DNA from: a virus
DNA: 40,053 nt
Direction: 5' to 3' (one strand)
Virus record (IMG/VR): IMGVR_UViG_3300044821_000065
Location: 1-40,053 of that record
A model generated the notes under the pieces. That model saw only the letters and a list, made by a program, of their open reading frames with translations, ran no database searches and was not told the origin of the DNA. A program made the translations under genes and the position numbers. Shown here one piece after another: positions 1 to 40,053 of the stretch. Each line of letters starts with the position of its first letter. The first letter of the stretch is position 1.

Positions 1-511
1 TGGCGGAACTGGTAGGGCAACATTGACCAATCATGGACTCTTAGTGGGTGCAGGCACTACAGCTATTACGCAACTTGGTGTGGCTACTAACGGACAATTG
101 CCTATTGGCTCAACAGGCGCTGATCCTGTATTGGCTACGCTGACAGCGGGTACTAACATAGCTATCACCAACGGAGCAGGAAGCATAAGCATCGCTGCTA
201 ATACTACTTCACAAGTAGTTGCCTATACTGCAGTCAATCATGCTGCTTCACCGTATACAGTTCTAGCTACTGATTACTATATCGGTGCTAACGTAACAGC
301 TGGTGTAATCTCTGTGTTGTTACCCAACGCTCCTACTACAGGAAGAATATTTGTGGTAAAAGATGTTGCAGGCCTTGCAGCTTCAAGCAATATCACTATT
401 ACGACAGTAGGCGGTGCGGTCAATATCGATGGAGCAACAAGCTTTGTTATGAATACGGCTTATGAATCAGCATCATTGATATTCAATGGAGCAGCATATG
501 AAATCTATTGA
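1..511 (+). CDS. Tail fibre protein, C-terminal part (continues from 39339)
   Basis: This is the 3' part of a fibre gene whose 5' part begins at 39339 at the other window end. The reading frame is open from base 2 and starts with GGTGRATLTNHG, which is exactly what follows VVAN in the related fibre at 1202-2761, where the window end supplies VVSN. Joining the ends with a two-base TG overlap gives one 407-residue protein. This half contributes about 169 residues: a beta-rich repeat stretch, then a compact C-terminal domain ending in GAAYEIY, probably a trimerising or receptor-facing tip. A TTG at 23 could be mistaken for a start but has no ribosome-binding site. No enzymatic motif is visible. 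Confidence 0.8.
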   Translation, partial: GGTGRATLTNHGLLVGAGTTAITQLGVATNGQLPIGSTGADPVLATLTAGTNIAITNGAGSISIAANTTSQVVAYTAVNHAASPYTVLATDYYIGANVTAGVISVLLPNAPTTGRIFVVKDVAGLAASSNITITTVGGAVNIDGATSFVMNTAYESASLIFNGAAYEIY

Positions 512-535
512 TAAATCTCATACGTATTGTAAAAT
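508..535 (+). promoter_or_regulatory. Candidate sigma70 promoter of the GIY-YIG gene
   Basis: TTGATA (508-513) and TAAAAT (530-535) are separated by 16 bases. They overlap the stop codon of the upstream fibre and lie just before the homing endonuclease gene. A second TATAAT at 543-548 lacks a matching -35. Free-standing homing endonuclease genes often carry their own promoter, which fits. The AT-rich context raises the chance of a coincidental match. Confidence 0.35.
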
Positions 536-567
536 AGATTCCTATAATATTTTTACTAGGAATATCG

Positions 568-1215
568 ATGCGCAAAAAAAGATTTGGGATTGCCAAAATA
601 TATCAAAAGAAATCAGGAGTATACAGAATGAATAATCTTGTAACTAATGATTTCTACATAGGTTCGTCGGGGAATATATATAACCGGTATTATTCTCACT
701 GGAATATGTTAAAAGATGGAGATCATCCTAACTCTAAAATAAGAAATCATGCGCTATTGCATGGAAGAGATAGTTTTGATTTTCAAGTTCTTGAATATTG
801 CGACAAGCAACTAATGTATGATCGAGAACAATATTATTACGATACTTTAAGACCTACCTATAATGCTTGGACAAACGTGCGTAATGGAACTGGATTTAAG
901 CAATCTTTAGAATCGATTGAGAAATCTGTATCCAAAAGAAAAGGGCGAAAATTTGGCCGAGAGTTTCGTGACAAGCTAAAAGAAGCTTGGGCTAGAAGAA
1001 GAGAAATGCCTGGGTATAAAGATTCAATTAAACATTTAGATAAAACGGGCACTAAACATACTGCAGAATCTAAACTAAAAATGAGTCTAAGTGGAAAAGG
1101 AAGAGTTTTTACGGAAGAACATAAAGAAAAAATACGTAAATCCAGGTTGAATACCGAATGGGATTCTATAAACAATACATGGATTAAAAAGGGAGTAAAA
1201 AATGAGCGCATATAA
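568..1215 (+). CDS. GIY-YIG homing endonuclease with NUMOD3-type repeats (Seg-like)
   Basis: The protein (215 aa) is a predicted site-specific DNA endonuclease of the free-standing phage type. The N-terminal GIY-YIG domain shows GVY at residues 17-19 and YIG at 30-32. Arg40 and Glu87 are well placed as the catalytic Arg and metal-binding Glu. The C-terminal third has repeated basic segments of the NUMOD3 type (KHTAESKLKMSLSGK near residue 160, FTEEHKEKIRKSR near 180), which bind DNA in this family. The start is supported by AGGA seven bases upstream. It sits between two related fibre genes, 57 bases after one and overlapping the next by 14 bases, so its own 3' end carries the ribosome-binding site (GGGAG) of the next fibre. 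Its AT-rich codon use differs from the fibres and suggests acquisition. Confidence 0.9.
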   Translation: MRKKRFGIAKIYQKKSGVYRMNNLVTNDFYIGSSGNIYNRYYSHWNMLKDGDHPNSKIRNHALLHGRDSFDFQVLEYCDKQLMYDREQYYYDTLRPTYNAWTNVRNGTGFKQSLESIEKSVSKRKGRKFGREFRDKLKEAWARRREMPGYKDSIKHLDKTGTKHTAESKLKMSLSGKGRVFTEEHKEKIRKSRLNTEWDSINNTWIKKGVKNERI

Positions 1216-2761
1216 AAGAATAAGCCCTATGCCCATCATAGAGGGCGGAACTAATGCCACGACCATGGCTACTACTGATGGCGTGGTGTATTACGATGGT
1301 ACGCGATTAGTCACCACAGCAGTCGGTACAGCAACACAAGTATTGACCTCTAATGGTGCTGGTGTGGCACCTACCTTTCAGGCAGCTGGTGGTGGAGGTG
1401 GTGGAGTAACTACCATAACTGGTGACAGCGGTGGTGCTTTAACTGGTTCTAATATCACTTTTACCGGTGCTTCTACAGGATTAACCTTCTCAGGAGCATC
1501 AACTACTGAGACACTGACGGGTACTCTGGTTGTAGCTAATGGTGGTACGGGTAGAGCAACGCTCACTAATCACGGAATATTAGTTGGGGCAACAACCACA
1601 GCAATAACTCAAGTGGCTCCTTCTGCAACAGCTGGTATTCCCTTTGTGTCTGCTGGAGCTTCAGCTGATCCTGCTTATGGAACTGCAGTAGTTGCCGGTG
1701 GTGGCACGGGTGATACAAGCTTTACAGCATACTCAGTTGTGTGCGGGGGTACGACGTCAACTGGTGCGCTTCAGAATGTGTCTGGTGTGGGTACATCGGG
1801 ACAGGTATTGACCAGTAACGGCGCAGCTGCGTTACCTACATGGCAAGCAGGTGGTGGTGGGGGTGGTGGTATAACAACTATCGCAACGCCTTCAGGAAGT
1901 GCTACAGGATCAACAGTAACGTTCAATACTGTCGCAAGTAGTCAGTTACTATCAGGTGGCTTTAGTGCTACAGGATCAACGGTTACGCTAACGTTTCAAG
2001 ATTCTGTAGATAATATATTTATAGGTAATGGCGCCGGAAAAACAGGTTCTCCCTCCCAAGATAATGTGGGCATTGGAAACGCTGCCCTGAATTCCATCGA
2101 TCCAGCTTCAGATGGCTCAAATGTTGCTATAGGATTCAATGCTCTTGCCATACTAACTACCGGCAACTCGAATGTTGCTATAGGAGAGTTAGCGGGTGGT
2201 GATGGATCCAGTGGTGGTGTAGTAACGGGAAGCAATAATATTTATATTGGTAGTCTTACAGGTATTAGCGCGGATACAGCTGATTCAAGTAATATCTATC
2301 TCAACAATAATGTTGCAGGCTCTGAGTCTCATAAACTTCGCATAGGCAATGCAACAGGAACTGGTGATCAGGAACTTAATGCTGCATTTGTTTGTGGCAT
2401 TACCGGTATCACCGTTACAGGTACGCCGGTACTTATATCTACTTCTAACCAACTTGGTATCGCCGTATCATCTGCTCAGTTTAAGCATGATATCAAGGAT
2501 ATGGGTGACGATAGCTCAAAGATATTGCAGCTTAAGCCTGTTACCTTCCTGTGGGATAAATCATCTGCCCCTGGCCTTGCTGATGCTACTGATGAACGAC
2601 AATATGGATTGATCGCTGAAGAAGTAGCTGAAGTGATGCCTGATCTGGTGACTTATCAAGATGGTAAGCCATTGACAGTCAAGTACGCAGACCTACCCGC
2701 TATATTACTCAATGAGATACAGAAGCTACATAAACGCATAGAAGCATTGGAGGCACGATGA
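1202..2761 (+). CDS. Tail fibre with C-terminal intramolecular chaperone (peptidase S74)
   Basis: A 519-residue fibre. The first half is Gly/Thr/Ser-rich beta structure and contains a segment (ETLTGTLVVANGGTGRATL) nearly identical to the fibre split across the window ends. Residues about 272-353 carry NVAIG-type repeats like those of trimeric adhesin heads. The last 100 residues match the S74 auto-processing chaperone: SAQFKHDI supplies the expected catalytic Ser and Lys, followed by LKPVTFLW, YGLIAEEVAEVMPDLV and a terminal helix LLNEIQKLHKRIEALEAR. In this family the chaperone drives trimer folding and is then cut off just before the Ser. The start lies inside the end of the endonuclease gene, and the 3' end overlaps the next fibre by four bases, so translation is probably coupled. 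Confidence 0.9.
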   Translation: MSAYKRISPMPIIEGGTNATTMATTDGVVYYDGTRLVTTAVGTATQVLTSNGAGVAPTFQAAGGGGGGVTTITGDSGGALTGSNITFTGASTGLTFSGASTTETLTGTLVVANGGTGRATLTNHGILVGATTTAITQVAPSATAGIPFVSAGASADPAYGTAVVAGGGTGDTSFTAYSVVCGGTTSTGALQNVSGVGTSGQVLTSNGAAALPTWQAGGGGGGGITTIATPSGSATGSTVTFNTVASSQLLSGGFSATGSTVTLTFQDSVDNIFIGNGAGKTGSPSQDNVGIGNAALNSIDPASDGSNVAIGFNALAILTTGNSNVAIGELAGGDGSSGGVVTGSNNIYIGSLTGISADTADSSNIYLNNNVAGSESHKLRIGNATGTGDQELNAAFVCGITGITVTGTPVLISTSNQLGIAVSSAQFKHDIKDMGDDSSKILQLKPVTFLWDKSSAPGLADATDERQYGLIAEEVAEVMPDLVTYQDGKPLTVKYADLPAILLNEIQKLHKRIEALEAR

Positions 2762-4983
2762 GTAACAGACTTGGCGGCAAACAAGGTACAGCGTATCTAG
2801 GTACTAATGCCAATCAACCACCTAATATGCATTTCAACGATAGAGACCCAAACCAATACGATATTAATAACGTAGCCCTTGGTGATGAATGGCTCAATAC
2901 AGCTAATAAGGTGACCTGGAAGCTGGTATCCCTTGCGGGCAATAGCAGTTCTCGTGGAGCTCTTGCTGAATGGGTCATGATCAGCGGTGGTAGTGGTACA
3001 TTAATATCCCTTGTATCTGACTCGGGAACTGCAGTGCCAACAGCCGGCGAGATCACGATAGCTGGTGGCAGTAATATAAATACCTCGGCTACCGGTAGTA
3101 CGCTTACGGTCAATCTAGATAGCTCTGTGTCTATCGGTGGCTCGTTTATAGCGGGTACTACAATAGCTTCAGGAACAACTATTACTGCGGGTACTAATCT
3201 TGTATCTACTGCTGATACGATTGTCGGTGACGATTTAACGGTGGCTGACGATGTAACCTTTACGACTATTACCAATGGCGTACTACAGACCAATGGAAGT
3301 GGTGTAGTAACTGCAACCAATGGTACCAATGGTCAAGTGCTGATCGGTGGAGGAGCTGCACCTACATGGGCAAATCTTACCTCGTCTGGCGGCACTATAA
3401 CCATCACTAATGGTGCTAACTCTATCAACCTTGAAGCAGTTGGTGGTGGAGGAGGTAGCGGTAGTGGATCACTGGTATTTATTGCTGAGCAGACAGCAAG
3501 TGGTGATACGAGCTTAGACTTTACTGGTGGGATAAATAGTACGTTTAACGATTACTACATTATTCTTGACGAGATAAACCCTACCGTGGCCAATAATAGC
3601 TTTGTATTGCAGCTGTCAGTTAATGGTGGGTCTACATGGATAACGACAGGCTATGTAAATAGCAGCACAACAACAACGGTGGGTCTGGAGCTTGTAGGAA
3701 TCAGTGGCATCACTGTACCATCTATTACAAGTTTTTCTTCAGCAGTAGCAGTGATACATAACGTCACAAGTGGCGTAGATTATGTCCAATCTACTGGTGG
3801 ATTGAATGCAGGAATATGGGATCCTATGACTGGCCTTGTTGGCAACAGCGGGGGCAATGGTTCATATGCAACCCCTAATATAGTGGCGAATGCCTTTAGG
3901 TTTCTTTATGACGATGGATCGGCGTTTGATGGTACTGTTAAGATATATGGATTAGCTACAACGCCAGTGCCAGTCTTTGGTGGTGGATCGTTAGTATTCA
4001 TAGAAAAGCAGACAGCCAATAGCGATACCAGTTTGGATTTCCTCAATGGTATCAGCAACGTTTACGATAACTATTTTGTGCTCTTGAACCAACTGCAGCC
4101 CACAGTAGCTAATAAGGAATTTCTTGTTCAGTTATCTACAAATGGTGGGTTTTCTTGGATAACTTCTAACTATTTTTCTGGTGTCGGGCAACCTACAACT
4201 GGAATAGAGTTAGTGAGTCCTATCGCCTCAGTAACTAGTTTTACAAGCGCACAGTCTTTCTTGATGAATATTACCTCTGGTATTGGCTATGCTAATGCAA
4301 ATTCGGTTCAATTCCAGATATTGGACCCTATAGCCGTCTCAAATACTTTTGGTCAATGGGCTGGGTTTTATAGAACAGCAAACATATCTGCTAATGCGTT
4401 ACGCTTTAAGTACTCAGATGGTTCTCCGTTTGATGGAGATATTGAACTTTATGCGTACAGCAATACTGCGGTGTCTCCATCAGCCACAACAGGCCTTGTA
4501 TTCATATCAGAACAAACAACAGCAAGTGCAACATCGCTTGATTTTACGACAGGGATTACGAGTACCTATAAAGACTATCTGATGATTATCAAGAACTTAA
4601 AGCCAACAGTTGCGGGTAAGAACTTCTTAGTTCAACTCTCAATCAATGGCGGTGGAGCATGGATAACTACCAACTACAATAATGTGACCGGCGGTGGCAC
4701 GAGTGGTATTAATATAGCGGCACAAAATAGTGGCACAACACCAACAACAGACAGCTATACCGATGGCAGCGCTATCCTAATGAACGTGACTACGGGAGTA
4801 GGTATTGTTGGTATGGCGACTTCAAGTGTGGCTATCTTTGATCCAACGGCTATGACTACCCAGGGAGCTAATGCTTCTGGCTTCTATCTAACGCCTACTA
4901 CCCTCGTAGACGCATTACGATTTAAGTACGATGATGGTTCAGCATTTGCTGGAACAGTAAAACTATACGGGTATGTGGATTAG
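2758..4983 (+). CDS. Fibre / receptor-binding protein with three tandem C-terminal domains
   Basis: A 741-residue structural protein. Residues 1-235 are a low-complexity beta-rich shaft, with an N-terminal LGDEWLNTANKVTWKLVS segment of the kind that caps phage fibres. The rest is three homologous domains of about 165-170 residues, at roughly 240-405, 410-575 and 578-741. Each opens with (S/G)LVFI.(E/K)QT, then a TSLDF motif, then PTVA(N/G)..F..QLS.NGG..WIT, and ends with (A/V)(N/D)A.RF.Y.DGS.F.G. This looks like an internally triplicated ligand-binding module on the fibre tip. The ATG overlaps the previous stop (ATGA) and has GGAGG upstream. A hairpin follows the gene at 5032-5070. Confidence 0.85.
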   Translation: MSNRLGGKQGTAYLGTNANQPPNMHFNDRDPNQYDINNVALGDEWLNTANKVTWKLVSLAGNSSSRGALAEWVMISGGSGTLISLVSDSGTAVPTAGEITIAGGSNINTSATGSTLTVNLDSSVSIGGSFIAGTTIASGTTITAGTNLVSTADTIVGDDLTVADDVTFTTITNGVLQTNGSGVVTATNGTNGQVLIGGGAAPTWANLTSSGGTITITNGANSINLEAVGGGGGSGSGSLVFIAEQTASGDTSLDFTGGINSTFNDYYIILDEINPTVANNSFVLQLSVNGGSTWITTGYVNSSTTTTVGLELVGISGITVPSITSFSSAVAVIHNVTSGVDYVQSTGGLNAGIWDPMTGLVGNSGGNGSYATPNIVANAFRFLYDDGSAFDGTVKIYGLATTPVPVFGGGSLVFIEKQTANSDTSLDFLNGISNVYDNYFVLLNQLQPTVANKEFLVQLSTNGGFSWITSNYFSGVGQPTTGIELVSPIASVTSFTSAQSFLMNITSGIGYANANSVQFQILDPIAVSNTFGQWAGFYRTANISANALRFKYSDGSPFDGDIELYAYSNTAVSPSATTGLVFISEQTTASATSLDFTTGITSTYKDYLMIIKNLKPTVAGKNFLVQLSINGGGAWITTNYNNVTGGGTSGINIAAQNSGTTPTTDSYTDGSAILMNVTTGVGIVGMATSSVAIFDPTAMTTQGANASGFYLTPTTLVDALRFKYDDGSAFAGTVKLYGYVD

Positions 4984-5031
4984 CTTGCGTTGATATTATA
5001 TGCGTTCTAGACTGGCCCGGAATATGTGGTT

Positions 5032-5070
5032 GACCCTCTACGGTTTGTACCAGACTGTCCGTAGAGGGTC
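5032..5070 (+). other. Perfect 12-bp hairpin before a small gene
   Basis: GACCCTCTACGG (5032-5043) pairs perfectly with CCGTAGAGGGTC (5059-5070). It is followed by an A-tract and the GGAG ribosome-binding site of the gene at 5089, not by a U-tract. It is therefore more likely a processing or mRNA-stabilising hairpin, or a weak terminator, than a standard terminator. Confidence 0.6.
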
Positions 5071-5088
5071 TAAAAAAAGGAGAATCGT

Positions 5089-5265
5089 ATGATGCACTGG
5101 GTAAAATTAGCGTTGCTAGCTGGCGCAATAGTATTAGTCATAGCAGTAGAAAGAATGCGCCCTACTTTGCTTAAGCCGGACAATGTTATAGAGCAGATGA
5201 TCGAAGAAGAGATCAAAGAAGAACTACATATTGATGTAGATTTATCGCCTGAAGAAGCGAAATAA
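5089..5265 (+). CDS. Small single-pass membrane protein (58 aa)
   Basis: A short gene with a strong ribosome-binding site (AAAGGAG, seven bases before ATG). The protein starts MMHWVKLALLAGAIVLVIAV, one membrane helix at about residues 4-20, then a basic turn (ERMRP) and a strongly acidic amphipathic tail (EQMIEEEIKEELHIDVD). The positive-inside rule would put the tail in the cytoplasm. It lies just after the fibre genes, where podoviruses often keep holin or spanin genes. Size and one helix would fit an accessory lysis protein, but no family is recognised. It ends 31 bases before a clear terminator. Confidence 0.75.
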   Translation: MMHWVKLALLAGAIVLVIAVERMRPTLLKPDNVIEQMIEEEIKEELHIDVDLSPEEAK

Positions 5266-5296
5266 GCCGTCTTCATCTACACACCTCCTTGTGTGA

Positions 5297-5337
5297 CACC
5301 ACTCTGTGCTAAAATACAGGGTGGTGAATTATTTTTT
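5297..5337 (+). terminator. Rho-independent terminator of the fibre operon
   Basis: CACCACTCTGT (5297-5307) pairs with ACAGGGTGGTG (5316-5326), with one G-U type mismatch, over an 8-base loop. AATTATTTTTT follows. It sits directly after the small membrane protein gene and would end the fibre transcript. Confidence 0.85.
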
Positions 5338-5351
5338 ACACAGAGGATGTT

Positions 5352-5624
5352 ATGAATCGATTACTTTTAACTGTCGTCATGGTGTCGACGGTTGCCTATC
5401 CATCAGCACGAGAACCCGTCATACCGGTGACTAATCAGTCGGTTGATAGTGACAAGGCCAAGTTCTTAGTCTGGGAGCACAAGGGCTATGCGTTGTTGTT
5501 TAAGAAGCAGACTGCCAATATGCAGATGCAGTTCTCACCTACCCGTAAACGCAAAAAGAGATACTTTTTAGAGCCAATAGATTATAGGCCATTAGGGCCA
5601 CTGATCGAGGTGGATCGCTATTAG
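5352..5624 (+). CDS. Small exported protein (90 aa), unknown function
   Basis: The start has AGAGGA upstream. The N-terminus (MNRLLLTVVMVSTVAYPSA) is a typical signal peptide with a cleavage site near Ser18-Ala19. The mature part is short, with a basic patch TRKRKKRYF near residue 65 and a tail RPLGPLIEVDRY. The gene begins only 15 bases after a terminator, so either the terminator is leaky or an unseen promoter overlaps it. Candidate roles are an envelope-acting lysis accessory or a superinfection factor; nothing in the sequence decides. Confidence 0.7.
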   Translation: MNRLLLTVVMVSTVAYPSAREPVIPVTNQSVDSDKAKFLVWEHKGYALLFKKQTANMQMQFSPTRKRKKRYFLEPIDYRPLGPLIEVDRY

Positions 5625-5667
5625 ATTGACGAATTGCTTGAATTGCTGCATCTTTTGGGGATATTAA

Positions 5668-5698
5668 CCCCCACGTAAACCATATGAATCCGTGGGGG
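5668..5698. terminator. Hairpin between convergent genes
   Basis: CCCCCACG (5668-5675) pairs perfectly with CGTGGGGG (5691-5698). It lies between the plus-strand gene ending at 5624 and the minus-strand operon ending at 5767, where a bidirectional terminator is expected. There is no long U-tract on either side, so efficiency is uncertain. The rest of 5625-5766 shows no gene. Confidence 0.55.
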
Positions 5699-5766
5699 CT
5701 ACGCATCAAAGGGATCATTCCCTTCGACAACGAGCAGTATGTTTTAGACGCCTACTGCTCATCAAT

Positions 5767-5979
5767 TTATCGCATTACCTTTCCTATCTCTTCTTGCAAC
5801 TTCTCTTCCTTGCCAGGACTATATACTCCCACCGACTGCCACACCGGCATCGATTCATCGTTACTTATCTGCACATACATCTCATACTGACTTGCTACTA
5901 AGAGAGTCTTGCAGAGGGTTCCATAAGCACAATGATCATATTTGCCAGGAGGGCCATGTCTGATAAGAGTATGCTGCAT
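5767..5979 (-). CDS. Small protein (70 aa), last gene of the early minus-strand operon
   Basis: The sequence begins MQHTLIRHGPPGKYDHCAYG, includes LLVASQYEMYVQISND and ends in a charged helix EEKLQEEIGKVMR. No family is recognised. The ATG shares one base with the stop of the upstream ERF-like gene (TAATG), so it is almost certainly translated by coupling and expressed with it. It lacks a signal peptide or membrane segment and is probably cytoplasmic. Confidence 0.65.
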   Translation of the reverse strand: MQHTLIRHGPPGKYDHCAYGTLCKTLLVASQYEMYVQISNDESMPVWQSVGVYSPGKEEKLQEEIGKVMR

Positions 5980-6653
5980 TATCTTTTCCTTTTGGTGTAT
6001 TCTTCGTCTACCTTTTTGATCTTACGTATCTGAGCCTGTGCCTGATGATAATATTCTCGTGGCAGATCAGCCAAGGTATCAATGCCATGCTTCTCCATGA
6101 TGTCCTTAGCTATAGCCTCATAGCCATCAAGTTCAATCAAGAGCTCTTGGTATTGGGTAGCATTGACTACATCATGGCGGTCTACTGCTTCTTTGCTTGG
6201 CTCTTTAGGCTTGCGTACCATCTCTATCAATCGTTCTTCTGCCTGTAAATCTCCATCATCATCAAAGTCAGGGCTGTTCTTAGAGGGGGCTATACCGAGT
6301 ATCATCTCCGCCTGACGCCTACGAATAGTTCTCTCGAGGTTGCCGGTGCTTCTCTCGCTGCTTGCTGATACGATGCGGGCACAAGATGAGATATACTGGT
6401 TGGAAGAGTGACCAAGGCTCGTCCATAAAAGACGAACGCCTGATCCTTCGTCTAACCTTTCAGTGCTCTGAAAGAAACCAAGACCATTTGACGCTAACGA
6501 TTCCCGTACGGCTTCTAATATAGCCTCAAGGTTGGCAAACTTGCCCCTGGGTCCTTCCTCGTTGGGTATAGGCTTCTTGTAGGTGCCTTGTGCCTTGGAT
6601 AGGGCTCCCATGATCTCACCAATCTCTGCACTTCTATAGTTATTTGCTTCCAC
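5979..6653 (-). CDS. ERF-like single-strand annealing protein (first of two)
   Basis: A 224-residue protein. Residues 12-130 resemble the ERF recombinase family: an N-terminal helix with ALSKAQGTYKKP, then GKFANLEAILEAVRESLASNGLGF, a hydrophobic strand with H-S-S (LGHSSNQYISS) and a short helix with RR-QAEMILGI. The C-terminal part is charged and helical, including LIELDGYEAIAKDIMEKHGI. ERF proteins anneal complementary single strands during phage recombination and replication. It starts at GTG, with AAGGA six bases upstream and a 14-base overlap with the preceding gene. A clearer ERF lies at 8990-9544 on the other strand. This copy lacks part of the usual core (a shorter middle), so its activity may be diverged. 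Confidence 0.7.
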   Translation of the reverse strand: MEANNYRSAEIGEIMGALSKAQGTYKKPIPNEEGPRGKFANLEAILEAVRESLASNGLGFFQSTERLDEGSGVRLLWTSLGHSSNQYISSCARIVSASSERSTGNLERTIRRRQAEMILGIAPSKNSPDFDDDGDLQAEERLIEMVRKPKEPSKEAVDRHDVVNATQYQELLIELDGYEAIAKDIMEKHGIDTLADLPREYYHQAQAQIRKIKKVDEEYTKRKR

Positions 6654-7083
6654 TTAACTTCCTTCTATAATGTTCGTAATCAGGTATTAGATGTCGGTAG
6701 TTCTTCTGCATAAATTTATGCTCGAGGGACATCTGAGTGATTAGATCTTGCAGTCTGCCGTAATACATAGTCTGTATCATGGCCTCAGGCCTACGAAAGA
6801 CATTCAGATCTTCATGTATTAATCGACACAGTTCATGAAATTCCTTAAAGATATCATGCAATATGCGCTCTTTATCATTTTCTTCTGATTCCTTTAGGCG
6901 TGCTGCTCGCATTCTTTTTCCTAGCCATAGAAGATCCCACACCCAATATGCAATAAAGGCTAAGAATACTGATACCCAGAATCCCCAGAACAATGCTGAA
7001 TAGGTATCAAGCTTGCTCAGTTTCTGAAGTAGGTACTCTTGATTAAACGACACTTCATACTTGCCTGCTTCTATTAAAGGCAT
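6640..7083 (-). CDS. Membrane-anchored helical protein (147 aa)
   Basis: The start MPLIEAGKYEV is preferred because AGGAG lies six bases before it. An upstream ATG at 7113 adds ten residues without a well-spaced site. Residues about 30-55 (TYSALFWGFWVSVFLAFIAY and on) form one membrane helix, followed by a basic stretch GKRMRAARLK. The remaining 85 residues are a charged helical cytoplasmic domain with a FHELCRLIHED motif. No family is recognised. Being in the early operon, it may act on the host membrane or on superinfecting phage. Confidence 0.7.
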   Translation of the reverse strand: MPLIEAGKYEVSFNQEYLLQKLSKLDTYSALFWGFWVSVFLAFIAYWVWDLLWLGKRMRAARLKESEENDKERILHDIFKEFHELCRLIHEDLNVFRRPEAMIQTMYYGRLQDLITQMSLEHKFMQKNYRHLIPDYEHYRRKLSGSK

Positions 7084-7125
7084 ATGCTCTCCTATTTTAT
7101 TTAGAGTCTCCATTCCTAACCCTTT

Positions 7126-7203
7126 TTATCGAGCATCAAATCCTGTCCAATGTAATACAGCCCAAGCTGCACCAAATGTTAAAAGTAATATAAGATCATT
7201 CAT
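7126..7203 (-). CDS. Micropeptide (25 aa) with one membrane helix
   Basis: The ATG overlaps the stop of the upstream gene as ATGA, the same coupling used throughout this operon. The product (MNDLILLLTFGAAWAVLHWT, then GFDAR) is almost entirely one hydrophobic helix. The short length makes chance possible. The precise four-base overlap, the correct strand and the otherwise unexplained gap between neighbours argue for a real gene. Confidence 0.45.
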   Translation of the reverse strand: MNDLILLLTFGAAWAVLHWTGFDAR

Positions 7204-7358
7204 GTTTGCTCGTTGTGTTTATCAAATTGTTCTCTGTAGCATATATAGCAGGATTTCTGTCCCGGATACTGGCTATGCTGAAGGCATATGGGGCACTCGT
7301 CGAATTCTACCCGTGAATTTTTGTCACGGGTTATTATAGGCTGTTCAGTTCGTGACAT
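7200..7358 (-). CDS. Small zinc-finger-like protein (52 aa)
   Basis: MSRTEQPIITRDKNSRVEF is followed by two CxxC knuckles (CPIC and CYIC) separated by 12 residues, a typical small zinc ribbon. AGGAG lies just before the chosen ATG at 7358, inside the end of the previous gene. A start at 7391 would overlap more and lacks such a site. Phage early proteins of this size often bind host enzymes or nucleic acid; the specific role is unknown. Confidence 0.65.
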   Translation of the reverse strand: MSRTEQPIITRDKNSRVEFDECPICLQHSQYPGQKSCYICYREQFDKHNEQT

Positions 7359-7674
7359 TTTCTCCTGCACTGGGCTCTTCTTTTTCAACATATTTTAGTC
7401 CTGCTTTCTTTAGACTCTCTATGAAGTTGGTGTATTCGTTGACCGCAGTCACGGCATACTGATGTCGATACGTTATGAAGTGATATGCTACGTACAGTTC
7501 GTTGAAGCTTTGCTGTATGCCTTTGAGTATACGATTTACCTCGTCCTCGTGTTCCGGTCCTTCGATGATCTTGCCTCGGTGGCTATTAAGCTCTTCATGC
7601 AGCTTTATGTATTCTGCGTAGACTCTGTTCATCTCAGTGTCCAGCTCAAAGGTTAATTTTTCTATTGTGCTCAT
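7345..7674 (-). CDS. Helical cytoplasmic protein (109 aa), unknown
   Basis: The protein is rich in Glu, Lys and Leu and predicted mostly helical (MSTIEKLTFELDTEMNRVYA, then a segment YIKLHEELNSHRG). There is no signal peptide, cysteine motif or membrane helix. A good ribosome-binding site (AAGGAAC, four bases before ATG) shows the start. Its 3' end overlaps the zinc-finger gene by 14 bases. No homologous family is recognised. Confidence 0.65.
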   Translation of the reverse strand: MSTIEKLTFELDTEMNRVYAEYIKLHEELNSHRGKIIEGPEHEDEVNRILKGIQQSFNELYVAYHFITYRHQYAVTAVNEYTNFIESLKKAGLKYVEKEEPSAGENVTN

Positions 7675-7696
7675 TACTGTTCCTTTTTTATGGGGG

Positions 7697-8053
7697 TTAG
7701 TTGGTATTCTTCTTTCGATTCTTTTCCATTTCTTCTCTTATCATGGAGCTTGATCCTTCACACAAAAGGAAAAACTTTTCTTCTATTAATTTATGTTTTA
7801 TAGCGAATGCTTTTGACTCTTGAGTAAAGTTGCTCATTAAGACCTCTTGAAACATAAAGAAGTCTCTCTTTACCCTGTTGGGGGGATTATCGCCAAGAGT
7901 TTCACGGGCTCTACTGAAAAGTAATCGCCATGCTATTACAAGTTTACATAAATCAAAGGCAGCAGGATTTTCCTTCCTAGTTTTTCCTACAACGCAACCG
8001 CAATTGTAGTCTTCAACTTCTTTGTAACAGTAATCGCACATGTTTTTGTTCAT
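7697..8053 (-). CDS. Protein with N-terminal Cys cluster (118 aa)
   Basis: The N-terminus carries CDYCYKEVEDYNCGC, a compact four-cysteine knuckle likely to bind zinc. It is followed by a helical domain (FDLCKLVIAWRLLFSRARE, then RVKRDFFMFQEVLMSNF). Its ATG overlaps the stop of the upstream membrane protein by four bases, indicating coupled translation. The function is unknown; a nucleic-acid or host-protein binder is the simplest guess. Confidence 0.65.
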   Translation of the reverse strand: MNKNMCDYCYKEVEDYNCGCVVGKTRKENPAAFDLCKLVIAWRLLFSRARETLGDNPPNRVKRDFFMFQEVLMSNFTQESKAFAIKHKLIEEKFFLLCEGSSSMIREEMEKNRKKNTN

Positions 8054-8274
8054 TTTTTCGCCTCTAATTTCTCTATTCTTTTATGTAATACCGCTATGGC
8101 TTCAGATGTCATACGCACCGTCTTGGCAACATTTAATATATCATCCTGAAGCCCACAATGAAGTTCTACTCTCTTTTTCCATATCTCCACAATCTCCATC
8201 GTCAGAACTACCAACCAGGCGAAGATAGATATGTGTGCAATAGTGTCTATCGTTTGGGAAATAATAGGATTCAT
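8050..8274 (-). CDS. Small membrane protein with coiled-coil tail (74 aa)
   Basis: One membrane helix at about residues 12-32 (IAHISIFAWLVVLTMEIVEI) is followed by a basic segment and a C-terminal coiled coil ending AVLHKRIEKLEAKK. The topology resembles class III holins or small superinfection-exclusion proteins. It lies in the early operon, not with the endolysin, which argues against a main holin. The start follows the upstream stop by only three bases. Confidence 0.65.
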   Translation of the reverse strand: MNPIISQTIDTIAHISIFAWLVVLTMEIVEIWKKRVELHCGLQDDILNVAKTVRMTSEAIAVLHKRIEKLEAKK

Positions 8275-8277
8275 GGG

Positions 8278-8490
8278 TTAACCCTTTTGTTGCCATCGCA
8301 CGCCGCTTGGGTTATTTCTTTCCCAGTTATAACCCAACTTATCAAGCTCTTCTTCGTAGTATGCCCACGGGAACTCTATAGAATTCAACTTATCAATTTT
8401 GTCTTGGGGAAGTTTTCCCATGAATCTAAGTGAAGCTTGTTCTAAGCACCAATCGAACAGTTTTTCTTTTTTGCCTACGTTTTTGAACAT
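8278..8490 (-). CDS. First gene of the early minus-strand operon (70 aa)
   Basis: The ribosome-binding site is AAGGA, seven bases before ATG. The sequence contains KLFDWCLEQASLRFMGKLPQ and ends WERNNPSGVRWQQKG. The pattern of a helix, LPQDKIDKLNSIEFPW and a Trp-rich end resembles a single helicase-associated-type helical repeat, a weak match. It is the promoter-proximal gene, transcribed from the strong promoter at 8526-8553, so it should be among the first proteins made. Confidence 0.65.
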   Translation of the reverse strand: MFKNVGKKEKLFDWCLEQASLRFMGKLPQDKIDKLNSIEFPWAYYEEELDKLGYNWERNNPSGVRWQQKG

Positions 8491-8525
8491 TTTATTCCTT
8501 TATGGTTTGGTTTTTTACTTCTTTC

Positions 8526-8553
8526 ACTATACTACAGCATGATTCATTGTCAA
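8526..8553 (-). promoter_or_regulatory. Sigma70 promoter for the minus-strand early operon
   Basis: On the minus strand TTGACA (8553-8548) and TATAGT (8531-8526) are separated by 16 bases: a perfect -35 and a 5/6 -10. Transcription would start near 8518, about 28 bases before the gene at 8490. It is arranged back-to-back with the plus-strand promoter, with only five bases between the two -35 boxes. Confidence 0.8.
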
Positions 8554-8558
8554 GCCTA

Positions 8559-8586
8559 TTTACATTACCAAGATATCATGTATAAT
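8559..8586 (+). promoter_or_regulatory. Sigma70 promoter for the replication operon
   Basis: TTTACA (8559-8564) and a perfect TATAAT (8581-8586) are separated by 16 bases. The expected start near 8593 gives a short leader to the HTH gene at 8620. The paired arrangement with the opposite promoter implies that a regulator bound between them would affect both. Confidence 0.8.
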
Positions 8587-8619
8587 AGTAAAGAATTATT
8601 AAACCCACGAGGAGTATAT

Positions 8620-8826
8620 ATGAGAACAGAAGCAGAATTAGATCTCCTGAGTAGATTGGACAAGGTGTCCAAGACGGAGTTCATACCTACTACGGTGCTC
8701 GCACGAGAGATAGGCATATCATGGCTTACCTTGAAGGCTATCACTAACCCCAATCCTACTCAGCCAATAAAGAGCATCGTTATGCGTAAAGTAAAAGCGT
8801 TTGTAGAGAAGTACGAAGGAAAATAA
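8620..8826 (+). CDS. Small helix-turn-helix regulator (68 aa)
   Basis: The start at 8620 has GAGGAG six bases upstream; a longer frame upstream lacks one and would include the promoter. Residues about 23-45 (TTVLAREIGISWLTLKAITN) fit a helix-turn-helix with the usual Gly turn, followed by KSIVMRKVKAFVEKYEG as a closing helix. It is the first gene after the divergent promoters, the position of Cro-like regulators, so it probably controls one or both of them. The family is assigned from pattern only. Confidence 0.65.
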   Translation: MRTEAELDLLSRLDKVSKTEFIPTTVLAREIGISWLTLKAITNPNPTQPIKSIVMRKVKAFVEKYEGK

Positions 8827-8993
8827 TGGAAGATGTCAGGGACGTAAAGATCAAGAGGCTTGAGGTCGAGCTTGCTCGCAAAGAGATAGAGCTTGAAGCT
8901 GTTCGTAGTATCTATCAAGCATGTAGAGATGCAGAAAGAAAGCATCCTGAATATAGATTCAACTTTGACGGTAAGGTGGAAATTGAGCAATGA
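8826..8993 (+). CDS. Small helical protein (55 aa)
   Basis: The ATG shares one base with the preceding stop (TAATG) and the stop overlaps the next ATG (ATGA), so it is embedded in a coupled operon. The product (MEDVRDVKIKRLEVELARKE and on) is one long charged helix, likely a coiled coil, ending FNFDGKVEIEQ. No family is recognised. Confidence 0.65.
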   Translation: MEDVRDVKIKRLEVELARKEIELEAVRSIYQACRDAERKHPEYRFNFDGKVEIEQ

Positions 8994-9544
8994 ACGAATT
9001 ACATAGCGCCCAGTTAAACGAATTGTTTGCAGCCTTAGCCAATGCCCAGGATGAGTTTCCCCGCGTAACCAAGGGGGCTAAGAGCCACTATGGCAAGTAT
9101 GCGAAGGCAGCAGATATACTCAATCCCTTATGGCCTACTCTCAAAAAGTATGGGCTGAGTGTCCATGAGGTACCCTTGGTGAATCTTGAGCATGGTTTAA
9201 TGATCCTCCAAGTAAGGCTCAACCACTCCTCGGGACAGTTTACTACTGCACAATGCATAATTAGACCTAAGAGCGACGAAGACAATGTGTGGGGTAGTAG
9301 TGTTACCTTTAGGCGTAAATACCTCTACAAGGGCATACTTGGCCTTGCTGAAGAAGAGGAAGTGCAGGATCCTCCTATTACCGTAACGCAACTCCAGGAA
9401 TTGGTAGCTGAGGCTTCAAAGGGAACCAACAGCGATGAGCTATGGAAAGCTATCAAAGAGAAAAGCAAAATAGATAACCCTAGACAGCTGTATGCTGCTG
9501 ACTTTGAGGACGTGAAGAAATATATAATCCAAAACAGAAAGTAG
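8990..9544 (+). CDS. erf: ERF family single-strand annealing recombinase
   Basis: A 184-residue protein typical of the ERF family. The N-terminus has LNELFAALANAQDEFPRVTK, then YGKYAKAADILNPLWPTLKKYGLSV, the hydrophobic strand EHGLMILQVRLNHSSGQF and WGSSVTFRRKYLYKGILGL, which matches the family's conserved helix after the beta core. ERF proteins anneal single strands and circularise or recombine phage DNA. The C-terminal third is charged, with a short helical linker. It is followed by the alphaCTD homologue and SSB, a natural replication-recombination group. Length is close to the family norm. A second, more diverged copy lies at 5979-6653. Confidence 0.88.
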   Translation: MNELHSAQLNELFAALANAQDEFPRVTKGAKSHYGKYAKAADILNPLWPTLKKYGLSVHEVPLVNLEHGLMILQVRLNHSSGQFTTAQCIIRPKSDEDNVWGSSVTFRRKYLYKGILGLAEEEEVQDPPITVTQLQELVAEASKGTNSDELWKAIKEKSKIDNPRQLYAADFEDVKKYIIQNRK

Positions 9545-9548
9545 ATCG

Positions 9549-9809
9549 ATGAGAATAAAAGGAAGAGTAATAAAGCGCATTGATGAATTGGACTTGAATA
9601 TTCGTGTTGTTAACGTGCTCCACAAGCACAATATAGAGACGATAGACAAGCTTATGAAGATGTCCAAGGACAAGATATACAATCTATCAGGACTTGGCTT
9701 TAAGGGAGTCTGGTTGCTTGAGGTAGCCCTCAGGGAAGTAAATATAACCCCTCACTTTAGTGCGGATGAACGAGAAGAAATAAGATTTGCGTTAAAACTA
9801 CAAAGGTAA
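9549..9809 (+). CDS. Homologue of RNA polymerase alpha-subunit C-terminal domain
   Basis: The 86-residue protein is almost only an alphaCTD fold: IDELDLNIRVVNVLHKHNIE then TIDKLMKM and LSGLGFKGVWLLEVAL align with the E. coli domain (VDDLELTVRSANCL, NLGKKSLTEI). DNA-contact residues are largely kept: Arg19 matches R265, Asn22 matches N268, Gly50 matches G296 and Lys52 matches K298, while S299 is Gly. Such a stand-alone domain could bind AT-rich UP-like DNA or compete for activators, altering host or phage transcription. The same helix-hairpin-helix-like fold also appears in other DNA-binding proteins. It lies between ERF and SSB, four bases after ERF. There is no alpha N-terminal domain, so it cannot assemble polymerase. 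Confidence 0.75.
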   Translation: MRIKGRVIKRIDELDLNIRVVNVLHKHNIETIDKLMKMSKDKIYNLSGLGFKGVWLLEVALREVNITPHFSADEREEIRFALKLQR

Positions 9810-9812
9810 TAC

Positions 9813-10211
9813 ATGAATATAGTGATACTTATCGGCAAAATATCGGCTGATATAACTACTAGAGAACCAAGACCAGGCATGACCGTAGCTACTATACCAT
9901 TGCAGGTAGAGCGTCCATTTAGAGCCAAGGATGGCTCAGAACACAAGGAATCATGCTTTATCGATGTGACAGTATGGAACCAAGAAGCAACACGCTGTGC
10001 GTGGGTATTTAAGAAGGGTGACTTGGTAATCGTAAAGGGAAGAATAAAAGCTGAAAAGTGGCAAGAGAAGGATACAGGTAAAGATCGTTGGAAGCATATC
10101 ATTGCTGCTGATAGCATAGATCCTATGATAGAATCAACGGATAATGTCATGCAAGAATCGATAGTTCCCACACGACAACGTGATATTGGTTTCGATGGAT
10201 TACCATTTTAA
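9813..10211 (+). CDS. ssb: Single-stranded DNA-binding protein
   Basis: 132 residues with an OB fold: NIVILIGKISADITTREPRP, ATIPLQVERPF, the strand CFIDVTVWNQEATRC, then KKGDLVIVKGRIKAEKW and a final strand KHIIAADSIDPM. The C-terminus ends GFDGLPF, comparable with the acidic tip of bacterial SSBs that recruits partner proteins. It protects replication and recombination intermediates and probably works with ERF and RusA. The start is three bases after the upstream stop, with AAAGG upstream. It is shorter than E. coli SSB because the linker is reduced. Confidence 0.9.
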   Translation: MNIVILIGKISADITTREPRPGMTVATIPLQVERPFRAKDGSEHKESCFIDVTVWNQEATRCAWVFKKGDLVIVKGRIKAEKWQEKDTGKDRWKHIIAADSIDPMIESTDNVMQESIVPTRQRDIGFDGLPF

Positions 10212-10219
10212 GGAGACAA

Positions 10220-10279
10220 ATGCTTGACGAAATTCTAGGGGAGATTAGTCTGAACTCATTGAAAATAGCAAAAAACTAG
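10220..10279 (+). CDS. Candidate micropeptide (19 aa) before the terminator
   Basis: AAGGAG five bases before ATG is one of the best ribosome-binding sites in the region. It reads MLDEILGEISLNSLKIAKN and stops right at the terminator stem. It could be a tiny protein or a translated leader that tunes readthrough into the initiator gene. Length alone gives little support. Confidence 0.35.
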   Translation: MLDEILGEISLNSLKIAKN

Positions 10280-10310
10280 GGACAGCTTTTACACTGTCCC
10301 GTAATTTTTA
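10279..10310 (+). terminator. Rho-independent terminator after the SSB operon
   Basis: GGGACAG (10279-10285) pairs with CTGTCCC (10294-10300) over an 8-base loop and is followed by GTAATTTTTA. The stem begins in the last base of the 19-codon frame's stop, so ribosomes reaching that stop would cover it. The initiator gene follows about 100 bases later. Confidence 0.75.
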
Positions 10311-10410
10311 CTAACATAAGCTTGTTTTTTAGTACCTGTCTTATGTAGTTTGAGCTCTTTACCCCTTGAAGGAAAAGATAACTAAACCGATTAAGGAAAA
10401 GCTAACTAAA

Positions 10411-11952
10411 ATGTACCACAGCAAAATAAAAACACAAGAACCAAAAAAAGAAAACCTGAATCTACCAACGAAGCAGTTGGTAGAAAACACAACTTGCAAC
10501 GAGATTCAGCATCCTGGCAAACTTCGTGGCTATGGTAATAAAATCCTCCAATATCTCTTCATCTTTAAGAACAAGCCCGGTAGAGAAATAGCCAACGCAA
10601 AACTCGCAGACTACGCTGGATGTGATCTACGCACCGTCAGGCGATGGACGTCTAAGTTTGTCTCTATGGGTATCATCACCAAAAAGAGACAGGATATCTT
10701 TACATTTAACCAGTATTACGTGTCACCTCGTGTGTCTAAGAAATTCGGTTACACGATGTGGAGACAGACCTGTACCCCAGAACAGTTGTTCTTATCCCAA
10801 TACAAAGTAGAGATAGCCCAAGAGCACGCTAATCGAGAATATTACATACAGAACTCAGAGCAAATAGAATATCAAAAATTCTTTCACCCTGAAACTGTCC
10901 TCCCCCTTAATATTAATATTTATATTAATACCCGTATACCCGTAACACGCGCGCACGCGTACACGAGGCCTGAAGAAGCACAACCAGAAAAGAACGAGGT
11001 GAACCGAAATCGTAAATCGTTACGGGTAGAAAAGAGTAGAAAAGAAGCAAGAGTAGTACGAAGGTTGATGATGCTAAAAGATAACCAGAAGCAATGGATA
11101 ATCGAGAAGGCACTTGTGTCTGACGAGAGTAAAGCCAAGGCACGCAAGTCTTTATGGGATAATTCGGATGTAAAGAAGACCATAATTACACCTAAAAGAG
11201 AAGAATTAGCGAAGCTTCTTTCTCTTGATGAGCGGGAGTTACTGAAGCTTACCGCGTTTCCTGACGAGGCAATAGCGTGGACACTGGTAACCATACAGAA
11301 AATGCTCAAGCATCCAGAGACGCTGCAACCTGTATTGGATCGAATGGGATGGGTTATCTCTTTCTGTATGAAGTGGTGCAATCTGAACAAGGTGGAACCT
11401 GAATGGCGCTGGTATTATGCTCTTTGTGAGATTACGGGTATTGCGAAGGTAAACGTAGGCGAATCTCCTAAGCCGTTAATCGTACCAGGTGCCCCCCCCT
11501 ACCCCCCCCAGCCGGGCCGCGAGTTTTCATGGGACAATATCACCGATGCTATTGAGGATCAACCGAAGTATGATCAACCCAAGACTTCACAATCATATAA
11601 CTCAGCATATGCTAAAAAGACCAACCGTTCGCAAGGGCCGAGTAGTGATGACCTAGAGCGTAGACGTAGGACGCAAGAGAATCTGGAAGCGTTTAACAAA
11701 GCGGCGTGCGAGCGACAACGCGCTATCTCTAGGCAGAAGAATGCAGAATGGATAGCCCAGAAAGAAAAGGAGGGCATATGTCAAAAGGACCTCGATCTGT
11801 ATCTTATGAAATTGCTGGGACTCCCGTCCCCTGGCACAGAGCCCAACTCAACGGAAACAGAATCTTCGACGGACAAAAGAAACAAAAAGTATTCGCAGGA
11901 CTCGCTCTTGGGGTCCAACACCAGGGCCAACCCCTATTCTCTGGACCTATAA
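10411..11952 (+). CDS. Replication initiator with N-terminal winged helix
   Basis: About 513 residues from ATG 10411; an in-frame TTG at 10366 has no ribosome-binding site. A winged-helix domain lies near residues 25-110: GNKILQYLFIFKNKPG, then AKLADYAGCDLRTVRRWTSK (recognition helix) and the wing MGIITKKRQD. The middle holds a low-complexity basic linker over an AT-rich DNA tract, then a helical domain (LSLDERELLKLTAFPDEAI). The C-terminal third is polar and charged. The layout matches lambda-O-like initiators, where DNA binding, origin and helicase-loader contact are in one gene. No helicase is encoded nearby, so host DnaB is the likely partner. The last 175 bases overlap RusA in another frame. 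Confidence 0.7.
   Translation: MYHSKIKTQEPKKENLNLPTKQLVENTTCNEIQHPGKLRGYGNKILQYLFIFKNKPGREIANAKLADYAGCDLRTVRRWTSKFVSMGIITKKRQDIFTFNQYYVSPRVSKKFGYTMWRQTCTPEQLFLSQYKVEIAQEHANREYYIQNSEQIEYQKFFHPETVLPLNINIYINTRIPVTRAHAYTRPEEAQPEKNEVNRNRKSLRVEKSRKEARVVRRLMMLKDNQKQWIIEKALVSDESKAKARKSLWDNSDVKKTIITPKREELAKLLSLDERELLKLTAFPDEAIAWTLVTIQKMLKHPETLQPVLDRMGWVISFCMKWCNLNKVEPEWRWYYALCEITGIAKVNVGESPKPLIVPGAPPYPPQPGREFSWDNITDAIEDQPKYDQPKTSQSYNSAYAKKTNRSQGPSSDDLERRRRTQENLEAFNKAACERQRAISRQKNAEWIAQKEKEGICQKDLDLYLMKLLGLPSPGTEPNSTETESSTDKRNKKYSQDSLLGSNTRANPYSLDL
10907..11028. other. Candidate replication origin inside the initiator gene
   Basis: Bases 10907-10930 are 24 consecutive A/T residues. They are immediately followed by two perfect tandem copies of TACCCGTA (10929-10936 and 10937-10944) and an alternating CG-rich stretch to about 10965. 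An inverted copy, TACGGGTA, lies at 11021-11028. An AT-rich unwinding element beside iterons within the initiator gene is the lambda-type origin arrangement. The encoded protein segment here is a linker, so the DNA sequence is free to serve as a site. Confidence 0.5.
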
Positions 11953-12167
11953 AGATCGAGTTTGAGTTTTATATGCTCATGCCGAGAAAACCAAAAGTCT
12001 CAATCAATCATTGCACCGTTCCCGACTGCGATAATTTGATCAAATTCTGCCTTGATGTTATGAAAGGTGTGTTGATCACTGATGATCGAATAGTCAGTCA
12101 TATAGTAGCCCGTAAACAATATGACAATAACCCCAGGACTATTTTTACCATTACAGAGCTGGATTAA
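11778..12167 (+). CDS. rusA: RusA-family Holliday junction resolvase
   Basis: 129 residues from ATG 11778, which has AAGGAGG six bases upstream. The family signature is clear: MPRKPKVSI, then CTVPDCDNLIKFCLDVMKGV, ITDDRIV with the paired acidic residues, and ARKQYDNNPRTIFTI. The Asp residues of PDCDN and TDD are the metal-binding set of RusA, and a Lys follows as in the family. The enzyme cuts four-way junctions made in recombination or before packaging. Its first 175 bases overlap the end of the initiator gene. The small terminase candidate follows after one base. Confidence 0.88.
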   Translation: MSKGPRSVSYEIAGTPVPWHRAQLNGNRIFDGQKKQKVFAGLALGVQHQGQPLFSGPIKIEFEFYMLMPRKPKVSINHCTVPDCDNLIKFCLDVMKGVLITDDRIVSHIVARKQYDNNPRTIFTITELD

Positions 12168-12168
12168 T

Positions 12169-12678
12169 ATGAGTAAAAAGACAAATAGCAAAGATACTAG
12201 CACGGAGATTAAACCATTGTCTATGAATCGGAGTTGGCAGGATTATATCGCTGACACCTCGTTTATGTTCTATCCGTCTAAGGAGGAATGGAGGAAGCGA
12301 TTCATATGCACATTGCTTTCCTGGGCAGATAGAGAGGAGTCTCTTGAAGTGTCAGACTTTCCACTTGAGATGAAGATGCACCGCAGTCTCCTGTACGAAT
12401 GGGTAGCCAAGTATCCAGACATTAAGGAGGCATGGGATATAGTAAAGCTAAAGATAGCCTCTAAGCGTCGCAAGGGTGCGCTTACTCGTAAATACGATAA
12501 GGATGTTGTCTTTAGGGATATGCACAAATACGATCCTGAATGGCTCGAGATAAACAAGTACCATGCTGACTTGAAGAAGGAAGAGGATAGGCAGCCTACT
12601 ACCTTTGTGATATTGGACAATAAGCCACGAGTATTAACCAAGCAAGAGATGAAGGAGATCGCTGAGAATGTCGATTAA
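12169..12678 (+). CDS. Probable terminase small subunit
   Basis: 169 residues starting MSKKTNSKDT at 12169; this ATG starts one base after the RusA stop. Sequence features fit small terminases: an N-terminal helical DNA-binding part (WRKRFICTLLSWAD), then a helix-turn-helix-like LYEWVAKYPDIKEAWDIVKL, and the typical KRRKGALTRKYDKDVVFRDM followed by YDPEWLEINKYHADLKKEED. Small subunits recognise the packaging site and recruit the large subunit, encoded here 3 kb downstream. The separation is unusual, as the two genes are commonly adjacent. Identity rests on pattern rather than a strict signature. Confidence 0.6.
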   Translation: MSKKTNSKDTSTEIKPLSMNRSWQDYIADTSFMFYPSKEEWRKRFICTLLSWADREESLEVSDFPLEMKMHRSLLYEWVAKYPDIKEAWDIVKLKIASKRRKGALTRKYDKDVVFRDMHKYDPEWLEINKYHADLKKEEDRQPTTFVILDNKPRVLTKQEMKEIAENVD

Positions 12679-13453
12679 TTGGAAGGGACTTATGTTGTTT
12701 CATTACGGTAATTGTAGGTCAGAGATAGAGAAGCTCAACAAAGAGCGTACGGTCTTACTTGGAGAGATACAGGAAGCTAAGGCTCTGTATAACTACCAGG
12801 TTGCTGACTTGGAGTTTAAGATTGCTGAGCTTAGCGGTGCGCTATCCAATAAGGCTTGCGTAATCGAAGATCTGGAGCTAAGGCTACGGCATCGCGAGGG
12901 GGACATCGAAGAGCTTAATCGCTATTCCGAGGAGATCACAACCAAGGAGATGGTATTTCTCGACAAGAAGGACTTTGCCAAGAGGATCGACGAGCTTACT
13001 AAGGAACTTGAGATTGCTCGCCAAGCTAATAATCGTCACGTAGATAATGATCAATATTCGCATGAAACTATGCATGCGATCTGTCTCAACAGAGATGAGA
13101 ATCTAAAGAAGGAAATCTCTAATCTCCAAGCAACAATAAAGCTACTCAAGAATCCACCCAAGAAAGAGCTCGACCCCCACAAAGTAATCACCGCTACTAC
13201 GCATGCCTTTGATACTGAGACTGGGAAATTCGTAAAGGTGCCCAATCACGGTTCTCGCGAAGACTATGCATTCAATCCACAGAAAGTAGACACAGCGGAG
13301 GATTCCCCTCTCGTGTCAGCCTCAGACCTTCACAAGGCAGGAAAGATTGTTCCATTGAGCGCTATTGATAAAGGGCTTCAGCGTTTGAAGGAACAGCAAA
13401 AAGAAAAGCCTAATGGTCATCACCTTGTTAAGAATAAAAAGAAGGGTAAGTAG
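12668..13453 (+). CDS. Long coiled-coil protein (261 aa)
   Basis: Residues about 15-155 are heptad-like and strongly charged (IEKLNKERTVLLGEIQEAKA, ELRLRHREGDIEELNRYSEE), predicting an extended coiled coil. A short C-terminal part is less regular and ends in a very basic tail (KNKKKGK). The N-terminus (MSINWKGLMLFHYGN) is not a convincing membrane anchor. It overlaps the small terminase gene by 11 bases. A structural spacer, DNA-bridging or scaffold-like role is possible; no family is recognised. Confidence 0.7.
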   Translation: MSINWKGLMLFHYGNCRSEIEKLNKERTVLLGEIQEAKALYNYQVADLEFKIAELSGALSNKACVIEDLELRLRHREGDIEELNRYSEEITTKEMVFLDKKDFAKRIDELTKELEIARQANNRHVDNDQYSHETMHAICLNRDENLKKEISNLQATIKLLKNPPKKELDPHKVITATTHAFDTETGKFVKVPNHGSREDYAFNPQKVDTAEDSPLVSASDLHKAGKIVPLSAIDKGLQRLKEQQKEKPNGHHLVKNKKKGK

Positions 13454-13609
13454 ATGTGGTTTATAGTTATTGGTATATCGCTTATCGCTACCCTTTTAGT
13501 AATCTGCGCATCAGCGCTTATTGAAGCTAATGAGAAGCTCAAGGTAATCTGCGAGAACCTAAATGAGATGCGTGCTATGGAGATCCAGAAGAAGTGGAGC
13601 AAGAAGTGA
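13454..13609 (+). CDS. Small membrane protein, possible holin or spanin (51 aa)
   Basis: The gene starts right after the upstream stop (TAG then ATG). The product begins MWFIVIGISLIATLLVICAS, a single membrane helix, followed by a charged helix (LIEANEKLKVICENLNEMRA) and a basic end KKWSKK. A gene of this kind just before the endolysin group (two genes downstream) is the classic place of a holin or inner-membrane spanin. The single helix and charged C-terminus fit an i-spanin or class III holin; no outer-membrane partner is evident here. Confidence 0.65.
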   Translation: MWFIVIGISLIATLLVICASALIEANEKLKVICENLNEMRAMEIQKKWSKK

Positions 13610-13827
13610 GTGACGATATATGCTCTCGATGTAAATCTCCTGCCAACTATGACTTTGTGCTCTATTGCCCCGAATCGATTAAGACAAATGGGCATGGGTA
13701 CGTGCCTTTATGTAAACCCTGTTGGGACTTATGGGATATAGTCATGCACGAGAAAGTTATAGATTTTATATCAGACAAGCACTGTGGCCATGAAGAATGC
13801 GCAGAAGAAGTGGAGTGTAAGCAATGA
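13606..13827 (+). CDS. Cysteine-rich zinc-binding-like protein (73 aa)
   Basis: A GTG start at 13606 overlaps the previous stop by three bases and has GGAG upstream. Cysteines are arranged as CSRC, then YC, then CKPC, and later HCGHEEC and EC near the end. The first two pairs resemble a zinc ribbon. An HGYVPLCKPCWDLWD segment recalls small phage zinc proteins of unknown role. Its stop overlaps the endolysin ATG by four bases. Confidence 0.65.
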   Translation: MSDDICSRCKSPANYDFVLYCPESIKTNGHGYVPLCKPCWDLWDIVMHEKVIDFISDKHCGHEECAEEVECKQ

Positions 13828-14159
13828 AACTACATGAATCCCAATCAGCCTTTGCTCTTGATGTCGCTAAGCTTATTAGTTGGATTAATCAATCCGGTTA
13901 TTCGGTGACATTCGGTGAGGCGATGAGAACGCCTGAACAAGCTGCTCACTATGCTACTTTAGGCATAGGTATTACCGATAGCCTGCACTGCAAAAGATTG
14001 GCTGTTGACCTTAATTTATTTAACGGTGACGGTGTTTACCTGTCCGATACCAAGTCATATGAAGAGTTTGGTGTCTTTTGGGAGTCGCTGAACTCACATA
14101 ACCGATGGGGTGGTAGATTTAAGAAGCCAGATGGCAACCACTTCGAGAGAAATGAGTAA
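13824..14159 (+). CDS. Endolysin, M15 family D-Ala-D-Ala type peptidase
   Basis: A 111-residue single-domain peptidase. Zinc ligands are readable: His55 and Asp62 in SLHCKRLAVDLN, and His106 in PDGNHFE, preceded by catalytic Asp103. Arg35 in EAMRTPEQAA and the WGGRF strand are also conserved in M15C-type phage endolysins. The enzyme cuts peptidoglycan cross-links or stem peptides to release progeny. There is no signal peptide, so it needs a holin-type partner, perhaps the gene at 13454. The length is typical for one catalytic domain without a wall-binding module. Its last eleven codons recur at 14440-14472 with only synonymous changes. Confidence 0.9.
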   Translation: MKLHESQSAFALDVAKLISWINQSGYSVTFGEAMRTPEQAAHYATLGIGITDSLHCKRLAVDLNLFNGDGVYLSDTKSYEEFGVFWESLNSHNRWGGRFKKPDGNHFERNE

Positions 14160-14165
14160 AGAATT

Positions 14166-14438
14166 ATGTATACCGAATGGATATGCTTTGCTGATGAATT
14201 TCCCAGAGAATTTTGCGGTTTAATAATAAAAATTAAACCTGAGCCTGGTGGTGAAAATTTATATAATATTACCGAAAATATGATTTTTTATGGACATCTT
14301 GAAGGAACATATATTTTTATTGAAGCAGAAATAGATGGGGAAAAAGTGAATAATTGCCTCTGGAAGGCGCAAAAAGAGTATGAATATCGTGAGATTTATT
14401 GGTACAATGCCGGTTACTCGAGGATTCAACCTCTCTAA
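14166..14438 (+). CDS. AT-rich inserted gene, unknown (90 aa)
   Basis: Begins MYTEWICFADEFPREFCGLI and continues through an acidic stretch to IYWYNAGYSRIQPL. The general pattern (W...D.FP, hydrophobic strand, Gly-containing loop) loosely recalls small phage proteins of the DUF551 kind, a weak comparison. Base composition is clearly richer in A and T than the neighbours and its ribosome-binding site is poor. It lies exactly between the intact endolysin and the relic of a second endolysin end, so it probably came in by recombination between related phages. Confidence 0.6.
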   Translation: MYTEWICFADEFPREFCGLIIKIKPEPGGENLYNITENMIFYGHLEGTYIFIEAEIDGEKVNNCLWKAQKEYEYREIYWYNAGYSRIQPL

Positions 14439-14472
14439 TCCCGACGGCAACCATTTTGAGAGGAATGAGTGA
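14413..14472 (+). pseudogene. Relic of a second endolysin 3' end
   Basis: In the frame of 14413-14472 the sequence reads VTRGFNLSN and then PDGNHFERNE plus stop, the same eleven terminal codons as the intact endolysin. Six of those codons differ (CCA/CCC, GAT/GAC, CAC/CAT, TTC/TTT, AGA/AGG, TAA/TGA), and every change is silent. The copy is out of frame with the gene that overlaps it, has no start, and its TGA still couples to the next ATG (TGATG). It is therefore a remnant of a functional allele, not a fresh duplication. Confidence 0.75.
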
Positions 14473-14741
14473 TGTTTAAGTTTATTAACTTCGGTCAGGG
14501 CTTGTATCCCGATGTTGGCAAACGGATAGTTATACTCTTTGAGGATGCTTACGGGGAGAAATGTATGCTCGTTTCTGTCTATAATGGGAATATATTGAAT
14601 AGCTTTCCAAAGCCTTTAGGCTGGGCATACCTTGATGTCTTTTTAGACTATTCTCGTTATGCGTTGAAGTATAATGGATGGGATCTGGAGAAAGATCATT
14701 TAAAGAATTTGGAACTAACCCCAAAACCAGGAGTGGAGTAA
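14472..14741 (+). CDS. Unknown protein (89 aa) following the endolysin relic
   Basis: ATG 14472 overlaps the relic's TGA and has GAGAGG upstream inside the relic, so the relic still provides its translation start region. The protein reads MFKFINFGQGLYPDVGKRIV, then a hydrophobic strand ILFEDAYG, and a Trp/Tyr-rich second half (LGWAYLDVFLDYSRYALKYN). It may share a fold with the protein at 14166 (FP/YP motif, strand, GW-Y segment), but the similarity is slight. No known family is seen. Confidence 0.65.
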   Translation: MFKFINFGQGLYPDVGKRIVILFEDAYGEKCMLVSVYNGNILNSFPKPLGWAYLDVFLDYSRYALKYNGWDLEKDHLKNLELTPKPGVE

Positions 14742-14914
14742 TGGATGCAATAGACCTAAAACAAATTATGGACAAGATACAAGAGTTGGATGATCTGCTT
14801 GAAGAAAACTGCCTGTATCGTGAGAATTGTATAGAGATACGTGACTATGAATCAGCGGAATTGCCCTACCCTATAGAGTTATCTATCGGCACTAAGGAAG
14901 AGGAAGAAGAATGA
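14741..14914 (+). CDS. Small acidic protein (57 aa)
   Basis: ATG overlaps the preceding stop (TAATG) with GGAG upstream. It reads MDAIDLKQIMDKIQELDDLL, one amphipathic helix, and ends in a run of Glu (TKEEEEE). No family is recognised. The acidity and small size resemble phage inhibitors that mimic DNA, but nothing specific supports that. Confidence 0.6.
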   Translation: MDAIDLKQIMDKIQELDDLLEENCLYRENCIEIRDYESAELPYPIELSIGTKEEEEE

Positions 14915-14970
14915 AATATTCGTGTAAGAATTGTCTAGAATGTCTCAATAAAAGTAGAAGAGCCCCCTAG
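14911..14970 (+). CDS. Candidate micropeptide (19 aa) with three cysteines
   Basis: ATG overlaps the upstream stop as ATGA, with GAAGAAG before it. It reads MKYSCKNCLECLNKSRRAP, a CxxCxxC knuckle followed by basic residues. Coupling is the main argument for reality; length is the main argument against. Confidence 0.35.
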   Translation: MKYSCKNCLECLNKSRRAP

Positions 14971-14981
14971 GAAATAATAAC

Positions 14982-15311
14982 ATGCACGCCAAAAGCCGAT
15001 TAAAGATTAGTCAGAAGAGGGTGTCAAAAAAACCACCTCGCGTTTGTTGCCATACTTGCGGGAAAATGCTGACCTTAAATAAGGTTTCACTATATACCTT
15101 TAAGAAGCTTGGATGGAAGCCTATAAAGGTTTCAAGATTTTATGAAGGATTCGCTTTCTGTCCCAAAGCTCAAAGATGGCCTATTTTAACCTGCGAAGGA
15201 TGCCAAAGAGTTTGGAGATTTGCAGAGATACCTAGAATACTCAATAGTGGTTGGATTTTAAACTTAAGGACTGATAATGGAAGAACACTTGATGGAACAG
15301 ATGGTCAATGA
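14982..15311 (+). CDS. Zinc-finger-like basic protein (109 aa)
   Basis: A very basic N-terminus (KSRLKISQKRVSKKPP) is followed by CCHTC, a single Cys near residue 60 and CEGC near residue 78, consistent with one split zinc ribbon. Aromatic residues around LGWKPIKVSRFYEGFAFC suggest a compact beta domain. AGGAA lies upstream of the ATG. A nucleic-acid-binding role is plausible. The 3' end overlaps the next gene by 35 bases. Confidence 0.6.
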   Translation: MHAKSRLKISQKRVSKKPPRVCCHTCGKMLTLNKVSLYTFKKLGWKPIKVSRFYEGFAFCPKAQRWPILTCEGCQRVWRFAEIPRILNSGWILNLRTDNGRTLDGTDGQ

Positions 15312-15480
15312 ACTGAGATCACTGCTGCAAGGAATGAATGAGAAATATAAAGAGTTCTACCACGTTAACCTGTTGACGATTGTAGACTTGAAAGAAGACA
15401 GTTGTGAGAAATGTATCACTGCAGGAGCTAAGTGCCTGCGTGCTGTTATAGGTCATGATTGTCCTGATGTAGCGAGTTAA
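15277..15480 (+). CDS. Small protein with C-terminal Cys motif (67 aa)
   Basis: AAGGA six bases before the ATG defines the start within the previous gene. It reads MEEHLMEQMVNELRSLLQGM, a helix, then a beta segment and CEKCITAGAKC near the end. It closes the accessory gene group, six bases before the hairpin at 15486. No family is recognised. Confidence 0.6.
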   Translation: MEEHLMEQMVNELRSLLQGMNEKYKEFYHVNLLTIVDLKEDSCEKCITAGAKCLRAVIGHDCPDVAS

Positions 15481-15485
15481 TATCA

Positions 15486-15509
15486 ACACCCCAGGTTTCC
15501 CCGGGGTGT
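15486..15509 (+). terminator. Hairpin before the packaging module
   Basis: ACACCCC (15486-15492) pairs with GGGGTGT (15503-15509). No U-tract follows, so it may be a weak terminator or processing hairpin. A second stem, GCTGCT (15523-15528) with AGCAGC (15546-15551), follows in the same 122-base gap. The gap marks the boundary between accessory genes and the late structural module. Confidence 0.5.
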
Positions 15510-15602
15510 GAGTCTACATACAGCTGCTTAGGAAAGGATAATTTCAGCAGCAGTCACAGTATATAAAGAGAGAGCAGTAAGAAGCAAGAGAAGAGAGTAG
15601 TA

Positions 15603-15935
15603 ATGTTAGATCGTTTAGATATCCCCCCCGGTACTCGATTTGGCCAGTGGACAGTTCTTTTCATGAAGAGCTATCGATGCCGATACAATGGAATAAAATT
15701 TGCGAAGTATCAGTGTGTTTGTGATTGCGGGAGAGCCAAAATAATCGGTGTAGGTTCTTTGCATTCATATATAACGGTTAAATGCAGAGTATGCGGCAAC
15801 AATCTGTTTGAGGCTCGTCGAAAGGCTCGCGAAAAGATTCTTAGGAAGCAGAGGAGACTTCACGCCCCCATTCGCTCAGCGCTTCGTCATTTTAGGTTAT
15901 TAGCCCAATGTCCATTGGATAAGAGAAGAGAGTAG
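15603..15935 (+). CDS. Zn-ribbon protein of the AP2/HNH-associated type (110 aa)
   Basis: The pattern RFGQWTVLF, then YQCVCDCGRAK, a following I-GVGSLHS and CRVCG matches the N-terminal zinc-binding module often found in phage AP2 or HNH homing proteins (usually ending SCGC). No HNH or AP2 domain follows here; the C-terminus is a basic helical region (RRKAREKILRKQRRL). It may be a stripped-down DNA-binding remnant of a homing protein or an independent regulator. It ends two bases before the large terminase gene. Confidence 0.65.
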   Translation: MLDRLDIPPGTRFGQWTVLFMKSYRCRYNGIKFAKYQCVCDCGRAKIIGVGSLHSYITVKCRVCGNNLFEARRKAREKILRKQRRLHAPIRSALRHFRLLAQCPLDKRRE

Positions 15936-15937
15936 TA

Positions 15938-17305
15938 ATGAATGTCGAAGTCCAAGTATCCCTGGATAAGTTTGTCTTACGACACTATCAGGAAGAAGTG
16001 TTCGATGCGATTGAGACTGGTGCCTTTAAGCGTGTATTTTATTGTGCCCCTCGCCGTTGTGGAAAAGATGTACTTGGTTGGAATTTAGCAATTCGCCAAT
16101 GTATTCGTAAGACTTGCCTTGTGTTCTACGTGTTACCGACTTATGCGCAAGCGCGCAAGGCAATCTTCGATGCTATCACCATTGATGGCTCTAAGTTCCT
16201 CGACTTCCTTCCGATGCAGCTTGTGGAGGCCATAAATCAATCAGAACAGAAGATTAGATTCAAGAATGGATCAATACTCCAATGCATCGGTGGTGATACC
16301 TACGATAGCTCTCTTGTTGGTACTAACCCTTATGCGGTGATCCTGTCCGAGTTTGCCTTGATGCCACCGGATATATTTAGCTTCATACGTCCTATTCTTG
16401 CGGCCAATGGGGGTTGGTGCTTGATTGTATCAACTCCCCGTGGCAAGAACCATATGTGGCATATGTGGAAGGTGGTACAAGAGCTACCTGAATGGAAGGT
16501 TGTCGTACAAAAGACCTCAGAGATCCAGCACATACCAGATGAGGTCCTGCTGCAAGAACGCGCTCAGATGGATGAAGGGCTCTTTTTGCAAGAATATGAA
16601 TGTAGCTGGGATCGTGGGATATCTGGAAGTTATTATGGCACCTATCTTGATGCGCTTAAGCTAAAAGGACAGATATGTCCCGTACATTGGGAGCCTGGAC
16701 TGCTTGTCTATACCGTATGGGATATCGGTGTGAACGATGCGACTACGATTATATTCTTTCAGGTTGTCGGTGACGGTACGATTATACGGATCATAGATTG
16801 CTATTCTAATAATAACCTCGGGCTTGACCATTACGCCAAGCTTATACAGGAAAAGCCCTATAAATACGGTAAGCATTTTGCTCCTCACGATATCAAAGTA
16901 CGTGAATGGGGTGGTGGTGCAGTGACTCGTTATGAGAAAGCTCGCCAGATAGGTCTAGACTTTACCCTTGTTGATGATGTTACGATCATGGATGGCATAG
17001 AAAACGTCTGGACGCACTTCAATAAATTCTGGATTGATCAGGACAAATGTCGATCTTTAGTAAATGCATTAGAAAATTACAGAAAAGAGTGGGATGAGGC
17101 TAAAGCGATGTATACTAATAAACCAGTAAAGTCTTGGGCAAATCACTATGCGGATGCTATGAGATACCTGTGTTTATCTATCCACAAAACAAAGCGTGGT
17201 ATGACCGGTGAAGAGTTTGACCGTAAGAAGGCACAGGCGTTATATGGTAACCAGCAGGAATTGCCAAGGTTCTTTAGGGATGATCCACGATACGATAGAC
17301 GCTAG
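15938..17305 (+). CDS. terL: Terminase large subunit
   Basis: 455 residues with both motor and nuclease domains. The ATPase has a variant Walker A, APRRCGKD, near residues 37-45, a Walker B AVILSEF near 133 with catalytic Glu, and a coupling motif IVSTPRG near 165. The RNase H-like nuclease begins with WDIGVND (first Asp) near 261 and ends with HYADAMRYL near 403 (last Asp). It translocates DNA into the prohead through the portal and cuts headfuls. The length is normal. A headful mechanism would give circularly permuted ends, in keeping with the circular closure seen. The small subunit candidate is at 12169. Confidence 0.95.
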   Translation: MNVEVQVSLDKFVLRHYQEEVFDAIETGAFKRVFYCAPRRCGKDVLGWNLAIRQCIRKTCLVFYVLPTYAQARKAIFDAITIDGSKFLDFLPMQLVEAINQSEQKIRFKNGSILQCIGGDTYDSSLVGTNPYAVILSEFALMPPDIFSFIRPILAANGGWCLIVSTPRGKNHMWHMWKVVQELPEWKVVVQKTSEIQHIPDEVLLQERAQMDEGLFLQEYECSWDRGISGSYYGTYLDALKLKGQICPVHWEPGLLVYTVWDIGVNDATTIIFFQVVGDGTIIRIIDCYSNNNLGLDHYAKLIQEKPYKYGKHFAPHDIKVREWGGGAVTRYEKARQIGLDFTLVDDVTIMDGIENVWTHFNKFWIDQDKCRSLVNALENYRKEWDEAKAMYTNKPVKSWANHYADAMRYLCLSIHKTKRGMTGEEFDRKKAQALYGNQQELPRFFRDDPRYDRR

Positions 17306-17313
17306 GAGCCACT

Positions 17314-17739
17314 ATGTTAAAAAAAGCCTTATTTTTACTACTTATGAGCACACCCCTCTTTGGGTGTATAGTTGATGACCGCAATGGGTCATTTCTCTAT
17401 GTAAACTGCAATGAATTATGCCTAAATGATCCTGAGTTTATGCAGATGATGTTCTGGCATATTTGTTCTCAGGCTGAATTCGGTCTGCTTAATACTACGG
17501 TAGCAATGTACCATAACGATGACTACTCGATCCGCTGTCATTCACACCGTACCGGAGCCGAAGCAATATTTACCATTTCTATTGATGATAGACACCTTTC
17601 TGTCGAATATCATGCAGGTAATGGCCGTGCAGATCTGACAGAATTTAAAAGAGCTACCGACTCGTTCATAGGTGTGATAGAATCCCCGATAGTAACAGCT
17701 GATGAAGATCCAACCGGAGAAGAATTAGTAACTGAATAG
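17314..17739 (+). CDS. Phage-encoded lipoprotein
   Basis: The N-terminus MLKKALFLLLMSTPLFGC is a lipoprotein signal peptide with the lipobox LFGC at residues 15-18, so Cys18 would be lipidated after export. The mature part (123 aa) has four or five further Cys (VNCNELC, HIC, RCHSH), suggesting disulfides in the envelope, and an acidic end (DEDPTGEELVTE). It is nine bases after the terminase and before the portal, an odd place for a non-structural gene. Known phage lipoproteins block receptors against superinfection (T5 Llp) or act as outer-membrane spanins. Either is possible here. Confidence 0.75.
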   Translation: MLKKALFLLLMSTPLFGCIVDDRNGSFLYVNCNELCLNDPEFMQMMFWHICSQAEFGLLNTTVAMYHNDDYSIRCHSHRTGAEAIFTISIDDRHLSVEYHAGNGRADLTEFKRATDSFIGVIESPIVTADEDPTGEELVTE

Positions 17740-17758
17740 CAAAAAATAGGGGGTAGCA

Positions 17759-19750
17759 ATGTTAATGAGGCAACCAGAGTATTTACCTGGCAATTTTGGC
17801 GCGATTAAGAAAAAAATGGATTCAGATTATTCAGCCAACCAAGCGGTATGGCAGATATACTGGACCGAAGCTACCATCAATGCGCGCTTAGAAGCAGGTG
17901 ATACCAGTCTGATGGCTGATTATAATACAGCCCAACCTAACAACAACCGTGGTAGTTACAGCTTTAATAGAACTCGTCCTTTATGTAACATGGCCTCGGG
18001 CTACCAACGTCGTAACCGTAAATCAACTATAGTAGTGCCCCTTGAGAATGGTGATCAGGCAACCGCTGACCAATGGACTAAGATCCTTCTTGGGATCTAC
18101 AAGCGTGAAGGTATATACGAAACAATCTCAGAAGCCTTTCACCAGGGTGCCCTTATAGCTGGTATGAATCTCCTCCATGTCTACATGGACTACAATAGTG
18201 ATCCCGTAAACGGTGATATAAAAGTAGACAACTGCGCCTACTCAAGTTTTTTCATAGATCCCTACTTTCGCAAGCCTGATTTATCAGACTGTTCCTTTGT
18301 GTGGCGTAGAAGTTATCTATCACATACCGCAGCAGCCTCATTAATCCCGGATAAATACGATGATATCATGGCTTTGCAAGGGAATCCAACAGGAACCGGC
18401 CGAGACGGGCGTTTTCAATATAGTCCCGAGTCATATGGTCAGACCCAACAAAATCGTTTGGCATACGATGAGTACTACTACCGCGATTACCGCAAGCAGA
18501 AGTTATTTGTTGATAAACAAACCGGTGAGACGATGGAGATTACTACTCAGTCCCCGGAGCAGATCAAGCGATTCTTAATCGATTTTCCCCAAGTTGCAGT
18601 CATCGAACAAACAGTACCTACGGTACGCATGGCGATCATGATTCAAGATAAGGTCTATTATGACGGTGTAAATAACTTGGGCATAGACTGTTTCCCTTTT
18701 GTGCCTGTGCTTGGGTACTATTCACCCATGATGCCCTACTTCTATAGCCGCATACAAAGTCTCTGCACTTCACTGCGTGACCCACAGATGTTGCTCAATA
18801 GACGTATAGTACTCTCTGCTGACCTTCTGGAATCACAAATAAATTCTGGGTGGATCATCAAGGAAGGTGCGCCGATAGATATCAAGCATCTCTTTCAGAC
18901 TGGTCAGGGGCGTATAATACCCCTCAAGGATGAGGCGCAGATGACTGATATACAGCAGATTATTCCGCCACAGATACCACCATCGTTCTTTCAGTTGCAG
19001 GATACGTTCTCTAAAGAACTTAACCTCGTTACCGGTATTAACGAAGAGCTTATGGGCTCTGCTCTTGATGATAAGGCAGGGATATTGTCTGCATTACGCC
19101 AAGGTGCAGGTCTAACTACGTTACAACCTATATTTGATCGCCTGGACTACTCTCAGAATCTACTTGGTGAGCTTATTATGAAGGTTGTTCAGAATAACTA
19201 CACGCCGGGCAAGATCAAGAACCTTCTTGAAGGTGAAGAGCCAGCACCATTGTTCTACAACAAGGCATTTGGTAAGTATCATTGTGCAGTAGAACTTGGA
19301 TTCAATACGGAAACACAAAAGCAGATGCAGTTTGCTCAGCTTATGCAGCTTAAGGAGCTTGGTGTTCCTCTGCCCGATGCGAGTCTTATTGATGCAGCAA
19401 CTATACAGAACAAGACTAAGATCCTTGAAGTTATGCAACAGCAGCAACAACAGGCACAACAGATGCAACAAGCGCAGATGCAGAGTCAAATGCAAGAACA
19501 ACAAGCACGTACAGAGTTGGCACAAGCGCGCAGTATTGCTGATAAGGGTCTGGGCTATGAACGTGTTAGTCGTGTTGAAGAAAATAAAGCTCTGGCGCAA
19601 GAACGTAAGGCACAAGCTCTGCTTGATTTCGTCAAAGCTATGAAAGAATTAGAGAGTGTAGACATCTCGCACTTAGAACAGCTAATATCACTAAAGCAGA
19701 TGTTACAGAATCCTCAACCGGTTCAGAATGGTTCTGATTCCGCTAGATAG
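17759..19750 (+). CDS. Portal protein (P22-like)
   Basis: 663 residues, a length close to P22-group portals. The family pattern includes MRQPEYLPGNFGAIKKKMDS, an early SYSFNRTRPLCNMASGYQRR segment and an RMAIMIQDKVYYDG region. A later helix, SFFQLQDTFSKELNLVTGIN, and ELMGSALDDKAGILSALRQ correspond to the channel part. Residues about 559-582 are a Gln/Met-rich stretch, followed by a long coiled C-terminus like the P22 barrel. It forms the dodecameric gate for DNA entry and exit. GGGGG upstream acts as ribosome-binding site. Confidence 0.88.
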   Translation: MLMRQPEYLPGNFGAIKKKMDSDYSANQAVWQIYWTEATINARLEAGDTSLMADYNTAQPNNNRGSYSFNRTRPLCNMASGYQRRNRKSTIVVPLENGDQATADQWTKILLGIYKREGIYETISEAFHQGALIAGMNLLHVYMDYNSDPVNGDIKVDNCAYSSFFIDPYFRKPDLSDCSFVWRRSYLSHTAAASLIPDKYDDIMALQGNPTGTGRDGRFQYSPESYGQTQQNRLAYDEYYYRDYRKQKLFVDKQTGETMEITTQSPEQIKRFLIDFPQVAVIEQTVPTVRMAIMIQDKVYYDGVNNLGIDCFPFVPVLGYYSPMMPYFYSRIQSLCTSLRDPQMLLNRRIVLSADLLESQINSGWIIKEGAPIDIKHLFQTGQGRIIPLKDEAQMTDIQQIIPPQIPPSFFQLQDTFSKELNLVTGINEELMGSALDDKAGILSALRQGAGLTTLQPIFDRLDYSQNLLGELIMKVVQNNYTPGKIKNLLEGEEPAPLFYNKAFGKYHCAVELGFNTETQKQMQFAQLMQLKELGVPLPDASLIDAATIQNKTKILEVMQQQQQQAQQMQQAQMQSQMQEQQARTELAQARSIADKGLGYERVSRVEENKALAQERKAQALLDFVKAMKELESVDISHLEQLISLKQMLQNPQPVQNGSDSAR

Positions 19751-19760
19751 AGGTAACCCC

Positions 19761-19792
19761 TTGCAGCCGTCGACAGATTGTCGGCAACTGCA
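19761..19792 (+). other. Hairpin between portal and next gene
   Basis: TGCAG (19762-19766) pairs with CTGCA (19788-19792), and the inner CGACA pairs with TGTCG around a GAT loop. There is no U-tract. It stands before the AAGGAG site of the gene at 19815 and may protect or process the mRNA. Confidence 0.5.
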
Positions 19793-19814
19793 GTTTCTAA
19801 CGAAGGAGCCAGCT

Positions 19815-20117
19815 ATGGCAAAAAGATATTTTGGTGGCGAAGATGCAACCATGGCAAGAAAATACTACGGCAGCAATGCAGCAAAATCTATGGCCAGAGC
19901 GCGTTCAGCTGATTTAAATAGCGATACAGGCATGATCCGAGAAGATCGTTCTGCTCCCTGTTTATTGCCTCGCAATGTAATAGATAGAGACTGGCCTCGT
20001 TCTGAAGTCTATATGAAGACAGGTGCTGCTGATCTCTTTATGGGAGTTAAGAAGCAAATGTCAGAAGATGGTGCAGACATGCGTAAAGCAATGGCTAACG
20101 GCCCTCACAAATACTAA
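19815..20117 (+). CDS. Small conserved-looking head protein (100 aa), unknown
   Basis: ATG 19815 has AAGGAG eight bases upstream; an earlier ATG inside the portal gene lacks one. It begins MAKRYFGGEDATMARKYYGS and ends MRKAMANGPHKY, with many Met, Arg and Lys residues. A CLLPRNVIDRDWPR segment in the middle may be structural. The position between portal and scaffold suggests a minor head or packaging protein. Confidence 0.65.
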   Translation: MAKRYFGGEDATMARKYYGSNAAKSMARARSADLNSDTGMIREDRSAPCLLPRNVIDRDWPRSEVYMKTGAADLFMGVKKQMSEDGADMRKAMANGPHKY

Positions 20118-20125
20118 GGAAGATT

Positions 20126-20275
20126 ATGCCAGGATGTCCAAGACCCAATACTAAAGCTATGAAGATAGCATATAAGATCCTCAATACTCCTAAGGATAAG
20201 CAGCAAAAGAATGAACGCGTGCCTACTCCAGAGAAGGTACGGGAGTGGTTCAGGGATTCATCGACAGCACAATAA
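20126..20275 (+). CDS. Small basic protein (49 aa)
   Basis: AAGGA six bases before ATG supports the start. It reads MPGCPRPNTKAMKIAYKILN, then a Lys/Gln-rich turn and PTPEKVREWFRDSSTAQ. It lies eight bases after the previous stop, in the same operon. It may bind DNA or a neighbouring head protein; no family is recognised. Confidence 0.6.
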   Translation: MPGCPRPNTKAMKIAYKILNTPKDKQQKNERVPTPEKVREWFRDSSTAQ

Positions 20276-20310
20276 ATGTCCTTTTATGGGCGGTTTTTGA
20301 CACTGACAGC

Positions 20311-20328
20311 GGGGCCGGTGTAGGCCCC
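20311..20328 (+). terminator. GC hairpin, weak terminator or processing site
   Basis: GGGGCC (20311-20316) pairs with GGCCCC (20323-20328) around a six-base loop. The following bases (ATTGTCTACC) contain no U-tract. It separates the small basic gene from the DUF6496-like gene. Confidence 0.45.
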
Positions 20329-20351
20329 ATTGTCTACCCAATGGAGATAAG

Positions 20352-20549
20352 ATGCCTAAAAAAGTATCTAAAAGAATGATGAAAAAGCCTTCTGCCAAGA
20401 AGAAGGTGAAAAAGGTCATGGAAGAGTTCAAAGCGGGCTCTTTACATAGTGGATCGAAAAAGGGTCCAATAGTATCAAATCCAAAGCAAGCAATTGCTAT
20501 TGGCTTATCTGAGGCTAAAAAGGCTGTAAGTAAGAAAAAGAAAAAATAG
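20352..20549 (+). CDS. Lysine-rich DUF6496-like small protein (65 aa)
   Basis: The core GSLHSGSKKGPIV then NPKQAIAIGLSEAKKA matches the DUF6496 pattern found in small basic proteins of bacteria and phages (LHSGS...KQAIAIALSEA). Both ends are poly-lysine. The molecular role of the family is not established; a histone-like or nucleic-acid-associated role fits the charge. Being among late genes it might be packaged with the DNA. A terminator follows at 20583. Confidence 0.75.
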   Translation: MPKKVSKRMMKKPSAKKKVKKVMEEFKAGSLHSGSKKGPIVSNPKQAIAIGLSEAKKAVSKKKKK

Positions 20550-20582
20550 AGCTTCCCGAACAGCGGTTCTTCTTGAAAACAA

Positions 20583-20630
20583 TACCCAGGTAAGATTTAG
20601 AAGGCTCTATCTCTCCTGGGTAGTGTTAAT
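20583..20630 (+). terminator. Rho-independent terminator
   Basis: TACCCAGG (20583-20590) pairs with CCTGGGTA (20615-20622), followed by GTGTTAATTTTTA. The loop is long (24 bases). A further perfect stem, GGGGCGT (20636-20642) with ACGCCCC (20654-20660), lies just beyond. Together they separate the plus-strand genes from the convergent minus-strand cassette. Confidence 0.6.
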
Positions 20631-20702
20631 TTTTAGGGGCGTCTATTGAGCAAACGCCCCCACCATAATCATCAAGTAGGACCACTACATTGATAAAGGT
20701 TT

Positions 20703-20855
20703 TTAGAAGAATCTGTCTAAAAACTCAAAGGATTTCTTGGTCCAATATTTTCGTTCTTCTGTTGTGGTTTGGTTGAAGAATAATCGATTCCAAAAGGCAA
20801 ACCAGGTAACATAGAACAGAATTATGGATACTACATAGTGATCAAATTGACTCAT
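20703..20855 (-). CDS. Small membrane protein (50 aa), second of a coupled pair
   Basis: ATG 20855 overlaps the stop of the upstream gene as ATGA, so the longer reading from 20924 is rejected. The protein has one membrane helix at about residues 7-25 (YVVSIILFYVTWFAFWNRLF) and a charged tail (TTEERKYWTKKSFEFLDRFF). Paired small membrane proteins with overlapping starts are typical of holin/antiholin or two-part toxin pairs. No family is recognised. Confidence 0.65.
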   Translation of the reverse strand: MSQFDHYVVSIILFYVTWFAFWNRLFFNQTTTEERKYWTKKSFEFLDRFF

Positions 20856-20971
20856 CGCTTCCATTCCTTTCGAAGATAAAGGAACATAAGAAGAAGCGTC
20901 TCGAAGACAAACATTTCTGTCCACGGAATTATCCTGTGCTTATCGAAGATGTAATGAACCCATGACCACAT
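20852..20971 (-). CDS. Small membrane protein (39 aa), first of a coupled pair
   Basis: AGGA seven bases before ATG is a good site. It reads MWSWVHYIFDKHRIIPWTEM, then one membrane helix FVFETLLLMFLYL and a basic end RKEWKR. The stop overlaps the next start, so the two products are probably made together. It starts 16 bases after the secreted Gly-rich gene, in the same cassette. The basic end suggests a cytoplasmic C-terminus. Confidence 0.6.
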   Translation of the reverse strand: MWSWVHYIFDKHRIIPWTEMFVFETLLLMFLYLRKEWKR

Positions 20972-20986
20972 GTTTTAGTCCTAAGA

Positions 20987-21511
20987 TTAAGCTGGACCTG
21001 TTGCCACACCACCGAGGAGTCCGCCGGTAAGTGCGCCTACATTGCTAAGGCCCTCAATAGCAGGACCAAAGGTAGCTTCTAGAGTTCCACCCATCCATAG
21101 GGCAGCTCCCGGACCACCAACAACGCCAGCGCCAGCTGAAGCTATTAAGATAGCCCCATGACCAACAGCATGGACTACCCATTTGCCAAACCAGAATCCG
21201 GCCGTAGCGCCACCGGGACCGCCACCAAGACCTTTAGCATTCAATCTCACCGCGTACTCACCATTGGTCATTTTATGAACCAACACATGAGAACTGAGAG
21301 CCTTGAATTGAGATGGCGTTACATTACGCAACTGCTTATCTACGTCGTATGTATTAATACGCTTTTCGATGCCTCGTTGACGATAAACAAAGCCTTCCGC
21401 GTCTTTATGAACGCCTGGACTGAATTGCTTAACGTGTGATTTGGTTGAAGGTGTTAGCATTGCCTGCGCAGAAAATGAACACAACAACATCAATAGTGAT
21501 AATAGTTTCAT
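20987..21511 (-). CDS. Secreted protein with Gly-rich membrane-active domain (174 aa)
   Basis: The N-terminus (MKLLSLLMLLCSFSAQA) is a signal peptide cleaved near residue 17. Residues 18-90 are soluble, with a VYRQRGIEKRINTYDVDKQL segment. From residue 92 the protein is Gly/Ala-rich and hydrophobic (GGPGGATAGFWFGKWVVHAV, later AGAGVVGGPGAALWMGG), like glycine-zipper peptides that insert in membranes. There is no catalytic motif. It lies on the strand opposite to the late genes and could act on the host envelope or on competing cells. Confidence 0.65.
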   Translation of the reverse strand: MKLLSLLMLLCSFSAQAMLTPSTKSHVKQFSPGVHKDAEGFVYRQRGIEKRINTYDVDKQLRNVTPSQFKALSSHVLVHKMTNGEYAVRLNAKGLGGGPGGATAGFWFGKWVVHAVGHGAILIASAGAGVVGGPGAALWMGGTLEATFGPAIEGLSNVGALTGGLLGGVATGPA

Positions 21512-21519
21512 GTATGACC

Positions 21520-21750
21520 TTAGACTGTTGGTAATGATAACAAGAATGTACCGATAGCAGTTGATGTTGCTTCAATAGTAGCAACTTGTCCTGGTGCTCC
21601 AGCGATAGTTCCTGGAATTACTGCCCAACAAACCCATGTTCCCGCATACATTACCGACTTAGATGCCCAATAGCCAAATGCTGCAACACCCGGGCCAGCT
21701 TGAATAGAAATAGAAGACAACAGAAGAATTGATAAGAATAGTTTTTTCAT
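21520..21750 (-). CDS. Short secreted Gly/Ala-rich protein (76 aa)
   Basis: A clear signal peptide (MKKLFLSILLLSSISIQA) is followed by a 58-residue hydrophobic, Gly/Ala-rich chain (GVAAFGYWASKSVMYAGTWV and further AGAPGQVATIEATSTAIG). It resembles the C-terminal half of the neighbouring larger secreted protein (a small aromatic-Gly start, WASK/FGKW, then GAP/GGP). AAGGACC upstream of ATG is the ribosome-binding site. It is the first gene of the minus-strand cassette. Two related membrane-active secreted proteins suggest a two-component pore or bacteriocin-like pair, an inference only. Confidence 0.65.
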   Translation of the reverse strand: MKKLFLSILLLSSISIQAGPGVAAFGYWASKSVMYAGTWVCWAVIPGTIAGAPGQVATIEATSTAIGTFLLSLPTV

Positions 21751-22028
21751 AATTTGGTCCTTAATGAAAAATAAAAATATTTAGATATCTGCCTTGTGTG
21801 CTTATGTGGCTTTTAACACTGCGCCATTCCTCCTGTATGTATTGACTGTTTAAAATACTTAGCTCAAACAGCACAATATTACAGGTAATTCATCTACTTG
21901 TCACGAAGATTTTTAATATCATGGATATATCGCACTAATCGGCTCATTGAAAAAATACATTGCTTGTTTGCCATCCAGGACTATAGGCTGTTGACGTTAA
22001 CTTATCTTTTTTTTATGGAGGTTATGGT

Positions 22029-23075
22029 ATGTGTAACAACTCAAGTAATTGGGGAAGTCCCTGCTGCAAAGGTCAATCAGATAAGAACATTAAAGCTAAA
22101 GATATTAGAGCTTGTTGTGTTCGATCTAAAGACATTGTAGCGGATGATTTCTGTACTCAGGATGCGCAAGTAAAGCATCTTGAAGTGGAACAAGAAGTAG
22201 TCAATGATTTATGCGCACAATCAGTATCCGCTAAGCAGCTATTTGCTGAAAAAGAAGTGGTTAATGATCTTTGTGCTCGTAGCGCGACGATTAATGAACT
22301 GTGCGTAGATAATCTTACGGTTCAAGGTTTTCAAAACTGTAACAAGTACCGAGCAAGTGTCGGATTTGCGGTAGATTTTCTTAACTACCCGCTCAGCACG
22401 CCGATCAACTTTACGACGATCTTTGATGATCCGAATAACAGCATCGCTTTTGGTCCAACTCGTTATATTGCTCCTATCACTGGCTATTATATGGCTACGT
22501 TGACGTTGAGCGTTAAGAATTTGAAGGGTGCCAATACGATAGCGGGTGTTCCAACATCTCAGATGGATATCTTGATCAATGGTATTAAGGTCAAAGCATC
22601 GTTTACCCCATTCCTCACATTCTTACCTGCACAAGAAGGATTTGTGTCTTCTCTCTTGCAGTTGAATGCTGGTGATACGGTAAGTTGGAACTACGAAGTT
22701 CTTGTTGTTGATCCGGTAACAGGACTAACTGCGTATGTTGGTACGGTAGATCTTGTTGGTGGCGCTATTGGTTCTGGCGTGGTATCAAGCTTCCAGATCA
22801 TCAATATATCTGCTATATGCGATGATTCATCTGCGCCAGGTGCTTGTGCTCAATGTCCTATCGTTGATGTACCATGTGTGCCCGTTGAAACTCCTTGTGA
22901 GCCGATGGATCATGGCTGCGATGATGGTTCATGCACAAAGCCCAACGGTATGGATGGATTTCAGCGAGTAAAGGCAATCCTCAAGGATCCTGCTGCTCCT
23001 ATTGTAGTAAGCAATTGTTCTCGCAGAGATGGCAATTGTCCTTCTCCTGCGCCAATACGCAGAGTGCGTAACTAA
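22029..23075 (+). CDS. Cysteine-rich surface or head fibre protein with jelly-roll domain
   Basis: 348 residues. Residues 1-105 contain repeated short units (EVVNDLCAQSVSAKQLF, EVVNDLCARSATINELC) and eleven or so Cys, probably a stalk. Residues about 110-260 look like a C1q/TNF-like beta sandwich: ASVGFAVDFLNYPLSTP, then YIAPITGYYMATLTLSV, LLQLNAGDTVSWNYEV. The C-terminus is again Cys/Pro-rich (CPIVDVPCVPVETPCEP). GGAGG lies seven bases before ATG. It is probably a capsid-attached fibre or decoration that binds a surface; a trimer is typical of such folds. The 278 bases before it (21751-22028) hold no gene. Confidence 0.65.
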   Translation: MCNNSSNWGSPCCKGQSDKNIKAKDIRACCVRSKDIVADDFCTQDAQVKHLEVEQEVVNDLCAQSVSAKQLFAEKEVVNDLCARSATINELCVDNLTVQGFQNCNKYRASVGFAVDFLNYPLSTPINFTTIFDDPNNSIAFGPTRYIAPITGYYMATLTLSVKNLKGANTIAGVPTSQMDILINGIKVKASFTPFLTFLPAQEGFVSSLLQLNAGDTVSWNYEVLVVDPVTGLTAYVGTVDLVGGAIGSGVVSSFQIINISAICDDSSAPGACAQCPIVDVPCVPVETPCEPMDHGCDDGSCTKPNGMDGFQRVKAILKDPAAPIVVSNCSRRDGNCPSPAPIRRVRN

Positions 23076-23102
23076 GCACTTCTTGTCTGGGGAAGTGGAG
23101 GA

Positions 23103-23140
23103 TATAGCCCTTGGTCTTATGATCGGGGGCTATAGCTTTT
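23103..23140 (+). terminator. Terminator after the Cys-rich fibre gene
   Basis: ATAGCCC (from about 23104) pairs with GGGCTAT (ending about 23132), followed by AGCTTTTATAT. The stem is seven bases with a 15-base loop. It fits a moderate intrinsic terminator between the fibre and the next operon. Confidence 0.55.
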
Positions 23141-23184
23141 ATATGATATTTGTCGTACGATGCCTTGAAAGAGAACGGAGTAGT

Positions 23185-23706
23185 ATGGCAAAAAAGACGT
23201 ATGGTCAGGTAGTCCTGGATCAGCTAATAGCAAATCAAACAATGGACGATGATGTAATCGAATATCGTCGTCAGATGGAAAAAGAAGTAGCAGCCAATAT
23301 AAATAATATTGCTACAACCGCACCAAAGCATCCCTTATATGCAGGTAGAGACTTCTATATTGTCTTACTCTTTAAGGTAGAAAGAATCGGACAAGCACCT
23401 AGAACACAAGTGTTTGCCCGCAGATCATGTCCCACTCCCACGTATAAGCAATCAGTATGGAAATACAACTCAAATCTTGAACGCCTTGAGTTCTTATGGT
23501 CAATACCTGATGCTTTGTTGTACTATCACATACTACGCAACAAGGATAAGTACATACTCGATAAAGAGTGTGCTGACTTGGCTAAGTTTGTGATCTTGAT
23601 GGAGAGTGGCCAGTTAACCCAATGGGTAATACAAGAGAATGGTGAAAAAGTAGACGCAGTAATAAAGCTAAATAATCCAGAGGAGAACGAATGGTTGATG
23701 AATTAA
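23185..23706 (+). CDS. Conserved-type phage protein upstream of scaffold (173 aa)
   Basis: ATG 23185 has CGGAG upstream; frames starting at 23029 run into the previous gene. It begins MAKKTYGQVVLDQLIANQTM, with a basic beta-rich middle (FYIVLLFKVERIGQAPRTQV) and a helical region ALLYYHILRNKDKYIL. It ends NPEENEWLMN, overlapping the scaffold gene by 16 bases. The coupling to scaffold suggests an assembly factor or minor head protein. No family is recognised. Confidence 0.65.
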   Translation: MAKKTYGQVVLDQLIANQTMDDDVIEYRRQMEKEVAANINNIATTAPKHPLYAGRDFYIVLLFKVERIGQAPRTQVFARRSCPTPTYKQSVWKYNSNLERLEFLWSIPDALLYYHILRNKDKYILDKECADLAKFVILMESGQLTQWVIQENGEKVDAVIKLNNPEENEWLMN

Positions 23707-24416
23707 ATCCCACGACGCAACTCTATGAGCCAGCTCAAGAGACTGCACCTGAACCCGTAAAAGCACCACAGGAATCTGAAAAAGAAAGAAACCTACGCAT
23801 ACTCGGTAAGCGCGCAGAAGATGCTGAGCGTAGAGCAGCAGACCTAGAACGCATGCTAAACATGAAGATGGCTGAAAATCAGACACCAAATAAGCCTGTT
23901 ATGGTCGAAGAAGATGATGACTTTGATGTACCTGATGATAACTTCATCGAAGGTAGACAGGTAAAGAAGGTTATTAGAAAACTTAAGAATGAAGTGCGCG
24001 AGGCCAAGCAACAGTTTAGGGAATTCCAACAGCAATCCTCTGTAAGCAATGCAGAAGTGCGCCTTAAGAGTGAGTTCACTGACTTCAATTCCGTTGTCAG
24101 CAAAGAGAACCTTGAGCGCCTAGCATCAGTTAAGCCTTCACTCTATCGTTCGATTATGGCTAACCAGGACATCTATGATCGTGGTTATGCCGCTTATGAG
24201 ATGATCAAGAATGGCGGAATTGCTATGGAGACCTATCCTGATGCAGATCGCAGAATAGAAGAAAATAGAGCCAAGCCTCGATCAGCCGCTACTGCTCCAT
24301 CTCAGTCTTCAGACTCTCCCTTAGCACGTGTTGGCGATTATGATCGCAGAACATTGTCGGAAGCACAAAAAGATGAGAACATGCGCAGAGTGTACGAAGC
24401 AAAGAAATTTAGATAG
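23691..24416 (+). CDS. Scaffolding protein
   Basis: 241 residues, highly charged and mostly helical. A Pro/Glu-rich N-terminus precedes a coiled coil (RILGKRAEDAERRAADLERM), an acidic linker VEEDDDFDVPDDNF, then another helical stretch VKKVIRKLKNEVREAKQQF. The C-terminus (SEAQKDENMRRVYEAKKFR) is a basic helix, as in scaffold proteins that bind coat. The position immediately before the coat gene is the classic place. A strong hairpin terminator follows. It would direct prohead assembly and leave or be lost on DNA packaging. Confidence 0.8.
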   Translation: MVDELNPTTQLYEPAQETAPEPVKAPQESEKERNLRILGKRAEDAERRAADLERMLNMKMAENQTPNKPVMVEEDDDFDVPDDNFIEGRQVKKVIRKLKNEVREAKQQFREFQQQSSVSNAEVRLKSEFTDFNSVVSKENLERLASVKPSLYRSIMANQDIYDRGYAAYEMIKNGGIAMETYPDADRRIEENRAKPRSAATAPSQSSDSPLARVGDYDRRTLSEAQKDENMRRVYEAKKFR

Positions 24417-24427
24417 GCGCTTCTTTT

Positions 24428-24469
24428 TGAGGGGTCTAGTGTTTATTCTTGTTTTCACTAGACCCCTCA
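24428..24469 (+). terminator. Perfect 14-bp terminator hairpin between scaffold and coat
   Basis: TGAGGGGTCTAGTG (24428-24441) pairs perfectly with CACTAGACCCCTCA (24456-24469) with a 14-base loop. No U-tract follows (TGTTGCTTG), so it may pause polymerase, stabilise the upstream RNA or be an RNase III site. It separates coat from scaffold expression. Confidence 0.7.
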
Positions 24470-24636
24470 TGTTGCTTGTCCTTGCAACATGATACCTACT
24501 CTGCATATACTATGCCCGTAGCGTAACGTGACTTCGCTCATCACAGACGTATCTAGGTTTCGTCAGCCTTAAACATCCCCCTATGGCGTAAAGAGCCTCG
24601 CCAGTTCAATCCATCGGACGTATGGAGTACTCGTCC
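24469..24636 (+). other. Structured leader of the major capsid gene
   Basis: The leader holds five successive small stems: ATGTTGC/GCAACAT (24469-24490), GTGA/TCAC (24528-24544), GACG/CGTC (24546-24564), TGGCG/CGCCA (24584-24603) and GGACG/CGTCC (24616-24636). It lacks a long reading frame and no tRNA fold is found. Together with the preceding terminator it makes a structured untranslated region of about 250 bases before the coat start, a likely control or stability element. Confidence 0.45.
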
Positions 24637-24683
24637 AGCTCATGAGGCAAATTTCTAGTATGTTTGTGATTGGGAGTATGTGT

Positions 24684-25223
24684 ATGATAACTACACCTAC
24701 AACGCTACCCGCTCCGGTTCAACAAACGTTTGATGACGTGCTCTTATCCGTAAGAACACCAAACCTGATTATGAAATTAGGTGCAGAATCAAAGCGTTTA
24801 CCGGCTAAAGGTGGCAGAACGTTACGAATGGCTCGCTATGATCGCTTACCAACAGCTCCAGTTCCACTTGGGCCCAGCGGTGCGACTCCTCCAGCGGTGC
24901 CATTAAATCGTGTCGATATCGATGCGACTATGAGTTTTTATGGAATGTATGTAGCAATCAACCAACAAGTTACCTTGCAGAACCAGGACCCTGTCCTTAA
25001 TGAAACTGCGGAACTTCTTGGATTATCGCTTCGTATGACTGAAGACCAATTGACTCGAGATATGTTGGCTTCAACAGCTAGCATCTACAACTGCACAGGC
25101 GGTGGTAATGGTGACCTTCCTACTAACTTAACTTTATCTGATATTGATGAAGTATCATCTGCGTTGTTAACAAACGATGCTTGGATGATCCTTGATGCAA
25201 TTGGCGGCGAAGATAAATTCGGT
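24684..25223 (+). CDS. Major capsid protein, exon 1
   Basis: The start at 24684 has GGGAG seven bases upstream. It encodes 180 residues beginning MITTPTTLPAPVQQTFDDVL, the usual N-terminus of P22/N4-gp56-type coat proteins, with AKGGRTLRMARYDRLPTAP and later LGLSLRMTEDQLTRDM. The exon ends ...GGEDKFG at 25223. Exon 2 continues TGPTRDAYLALGHT without a gap, giving a 314-residue protein of normal size for the family. If unspliced, the frame runs 24 codons into the intron and stops at 25295, giving a truncated coat. The product forms the icosahedral shell. Confidence 0.88.
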
Positions 25224-25424
25224 AAAATATGTGCCGAATTAAAACTTTCTCTGATTGACTTGGAAGTCCTTTGGGATGACAGGGCGCAAGCGTAAGCAGC
25301 GTGAACGACTAAGTGAGAAAGGCCCGAAAGGGTATGCGATAGTCTGAACTCTATGGAAACATAGAGAGGTGAATTCGAAGAGGTTTACCCGCCCAGCAAT
25401 GGGTCACAAAAGTAACAGAGAATG
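25224..25424 (+). ncRNA. Group I self-splicing intron in the major capsid gene (201 nt, no ORF)
   Basis: Several group I hallmarks agree. P1 is formed by exon ATTCGGT (25217-25223) with the guide GCCGAAT (25233-25239), placing a U-G pair at the 5' splice site. TGT (25230-25232) can pair with the first three exon 2 bases ACA (P10). P7 is GACTA (25307-25311) with TAGTC (25340-25344); P8 is GCCC GAAA GGGT (25322-25333). P9 is CTCTATG GAAA CATAGAG (25349-25366). The intron ends in G (25424), and removal joins the two coat halves in frame as DKFG-TGPTRD. It has no endonuclease and is small for the class. Confidence 0.9.
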
Positions 25425-25829
25425 ACAGGTCCAACCAGAGATGCGTACTTAGCTCTTGGCCACACCAAGCTTTCTAAGGATCTTAATAATATCAATGGAT
25501 TCATTTCTAAATGGAATTATCCCAATGATAATAAGGTCTTAAGATCTGAGTGGGGCTCTGTCAACAACGTGCGCTTTATGCTCTCTTCTGTTGCGTCAGT
25601 TTCACCTAACGCATCAGCCCTTGGTAACGACGTTTATAACGTTTTCGTCCAAGGGATGGAAGCATTAGCCTGCGTTGAGCAAGACAATTACTCAGCTCGC
25701 TTCTTATATCGTCCACCGGTTTACTCTGATCCATTGTTTCAGAACGTAACTATCGGCTATGTCTTCGCTGAAGTGCCACGGATCCTGAATGACCTTTGGA
25801 TCACCAACATGCGTTGTACGCTATTATAA
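25425..25829 (+). CDS. Major capsid protein, exon 2
   Basis: It continues the coat protein from the intron 3' splice site with 134 residues: TGPTRDAYLALGHTKLSKDL, then FISKWNYPNDNKVLRSEWGS, VRFMLSSVAS and YNVFVQGMEALACVEQDN, ending MRCTLL. The pattern (a DAYLALGH strand, RSEWGS, VRF, the VFVQGMEA strand) is typical of the C-terminal half of N4-gp56-like coat proteins. An ATG in the last intron codon could look like a start but has no ribosome-binding site. Exon 2 overlaps no other gene and is followed after ten bases by the next gene. Confidence 0.88.
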   Translation, partial: TGPTRDAYLALGHTKLSKDLNNINGFISKWNYPNDNKVLRSEWGSVNNVRFMLSSVASVSPNASALGNDVYNVFVQGMEALACVEQDNYSARFLYRPPVYSDPLFQNVTIGYVFAEVPRILNDLWITNMRCTLL

Positions 25830-25839
25830 GGAGAATACA

Positions 25840-26838
25840 ATGAGTGTTGTTTTTACAGGAACTAACCAAGGTCGCTTCACATCTACTGGTGCAGCGCAAA
25901 TAATCCAACTCCGTTCTAATCTAGATTGGATGTGGGTAATCAATGAAACAGTATCTTATGCGGCAGGTGCTGGCACAGGTGCTGAATTTTATTGGCAACG
26001 TGGTATGACCCAAGGTCGCGGCATAATCTACACAAAGACAGCGGCTACGAATGCCTTAGCAACTGGTCAGATTGCAGCTAACGCAGGATTCTACCTTGTA
26101 GACTCTTCTGTTAACTTGCCTGGCCCTTCTTTGTCATTGACTGGTATCACTGGTGCTACACCTCCTGTCGTATTGACTGCAAACACTGGATCGCTTAATA
26201 ACGGTGACATTGTTCGCATCTTCTCTACGGTTGGAGCATTGCAACTTGGCGGTCTAGACTTTACCATCGGCAATATCAGTGCTGGTACAAGCTTTGAGCT
26301 TTCGTACATGGCTGCTATTGCTGCTGCTAGCCCTGGCGCTGGTACATTCCGTCGTATTCCGTACGATGCATTGTTCTACCCACGACGTCGCTATATCACC
26401 AATATTACCCAAGCTGCACAAGCGGTGGTTACTCTTTCAGTAACTCACGGCTATACAGTAGGGCAAGTAGTTCGTTTCGTCATTCCTACCGTCACTGCCT
26501 TGGCATTCGGTATGACTGAATTAGACGGATTGCAAGGTACTATTGTAGCGATTAATACGACTACGAATACGATTACGGTTGATATTGATACGACTGGCTT
26601 TACTGCATTTGCATTCCCATTGACGACATCTCCTGGATTCACTCCAGCTCAGATCGTTCCAATCGGTGATAATACTGCAGAATCGCTGTTACTCAATGCC
26701 AACATACTATCAGATGCTACCGTTAACACAGGATACATTGGTATTCAACTCCAAGCCGGAACAGGTTCTCCAGCTGGTGTGAGTACTAACGTTATTTACT
26801 GGGTTGCTGGTAAGTCATTTAGTGTGGATAATCAGTAA
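25840..26838 (+). CDS. Capsid decoration or minor structural protein with FCCH-like domain
   Basis: 332 residues from ATG 25840 (AAGGAG upstream). The protein is beta-rich. Residues about 185-280 carry an ubiquitin-E1 FCCH-like phage module: AVVTLSVTHGYTVGQVVRFV, then MTELDGLQGTIVAINTTTNT and TVDIDTTGFTAFAFP. It ends with an IVPIGD segment, a Gly-rich strand and VNTGYIGIQLQAGTGS. The same module recurs in the gene at 27388. In phage proteins it is a beta-sandwich used as a structural domain. Its place right after coat suggests head decoration or stabilisation. Confidence 0.7.
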   Translation: MSVVFTGTNQGRFTSTGAAQIIQLRSNLDWMWVINETVSYAAGAGTGAEFYWQRGMTQGRGIIYTKTAATNALATGQIAANAGFYLVDSSVNLPGPSLSLTGITGATPPVVLTANTGSLNNGDIVRIFSTVGALQLGGLDFTIGNISAGTSFELSYMAAIAAASPGAGTFRRIPYDALFYPRRRYITNITQAAQAVVTLSVTHGYTVGQVVRFVIPTVTALAFGMTELDGLQGTIVAINTTTNTITVDIDTTGFTAFAFPLTTSPGFTPAQIVPIGDNTAESLLLNANILSDATVNTGYIGIQLQAGTGSPAGVSTNVIYWVAGKSFSVDNQ

Positions 26839-26840
26839 AA

Positions 26841-26866
26841 AAAGAGGGGGGAGAAATCCCCCTTTT
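26841..26866 (+). terminator. G/C-rich hairpin terminator after the decoration gene
   Basis: AGGGGG (26845-26850) pairs with CCCCCT (26858-26863), with TTTT following. The hairpin is immediately followed by an A-tract and the GGAG of the next gene, the same layout as at 5032 and 38592. Confidence 0.7.
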
Positions 26867-26882
26867 AAAAAAAAGGAGAACT

Positions 26883-27380
26883 ATGAAAAAGCCAGAAGTA
26901 AAATCAGGTCTACTCAGCGCACAGACAGCTGTAGATCGTGGTGTAAAGATGACCAAAGAAGAACTCGCTCGTCAGATAGCCAAATGGCGTGACCGTGACG
27001 AGGAAAAAGTCACCGGTATCTTTAAGAATCTTGAAAACCCAGCAGTAGGTGGCTCTAAGGGTATGGTGCAATTTAGCTACAAAATGTACCCAGGCCAACC
27101 AAATGAAGTCTATGAATTATGGGATGGTGAACGCTATTCTCTTCCTCGTGGAGTAGCACGTCATCTTAATAACAACTGCTTCTACCGTGAATACCAACAC
27201 TTAAAAGGTGAATTTGGGCAACAAGGTATTCGTGCTGCTGCGTCTGATGGCAAGCTACAGACCCAATCTATGCAGATATCGAAGAAGGTAAATCGCTATG
27301 CATTCCATAGTTTGGAATATATGGATGATGATTTGGATATGAATCCCTCAACTCTTTTAGAAGTTACCTTAACGCCGTAG
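26883..27380 (+). CDS. Structural protein (165 aa), unknown function
   Basis: A basic helical N-terminus (MKKPEVKSGLLSAQTAVDRG) is followed by a beta region (GMVQFSYKMYPGQPNEVYEL) and a distinctive GERYSLPRGVARHLNNNC segment, seemingly a conserved structural motif. The C-terminus is acidic (LEYMDDDLDMNPSTLLEV). It lies between the head decoration gene and the next FCCH-domain gene, pointing to a head-completion or connector role. No enzymatic motif is present. Confidence 0.65.
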   Translation: MKKPEVKSGLLSAQTAVDRGVKMTKEELARQIAKWRDRDEEKVTGIFKNLENPAVGGSKGMVQFSYKMYPGQPNEVYELWDGERYSLPRGVARHLNNNCFYREYQHLKGEFGQQGIRAAASDGKLQTQSMQISKKVNRYAFHSLEYMDDDLDMNPSTLLEVTLTP

Positions 27381-27387
27381 GAGAGAC

Positions 27388-27771
27388 ATGGCTAACTACT
27401 ATGCAGTACAATTCCCCACGTTTCAGCGAGCAATGCGCAATATCCTGACTATAACACAGGCTGATCAAGCACTAATAACCACTACGTTTGATGGAACCAC
27501 TCCCGGCAACCATCAATATATGACAGGATTAATCGTTCGCTTGGTGATACCTAATGGATTTGGCATGGTGCAAGCCAATCAACTCTCTGCTCCGATAACG
27601 GTAATAAACGATACGCAATTTACTATGCCCATAAACACGACCGAGTTTGATGCTTTCGTGGTCCCATCGTATGAGCCGGGACATTTCGGAACGCCAGCTC
27701 AGGTCGTGCCCGTGGGTGAAATAAATGAAATATTGACCGAGGCAACTCAAAATGTACTGCCGTATCCATAA
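27388..27771 (+). CDS. FCCH-like domain protein (127 aa), paralogue of the 25840 module
   Basis: It shares with residues about 185-280 of the decoration protein the run of motifs VRLVIPNGFGM, a Leu/Gly turn, TMPINTTEFDAFVVP and TPAQVVPVGE. It is thus a stand-alone copy of that domain with a short N-terminal part (MANYYAVQFPTFQRAMRNIL). It is probably a small structural protein in the head-neck region. The start has GGAGAGAC upstream. Confidence 0.65.
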   Translation: MANYYAVQFPTFQRAMRNILTITQADQALITTTFDGTTPGNHQYMTGLIVRLVIPNGFGMVQANQLSAPITVINDTQFTMPINTTEFDAFVVPSYEPGHFGTPAQVVPVGEINEILTEATQNVLPYP

Positions 27772-27813
27772 TGTGGTAGAGTGGCGGAGAATTTTAAAAA
27801 ATAGGAGGAAGTA

Positions 27814-28824
27814 ATGGCAGATTCAACGCTACAGGCAATACGGACCAAGGTACGCAGACTTACCCGAAGCCCGTCGCTCTCGCAGCTGGATAACACAGAA
27901 CTCGATAACTATATAAATACCTTTATCTTGTACGACTTTCCTGAGCATCTACGGCTCTTCTCTTTACGTACAACGCTCACATTTTATACACAGCCAGGCG
28001 TAGATACTTACCAAACGAATACAACTGACATACTTGACCCTCTGTATAACTTTAAAAATAGATACATAGCAATCCACCCTCCCGTGTTTTTGGCTGGGGT
28101 ACAGGGATTCTATACTCAATGGCGTGATGTTTTTTATGGCTATTATCCTCAGACAAATACGATTGCCGACACACTTCTGTTTGGCGATGGTTCTCCCGGT
28201 CCATTTTCTGGTATAGTAACGGCACACCCGATGCTCCAGAACAATGTGATATTTACCTGTCTAGATACCGGAGGAACGGCGATGGTCCTTGTCGATTATC
28301 CGGTATCGAATACTACGGGTGCCTTAGGATTGCCTAACGAACCACAGATGTTACCATCTCCTTACGGACAAATAAACTACTTAACTGGTGCATTTACCGT
28401 TGTTTTCCCGGGAAATACTCAAGTCATGGCTCCTATTATCGTGGAGAACATAGCCTACCAACCCGGTAAGCCCTTAGCCGTTCTCTATTACGATAGTAAG
28501 TTTACGATTCGCCCCGTACCCGATAAGGCGTACCCCGTACAATTTGAAGTCGATATTAGACCGAGTGAGCTTCTCGATTCTGCTCAGGTACCACAACTGG
28601 AGACCTGGTGGCAATATATAGCCTACGGTGCTGCAAAGAAGATATTTGAAGATAGATTAGCTCTTGATGATGTGCAGAAGATAATGCCTGAATTCAAGAT
28701 GCAAGAAAGATTGTGCTTGCGCTCAACCTTAACCCAACAGGCTAATGAACGCACGGTCACTATATATACGCAGGGTAAGAATTATGGATTTGGTTGGTTC
28801 GGTGCTGGCGGCTGGCCTTATTAA
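27814..28824 (+). CDS. Head-tail adaptor / tail connector protein
   Basis: 336 residues. The N-terminal helical part (LRTKVRRLTRSPS-like, then LDNTELDNYINTFILYDFPE) fits the adaptor proteins that bind under the portal in short-tailed phages (T7 gp11 or P22 gp4 types). The middle is beta-rich with several aromatic segments, and the end again helical (ETWWQYIAYGAAKKIFEDRL) with a Gly-rich tail. GGAGGA upstream sets the start. It follows the head genes and precedes the tail hub, consistent with a gatekeeper role. Confidence 0.7.
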   Translation: MADSTLQAIRTKVRRLTRSPSLSQLDNTELDNYINTFILYDFPEHLRLFSLRTTLTFYTQPGVDTYQTNTTDILDPLYNFKNRYIAIHPPVFLAGVQGFYTQWRDVFYGYYPQTNTIADTLLFGDGSPGPFSGIVTAHPMLQNNVIFTCLDTGGTAMVLVDYPVSNTTGALGLPNEPQMLPSPYGQINYLTGAFTVVFPGNTQVMAPIIVENIAYQPGKPLAVLYYDSKFTIRPVPDKAYPVQFEVDIRPSELLDSAQVPQLETWWQYIAYGAAKKIFEDRLALDDVQKIMPEFKMQERLCLRSTLTQQANERTVTIYTQGKNYGFGWFGAGGWPY

Positions 28825-28833
28825 GGAGATATC

Positions 28834-29439
28834 ATGGCAATGACACTAAACGATGTGCCTAAGTCTGGACAGAGTCTCGGACAGACACGGGTACCGATAA
28901 ATCAAAACTTTCAGGTAATTGATGCTGCTTTTCAGGTTGATCACCAAGGATATAATCTCACGGGACAGGGTAAGCATAATAAAGTGACCTTCCCTGTTCA
29001 GGCTTCAGCTCCCGTATTTGCAGCGGGCGAGATGGGACTTTTTAATCTCCTGAATCCAAACACCAACGTTAATGAGCTCTATGTAAATCAGCAAGATGGC
29101 ACACAAACACCATTGACTGCTGGAGTAAATGGCTCTACTGGATGGTTCTTTTTGCCTAATGGCCTATTGGTAAAATACGGTCAATCTTCTACTTCTGGAT
29201 CGCCTCAACCGTATCCATTTACCTTTCCTGTTAATGCAGGAACACCTGTATTTGCATCATGTTTTTGGGCTATGATTACGCCCATTGGTGGATTTGGAGG
29301 TGGTGTTGATCCGGATATAGAAGTTACCTTGCAGAAATTTACGGAAACAACTCTGACTATATGGCGAGGATTTAGAACTACTACGGTAGGCAAGACGAGT
29401 GTTGGATTTCAATACATAGCTTTTGGAACTGCGGTGTAA
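28834..29439 (+). CDS. Short tail fibre with gp53-like C-terminal domain
   Basis: 201 residues. The N-terminal part (VPKSGQSLGQTRVPINQNF) ends in a beta-rich attachment segment. The C-terminal domain TGWFFLPNGLLVKYGQSSTS, then YPFTFPVNAGTPVFASCFWA matches the gp53-like fibre domain (W..LPNG..I.WG, FP..F). The domain is usually a trimeric receptor-binding tip or fibre attachment. It lies next to the hub gene and probably contacts it. The hub's ATG starts one base after this stop. Confidence 0.7.
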   Translation: MAMTLNDVPKSGQSLGQTRVPINQNFQVIDAAFQVDHQGYNLTGQGKHNKVTFPVQASAPVFAAGEMGLFNLLNPNTNVNELYVNQQDGTQTPLTAGVNGSTGWFFLPNGLLVKYGQSSTSGSPQPYPFTFPVNAGTPVFASCFWAMITPIGGFGGGVDPDIEVTLQKFTETTLTIWRGFRTTTVGKTSVGFQYIAFGTAV

Positions 29440-29440
29440 T

Positions 29441-31651
29441 ATGCCAATGGATAGATTTCTTATAGCACCTTATGATCAGAACTCAGGCCAACAAAATAAC
29501 GTTCGTCCTTGGTTGATCCCAGACGAGGCATTCCAAGAATTGACCAATGCGTATGTATTTCGTGGTCGAGTAAGAAAACGATTCGGTTCTCGGTGGTTCG
29601 GTGAGACATCGCTGGAATCGAGATTTAGAGTACGGGTAGATACAACTGATCCAGCATTTGATGCTTTTGGTGCCGTTCCTGGCGCTTCCGGTGCTGTAGG
29701 ACAGATGTTTTCTATTGGGACTCAATTATTTACCGTAACTCAAAGTGGTACAGCTCCCCTTAATGATACTGGTTCTTCTGGTATCGCTTCGTTTAATACG
29801 GTTAATGGAGTCTATGCCTTTGTGGCAGTAGATTTTGCGAGTACTGCAGTCTATTGGTATCCAGCTCTTCCTGTCATGGGATTACTTACCTATGAGAATG
29901 CTCCTACCAATGACGAGACTATCATAGGATTTGATACTCGATTTGCGTATGAATATACCGGTGGATGGGAACGATTAGATCAAGAACTTACGCCTGGTGC
30001 AGCAACATGGACAGGAAATAACTCTCAATTCTTCTGGGCAACTACATGGGGTGGTGCTGAGCCCTTCAATAAAGTATTATATGTAACAAATTTCAATCAG
30101 AATGAGCCGAATTTTATGCGGACATTCTTCAATAACCAATGGGATAACTTTAGGCCTCAGATATCAGCAACGCCGACATATCTGAACTCATGTCGCCTTT
30201 TGGTCGTGTTTAAGAATAGGCTCGTAGCGCTCAACACTTGGGAAGGCGCTGGATCTCCTGGTGACAATTACACCAACAGAGCCCGATACTGCCAAATTGG
30301 ATCTCCGCTCGATGCTGATGCATGGAGGCAAGACATAAAAGGCAAAGGTAATGCTATAGATTGCCCAACGTCAGAAGCCATAATAACCGCTGAATTCGTA
30401 CGAGATCGATTGATTGTGTTCTTTGAGCGTTCTACTTGGGAATTAGTGTATACGGGCAACCAGGCATATCCATTTGTGTGGCAACAGATTAATACAGAAC
30501 TTGGTGCAGAATCCACGTTCAGTATTGTTCCTTTTGATAAGGTGGCTATTGGGGTGGCTAACGTAGGCATCATGGCTTGTAACTCAACTAACGTAGATCG
30601 TATCGATGATAAGATACCCAATACGGTATTCGACATACACAATGTTGATGGTGGTGTAGAACGCGTGTACGGTATTCGTGATTACTTTGTGGAGATGATC
30701 TACTGGGCATTTCCTGATACTGACTCAGATTCAAACTTTCCCTATCCAACACGAGTCTTGGTCTATAACTATAAGACAGGGACCTGGGCATTCTTTGAAG
30801 ATTCTATTACGGTGTTTGGTTACTTTCAGCCTACAGAAGGCATAACATGGAACTCTAATACAGTTACGTGGGATGACGATGTATCGTGGGATAGTGGTGC
30901 GTTGCAAGGTAAATTCAGACAGGTAGTAGCAGGTAACCAGGAAGGATATACCTTCATCTGTGATTCTGACGCTACGACTAATGCTGCTGTGTTACAGATT
31001 ACCAATGTCACCTCGACACCCGTTACCCGTCTACAAATCATCGATCATAATTTACGCGAAGAACAATATATCTATATACAAGGTGCTATATGGGATGATG
31101 CGAGTAATAGCTTAAATGGACAGATATATCAGGTCATCTTCATATTTGATAAGGATAATGTAGATATTGGTCCTATTGCACCATTTACCGGTGTATATCT
31201 TGGTGGTGGCTTAGTATCCCGCGTAAGCAATATAGTGTTACGCACTAAAGAATATAACTTCTACGCTAAAGAAGGCCGTAATGCCATGATCTCTAAGATA
31301 GATTTTATGGTTGATGCTACTGCTGCAGGACAGATGCAGGTAGACTTCTTTGCCTCTACTACAACAGTACCACTCCTTGAAGATAGTGCTGGTAATGGTT
31401 GTCTTTTGGGAACTGGTACTCTTGATACATTTCCGTACACAGCTGCCAATGGTACCGCTTCACCAATACCATTTGAGGCGACTGCTGCTCGACTTTGGCA
31501 TCCAGTCTACTTTCAAGCAGATGGTGAAGTTGTTCAGTTTCAGATGACTATGAATGACGCCCAGATGCGTAATACAGATGTCAGAGATTCTGGGTTCCAG
31601 TTGCATGCTATTTGTATTTATGCTCAACCTTCTAGCTCTCGATTCGAGTAA
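29441..31651 (+). CDS. Tail hub / nozzle protein (T7 gp12- or P22 gp10-like)
   Basis: 736 residues from ATG 29441; a TTG at 29423 lies in the previous gene. It begins MPMDRFLIAPYDQNSGQQNN, with RPWLIPDEAFQELTNAYVFR and RKRFGSRWF, the usual opening of podoviral hub proteins (N...GRLRKRPG). It continues with repeated beta-strand segments that suggest a propeller: RLLVVFKNRLVALNTWEG, DRLIVFFERSTWELVYTG, GIMACNSTNVDRIDDKIP. The long beta-rich C-terminus would form the nozzle. It closes the tail tube and passes DNA at ejection. Confidence 0.75.
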   Translation: MPMDRFLIAPYDQNSGQQNNVRPWLIPDEAFQELTNAYVFRGRVRKRFGSRWFGETSLESRFRVRVDTTDPAFDAFGAVPGASGAVGQMFSIGTQLFTVTQSGTAPLNDTGSSGIASFNTVNGVYAFVAVDFASTAVYWYPALPVMGLLTYENAPTNDETIIGFDTRFAYEYTGGWERLDQELTPGAATWTGNNSQFFWATTWGGAEPFNKVLYVTNFNQNEPNFMRTFFNNQWDNFRPQISATPTYLNSCRLLVVFKNRLVALNTWEGAGSPGDNYTNRARYCQIGSPLDADAWRQDIKGKGNAIDCPTSEAIITAEFVRDRLIVFFERSTWELVYTGNQAYPFVWQQINTELGAESTFSIVPFDKVAIGVANVGIMACNSTNVDRIDDKIPNTVFDIHNVDGGVERVYGIRDYFVEMIYWAFPDTDSDSNFPYPTRVLVYNYKTGTWAFFEDSITVFGYFQPTEGITWNSNTVTWDDDVSWDSGALQGKFRQVVAGNQEGYTFICDSDATTNAAVLQITNVTSTPVTRLQIIDHNLREEQYIYIQGAIWDDASNSLNGQIYQVIFIFDKDNVDIGPIAPFTGVYLGGGLVSRVSNIVLRTKEYNFYAKEGRNAMISKIDFMVDATAAGQMQVDFFASTTTVPLLEDSAGNGCLLGTGTLDTFPYTAANGTASPIPFEATAARLWHPVYFQADGEVVQFQMTMNDAQMRNTDVRDSGFQLHAICIYAQPSSSRFE

Positions 31652-31660
31652 GGAGTCTGC

Positions 31661-32188
31661 ATGCCCTACATACCCGAACAACAGATCAATACAGGTTCAT
31701 ATCTTGAAACGACCAGTGTCTTTGATGTTGGTAGCCTTGCGCAAGCTGATCCGGGTAGTGCAGAGTTTAAGGAGCTGGTAGTAAAGCTCGCCCAAAAGGT
31801 GAACGATATGCTCCTTGTCTTAAACAAGAAGGATTCTGCGTATTATCTAACGGAACAGTTCGTCACAGGACAATTATACTTCAATCCATTATCGGATAAC
31901 CCGCTTGATCTACGTGCTGGTTTTAGGATAGTTATAGATGTTGGACCTATTGGGGCCGGTGTTACCTCGGTAGCTCATGGATTGGCAATAACAAGCACCT
32001 GGAAATTCACCAAGATACTCGGGGCGGCATCCAATACAGGAACGTTGGTGTATTATCCTTTACCGTTTGCCGGAGCAACTGGTAATAATATAGAAGTAAG
32101 GGTAACCAGTACGCAGTTGGTTATAACAAATAATAGTGGTGTGACGTTTACGGATGTGTATGTGAACTTAGAGTACGTTAAAAATTAG
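31661..32188 (+). CDS. Structural protein (175 aa), probable tail accessory
   Basis: The N-terminal helix (FKELVVKLAQKVNDMLLVLN) is followed by KKDSAYYLTEQFVTGQLYFN, a pattern common in small phage tail proteins that join fibres to the tail. The second half is beta-rich (GVTSVAHGLAITSTWKF, VRVTSTQLVITNNSGVTF). AAGGAG before ATG supports the start. It lies between hub and ejection proteins, so it is likely a tail or fibre adaptor. Confidence 0.65.
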   Translation: MPYIPEQQINTGSYLETTSVFDVGSLAQADPGSAEFKELVVKLAQKVNDMLLVLNKKDSAYYLTEQFVTGQLYFNPLSDNPLDLRAGFRIVIDVGPIGAGVTSVAHGLAITSTWKFTKILGAASNTGTLVYYPLPFAGATGNNIEVRVTSTQLVITNNSGVTFTDVYVNLEYVKN

Positions 32189-32196
32189 GAGTAAGT

Positions 32197-32748
32197 ATGG
32201 GCTTTTCAGATTTCTTATTTGGCACACCAGCGGGTATACAACAAGTACCTCGCTATAATCAACAACAACAAGGTGCTCGTCAGCAAATACTATCCCAAAG
32301 TATGCAAGGACTACAGAACCCAACTAAGGGATTTGAACCGATTGCTCAACAAGCTCGCTCTCAGTTTAACCAACAGACGGTTCCCTCTTTAGCTGAACGA
32401 TTTACCTCGATGGGCGGTTACGGTTCCGGTGCATTGAGTTCTCCCGCATTCGCTTCACAATTGGGTCAAGCAGGATCAGGATTAGAGGAAGGACTGGCTG
32501 CGTTACAAGCACAATATGGCCTGCAAAATCAAGGGCAACTTATGCAATTGCTCGGTATGGGATTAAGTCCTGACAACGATACCTATCAGACGCAAGGACA
32601 GTCTGGATTCTTGAGTTCTATATTCCCTACTTTAGGAAGAGTTGGCATGCATGCATTAGGGGCAGGTCTAACCGGTGGTGCTTCTGCAGTACCATCTGCT
32701 TTGAGTGAAATACTGCAGTTATTGTCTAAACCTCAACAAATGCAATAG
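32197..32748 (+). CDS. Internal virion / ejection protein, small (183 aa)
   Basis: The protein begins MGFSDFLFGTPAGIQQVPRY and is rich in Gln and Gly, with a mixed region of amphipathic helices (LAERFTSMGGYGSGALSSPA). A Gly-rich hydrophobic segment lies near the end (LGAGLTGGASAVPSALSEIL). Proteins of this kind in P22-like phages (gp7 type) are injected with DNA and build a channel in the host envelope. It is the first of three such genes in a row. Confidence 0.7.
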   Translation: MGFSDFLFGTPAGIQQVPRYNQQQQGARQQILSQSMQGLQNPTKGFEPIAQQARSQFNQQTVPSLAERFTSMGGYGSGALSSPAFASQLGQAGSGLEEGLAALQAQYGLQNQGQLMQLLGMGLSPDNDTYQTQGQSGFLSSIFPTLGRVGMHALGAGLTGGASAVPSALSEILQLLSKPQQMQ

Positions 32749-32756
32749 GAGAGACC

Positions 32757-33887
32757 ATGGCAGCAACATTTACTCCGTTTGGTAATACATCCGCTTCGCT
32801 AGGGCAAGCCTTAGGTACAGGCATAGCAAAACCTATAGAGCAGGGGTTGGATTTTCTAACTAATCAGAAGATGCAACAAATTACCCAAAAACATCAACAT
32901 GCTCCTTATATAGGACTGGGTTACACCCCTAAAGAAGCAGCCTTTATACACGCGTTACCAGAGAAATACAGATGGGAAGCGCTGCAGGCATTAGCCCCAC
33001 AAGGTGGCAGAATGCAGCAACAGCAGCAGAATCCTATGGAAGCATTGCAACAAGAACAACCTATGCAACAGCAACAGAATCCTAATCAACAAGTTATGGA
33101 TTTATTACAGTCTTTGGGTAAGGGTAGACCAATATCAGAGCTGGGAGGCCTAGGGCAACTCGCAGCACCTCAGCAACAATTACCTCAAATGCAGCAACCT
33201 CAGCAACAACAAATGGCTCAACAACCAGAATCGCAAGGCGAATTATCACCGCGTGAAAGAATAGCTGAATATCGAAAGAACGCTGCACAGCAGCAACAAG
33301 AAGCGAAGCCCCTTAGTGCTGCGCAAAAGAAATACAATGACTCTATTGTAGATGCATCAAAAAATGCTGAAGACATATTGGAAACTGCTCAGAGAATGCT
33401 TGAATATATAGGAGAAGATCCATCAAAGTCAAAGCTTCAATATGGTGCAATAGCAACTTTGAAGTCTAAAATAAATCCTACATGGCTAGGCGAGGAAGGC
33501 CCAGGTTATGATTCTGAAGATTTCGATAAAGACGCAACGCATCTTATCAATTTAGAATCTGCCAAGCTAAAAGGCGTCCCTTCTAAGTTTAGAGTCCAAT
33601 TGATTCAGAAAGAAAAAGCTGGCGTTGAGCATACTCCCAAGGTAAATAAAAGAATTTTGCAACGGTATGAAAAATTAGCAAGTGAAAAACTAAGAATGTT
33701 GCATGCCGATCACCCTGATATCTTCAAGAACGATCAATCTTCTTCTGGAGGTAATAACACTCAAGTTACGGCGGAAGACGCAGAGAATAACCCCCTAGAA
33801 CATCCCGACTTCTTTCAAGAAGGAACTCGGTACGAAGAAGATGGGGTGACATATGTATTAAAGAATGGTGATTGGTCTAAGGAGTAA
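32757..33887 (+). CDS. Gln-rich ejection protein (376 aa)
   Basis: Begins MAATFTPFGNTSASLGQALG, then a Gln-rich low-complexity region near residues 82-185 (several runs of four or five Gln). The C-terminal half is charged and helical (ERIAEYRKNAAQQQQEAKP, then TAQRMLEYIGEDPSKSKL). Gln-rich ejection proteins are known in podoviruses and can unfold for passage through the portal. The gene overlaps no start but is one base from the next ATG. Confidence 0.7.
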   Translation: MAATFTPFGNTSASLGQALGTGIAKPIEQGLDFLTNQKMQQITQKHQHAPYIGLGYTPKEAAFIHALPEKYRWEALQALAPQGGRMQQQQQNPMEALQQEQPMQQQQNPNQQVMDLLQSLGKGRPISELGGLGQLAAPQQQLPQMQQPQQQQMAQQPESQGELSPRERIAEYRKNAAQQQQEAKPLSAAQKKYNDSIVDASKNAEDILETAQRMLEYIGEDPSKSKLQYGAIATLKSKINPTWLGEEGPGYDSEDFDKDATHLINLESAKLKGVPSKFRVQLIQKEKAGVEHTPKVNKRILQRYEKLASEKLRMLHADHPDIFKNDQSSSGGNNTQVTAEDAENNPLEHPDFFQEGTRYEEDGVTYVLKNGDWSKE

Positions 33888-33888
33888 T

Positions 33889-35661
33889 ATGGGAAAGATA
33901 ATATCTGGCGGTTTAAAGTCTCAACATCAGCAATCGTCCCCAGAAGGATGGGGTGGCTATGCAGTTCGTAACGTTGCTCGTGCACCAGTAGAACTTGCCA
34001 AGAACCTCGCATCTGGCTTTGGTGTAGGAGACTTAGCTCATGGAGCAGTCAACCAACTTCCTGGTCCTGAATTCTTACGCAATATGATTCATAAACAAAT
34101 TCCCTTGGTTACACAGAAACAAGCAGCTCGACCATTTGAGCAGGGTTTGCCAGAATATCTCACCAAGGAGCAACCTGGTGATGAATATGCTCAAGCTTTA
34201 TTGGGGCAACTCCCTTTCATAGCAGCTGGTGGTGGATTTTCATCTCCTTTAGCTTTTGGCAGAGAACTTGCTACTTCTTTAGGAGTATTAGGGGGTTCTG
34301 AAGTAGGTAAATATGCTGGCGGAGAATTAGGAGAACGATTGGGTAATCGTCCTGCCGGAGAGGTATCTGGATCTCTTGCTGGAGGATTAGCCGCTCCTTT
34401 TGCGGTAGGTTCATTCTTTAATAGACCTTCGCAATCTCTTGCGCCTAAGCTTCAAGCAACAGAAGAAGCAGCGTTTAATGCTGCTAAGGCAGGCAGGGTT
34501 GCTGCAGCAGAGAGTCAATTTGTTCCCAAGTTACAAGAAGCTAGAAAAGCCCTACAGGCGAGCGAATTTGCTATACCTAAGCAGAAGAGTTTATTTGAGA
34601 GTCTTAAAAAGAGTCAGATAGGTGAAGTTAAAAATGAAATCGCTTCTTATAAAAACCAAATAAAGTCACTCGATGAGATCAGAGCTCCTCTGTATGATAC
34701 AGCCACCAAACTAGAAAAGAATAGCCGTGGAAGCGCTCGAGATATAGCTGAAGCAATTAAAGAAGTGTCGCAAGATATAAAGAAGGGCGTTATGCCATCT
34801 GACCAGAAAGCTCTTAGCCATAATATCAGTGCTGTAAAGAATGCTATCGCTGAAGGGACATTAAGCCTAAAAGATGCTAAGAAGTTTCAGAAGAACTTTA
34901 ACGATCAGATATACAATCGTGATGCTACCAATAGCTTTAAGCGTTATATGAACAGAATAACTTCTGAATTGAATAACTTTATAGGCAGGAATGGTAGCCC
35001 AGAACACAATGCAAACTGGAACAAAGCTGAACAAGCAACACGCGAATTGAAAACTCTAAAGAAGGGTGAAAAAGAATTCCTCAGAAGTAAGGATAAGGCT
35101 ATTCGCGATATACAACGCGAGAAATTCTCTCTTCAGACAGAAGCAGGATTAAAGCAGGATATTCGAGAAGCTAAAGGTGCTTTAAAGGCAACTGAACAAG
35201 AACGTGATGCTGTCATAAATGCTATAGGAAATGAGAAATATACCGCATTCCTAGAATCAAAAGATGCCCAAAAGAATGTAGAAAAAGCTATAGGAACCCT
35301 CATTAGTACCGGTATACATAAAACAGGCGCTGTTGCTGTAGGATCTGTCTTGGGAGCTATGGTATTAGGTAAGCCTGGGGCTATTCTGGGAGGAGCAGCT
35401 GGTAAACTGGTGCAGATTGGACGAAATGAATACAAGATTGCTAAGGAAGTGTTTCAGAAGCATCCAGAATTACTAAAAGAGACTGGTGATCTCATCTTGA
35501 AACTCGGCAAAAAAGATGCACCTAGGGCAATTCCATTGGTTAACACTTTAGGTAAAAAAATTGCTGAAATAGGCAGAAAGGATGAGTCGAAGCCTACCTC
35601 AAAGCGAGGTAAAGGCAGAATAATATCAGGGGGATTAATTTCTCGTTCTCGCCCTGTATAA
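33889..35661 (+). CDS. Large ejection protein (590 aa)
   Basis: ATG 33889 is one base after the upstream stop, with AAGGAG before it. An N-terminal Gly/Ala region (FGVGDLAHGAVNQLPGPEF, later GGGFSSPLAFGRELATSLGV) has membrane-seeking segments. A long coiled coil covers residues about 185-460 (VKNEIASYKNQIKSLDEIRA). A hydrophobic segment with glycine spacing near 480-510 (AVAVGSVLGAMVLGKPGAIL) could cross a membrane. Both ends carry the same six residues, IISGGL. It is likely the third protein of the DNA-ejection complex, comparable with P22 gp16/gp20 by position. Confidence 0.7.
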   Translation: MGKIISGGLKSQHQQSSPEGWGGYAVRNVARAPVELAKNLASGFGVGDLAHGAVNQLPGPEFLRNMIHKQIPLVTQKQAARPFEQGLPEYLTKEQPGDEYAQALLGQLPFIAAGGGFSSPLAFGRELATSLGVLGGSEVGKYAGGELGERLGNRPAGEVSGSLAGGLAAPFAVGSFFNRPSQSLAPKLQATEEAAFNAAKAGRVAAAESQFVPKLQEARKALQASEFAIPKQKSLFESLKKSQIGEVKNEIASYKNQIKSLDEIRAPLYDTATKLEKNSRGSARDIAEAIKEVSQDIKKGVMPSDQKALSHNISAVKNAIAEGTLSLKDAKKFQKNFNDQIYNRDATNSFKRYMNRITSELNNFIGRNGSPEHNANWNKAEQATRELKTLKKGEKEFLRSKDKAIRDIQREKFSLQTEAGLKQDIREAKGALKATEQERDAVINAIGNEKYTAFLESKDAQKNVEKAIGTLISTGIHKTGAVAVGSVLGAMVLGKPGAILGGAAGKLVQIGRNEYKIAKEVFQKHPELLKETGDLILKLGKKDAPRAIPLVNTLGKKIAEIGRKDESKPTSKRGKGRIISGGLISRSRPV

Positions 35662-35746
35662 TTGTACCTAAAAAGTTTGCAGTCTTGTCCCACACAAAAT
35701 TGAAAACTATAGCAAATAAGATTGATTCTAATATAAGTACCAACAT
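35594..35746 (-). CDS. Two-helix small membrane protein (50 aa) antisense to the ejection gene end
   Basis: GGAGG four bases before ATG 35746 is a strong ribosome-binding site. The product begins MLVLILESILFAIVFNFVWD (first helix), has a polar loop TANFLGTIIQGENEK, and ends LIPLILFCLYLALR (second helix). The final 68 bases overlap the end of the ejection gene on the other strand. It follows the HNH gene in the same direction. A two-helix protein of this size matches class II holins. The family is not recognised. Confidence 0.5.
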   Translation of the reverse strand: MLVLILESILFAIVFNFVWDKTANFLGTIIQGENEKLIPLILFCLYLALR

Positions 35747-35762
35747 ATAACCTCCATGTGGT

Positions 35763-36290
35763 TTATTTTTCGTCTTCTTTGTATTGATGTTCTTTCTTTA
35801 TGCGTTCTTGTATGGCTCGGTTGAGCCACATATTCATAGAGATATTTCGACGGGCAGCAAGAATCTTTATCTCTGTATGGAGCTCTTCGTTTACATCGAA
35901 AGCAAGTTGAGCCCTTCGAGAATTTTCTTCCTTTTTAGAAATTTCCTCCGGCGTCCTTTTTCTTGGTTTCCATCTTCCCTTGGCCATTTTATCATCAGAA
36001 TTGTCGCTGTGGCTCCCTAGAAATAAATGCTCTACTCTTATACACTTAGGGTTATCGCAAGAGTGGCATACAAGTTTTCCGTCTGGTATTTCACCTTTAA
36101 AAACTATCCAAGAAGCTCTGTGAGCCAGAAAAGATTTTCCGCATATTGTTGTAGAGCCATAGCCTTTTGATCCATTTCCGGCTATCCATTCTTGGCATCC
36201 ATTCGCAGGATTTATCCTGGAGTTCATATTGAGTTTTAGCATTAAAAACTCTCTTTTTTTTTCATCCAGTACTATTTTCTTAAACTTCAT
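35763..36290 (-). CDS. HNH homing endonuclease fused to a ribbon-helix-helix domain
   Basis: 175 residues. The first 108 are a HNH nuclease of the phage type: GYGSTTICGKSFLAHRASW with His57-Arg58, KLVCHSCDNPKC with His76 and Asn80, then EHLFLGSHSDNSDDKMAKGR with His88. The C-terminal 45 residues, AFDVNEELHTEIKILAARRN then ISMNMWLNRAIQERIKKE, are a ribbon-helix-helix of the Arc/CopG or HicB type. Fusion of these two is unusual. The RHH could target the nuclease or repress its gene; a palindrome lies in the promoter. AGGAG is four bases upstream of ATG. Confidence 0.85.
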   Translation of the reverse strand: MKFKKIVLDEKKREFLMLKLNMNSRINPANGCQEWIAGNGSKGYGSTTICGKSFLAHRASWIVFKGEIPDGKLVCHSCDNPKCIRVEHLFLGSHSDNSDDKMAKGRWKPRKRTPEEISKKEENSRRAQLAFDVNEELHTEIKILAARRNISMNMWLNRAIQERIKKEHQYKEDEK

Positions 36291-36313
36291 GCTTCTCCTT
36301 AGTGTTTCCTCTA

Positions 36314-36343
36314 AGTGTACGCTAACTAGTGCTAGTTTGTCAA
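36314..36343 (-). promoter_or_regulatory. Promoter of the HNH-RHH gene with embedded operator palindrome
   Basis: On the minus strand TTGACA (36343-36338) and TACACT (36319-36314) are 18 bases apart. The spacer contains AACTAG-TG-CTAGTT (36324-36337), a palindrome with six-base arms that abuts the -35 box. RHH dimers typically bind such palindromes, so self-repression is suggested. The spacing of 18 makes the promoter weaker. Confidence 0.6.
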
Positions 36344-36380
36344 GCGCATTGCCTGCGTCTTATTATTTTTACTTAAATGT

Positions 36381-36410
36381 CCTTAGTATATTTTTTAAAA
36401 AACTAAGGAG
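36381..36410 (+). promoter_or_regulatory. Hairpin that would mask the ribosome-binding site of the first fibre gene
   Basis: CCTTAGT (36381-36387) pairs with ACTAAGG (36402-36408), and inner T and A runs (36391-36396, 36397-36402) can extend the pairing. The 3' arm includes most of AAGGAG, the Shine-Dalgarno sequence of the gene at 36417. Translation would require opening of this stem. Confidence 0.6.
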
Positions 36411-36416
36411 TTTAGT

Positions 36417-38576
36417 ATGCCAACGCAAATAAGACGTCGCAATACCCTGTATGGGTATCCCAATCCACAAGCTGGATTGCAACAAGAGCCAATCATAGAG
36501 CAAAGAGCTCCTACGACTGCCGATGCTGCAGAACTTGGTACAACCTGGGTAGATAACTCAGCGAGTGATTTCTACATTCTGACTAATTCAGATGGTGGCG
36601 TTAACACATGGACATCTACATCAGGTGGCGCTACAACACTTACCTCTCTTGTAGTCAATCCTGGCAATGCAACTATCACTGCCGGTGACCTTATTGTCTC
36701 TGCGGGCGATGTGACCGCAACAGCAGGCACTACCACGGTAGGAACCTTTGTAGCAGGGGCTTCTACTTTTGTAGGGGATATGTCGGTGACCGGTGATTCG
36801 GTGTTTAATGGAGACTTTGCCGTTACGGGTAATATTACCTTTACCGGTGACGTGGATATTACTGATACGTCATCTATTAGTCTTACCTCAACAAATAACG
36901 CTGTAGGCGCAATAACATTGCAAGCCAATGGTGGCCCTCTAGAAACAATTCTCATTGAATCTGCACAAGGTACCAGTGCTACTTCTGTTGACCTTGTGTC
37001 AGTTGCTGGTGGTATTACGTTGAATGCTGGATTAGCTTCAGTAAATGCTATCAACTTAACGACTGGTGCTACCGGTGGTATCACTGAAACATATGGTTCT
37101 GCGGGCATGGTAGTTACCGGTGCCAATGGTGCCTTTACCCTTTCTTCAGGTACAGGAACAATTGGTATCTCTGCTAACGCTGCTAATACTACGGTAAACG
37201 TGGCAACGGGAGCTGGCGTAAAGACGACAACGTTAGGGTCAACCAACACAACCTCTACCACAACGGTACAATCTGGTTCTGGCGCACTCAATGTCACAGC
37301 AACGGGCGGTGCATTAACAGTTAATAGCGGTGTAGGTGCTTTAGGTATCTCTACTGATGCGGCGGCTACCACAGTCTCACTGGCAACAGGAGCTGGAGCC
37401 AAGGCAGTAACGTTAGGATCCACAAACACAACATCATCTACAACCATCCAAGCTGGTAGTGGTGGTCTTACCTTTACTGGTACTAATGGCGCTATCACGC
37501 TTAATTCTGGTACGGGTACTATTGGTATCTCTACTGATGCTGCAGCTACCACGGTCAACGTGGCAACGGGAGCTGGTGTAAAGGCACTCACCTTAGGGTC
37601 AACCAATACAACATCAGCGACAACACTCCAATCAGGCAGCGGTGCACTTAATGTGACCTCTACCGGTGGCGCGCTTACTATCAATAGTGGCGTTGGTGCA
37701 TTAGGCATCTCTACTGATGCTTCTGCAACAGCGGTATCGGTGGGTACGGGCGCTGCAGTTAAGACAGTCATAGTAGGGTCAACCAATACAACTTCTACAA
37801 CGACATTGCGTTCCGGTTCTGGTGCGTTAAACGTAACAGCAACAGGCGGTGCTCTGACCATCAATAGCGGCGTAGGTGCTTTAGGTATTTCTACTGACGC
37901 GTCAGCGACTACGATATCAATTGGAACAGGCGCTGCGGTTAAGGGAGTCACCTTAGGTTCTACCAACTCAACCTCAGCAACTACAGTACAATCTGGTTCA
38001 GGTGCCCTTAATATTACGGGTACAACTGGTGCTATTACCTTAAACAGCGGCGGAGCAGTCAATAATGCTATAGCTTTATCTGCATCCAACGCTGCTGGTG
38101 GTGTGGATATATCTGCAGGAACAGGTGGTGTCCTCGTAGAAACATTAGGTGCTGGTAACATTCAGTTACTCGCTGGTTCTGGATCTAACGGTACGGGCGA
38201 CATCGTGCTCGATTCTGATGATATTATGACCCTTGATTCAGATGGCGTTCTTGAATTGAACTCTTCTGCAGGTGCTATATCTATCGGTAACGATGCGGTC
38301 GCTCAGAATATCAACATTGGTAGTGCTGGTGATCGTAGCATCTTGATCGGTAATAATACTGCAGGCACAGTGGTCATCCTGAACTCTCCCGATGGCGAAG
38401 GTATTACTTTACAGAATGCTGTACGTATCATCACCGGAGCAGGAAGCCCTAATACCGTGATCACCGCTCCCGCTGGTTCTTTATATTTAAGAACTGATCC
38501 AGCAGGTGCAACATCACGTCTGTATATCAATACAAACAGTGCGACTGCATGGACTAATATTACGTGTGCAGCATAA
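36417..38576 (+). CDS. Long tail fibre with five 60-residue repeats (719 aa)
   Basis: The N-terminal 50 residues (RRRNTLYGYPNPQAGLQQEP, then AELGTTWVDNSASDFYILTN) look like the tail-attachment end. The shaft is a Thr/Gly/Ser-rich beta repeat, including five exact-length 60-residue units encoded by 37141-38040 (motifs LGSTNTTS, QSGSGALNVTATGG, INSGVGALGISTDA). The last 180 residues change to a different beta repeat with a terminal SRLYINTNSATAWTNITC. No chaperone domain is seen, so folding may depend on partners. Its start is masked by a hairpin. Confidence 0.82.
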   Translation: MPTQIRRRNTLYGYPNPQAGLQQEPIIEQRAPTTADAAELGTTWVDNSASDFYILTNSDGGVNTWTSTSGGATTLTSLVVNPGNATITAGDLIVSAGDVTATAGTTTVGTFVAGASTFVGDMSVTGDSVFNGDFAVTGNITFTGDVDITDTSSISLTSTNNAVGAITLQANGGPLETILIESAQGTSATSVDLVSVAGGITLNAGLASVNAINLTTGATGGITETYGSAGMVVTGANGAFTLSSGTGTIGISANAANTTVNVATGAGVKTTTLGSTNTTSTTTVQSGSGALNVTATGGALTVNSGVGALGISTDAAATTVSLATGAGAKAVTLGSTNTTSSTTIQAGSGGLTFTGTNGAITLNSGTGTIGISTDAAATTVNVATGAGVKALTLGSTNTTSATTLQSGSGALNVTSTGGALTINSGVGALGISTDASATAVSVGTGAAVKTVIVGSTNTTSTTTLRSGSGALNVTATGGALTINSGVGALGISTDASATTISIGTGAAVKGVTLGSTNSTSATTVQSGSGALNITGTTGAITLNSGGAVNNAIALSASNAAGGVDISAGTGGVLVETLGAGNIQLLAGSGSNGTGDIVLDSDDIMTLDSDGVLELNSSAGAISIGNDAVAQNINIGSAGDRSILIGNNTAGTVVILNSPDGEGITLQNAVRIITGAGSPNTVITAPAGSLYLRTDPAGATSRLYINTNSATAWTNITCAA
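37141..38040 (+). repeat. Five tandem 180-bp units inside the fibre gene
   Basis: Marker segments recur at exactly 180-base spacing: the AAG beginning the KxxTLGST-type motif is at 37221, 37401, 37581, 37761 and 37941. Units are 37141-37320, 37321-37500, 37501-37680, 37681-37860 and 37861-38040, without insertions or deletions. Units 2, 4 and 5 share VGALGIS while 1 and 3 share TGTIGIS. Confidence 0.9.
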
Positions 38577-38591
38577 CTTAGATTCTATCTG

Positions 38592-38614
38592 TCCCCGTGG
38601 CCCATCTGCGGGGA
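38592..38614 (+). other. Hairpin before the first accessory fibre gene
   Basis: TCCCCG (38592-38597) pairs with CGGGGA (38609-38614), followed by ATCTAAAAAAGGAG, an A-tract and ribosome-binding site. It lacks a U-tract. It resembles the elements at 5032 and 26841. Confidence 0.55.
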
Positions 38615-38635
38615 TATCTAAAAAAGGAGATAGTA

Positions 38636-38968
38636 ATGCCAAAAAATATTGTAAAAGCGATACCAATCGCTGTAGTAGATGCAGCTACATTTGCTGGCAC
38701 ATATGTGCCTATTAATCCATTAGGGTTACCTGAAGCATGCTTTTCTTTGCGTATCCTCAATGATTCAGATCAGAATCTTGTGATTAGCTTTGATGGGATT
38801 GTTGATAATTTTATCATGCTCGATAATACCGAAATATTCTTGCCCTTTCAGAACTTCTCAAGCCCTAATAACCATGTATGTCAAATGCCTGTAGGCACGA
38901 AGATCTACGTCAAGGCATTGGCGGGTACTGGATTTGTAAGTCTGAGTGGCTTTTACCAACCAAATTAA
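38636..38968 (+). CDS. Small fibre-associated protein A (110 aa)
   Basis: ATG 38636 has AAAGGAGA upstream; a frame start at 38597 is inside the hairpin. It shares a pattern with its neighbour at 38978: GTY near residue 20, then LRI(L/S)N.(S/T)D.NL.ISF.GI, a polar loop, and a PVG(T/K).(I/L)YVKA strand. The product MPKNIVKAIPIAVVDAATFA begins with a short hydrophobic stretch but no cleavage signal. Probably a small beta-sandwich cap or adaptor on fibres. Confidence 0.7.
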   Translation: MPKNIVKAIPIAVVDAATFAGTYVPINPLGLPEACFSLRILNDSDQNLVISFDGIVDNFIMLDNTEIFLPFQNFSSPNNHVCQMPVGTKIYVKALAGTGFVSLSGFYQPN

Positions 38969-38977
38969 GGAGAGAGC

Positions 38978-39328
38978 ATGAATTTAATTAGTTCATCCCG
39001 TATAGAGTTTGAAGACCTGCGATCTCTTGCCTTTGGGGGTATATCAGGAACCTACGCAGCAGTTGGATTGCCCTTTGCCAATCCAATACGCTTGCTCAAG
39101 ATATCTAACTTCACCGATGCCAATTTGCTTATATCCTTCAACGGTATAGACAACAAGGATGTAGTAGCAGCCAATGGGTTTTGCCTTTATGACTACTGTT
39201 CTAATAGAGCAGAGCAAGCAGGCTACCTTGATCAGCCAGCTGGTAAGAGACTGTATGTAAAACAGGAGTCTGGTGCAGCTACTTCAGGTTCTGTGTATGT
39301 CACCGTAATCTACGCATCACAAGCATAA
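38978..39328 (+). CDS. Small fibre-associated protein B (116 aa), paralogue of A
   Basis: Begins MNLISSSRIEFEDLRSLAFG, then SGTYAAVGLPFANPIRLLKI and SNFTDANLLISFNGIDNKD, aligning with protein A. It ends YVKQESGAATSGSVYVTVIY. It is nine bases after its paralogue, with GGAGAG upstream. A tandem duplication of a beta-sandwich gene is the simplest origin, as the two are now well diverged. Both sit between large fibre genes. Confidence 0.7.
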   Translation: MNLISSSRIEFEDLRSLAFGGISGTYAAVGLPFANPIRLLKISNFTDANLLISFNGIDNKDVVAANGFCLYDYCSNRAEQAGYLDQPAGKRLYVKQESGAATSGSVYVTVIYASQA

Positions 39329-39338
39329 AGGAGTTACG

Positions 39339-40053
39339 ATGTCCCAAGCAGGAACCCTGAACAGAGGTATATTCCCACCAGGAACAGTGGTGGAGACAGT
39401 AACAGGCAATAGTGGAGGCCCCGTAGGGCCAGATCTTGATAACAATATAAATATAGTCGGTAGCGGTGTAGTCGATGTAACCGGTAACCCCGGTACCAAT
39501 ACGCTTACCGTGTCGGTTGATGGTACGGTGGCCACGCAGTTTACGACTGACTCAGGGGTAGCGGTACCCGTAGCAAACAACATAGATATCATAGGTGGTA
39601 CAGGTATAACTACCTCAGCCACTGGTGATACAATTGTTATTACCGCTTCAGGTGGGCCAACTGGCATCATACAACTTGAAGGTGACAACGGCGATACTGC
39701 TTCTGGTTCTTCAGTGAATATCCTCGGTGGTAATAGTATAACCACTGCAGGCGACAACGCTTCATCCATAACGATCAATGTGAGCGGGACTGATAATCAT
39801 GCCGTCCAGGTAGGAAACGCCCTTGGTAGTCTATCCTCGATTGCGGTAGGCACAACGGGACAGGTACTGACGGGTGTGACTGGTGGAGATCCTGTATTTG
39901 CAGCGCCGGCAGCAGCAAGTATAACCATAACTGGTGACAGTGGTGGTGGTCTGGTGGGTAGTAGCTTTACCTTTTCAGGTGGCTCTACAGGTATTACCTT
40001 CTCAGGAGCAGGAAGCACTGAAACGCTCACGGGTACCTTAGTTGTATCCAATG
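39339..40053 (+). CDS. Tail fibre protein, N-terminal part (continues at base 1)
   Basis: AAGGAG precedes ATG 39339. The first 238 residues are present: MSQAGTLNRGIFPPGTVVET, then Gly/Thr-rich beta structure with repeated NILGGNSITT-like and ITGDSGGGLVGS segments, ending TETLTGTLVVSN at the window edge. The same sequence order occurs in the fibre at 1202 (TGDSGGALTGS, ETLTGTLVVAN, then GGTGRATL). Continuing at base 2 after a two-base overlap gives the full 407-residue fibre. The gene start is ten bases after the previous stop. Confidence 0.85.
   Translation, partial: MSQAGTLNRGIFPPGTVVETVTGNSGGPVGPDLDNNINIVGSGVVDVTGNPGTNTLTVSVDGTVATQFTTDSGVAVPVANNIDIIGGTGITTSATGDTIVITASGGPTGIIQLEGDNGDTASGSSVNILGGNSITTAGDNASSITINVSGTDNHAVQVGNALGSLSSIAVGTTGQVLTGVTGGDPVFAAPAAASITITGDSGGGLVGSSFTFSGGSTGITFSGAGSTETLTGTLVVSN

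What the first reader, a model, noticed from the sequence alone, without database searches (positions are those of the whole stretch)
25224..25424. Compact ORF-less group I intron splits the major capsid gene
Coat exons join exactly in frame (DKFG-TGPTRD). P1 with a U-G pair, P7, P8, P9 and a terminal G are all present. At 201 nt it is near the lower size limit for active group I introns and carries no endonuclease. Capsid genes are rarely split this way, and the intron could control coat timing, since unspliced RNA gives a truncated coat.
Basis: partly seen in the sequence, partly recalled or inferred. Interest (0 to 1): 0.85.

Follow-up and report, generated by a model that had tools for sequence, protein, structure and literature searches.

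The report
Tiny self-splicing intron in coat gene
A 201-base RNA that very probably cuts itself out sits inside this phage's coat-protein gene, and in related phages the same gene is riddled with up to five such introns at about thirty positions, so the coat gene of a common environmental phage lineage has become a refuge for self-splicing introns.

Summary
Confirmed and widened. Window 25224-25424 (201 nt) is a compact group I intron splitting the major head protein gene (phrog_1357, E 5e-22) exactly in frame. All core elements are present: P1 with U.G, P3-P9, P7/P3 pseudoknot, P10, terminal G. Twenty-eight aligned relatives show strong covariation. Uninterrupted relatives have up to 96% identical coats; 19 contig stretches carry the empty site. 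Rfam does not detect the family. Splicing is supported by L067, a contig 100% identical to L263 except that the predicted 201-nt intron, a close relative of the window's, is exactly missing; L067 looks RNA-derived, but its dataset type could not be verified.

The introns occupy about 30 coat positions, up to five per gene, and concentrate in coat genes (61 hits inside, 4 outside). The window copy is ORF-less; some alleles at its site carry ORFs. Timing control has no support. It is best seen as an endonuclease-free member of a mobile, coat-specialised intron family. Capsid introns and multi-intron capsid genes are known; the saturation and captured non-endonuclease genes (e.g. DUF551) are the new part.

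The parts
24684..25223 (+). Exon 1 of the major head (coat) protein gene, residues 1-180; the start codon at 24684 is inferred from relatives
   Evidence: Spliced protein matches phrog_1357 major head protein E 5e-22; uninterrupted relatives up to 96% aa identity; synonymous changes dominate
25216..25223 (+). 5' exon side of P1, AATTCGGT, ending in the U of the U.G pair
   Evidence: Sequence; U.G kept in 25 of 27 aligned introns
25224..25424 (+). Group I intron, 201 nt, no ORF
25230..25232 (+). UGU, intron side of P10 (pairs with 3' exon ACA 25425-25427)
   Evidence: P10 test over 66 introns
25233..25240 (+). Internal guide sequence GCCGAATT (3' side of P1)
25245..25251 (+). P3 5' strand (pairs 25315-25321)
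   Evidence: P3 93% paired, every pair with two-sided changes
25259..25302 (+). P4-P5-P6 domain: P4 25259-25262/25280-25283, P5 25266-25269/25274-25277, P6 25284-25287/25299-25302. In relatives ORFs sit in the P6 loop
25307..25311 (+). P7 5' strand GACTA (pairs 25340-25344)
   Evidence: P7 100% paired, last pair with 9 compensated sequences
25322..25333 (+). P8 GCCC-GAAA-GGGT
25349..25366 (+). P9 CTCTATG-GAAA-CATAGAG
25368..25403 (+). P9.1 (25368-25373/25384-25389) and P9.2 (25392-25394/25401-25403)
25424..25424 (+). Terminal (omega) G
   Evidence: an intron end in G was a condition of the junction search
25425..25829 (+). Exon 2 of the coat gene, residues 181-314 and stop
   Evidence: In frame with exon 1; 65 synonymous vs 6 nonsynonymous codon changes against L014

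Best explanation
The insert is a functional group I intron. In the coat mRNA it folds by P3-P9 into a ribozyme, an outside guanosine attacks after U25223, then G25424 is bound and the exons are joined, restoring the 314-aa coat protein (structure and boundaries shown; catalysis inferred). It belongs to a family of mobile group I introns that concentrates in phage coat genes. The window copy lacks an endonuclease or any other ORF. It persists because splicing makes it nearly neutral, and it can be spread together with the coat gene by recombination, with endonuclease supplied in trans or by past ORF-bearing versions (inferred).
For: Exact in-frame junction and full core. Over 28 introns 284 double-change cells vs 106 in shuffles; none of 500 shuffles reaches any of the five measures; slid structures far lower. 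P10 pairing 3.09 vs 0.99. Intron-less relatives with up to 96% identical coats and 19 contig stretches with the empty site. Contig L067 (2,394 nt) is 100.000% identical to L263 over 922+1472 nt with exactly the predicted 201-nt intron missing; L067 and the 86%-identical L064 from another dataset begin at the same base +-1, as transcripts would. That L263 intron is 79% identical to the window's, and the introns of the same site in L266 and L260 are the nearest rows by path to the window's core. Both coat exons change mostly synonymously. Site 180 is occupied in five other contigs, three with ORFs. Coat concentration: 61 profile hits inside, 4 outside in the portal-anchored sample.
Against: No Rfam group I match for this intron or for 13 loci holding relatives; Rfam's model can miss diverged introns. 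No RNA data for this phage itself. The RNA origin of L067 is inferred from its shape, not from a record: an intron-less DNA strain with no other difference in 2,394 nt would look the same. Mobility of this very copy is inferred from scattered occurrence.
Confidence: 0.92

Rival explanations
1. The intron is a regulatory switch: slow or conditional splicing delays coat synthesis, and the truncated 203-aa product of unspliced RNA has a role.
For: Unspliced RNA has an in-frame stop after 23 intron codons; coat must be made late and in large amounts (general knowledge).
Against: Relatives with nearly the same coat lack any intron at that site; different relatives use about 30 different positions; the intron differs in length and core lineage among occupants of the same site.
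Confidence: 0.06
2. No splicing: the coat is made as two polypeptides, the second starting at the ATG formed by the last three intron bases (25422), and the pieces assemble.
For: An ORF with ATG at 25422 is in frame with exon 2.
Against: Relatives have sites in codon phases 1 and 2 (10 of 28 sites) whose exons join only by splicing; P1/P10 pairing and core covariation would be pointless; L067/L263 shows exact removal.
Confidence: 0.02
3. Degenerate intron in a dying coat gene, or an assembly artefact.
For: Only one contig of this very phage is held.
Against: Intact core and both exons changing mostly synonymously; the same site is occupied by related introns in five other contigs.
Confidence: 0.02

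Closest known systems
Group I-type intron in the capsid gene of mycobacteriophage LittleE (Cluster J), and lactococcal phage Tuc2009 (PMC3706429)
   Same: Intron in the capsid gene; in LittleE U at the 5' exon end, G at the intron end, splicing shown by RT-PCR
   Different: LittleE's is 820 nt with a LAGLIDADG-like reading frame, single site, siphovirus; here 201 nt, no ORF, P22-like podovirus lineage with about 30 sites
Intron-rich major capsid gene of a crAss-like Zeta phage (OLRF01000054; PMC7886860)
   Same: Capsid gene cut into five pieces, three of the four inserts with group I intron type domains
   Different: There introns spread over many core genes of 145-192 kb genomes; here the family sits mostly in the coat gene of 36-40 kb genomes and often without endonuclease
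Compact group I introns of Jug phages (PMC12363816)
   Same: About 206 nt on average; splicing of 37 of 76 supported by metatranscriptome reads
   Different: About 18.5 per huge genome, in terL, nrdD, polymerase and other genes; relation by sequence not tested here
Faustovirus E12 capsid gene (PMC6247863)
   Same: Capsid gene as intron hotspot, 12 introns, five of them group I
   Different: Giant virus of amoebae, long introns, partly spliceosome-like
Podovirus ctn9Y15 (MW202674) and Roseobacter phage CRP-118 (OR420741)
   Same: Intron core 78-80% identical to the window's; P22-type coat gene in MW202674 and ribonucleotide reductase gene in OR420741 annotated as two pieces
   Different: Other coat family or other gene; the introns are not annotated there

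Membership tests
Group I self-splicing intron | P1 between 5' exon end and internal guide sequence with U.G at the splice site | tested here: met
   AATTCGGU/GCCGAATT; U.G in 25 of 27 aligned introns, P1 covaries with the exon
Group I self-splicing intron | P3/P7 pseudoknot with P8 between | tested here: met
   P3 93% and P7 100% paired in 28 sequences, compensated changes in both
Group I self-splicing intron | P4-P6 domain | tested here: met
   P4 100%, P6 98.8% of cells paired, P6 with two-sided changes
Group I self-splicing intron | P10 between guide sequence and 3' exon | tested here: met
   3.09 vs 0.99 contiguous pairs over 66 introns; window UGU/ACA
Group I self-splicing intron | Terminal G | tested here: met
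   G25424
Group I self-splicing intron | Match to the Rfam group I covariance model (a database criterion, not a defining property) | tested here: not met
   No hit at gathering score or E<=10; none in 13 loci with relatives
Group I self-splicing intron | Exons joined in RNA | tested here: inconclusive
   Supported for close relative L263 by RNA-like contig L067; not tested for the window itself, and the RNA origin is inferred
Group I self-splicing intron | Guanosine-dependent self-splicing in vitro | not testable with these tools
   Needs bench work
Mobile (homing) group I intron | Endonuclease gene inside the intron | tested here: not met
   No ORF of 45 aa or more in the window intron; alleles at site 180 in L126, L152, L219 carry small ORFs without a known endonuclease match; a LAGLIDADG endonuclease ORF occurs in another coat intron
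Mobile (homing) group I intron | Scattered presence with intron-less alleles | tested here: met

The most novel reading that the evidence does not exclude
Coat-gene introns of this phage lineage are not only endonuclease carriers but cargo platforms: their P6 loops capture ordinary small phage genes (a DUF551 protein, small cysteine-rich proteins), whose reading frames run on through the ribozyme core and stop just after it, so that cargo is expressed from the coat transcript and carried along by coat-gene recombination.
Probability: 0.35. Interest if true: 0.75.

Novelty: new variant of a known kind. Interest (0 to 1): 0.62.

Why it matters
It gives a tractable natural system for why self-splicing introns gather in highly expressed, conserved phage genes: about 30 insertion sites in a 0.94-kb gene, with occupied and empty alleles among close relatives. 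It bears on how introns change their target (guide sequence and core evolve apart), on how splicing keeps up with coat demand, and on annotation: coat genes split into up to six exons are read as fragments or missed, and Rfam does not flag these introns. Cargo without endonuclease would widen what group I introns are known to carry.

Tried and rejected
RNA model R1 was built with P4-P6 shifted by three columns through a typing error of mine and was not used; R2 is correct. Free-standing endonucleases of the window (GIY-YIG 568-1215, HNH 35763-36290) as source of mobility: no meaningful similarity to coat-intron ORFs. Host by genome contigs: three hits in bins of unrelated phyla, most likely stray phage contigs, so the host stays unknown. 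Near-identical intron-less copy of the window's own coat gene: none, best 81.5%. L250/L251 insertion of 211 nt: no hit of this intron family reported there, not followed. Terminal repeats of the 40,053-base record: none found. Junction calls with margin under 4 or P1 under 6 were not counted as sites; some apparent single introns of 800-1400 nt hide a tiny exon between two introns (for example L259/L288, where a finer search resolves sites 103 and 117). Literature searches for a coat gene with many group I introns in small podoviruses found none.

Full report
The coat gene reads ...GEDKFG up to 25223 and TGPTRD... from 25425; between them lie 201 bases ending in G. The joined protein of 314 aa matches phrog_1357, major head protein, E 5e-22, and a profile of relatives reaches solved major capsid proteins weakly (9e99, E 0.0003). 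Relatives in IMG/VR have the gene in one piece with up to 96% identical protein, and 19 contig stretches carry the uninterrupted target GATAARTTYGGTACHGGNCC. Codon changes against the nearest uninterrupted gene, L014, are 64 synonymous and 9 nonsynonymous in exon 1, 65 and 6 in exon 2, so both exons appear to be kept as one working protein.

Anatomy. P1 pairs exon AAUUCGGU with GCCGAAUU and puts a U.G pair at the splice site. P3 CUUUCUC/GAGAAAG and P7 GACUA/UAGUC form the pseudoknot; P4, P5, P6, P8, P9, P9.1, P9.2 are present, and P10 is UGU with exon ACA. The single strand folds with z -3.92. Twenty-eight compact introns of 196-253 nt from coat genes were aligned. With the structure named, 86.4% of cells pair against 67.5% in shuffles, 284 cells have changes on both sides against 106, covariation is 0.505 against 0.191, and sliding the partner by 1-3 columns gives at most 0.196. 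RNAalifold found 33 pairs, 30 with two-sided changes. P10, which the alignment did not use, pairs over 3.09 contiguous bases on average in 66 introns against 0.99 when exons are shuffled (maximum 1.53 in 500). This is a group I intron beyond reasonable doubt. P2 and P7.1/P7.2 were not seen; the subgroup is left open.

Splicing. L067, a contig of 2,394 nt from IMG dataset 3300016750, is identical without one mismatch to L263 (dataset 3300042090) over 922 and 1472 nt, and differs only by lacking the 201 bases that had been called as an intron at coat residue 260. L067 is short, starts 145 nt before the coat gene, and begins at the same base, within one, as L064, an 86% identical contig from another dataset. 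That is how assembled transcripts look. From memory these dataset numbers belong to metatranscriptomes, but no tool here confirms it, so this is strong yet not final evidence. The L263 intron is 79% identical to the window's; the introns at the same site in L266 and L260 are the nearest rows by path to the window's core in the tree, without starred support.

The wider picture. Scans by coat protein, by intron core and by portal protein brought about 280 loci. Junctions found by joined-protein score and P1 pairing fall at 28 coat positions under strict rules, plus residues 11, 299, 300 and 303 read by eye, about 30 in all; one or two of the 28 may be alignment shifts. Codon phases are 18 of phase 0, 3 of phase 1, 7 of phase 2. 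L287 has four introns, 454, 591, 748 and 594 nt, and five exons; L099 has four plus one after about residue 303. In the portal-anchored sample, which did not select for introns, 34 coat genes were complete, 14 in one piece and 20 split. In the same 925 kb the intron profile hits 61 times in the coat gene and 4 times elsewhere. In 40 whole virus records 24 had hits with R2, most within a few kb of each other. In the gene-neutral pattern scan 117 of 178 intron 3' halves lie in this coat family; of 71 flank fragments of the rest, 23 match major head family phrog_283 and 18 phrog_9953, with a few in ribonucleotide reductase and portal genes (family counts may overlap). The pattern was drawn from coat introns, so diverged relatives in other genes could be missed. 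Insertion sites lie in better conserved coat stretches (0.8345 against 0.7948, random at least as high in 0.18%), as expected of endonuclease targets.

How introns move. The six introns at site 180 (201, 209, 215, 382, 462, 567 nt) share the guide sequence but not one core lineage: in a tree of cores without P1 they scatter, while site 95 forms one clade and two introns of one coat gene, L100 at 51 and 168, are sisters (many inner branches are weak). Cores and targets thus seem to come apart, by retargeting within the gene or by exchange of cores between introns. Some coat introns hold LAGLIDADG frames (L158, PF00961 E 2.7e-11). Others hold 65-151 aa ORFs in the P6 loop that read on through the ribozyme core (tails QPERLSEKTPKGDAIV or QPERSKRED...MRCSEHCGNTVRDK). 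One is DUF551 above Pfam's cut-off (37.7 against 22 bits), alike to ORFs outside coat introns in L215, L216 and L229; another (L250 at 143) is alike to an ORF upstream of the coat gene in L100 (3e-12) and to window 14160-14435 (3.7e-5). So introns seem to have captured ordinary small phage genes. Whether these are expressed is not known.

Known or new. Capsid introns are known in LittleE and Tuc2009 (PMC3706429), a crAss-like capsid gene with four inserts in PMC7886860, introns of about 206 nt with metatranscriptome-supported splicing in Jug phages (PMC12363816), and a 12-intron capsid gene in Faustovirus (PMC6247863). The window intron alone is a new member of that kind. The saturation of one coat gene in small podoviruses, the concentration in coat genes, and the captured cargo were not found in the papers held, a library that lacks most subscription journals.

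Noticed in passing
L100, L152, L250, L129, L126, L219 coat introns (for example L100 site 78): Small non-endonuclease ORFs in the intron P6 loop, fused in frame to a tail coded by the ribozyme core; one is DUF551, one resembles window 14160-14435.
   Followed up: partly
window 568-1215 (+): Free-standing GIY-YIG homing endonuclease (phrog_314 E 9.5e-19) between two tail-fibre-like reading frames.
   Followed up: partly
window 35763-36290 (-): Free-standing HNH endonuclease with an Arc-like C-terminal part (phrog_1872 E 4.1e-26, phrog_3180 E 3e-6).
   Followed up: partly
L003 (MW202674) 5995-6213 and L002 (OR420741) 5995-6396: GenBank phages whose P22-type coat gene and ribonucleotide reductase gene are annotated as two pieces around the same intron family, not annotated as introns.
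   Followed up: partly
L263 6220-6434, L266 and L267 9872-10087: Introns of this family next to the start of the portal gene match.
   Followed up: no
L064 and L067 base 1: Contigs of two datasets start at the same homologous base about 145 nt before the coat gene: a likely transcript start or processing site.
   Followed up: partly
L126, L219, L084, L100 introns: A second subtype with a different P7 sequence (about AGCA/UGCU instead of GACUA/UAGUC), read by eye.
   Followed up: no
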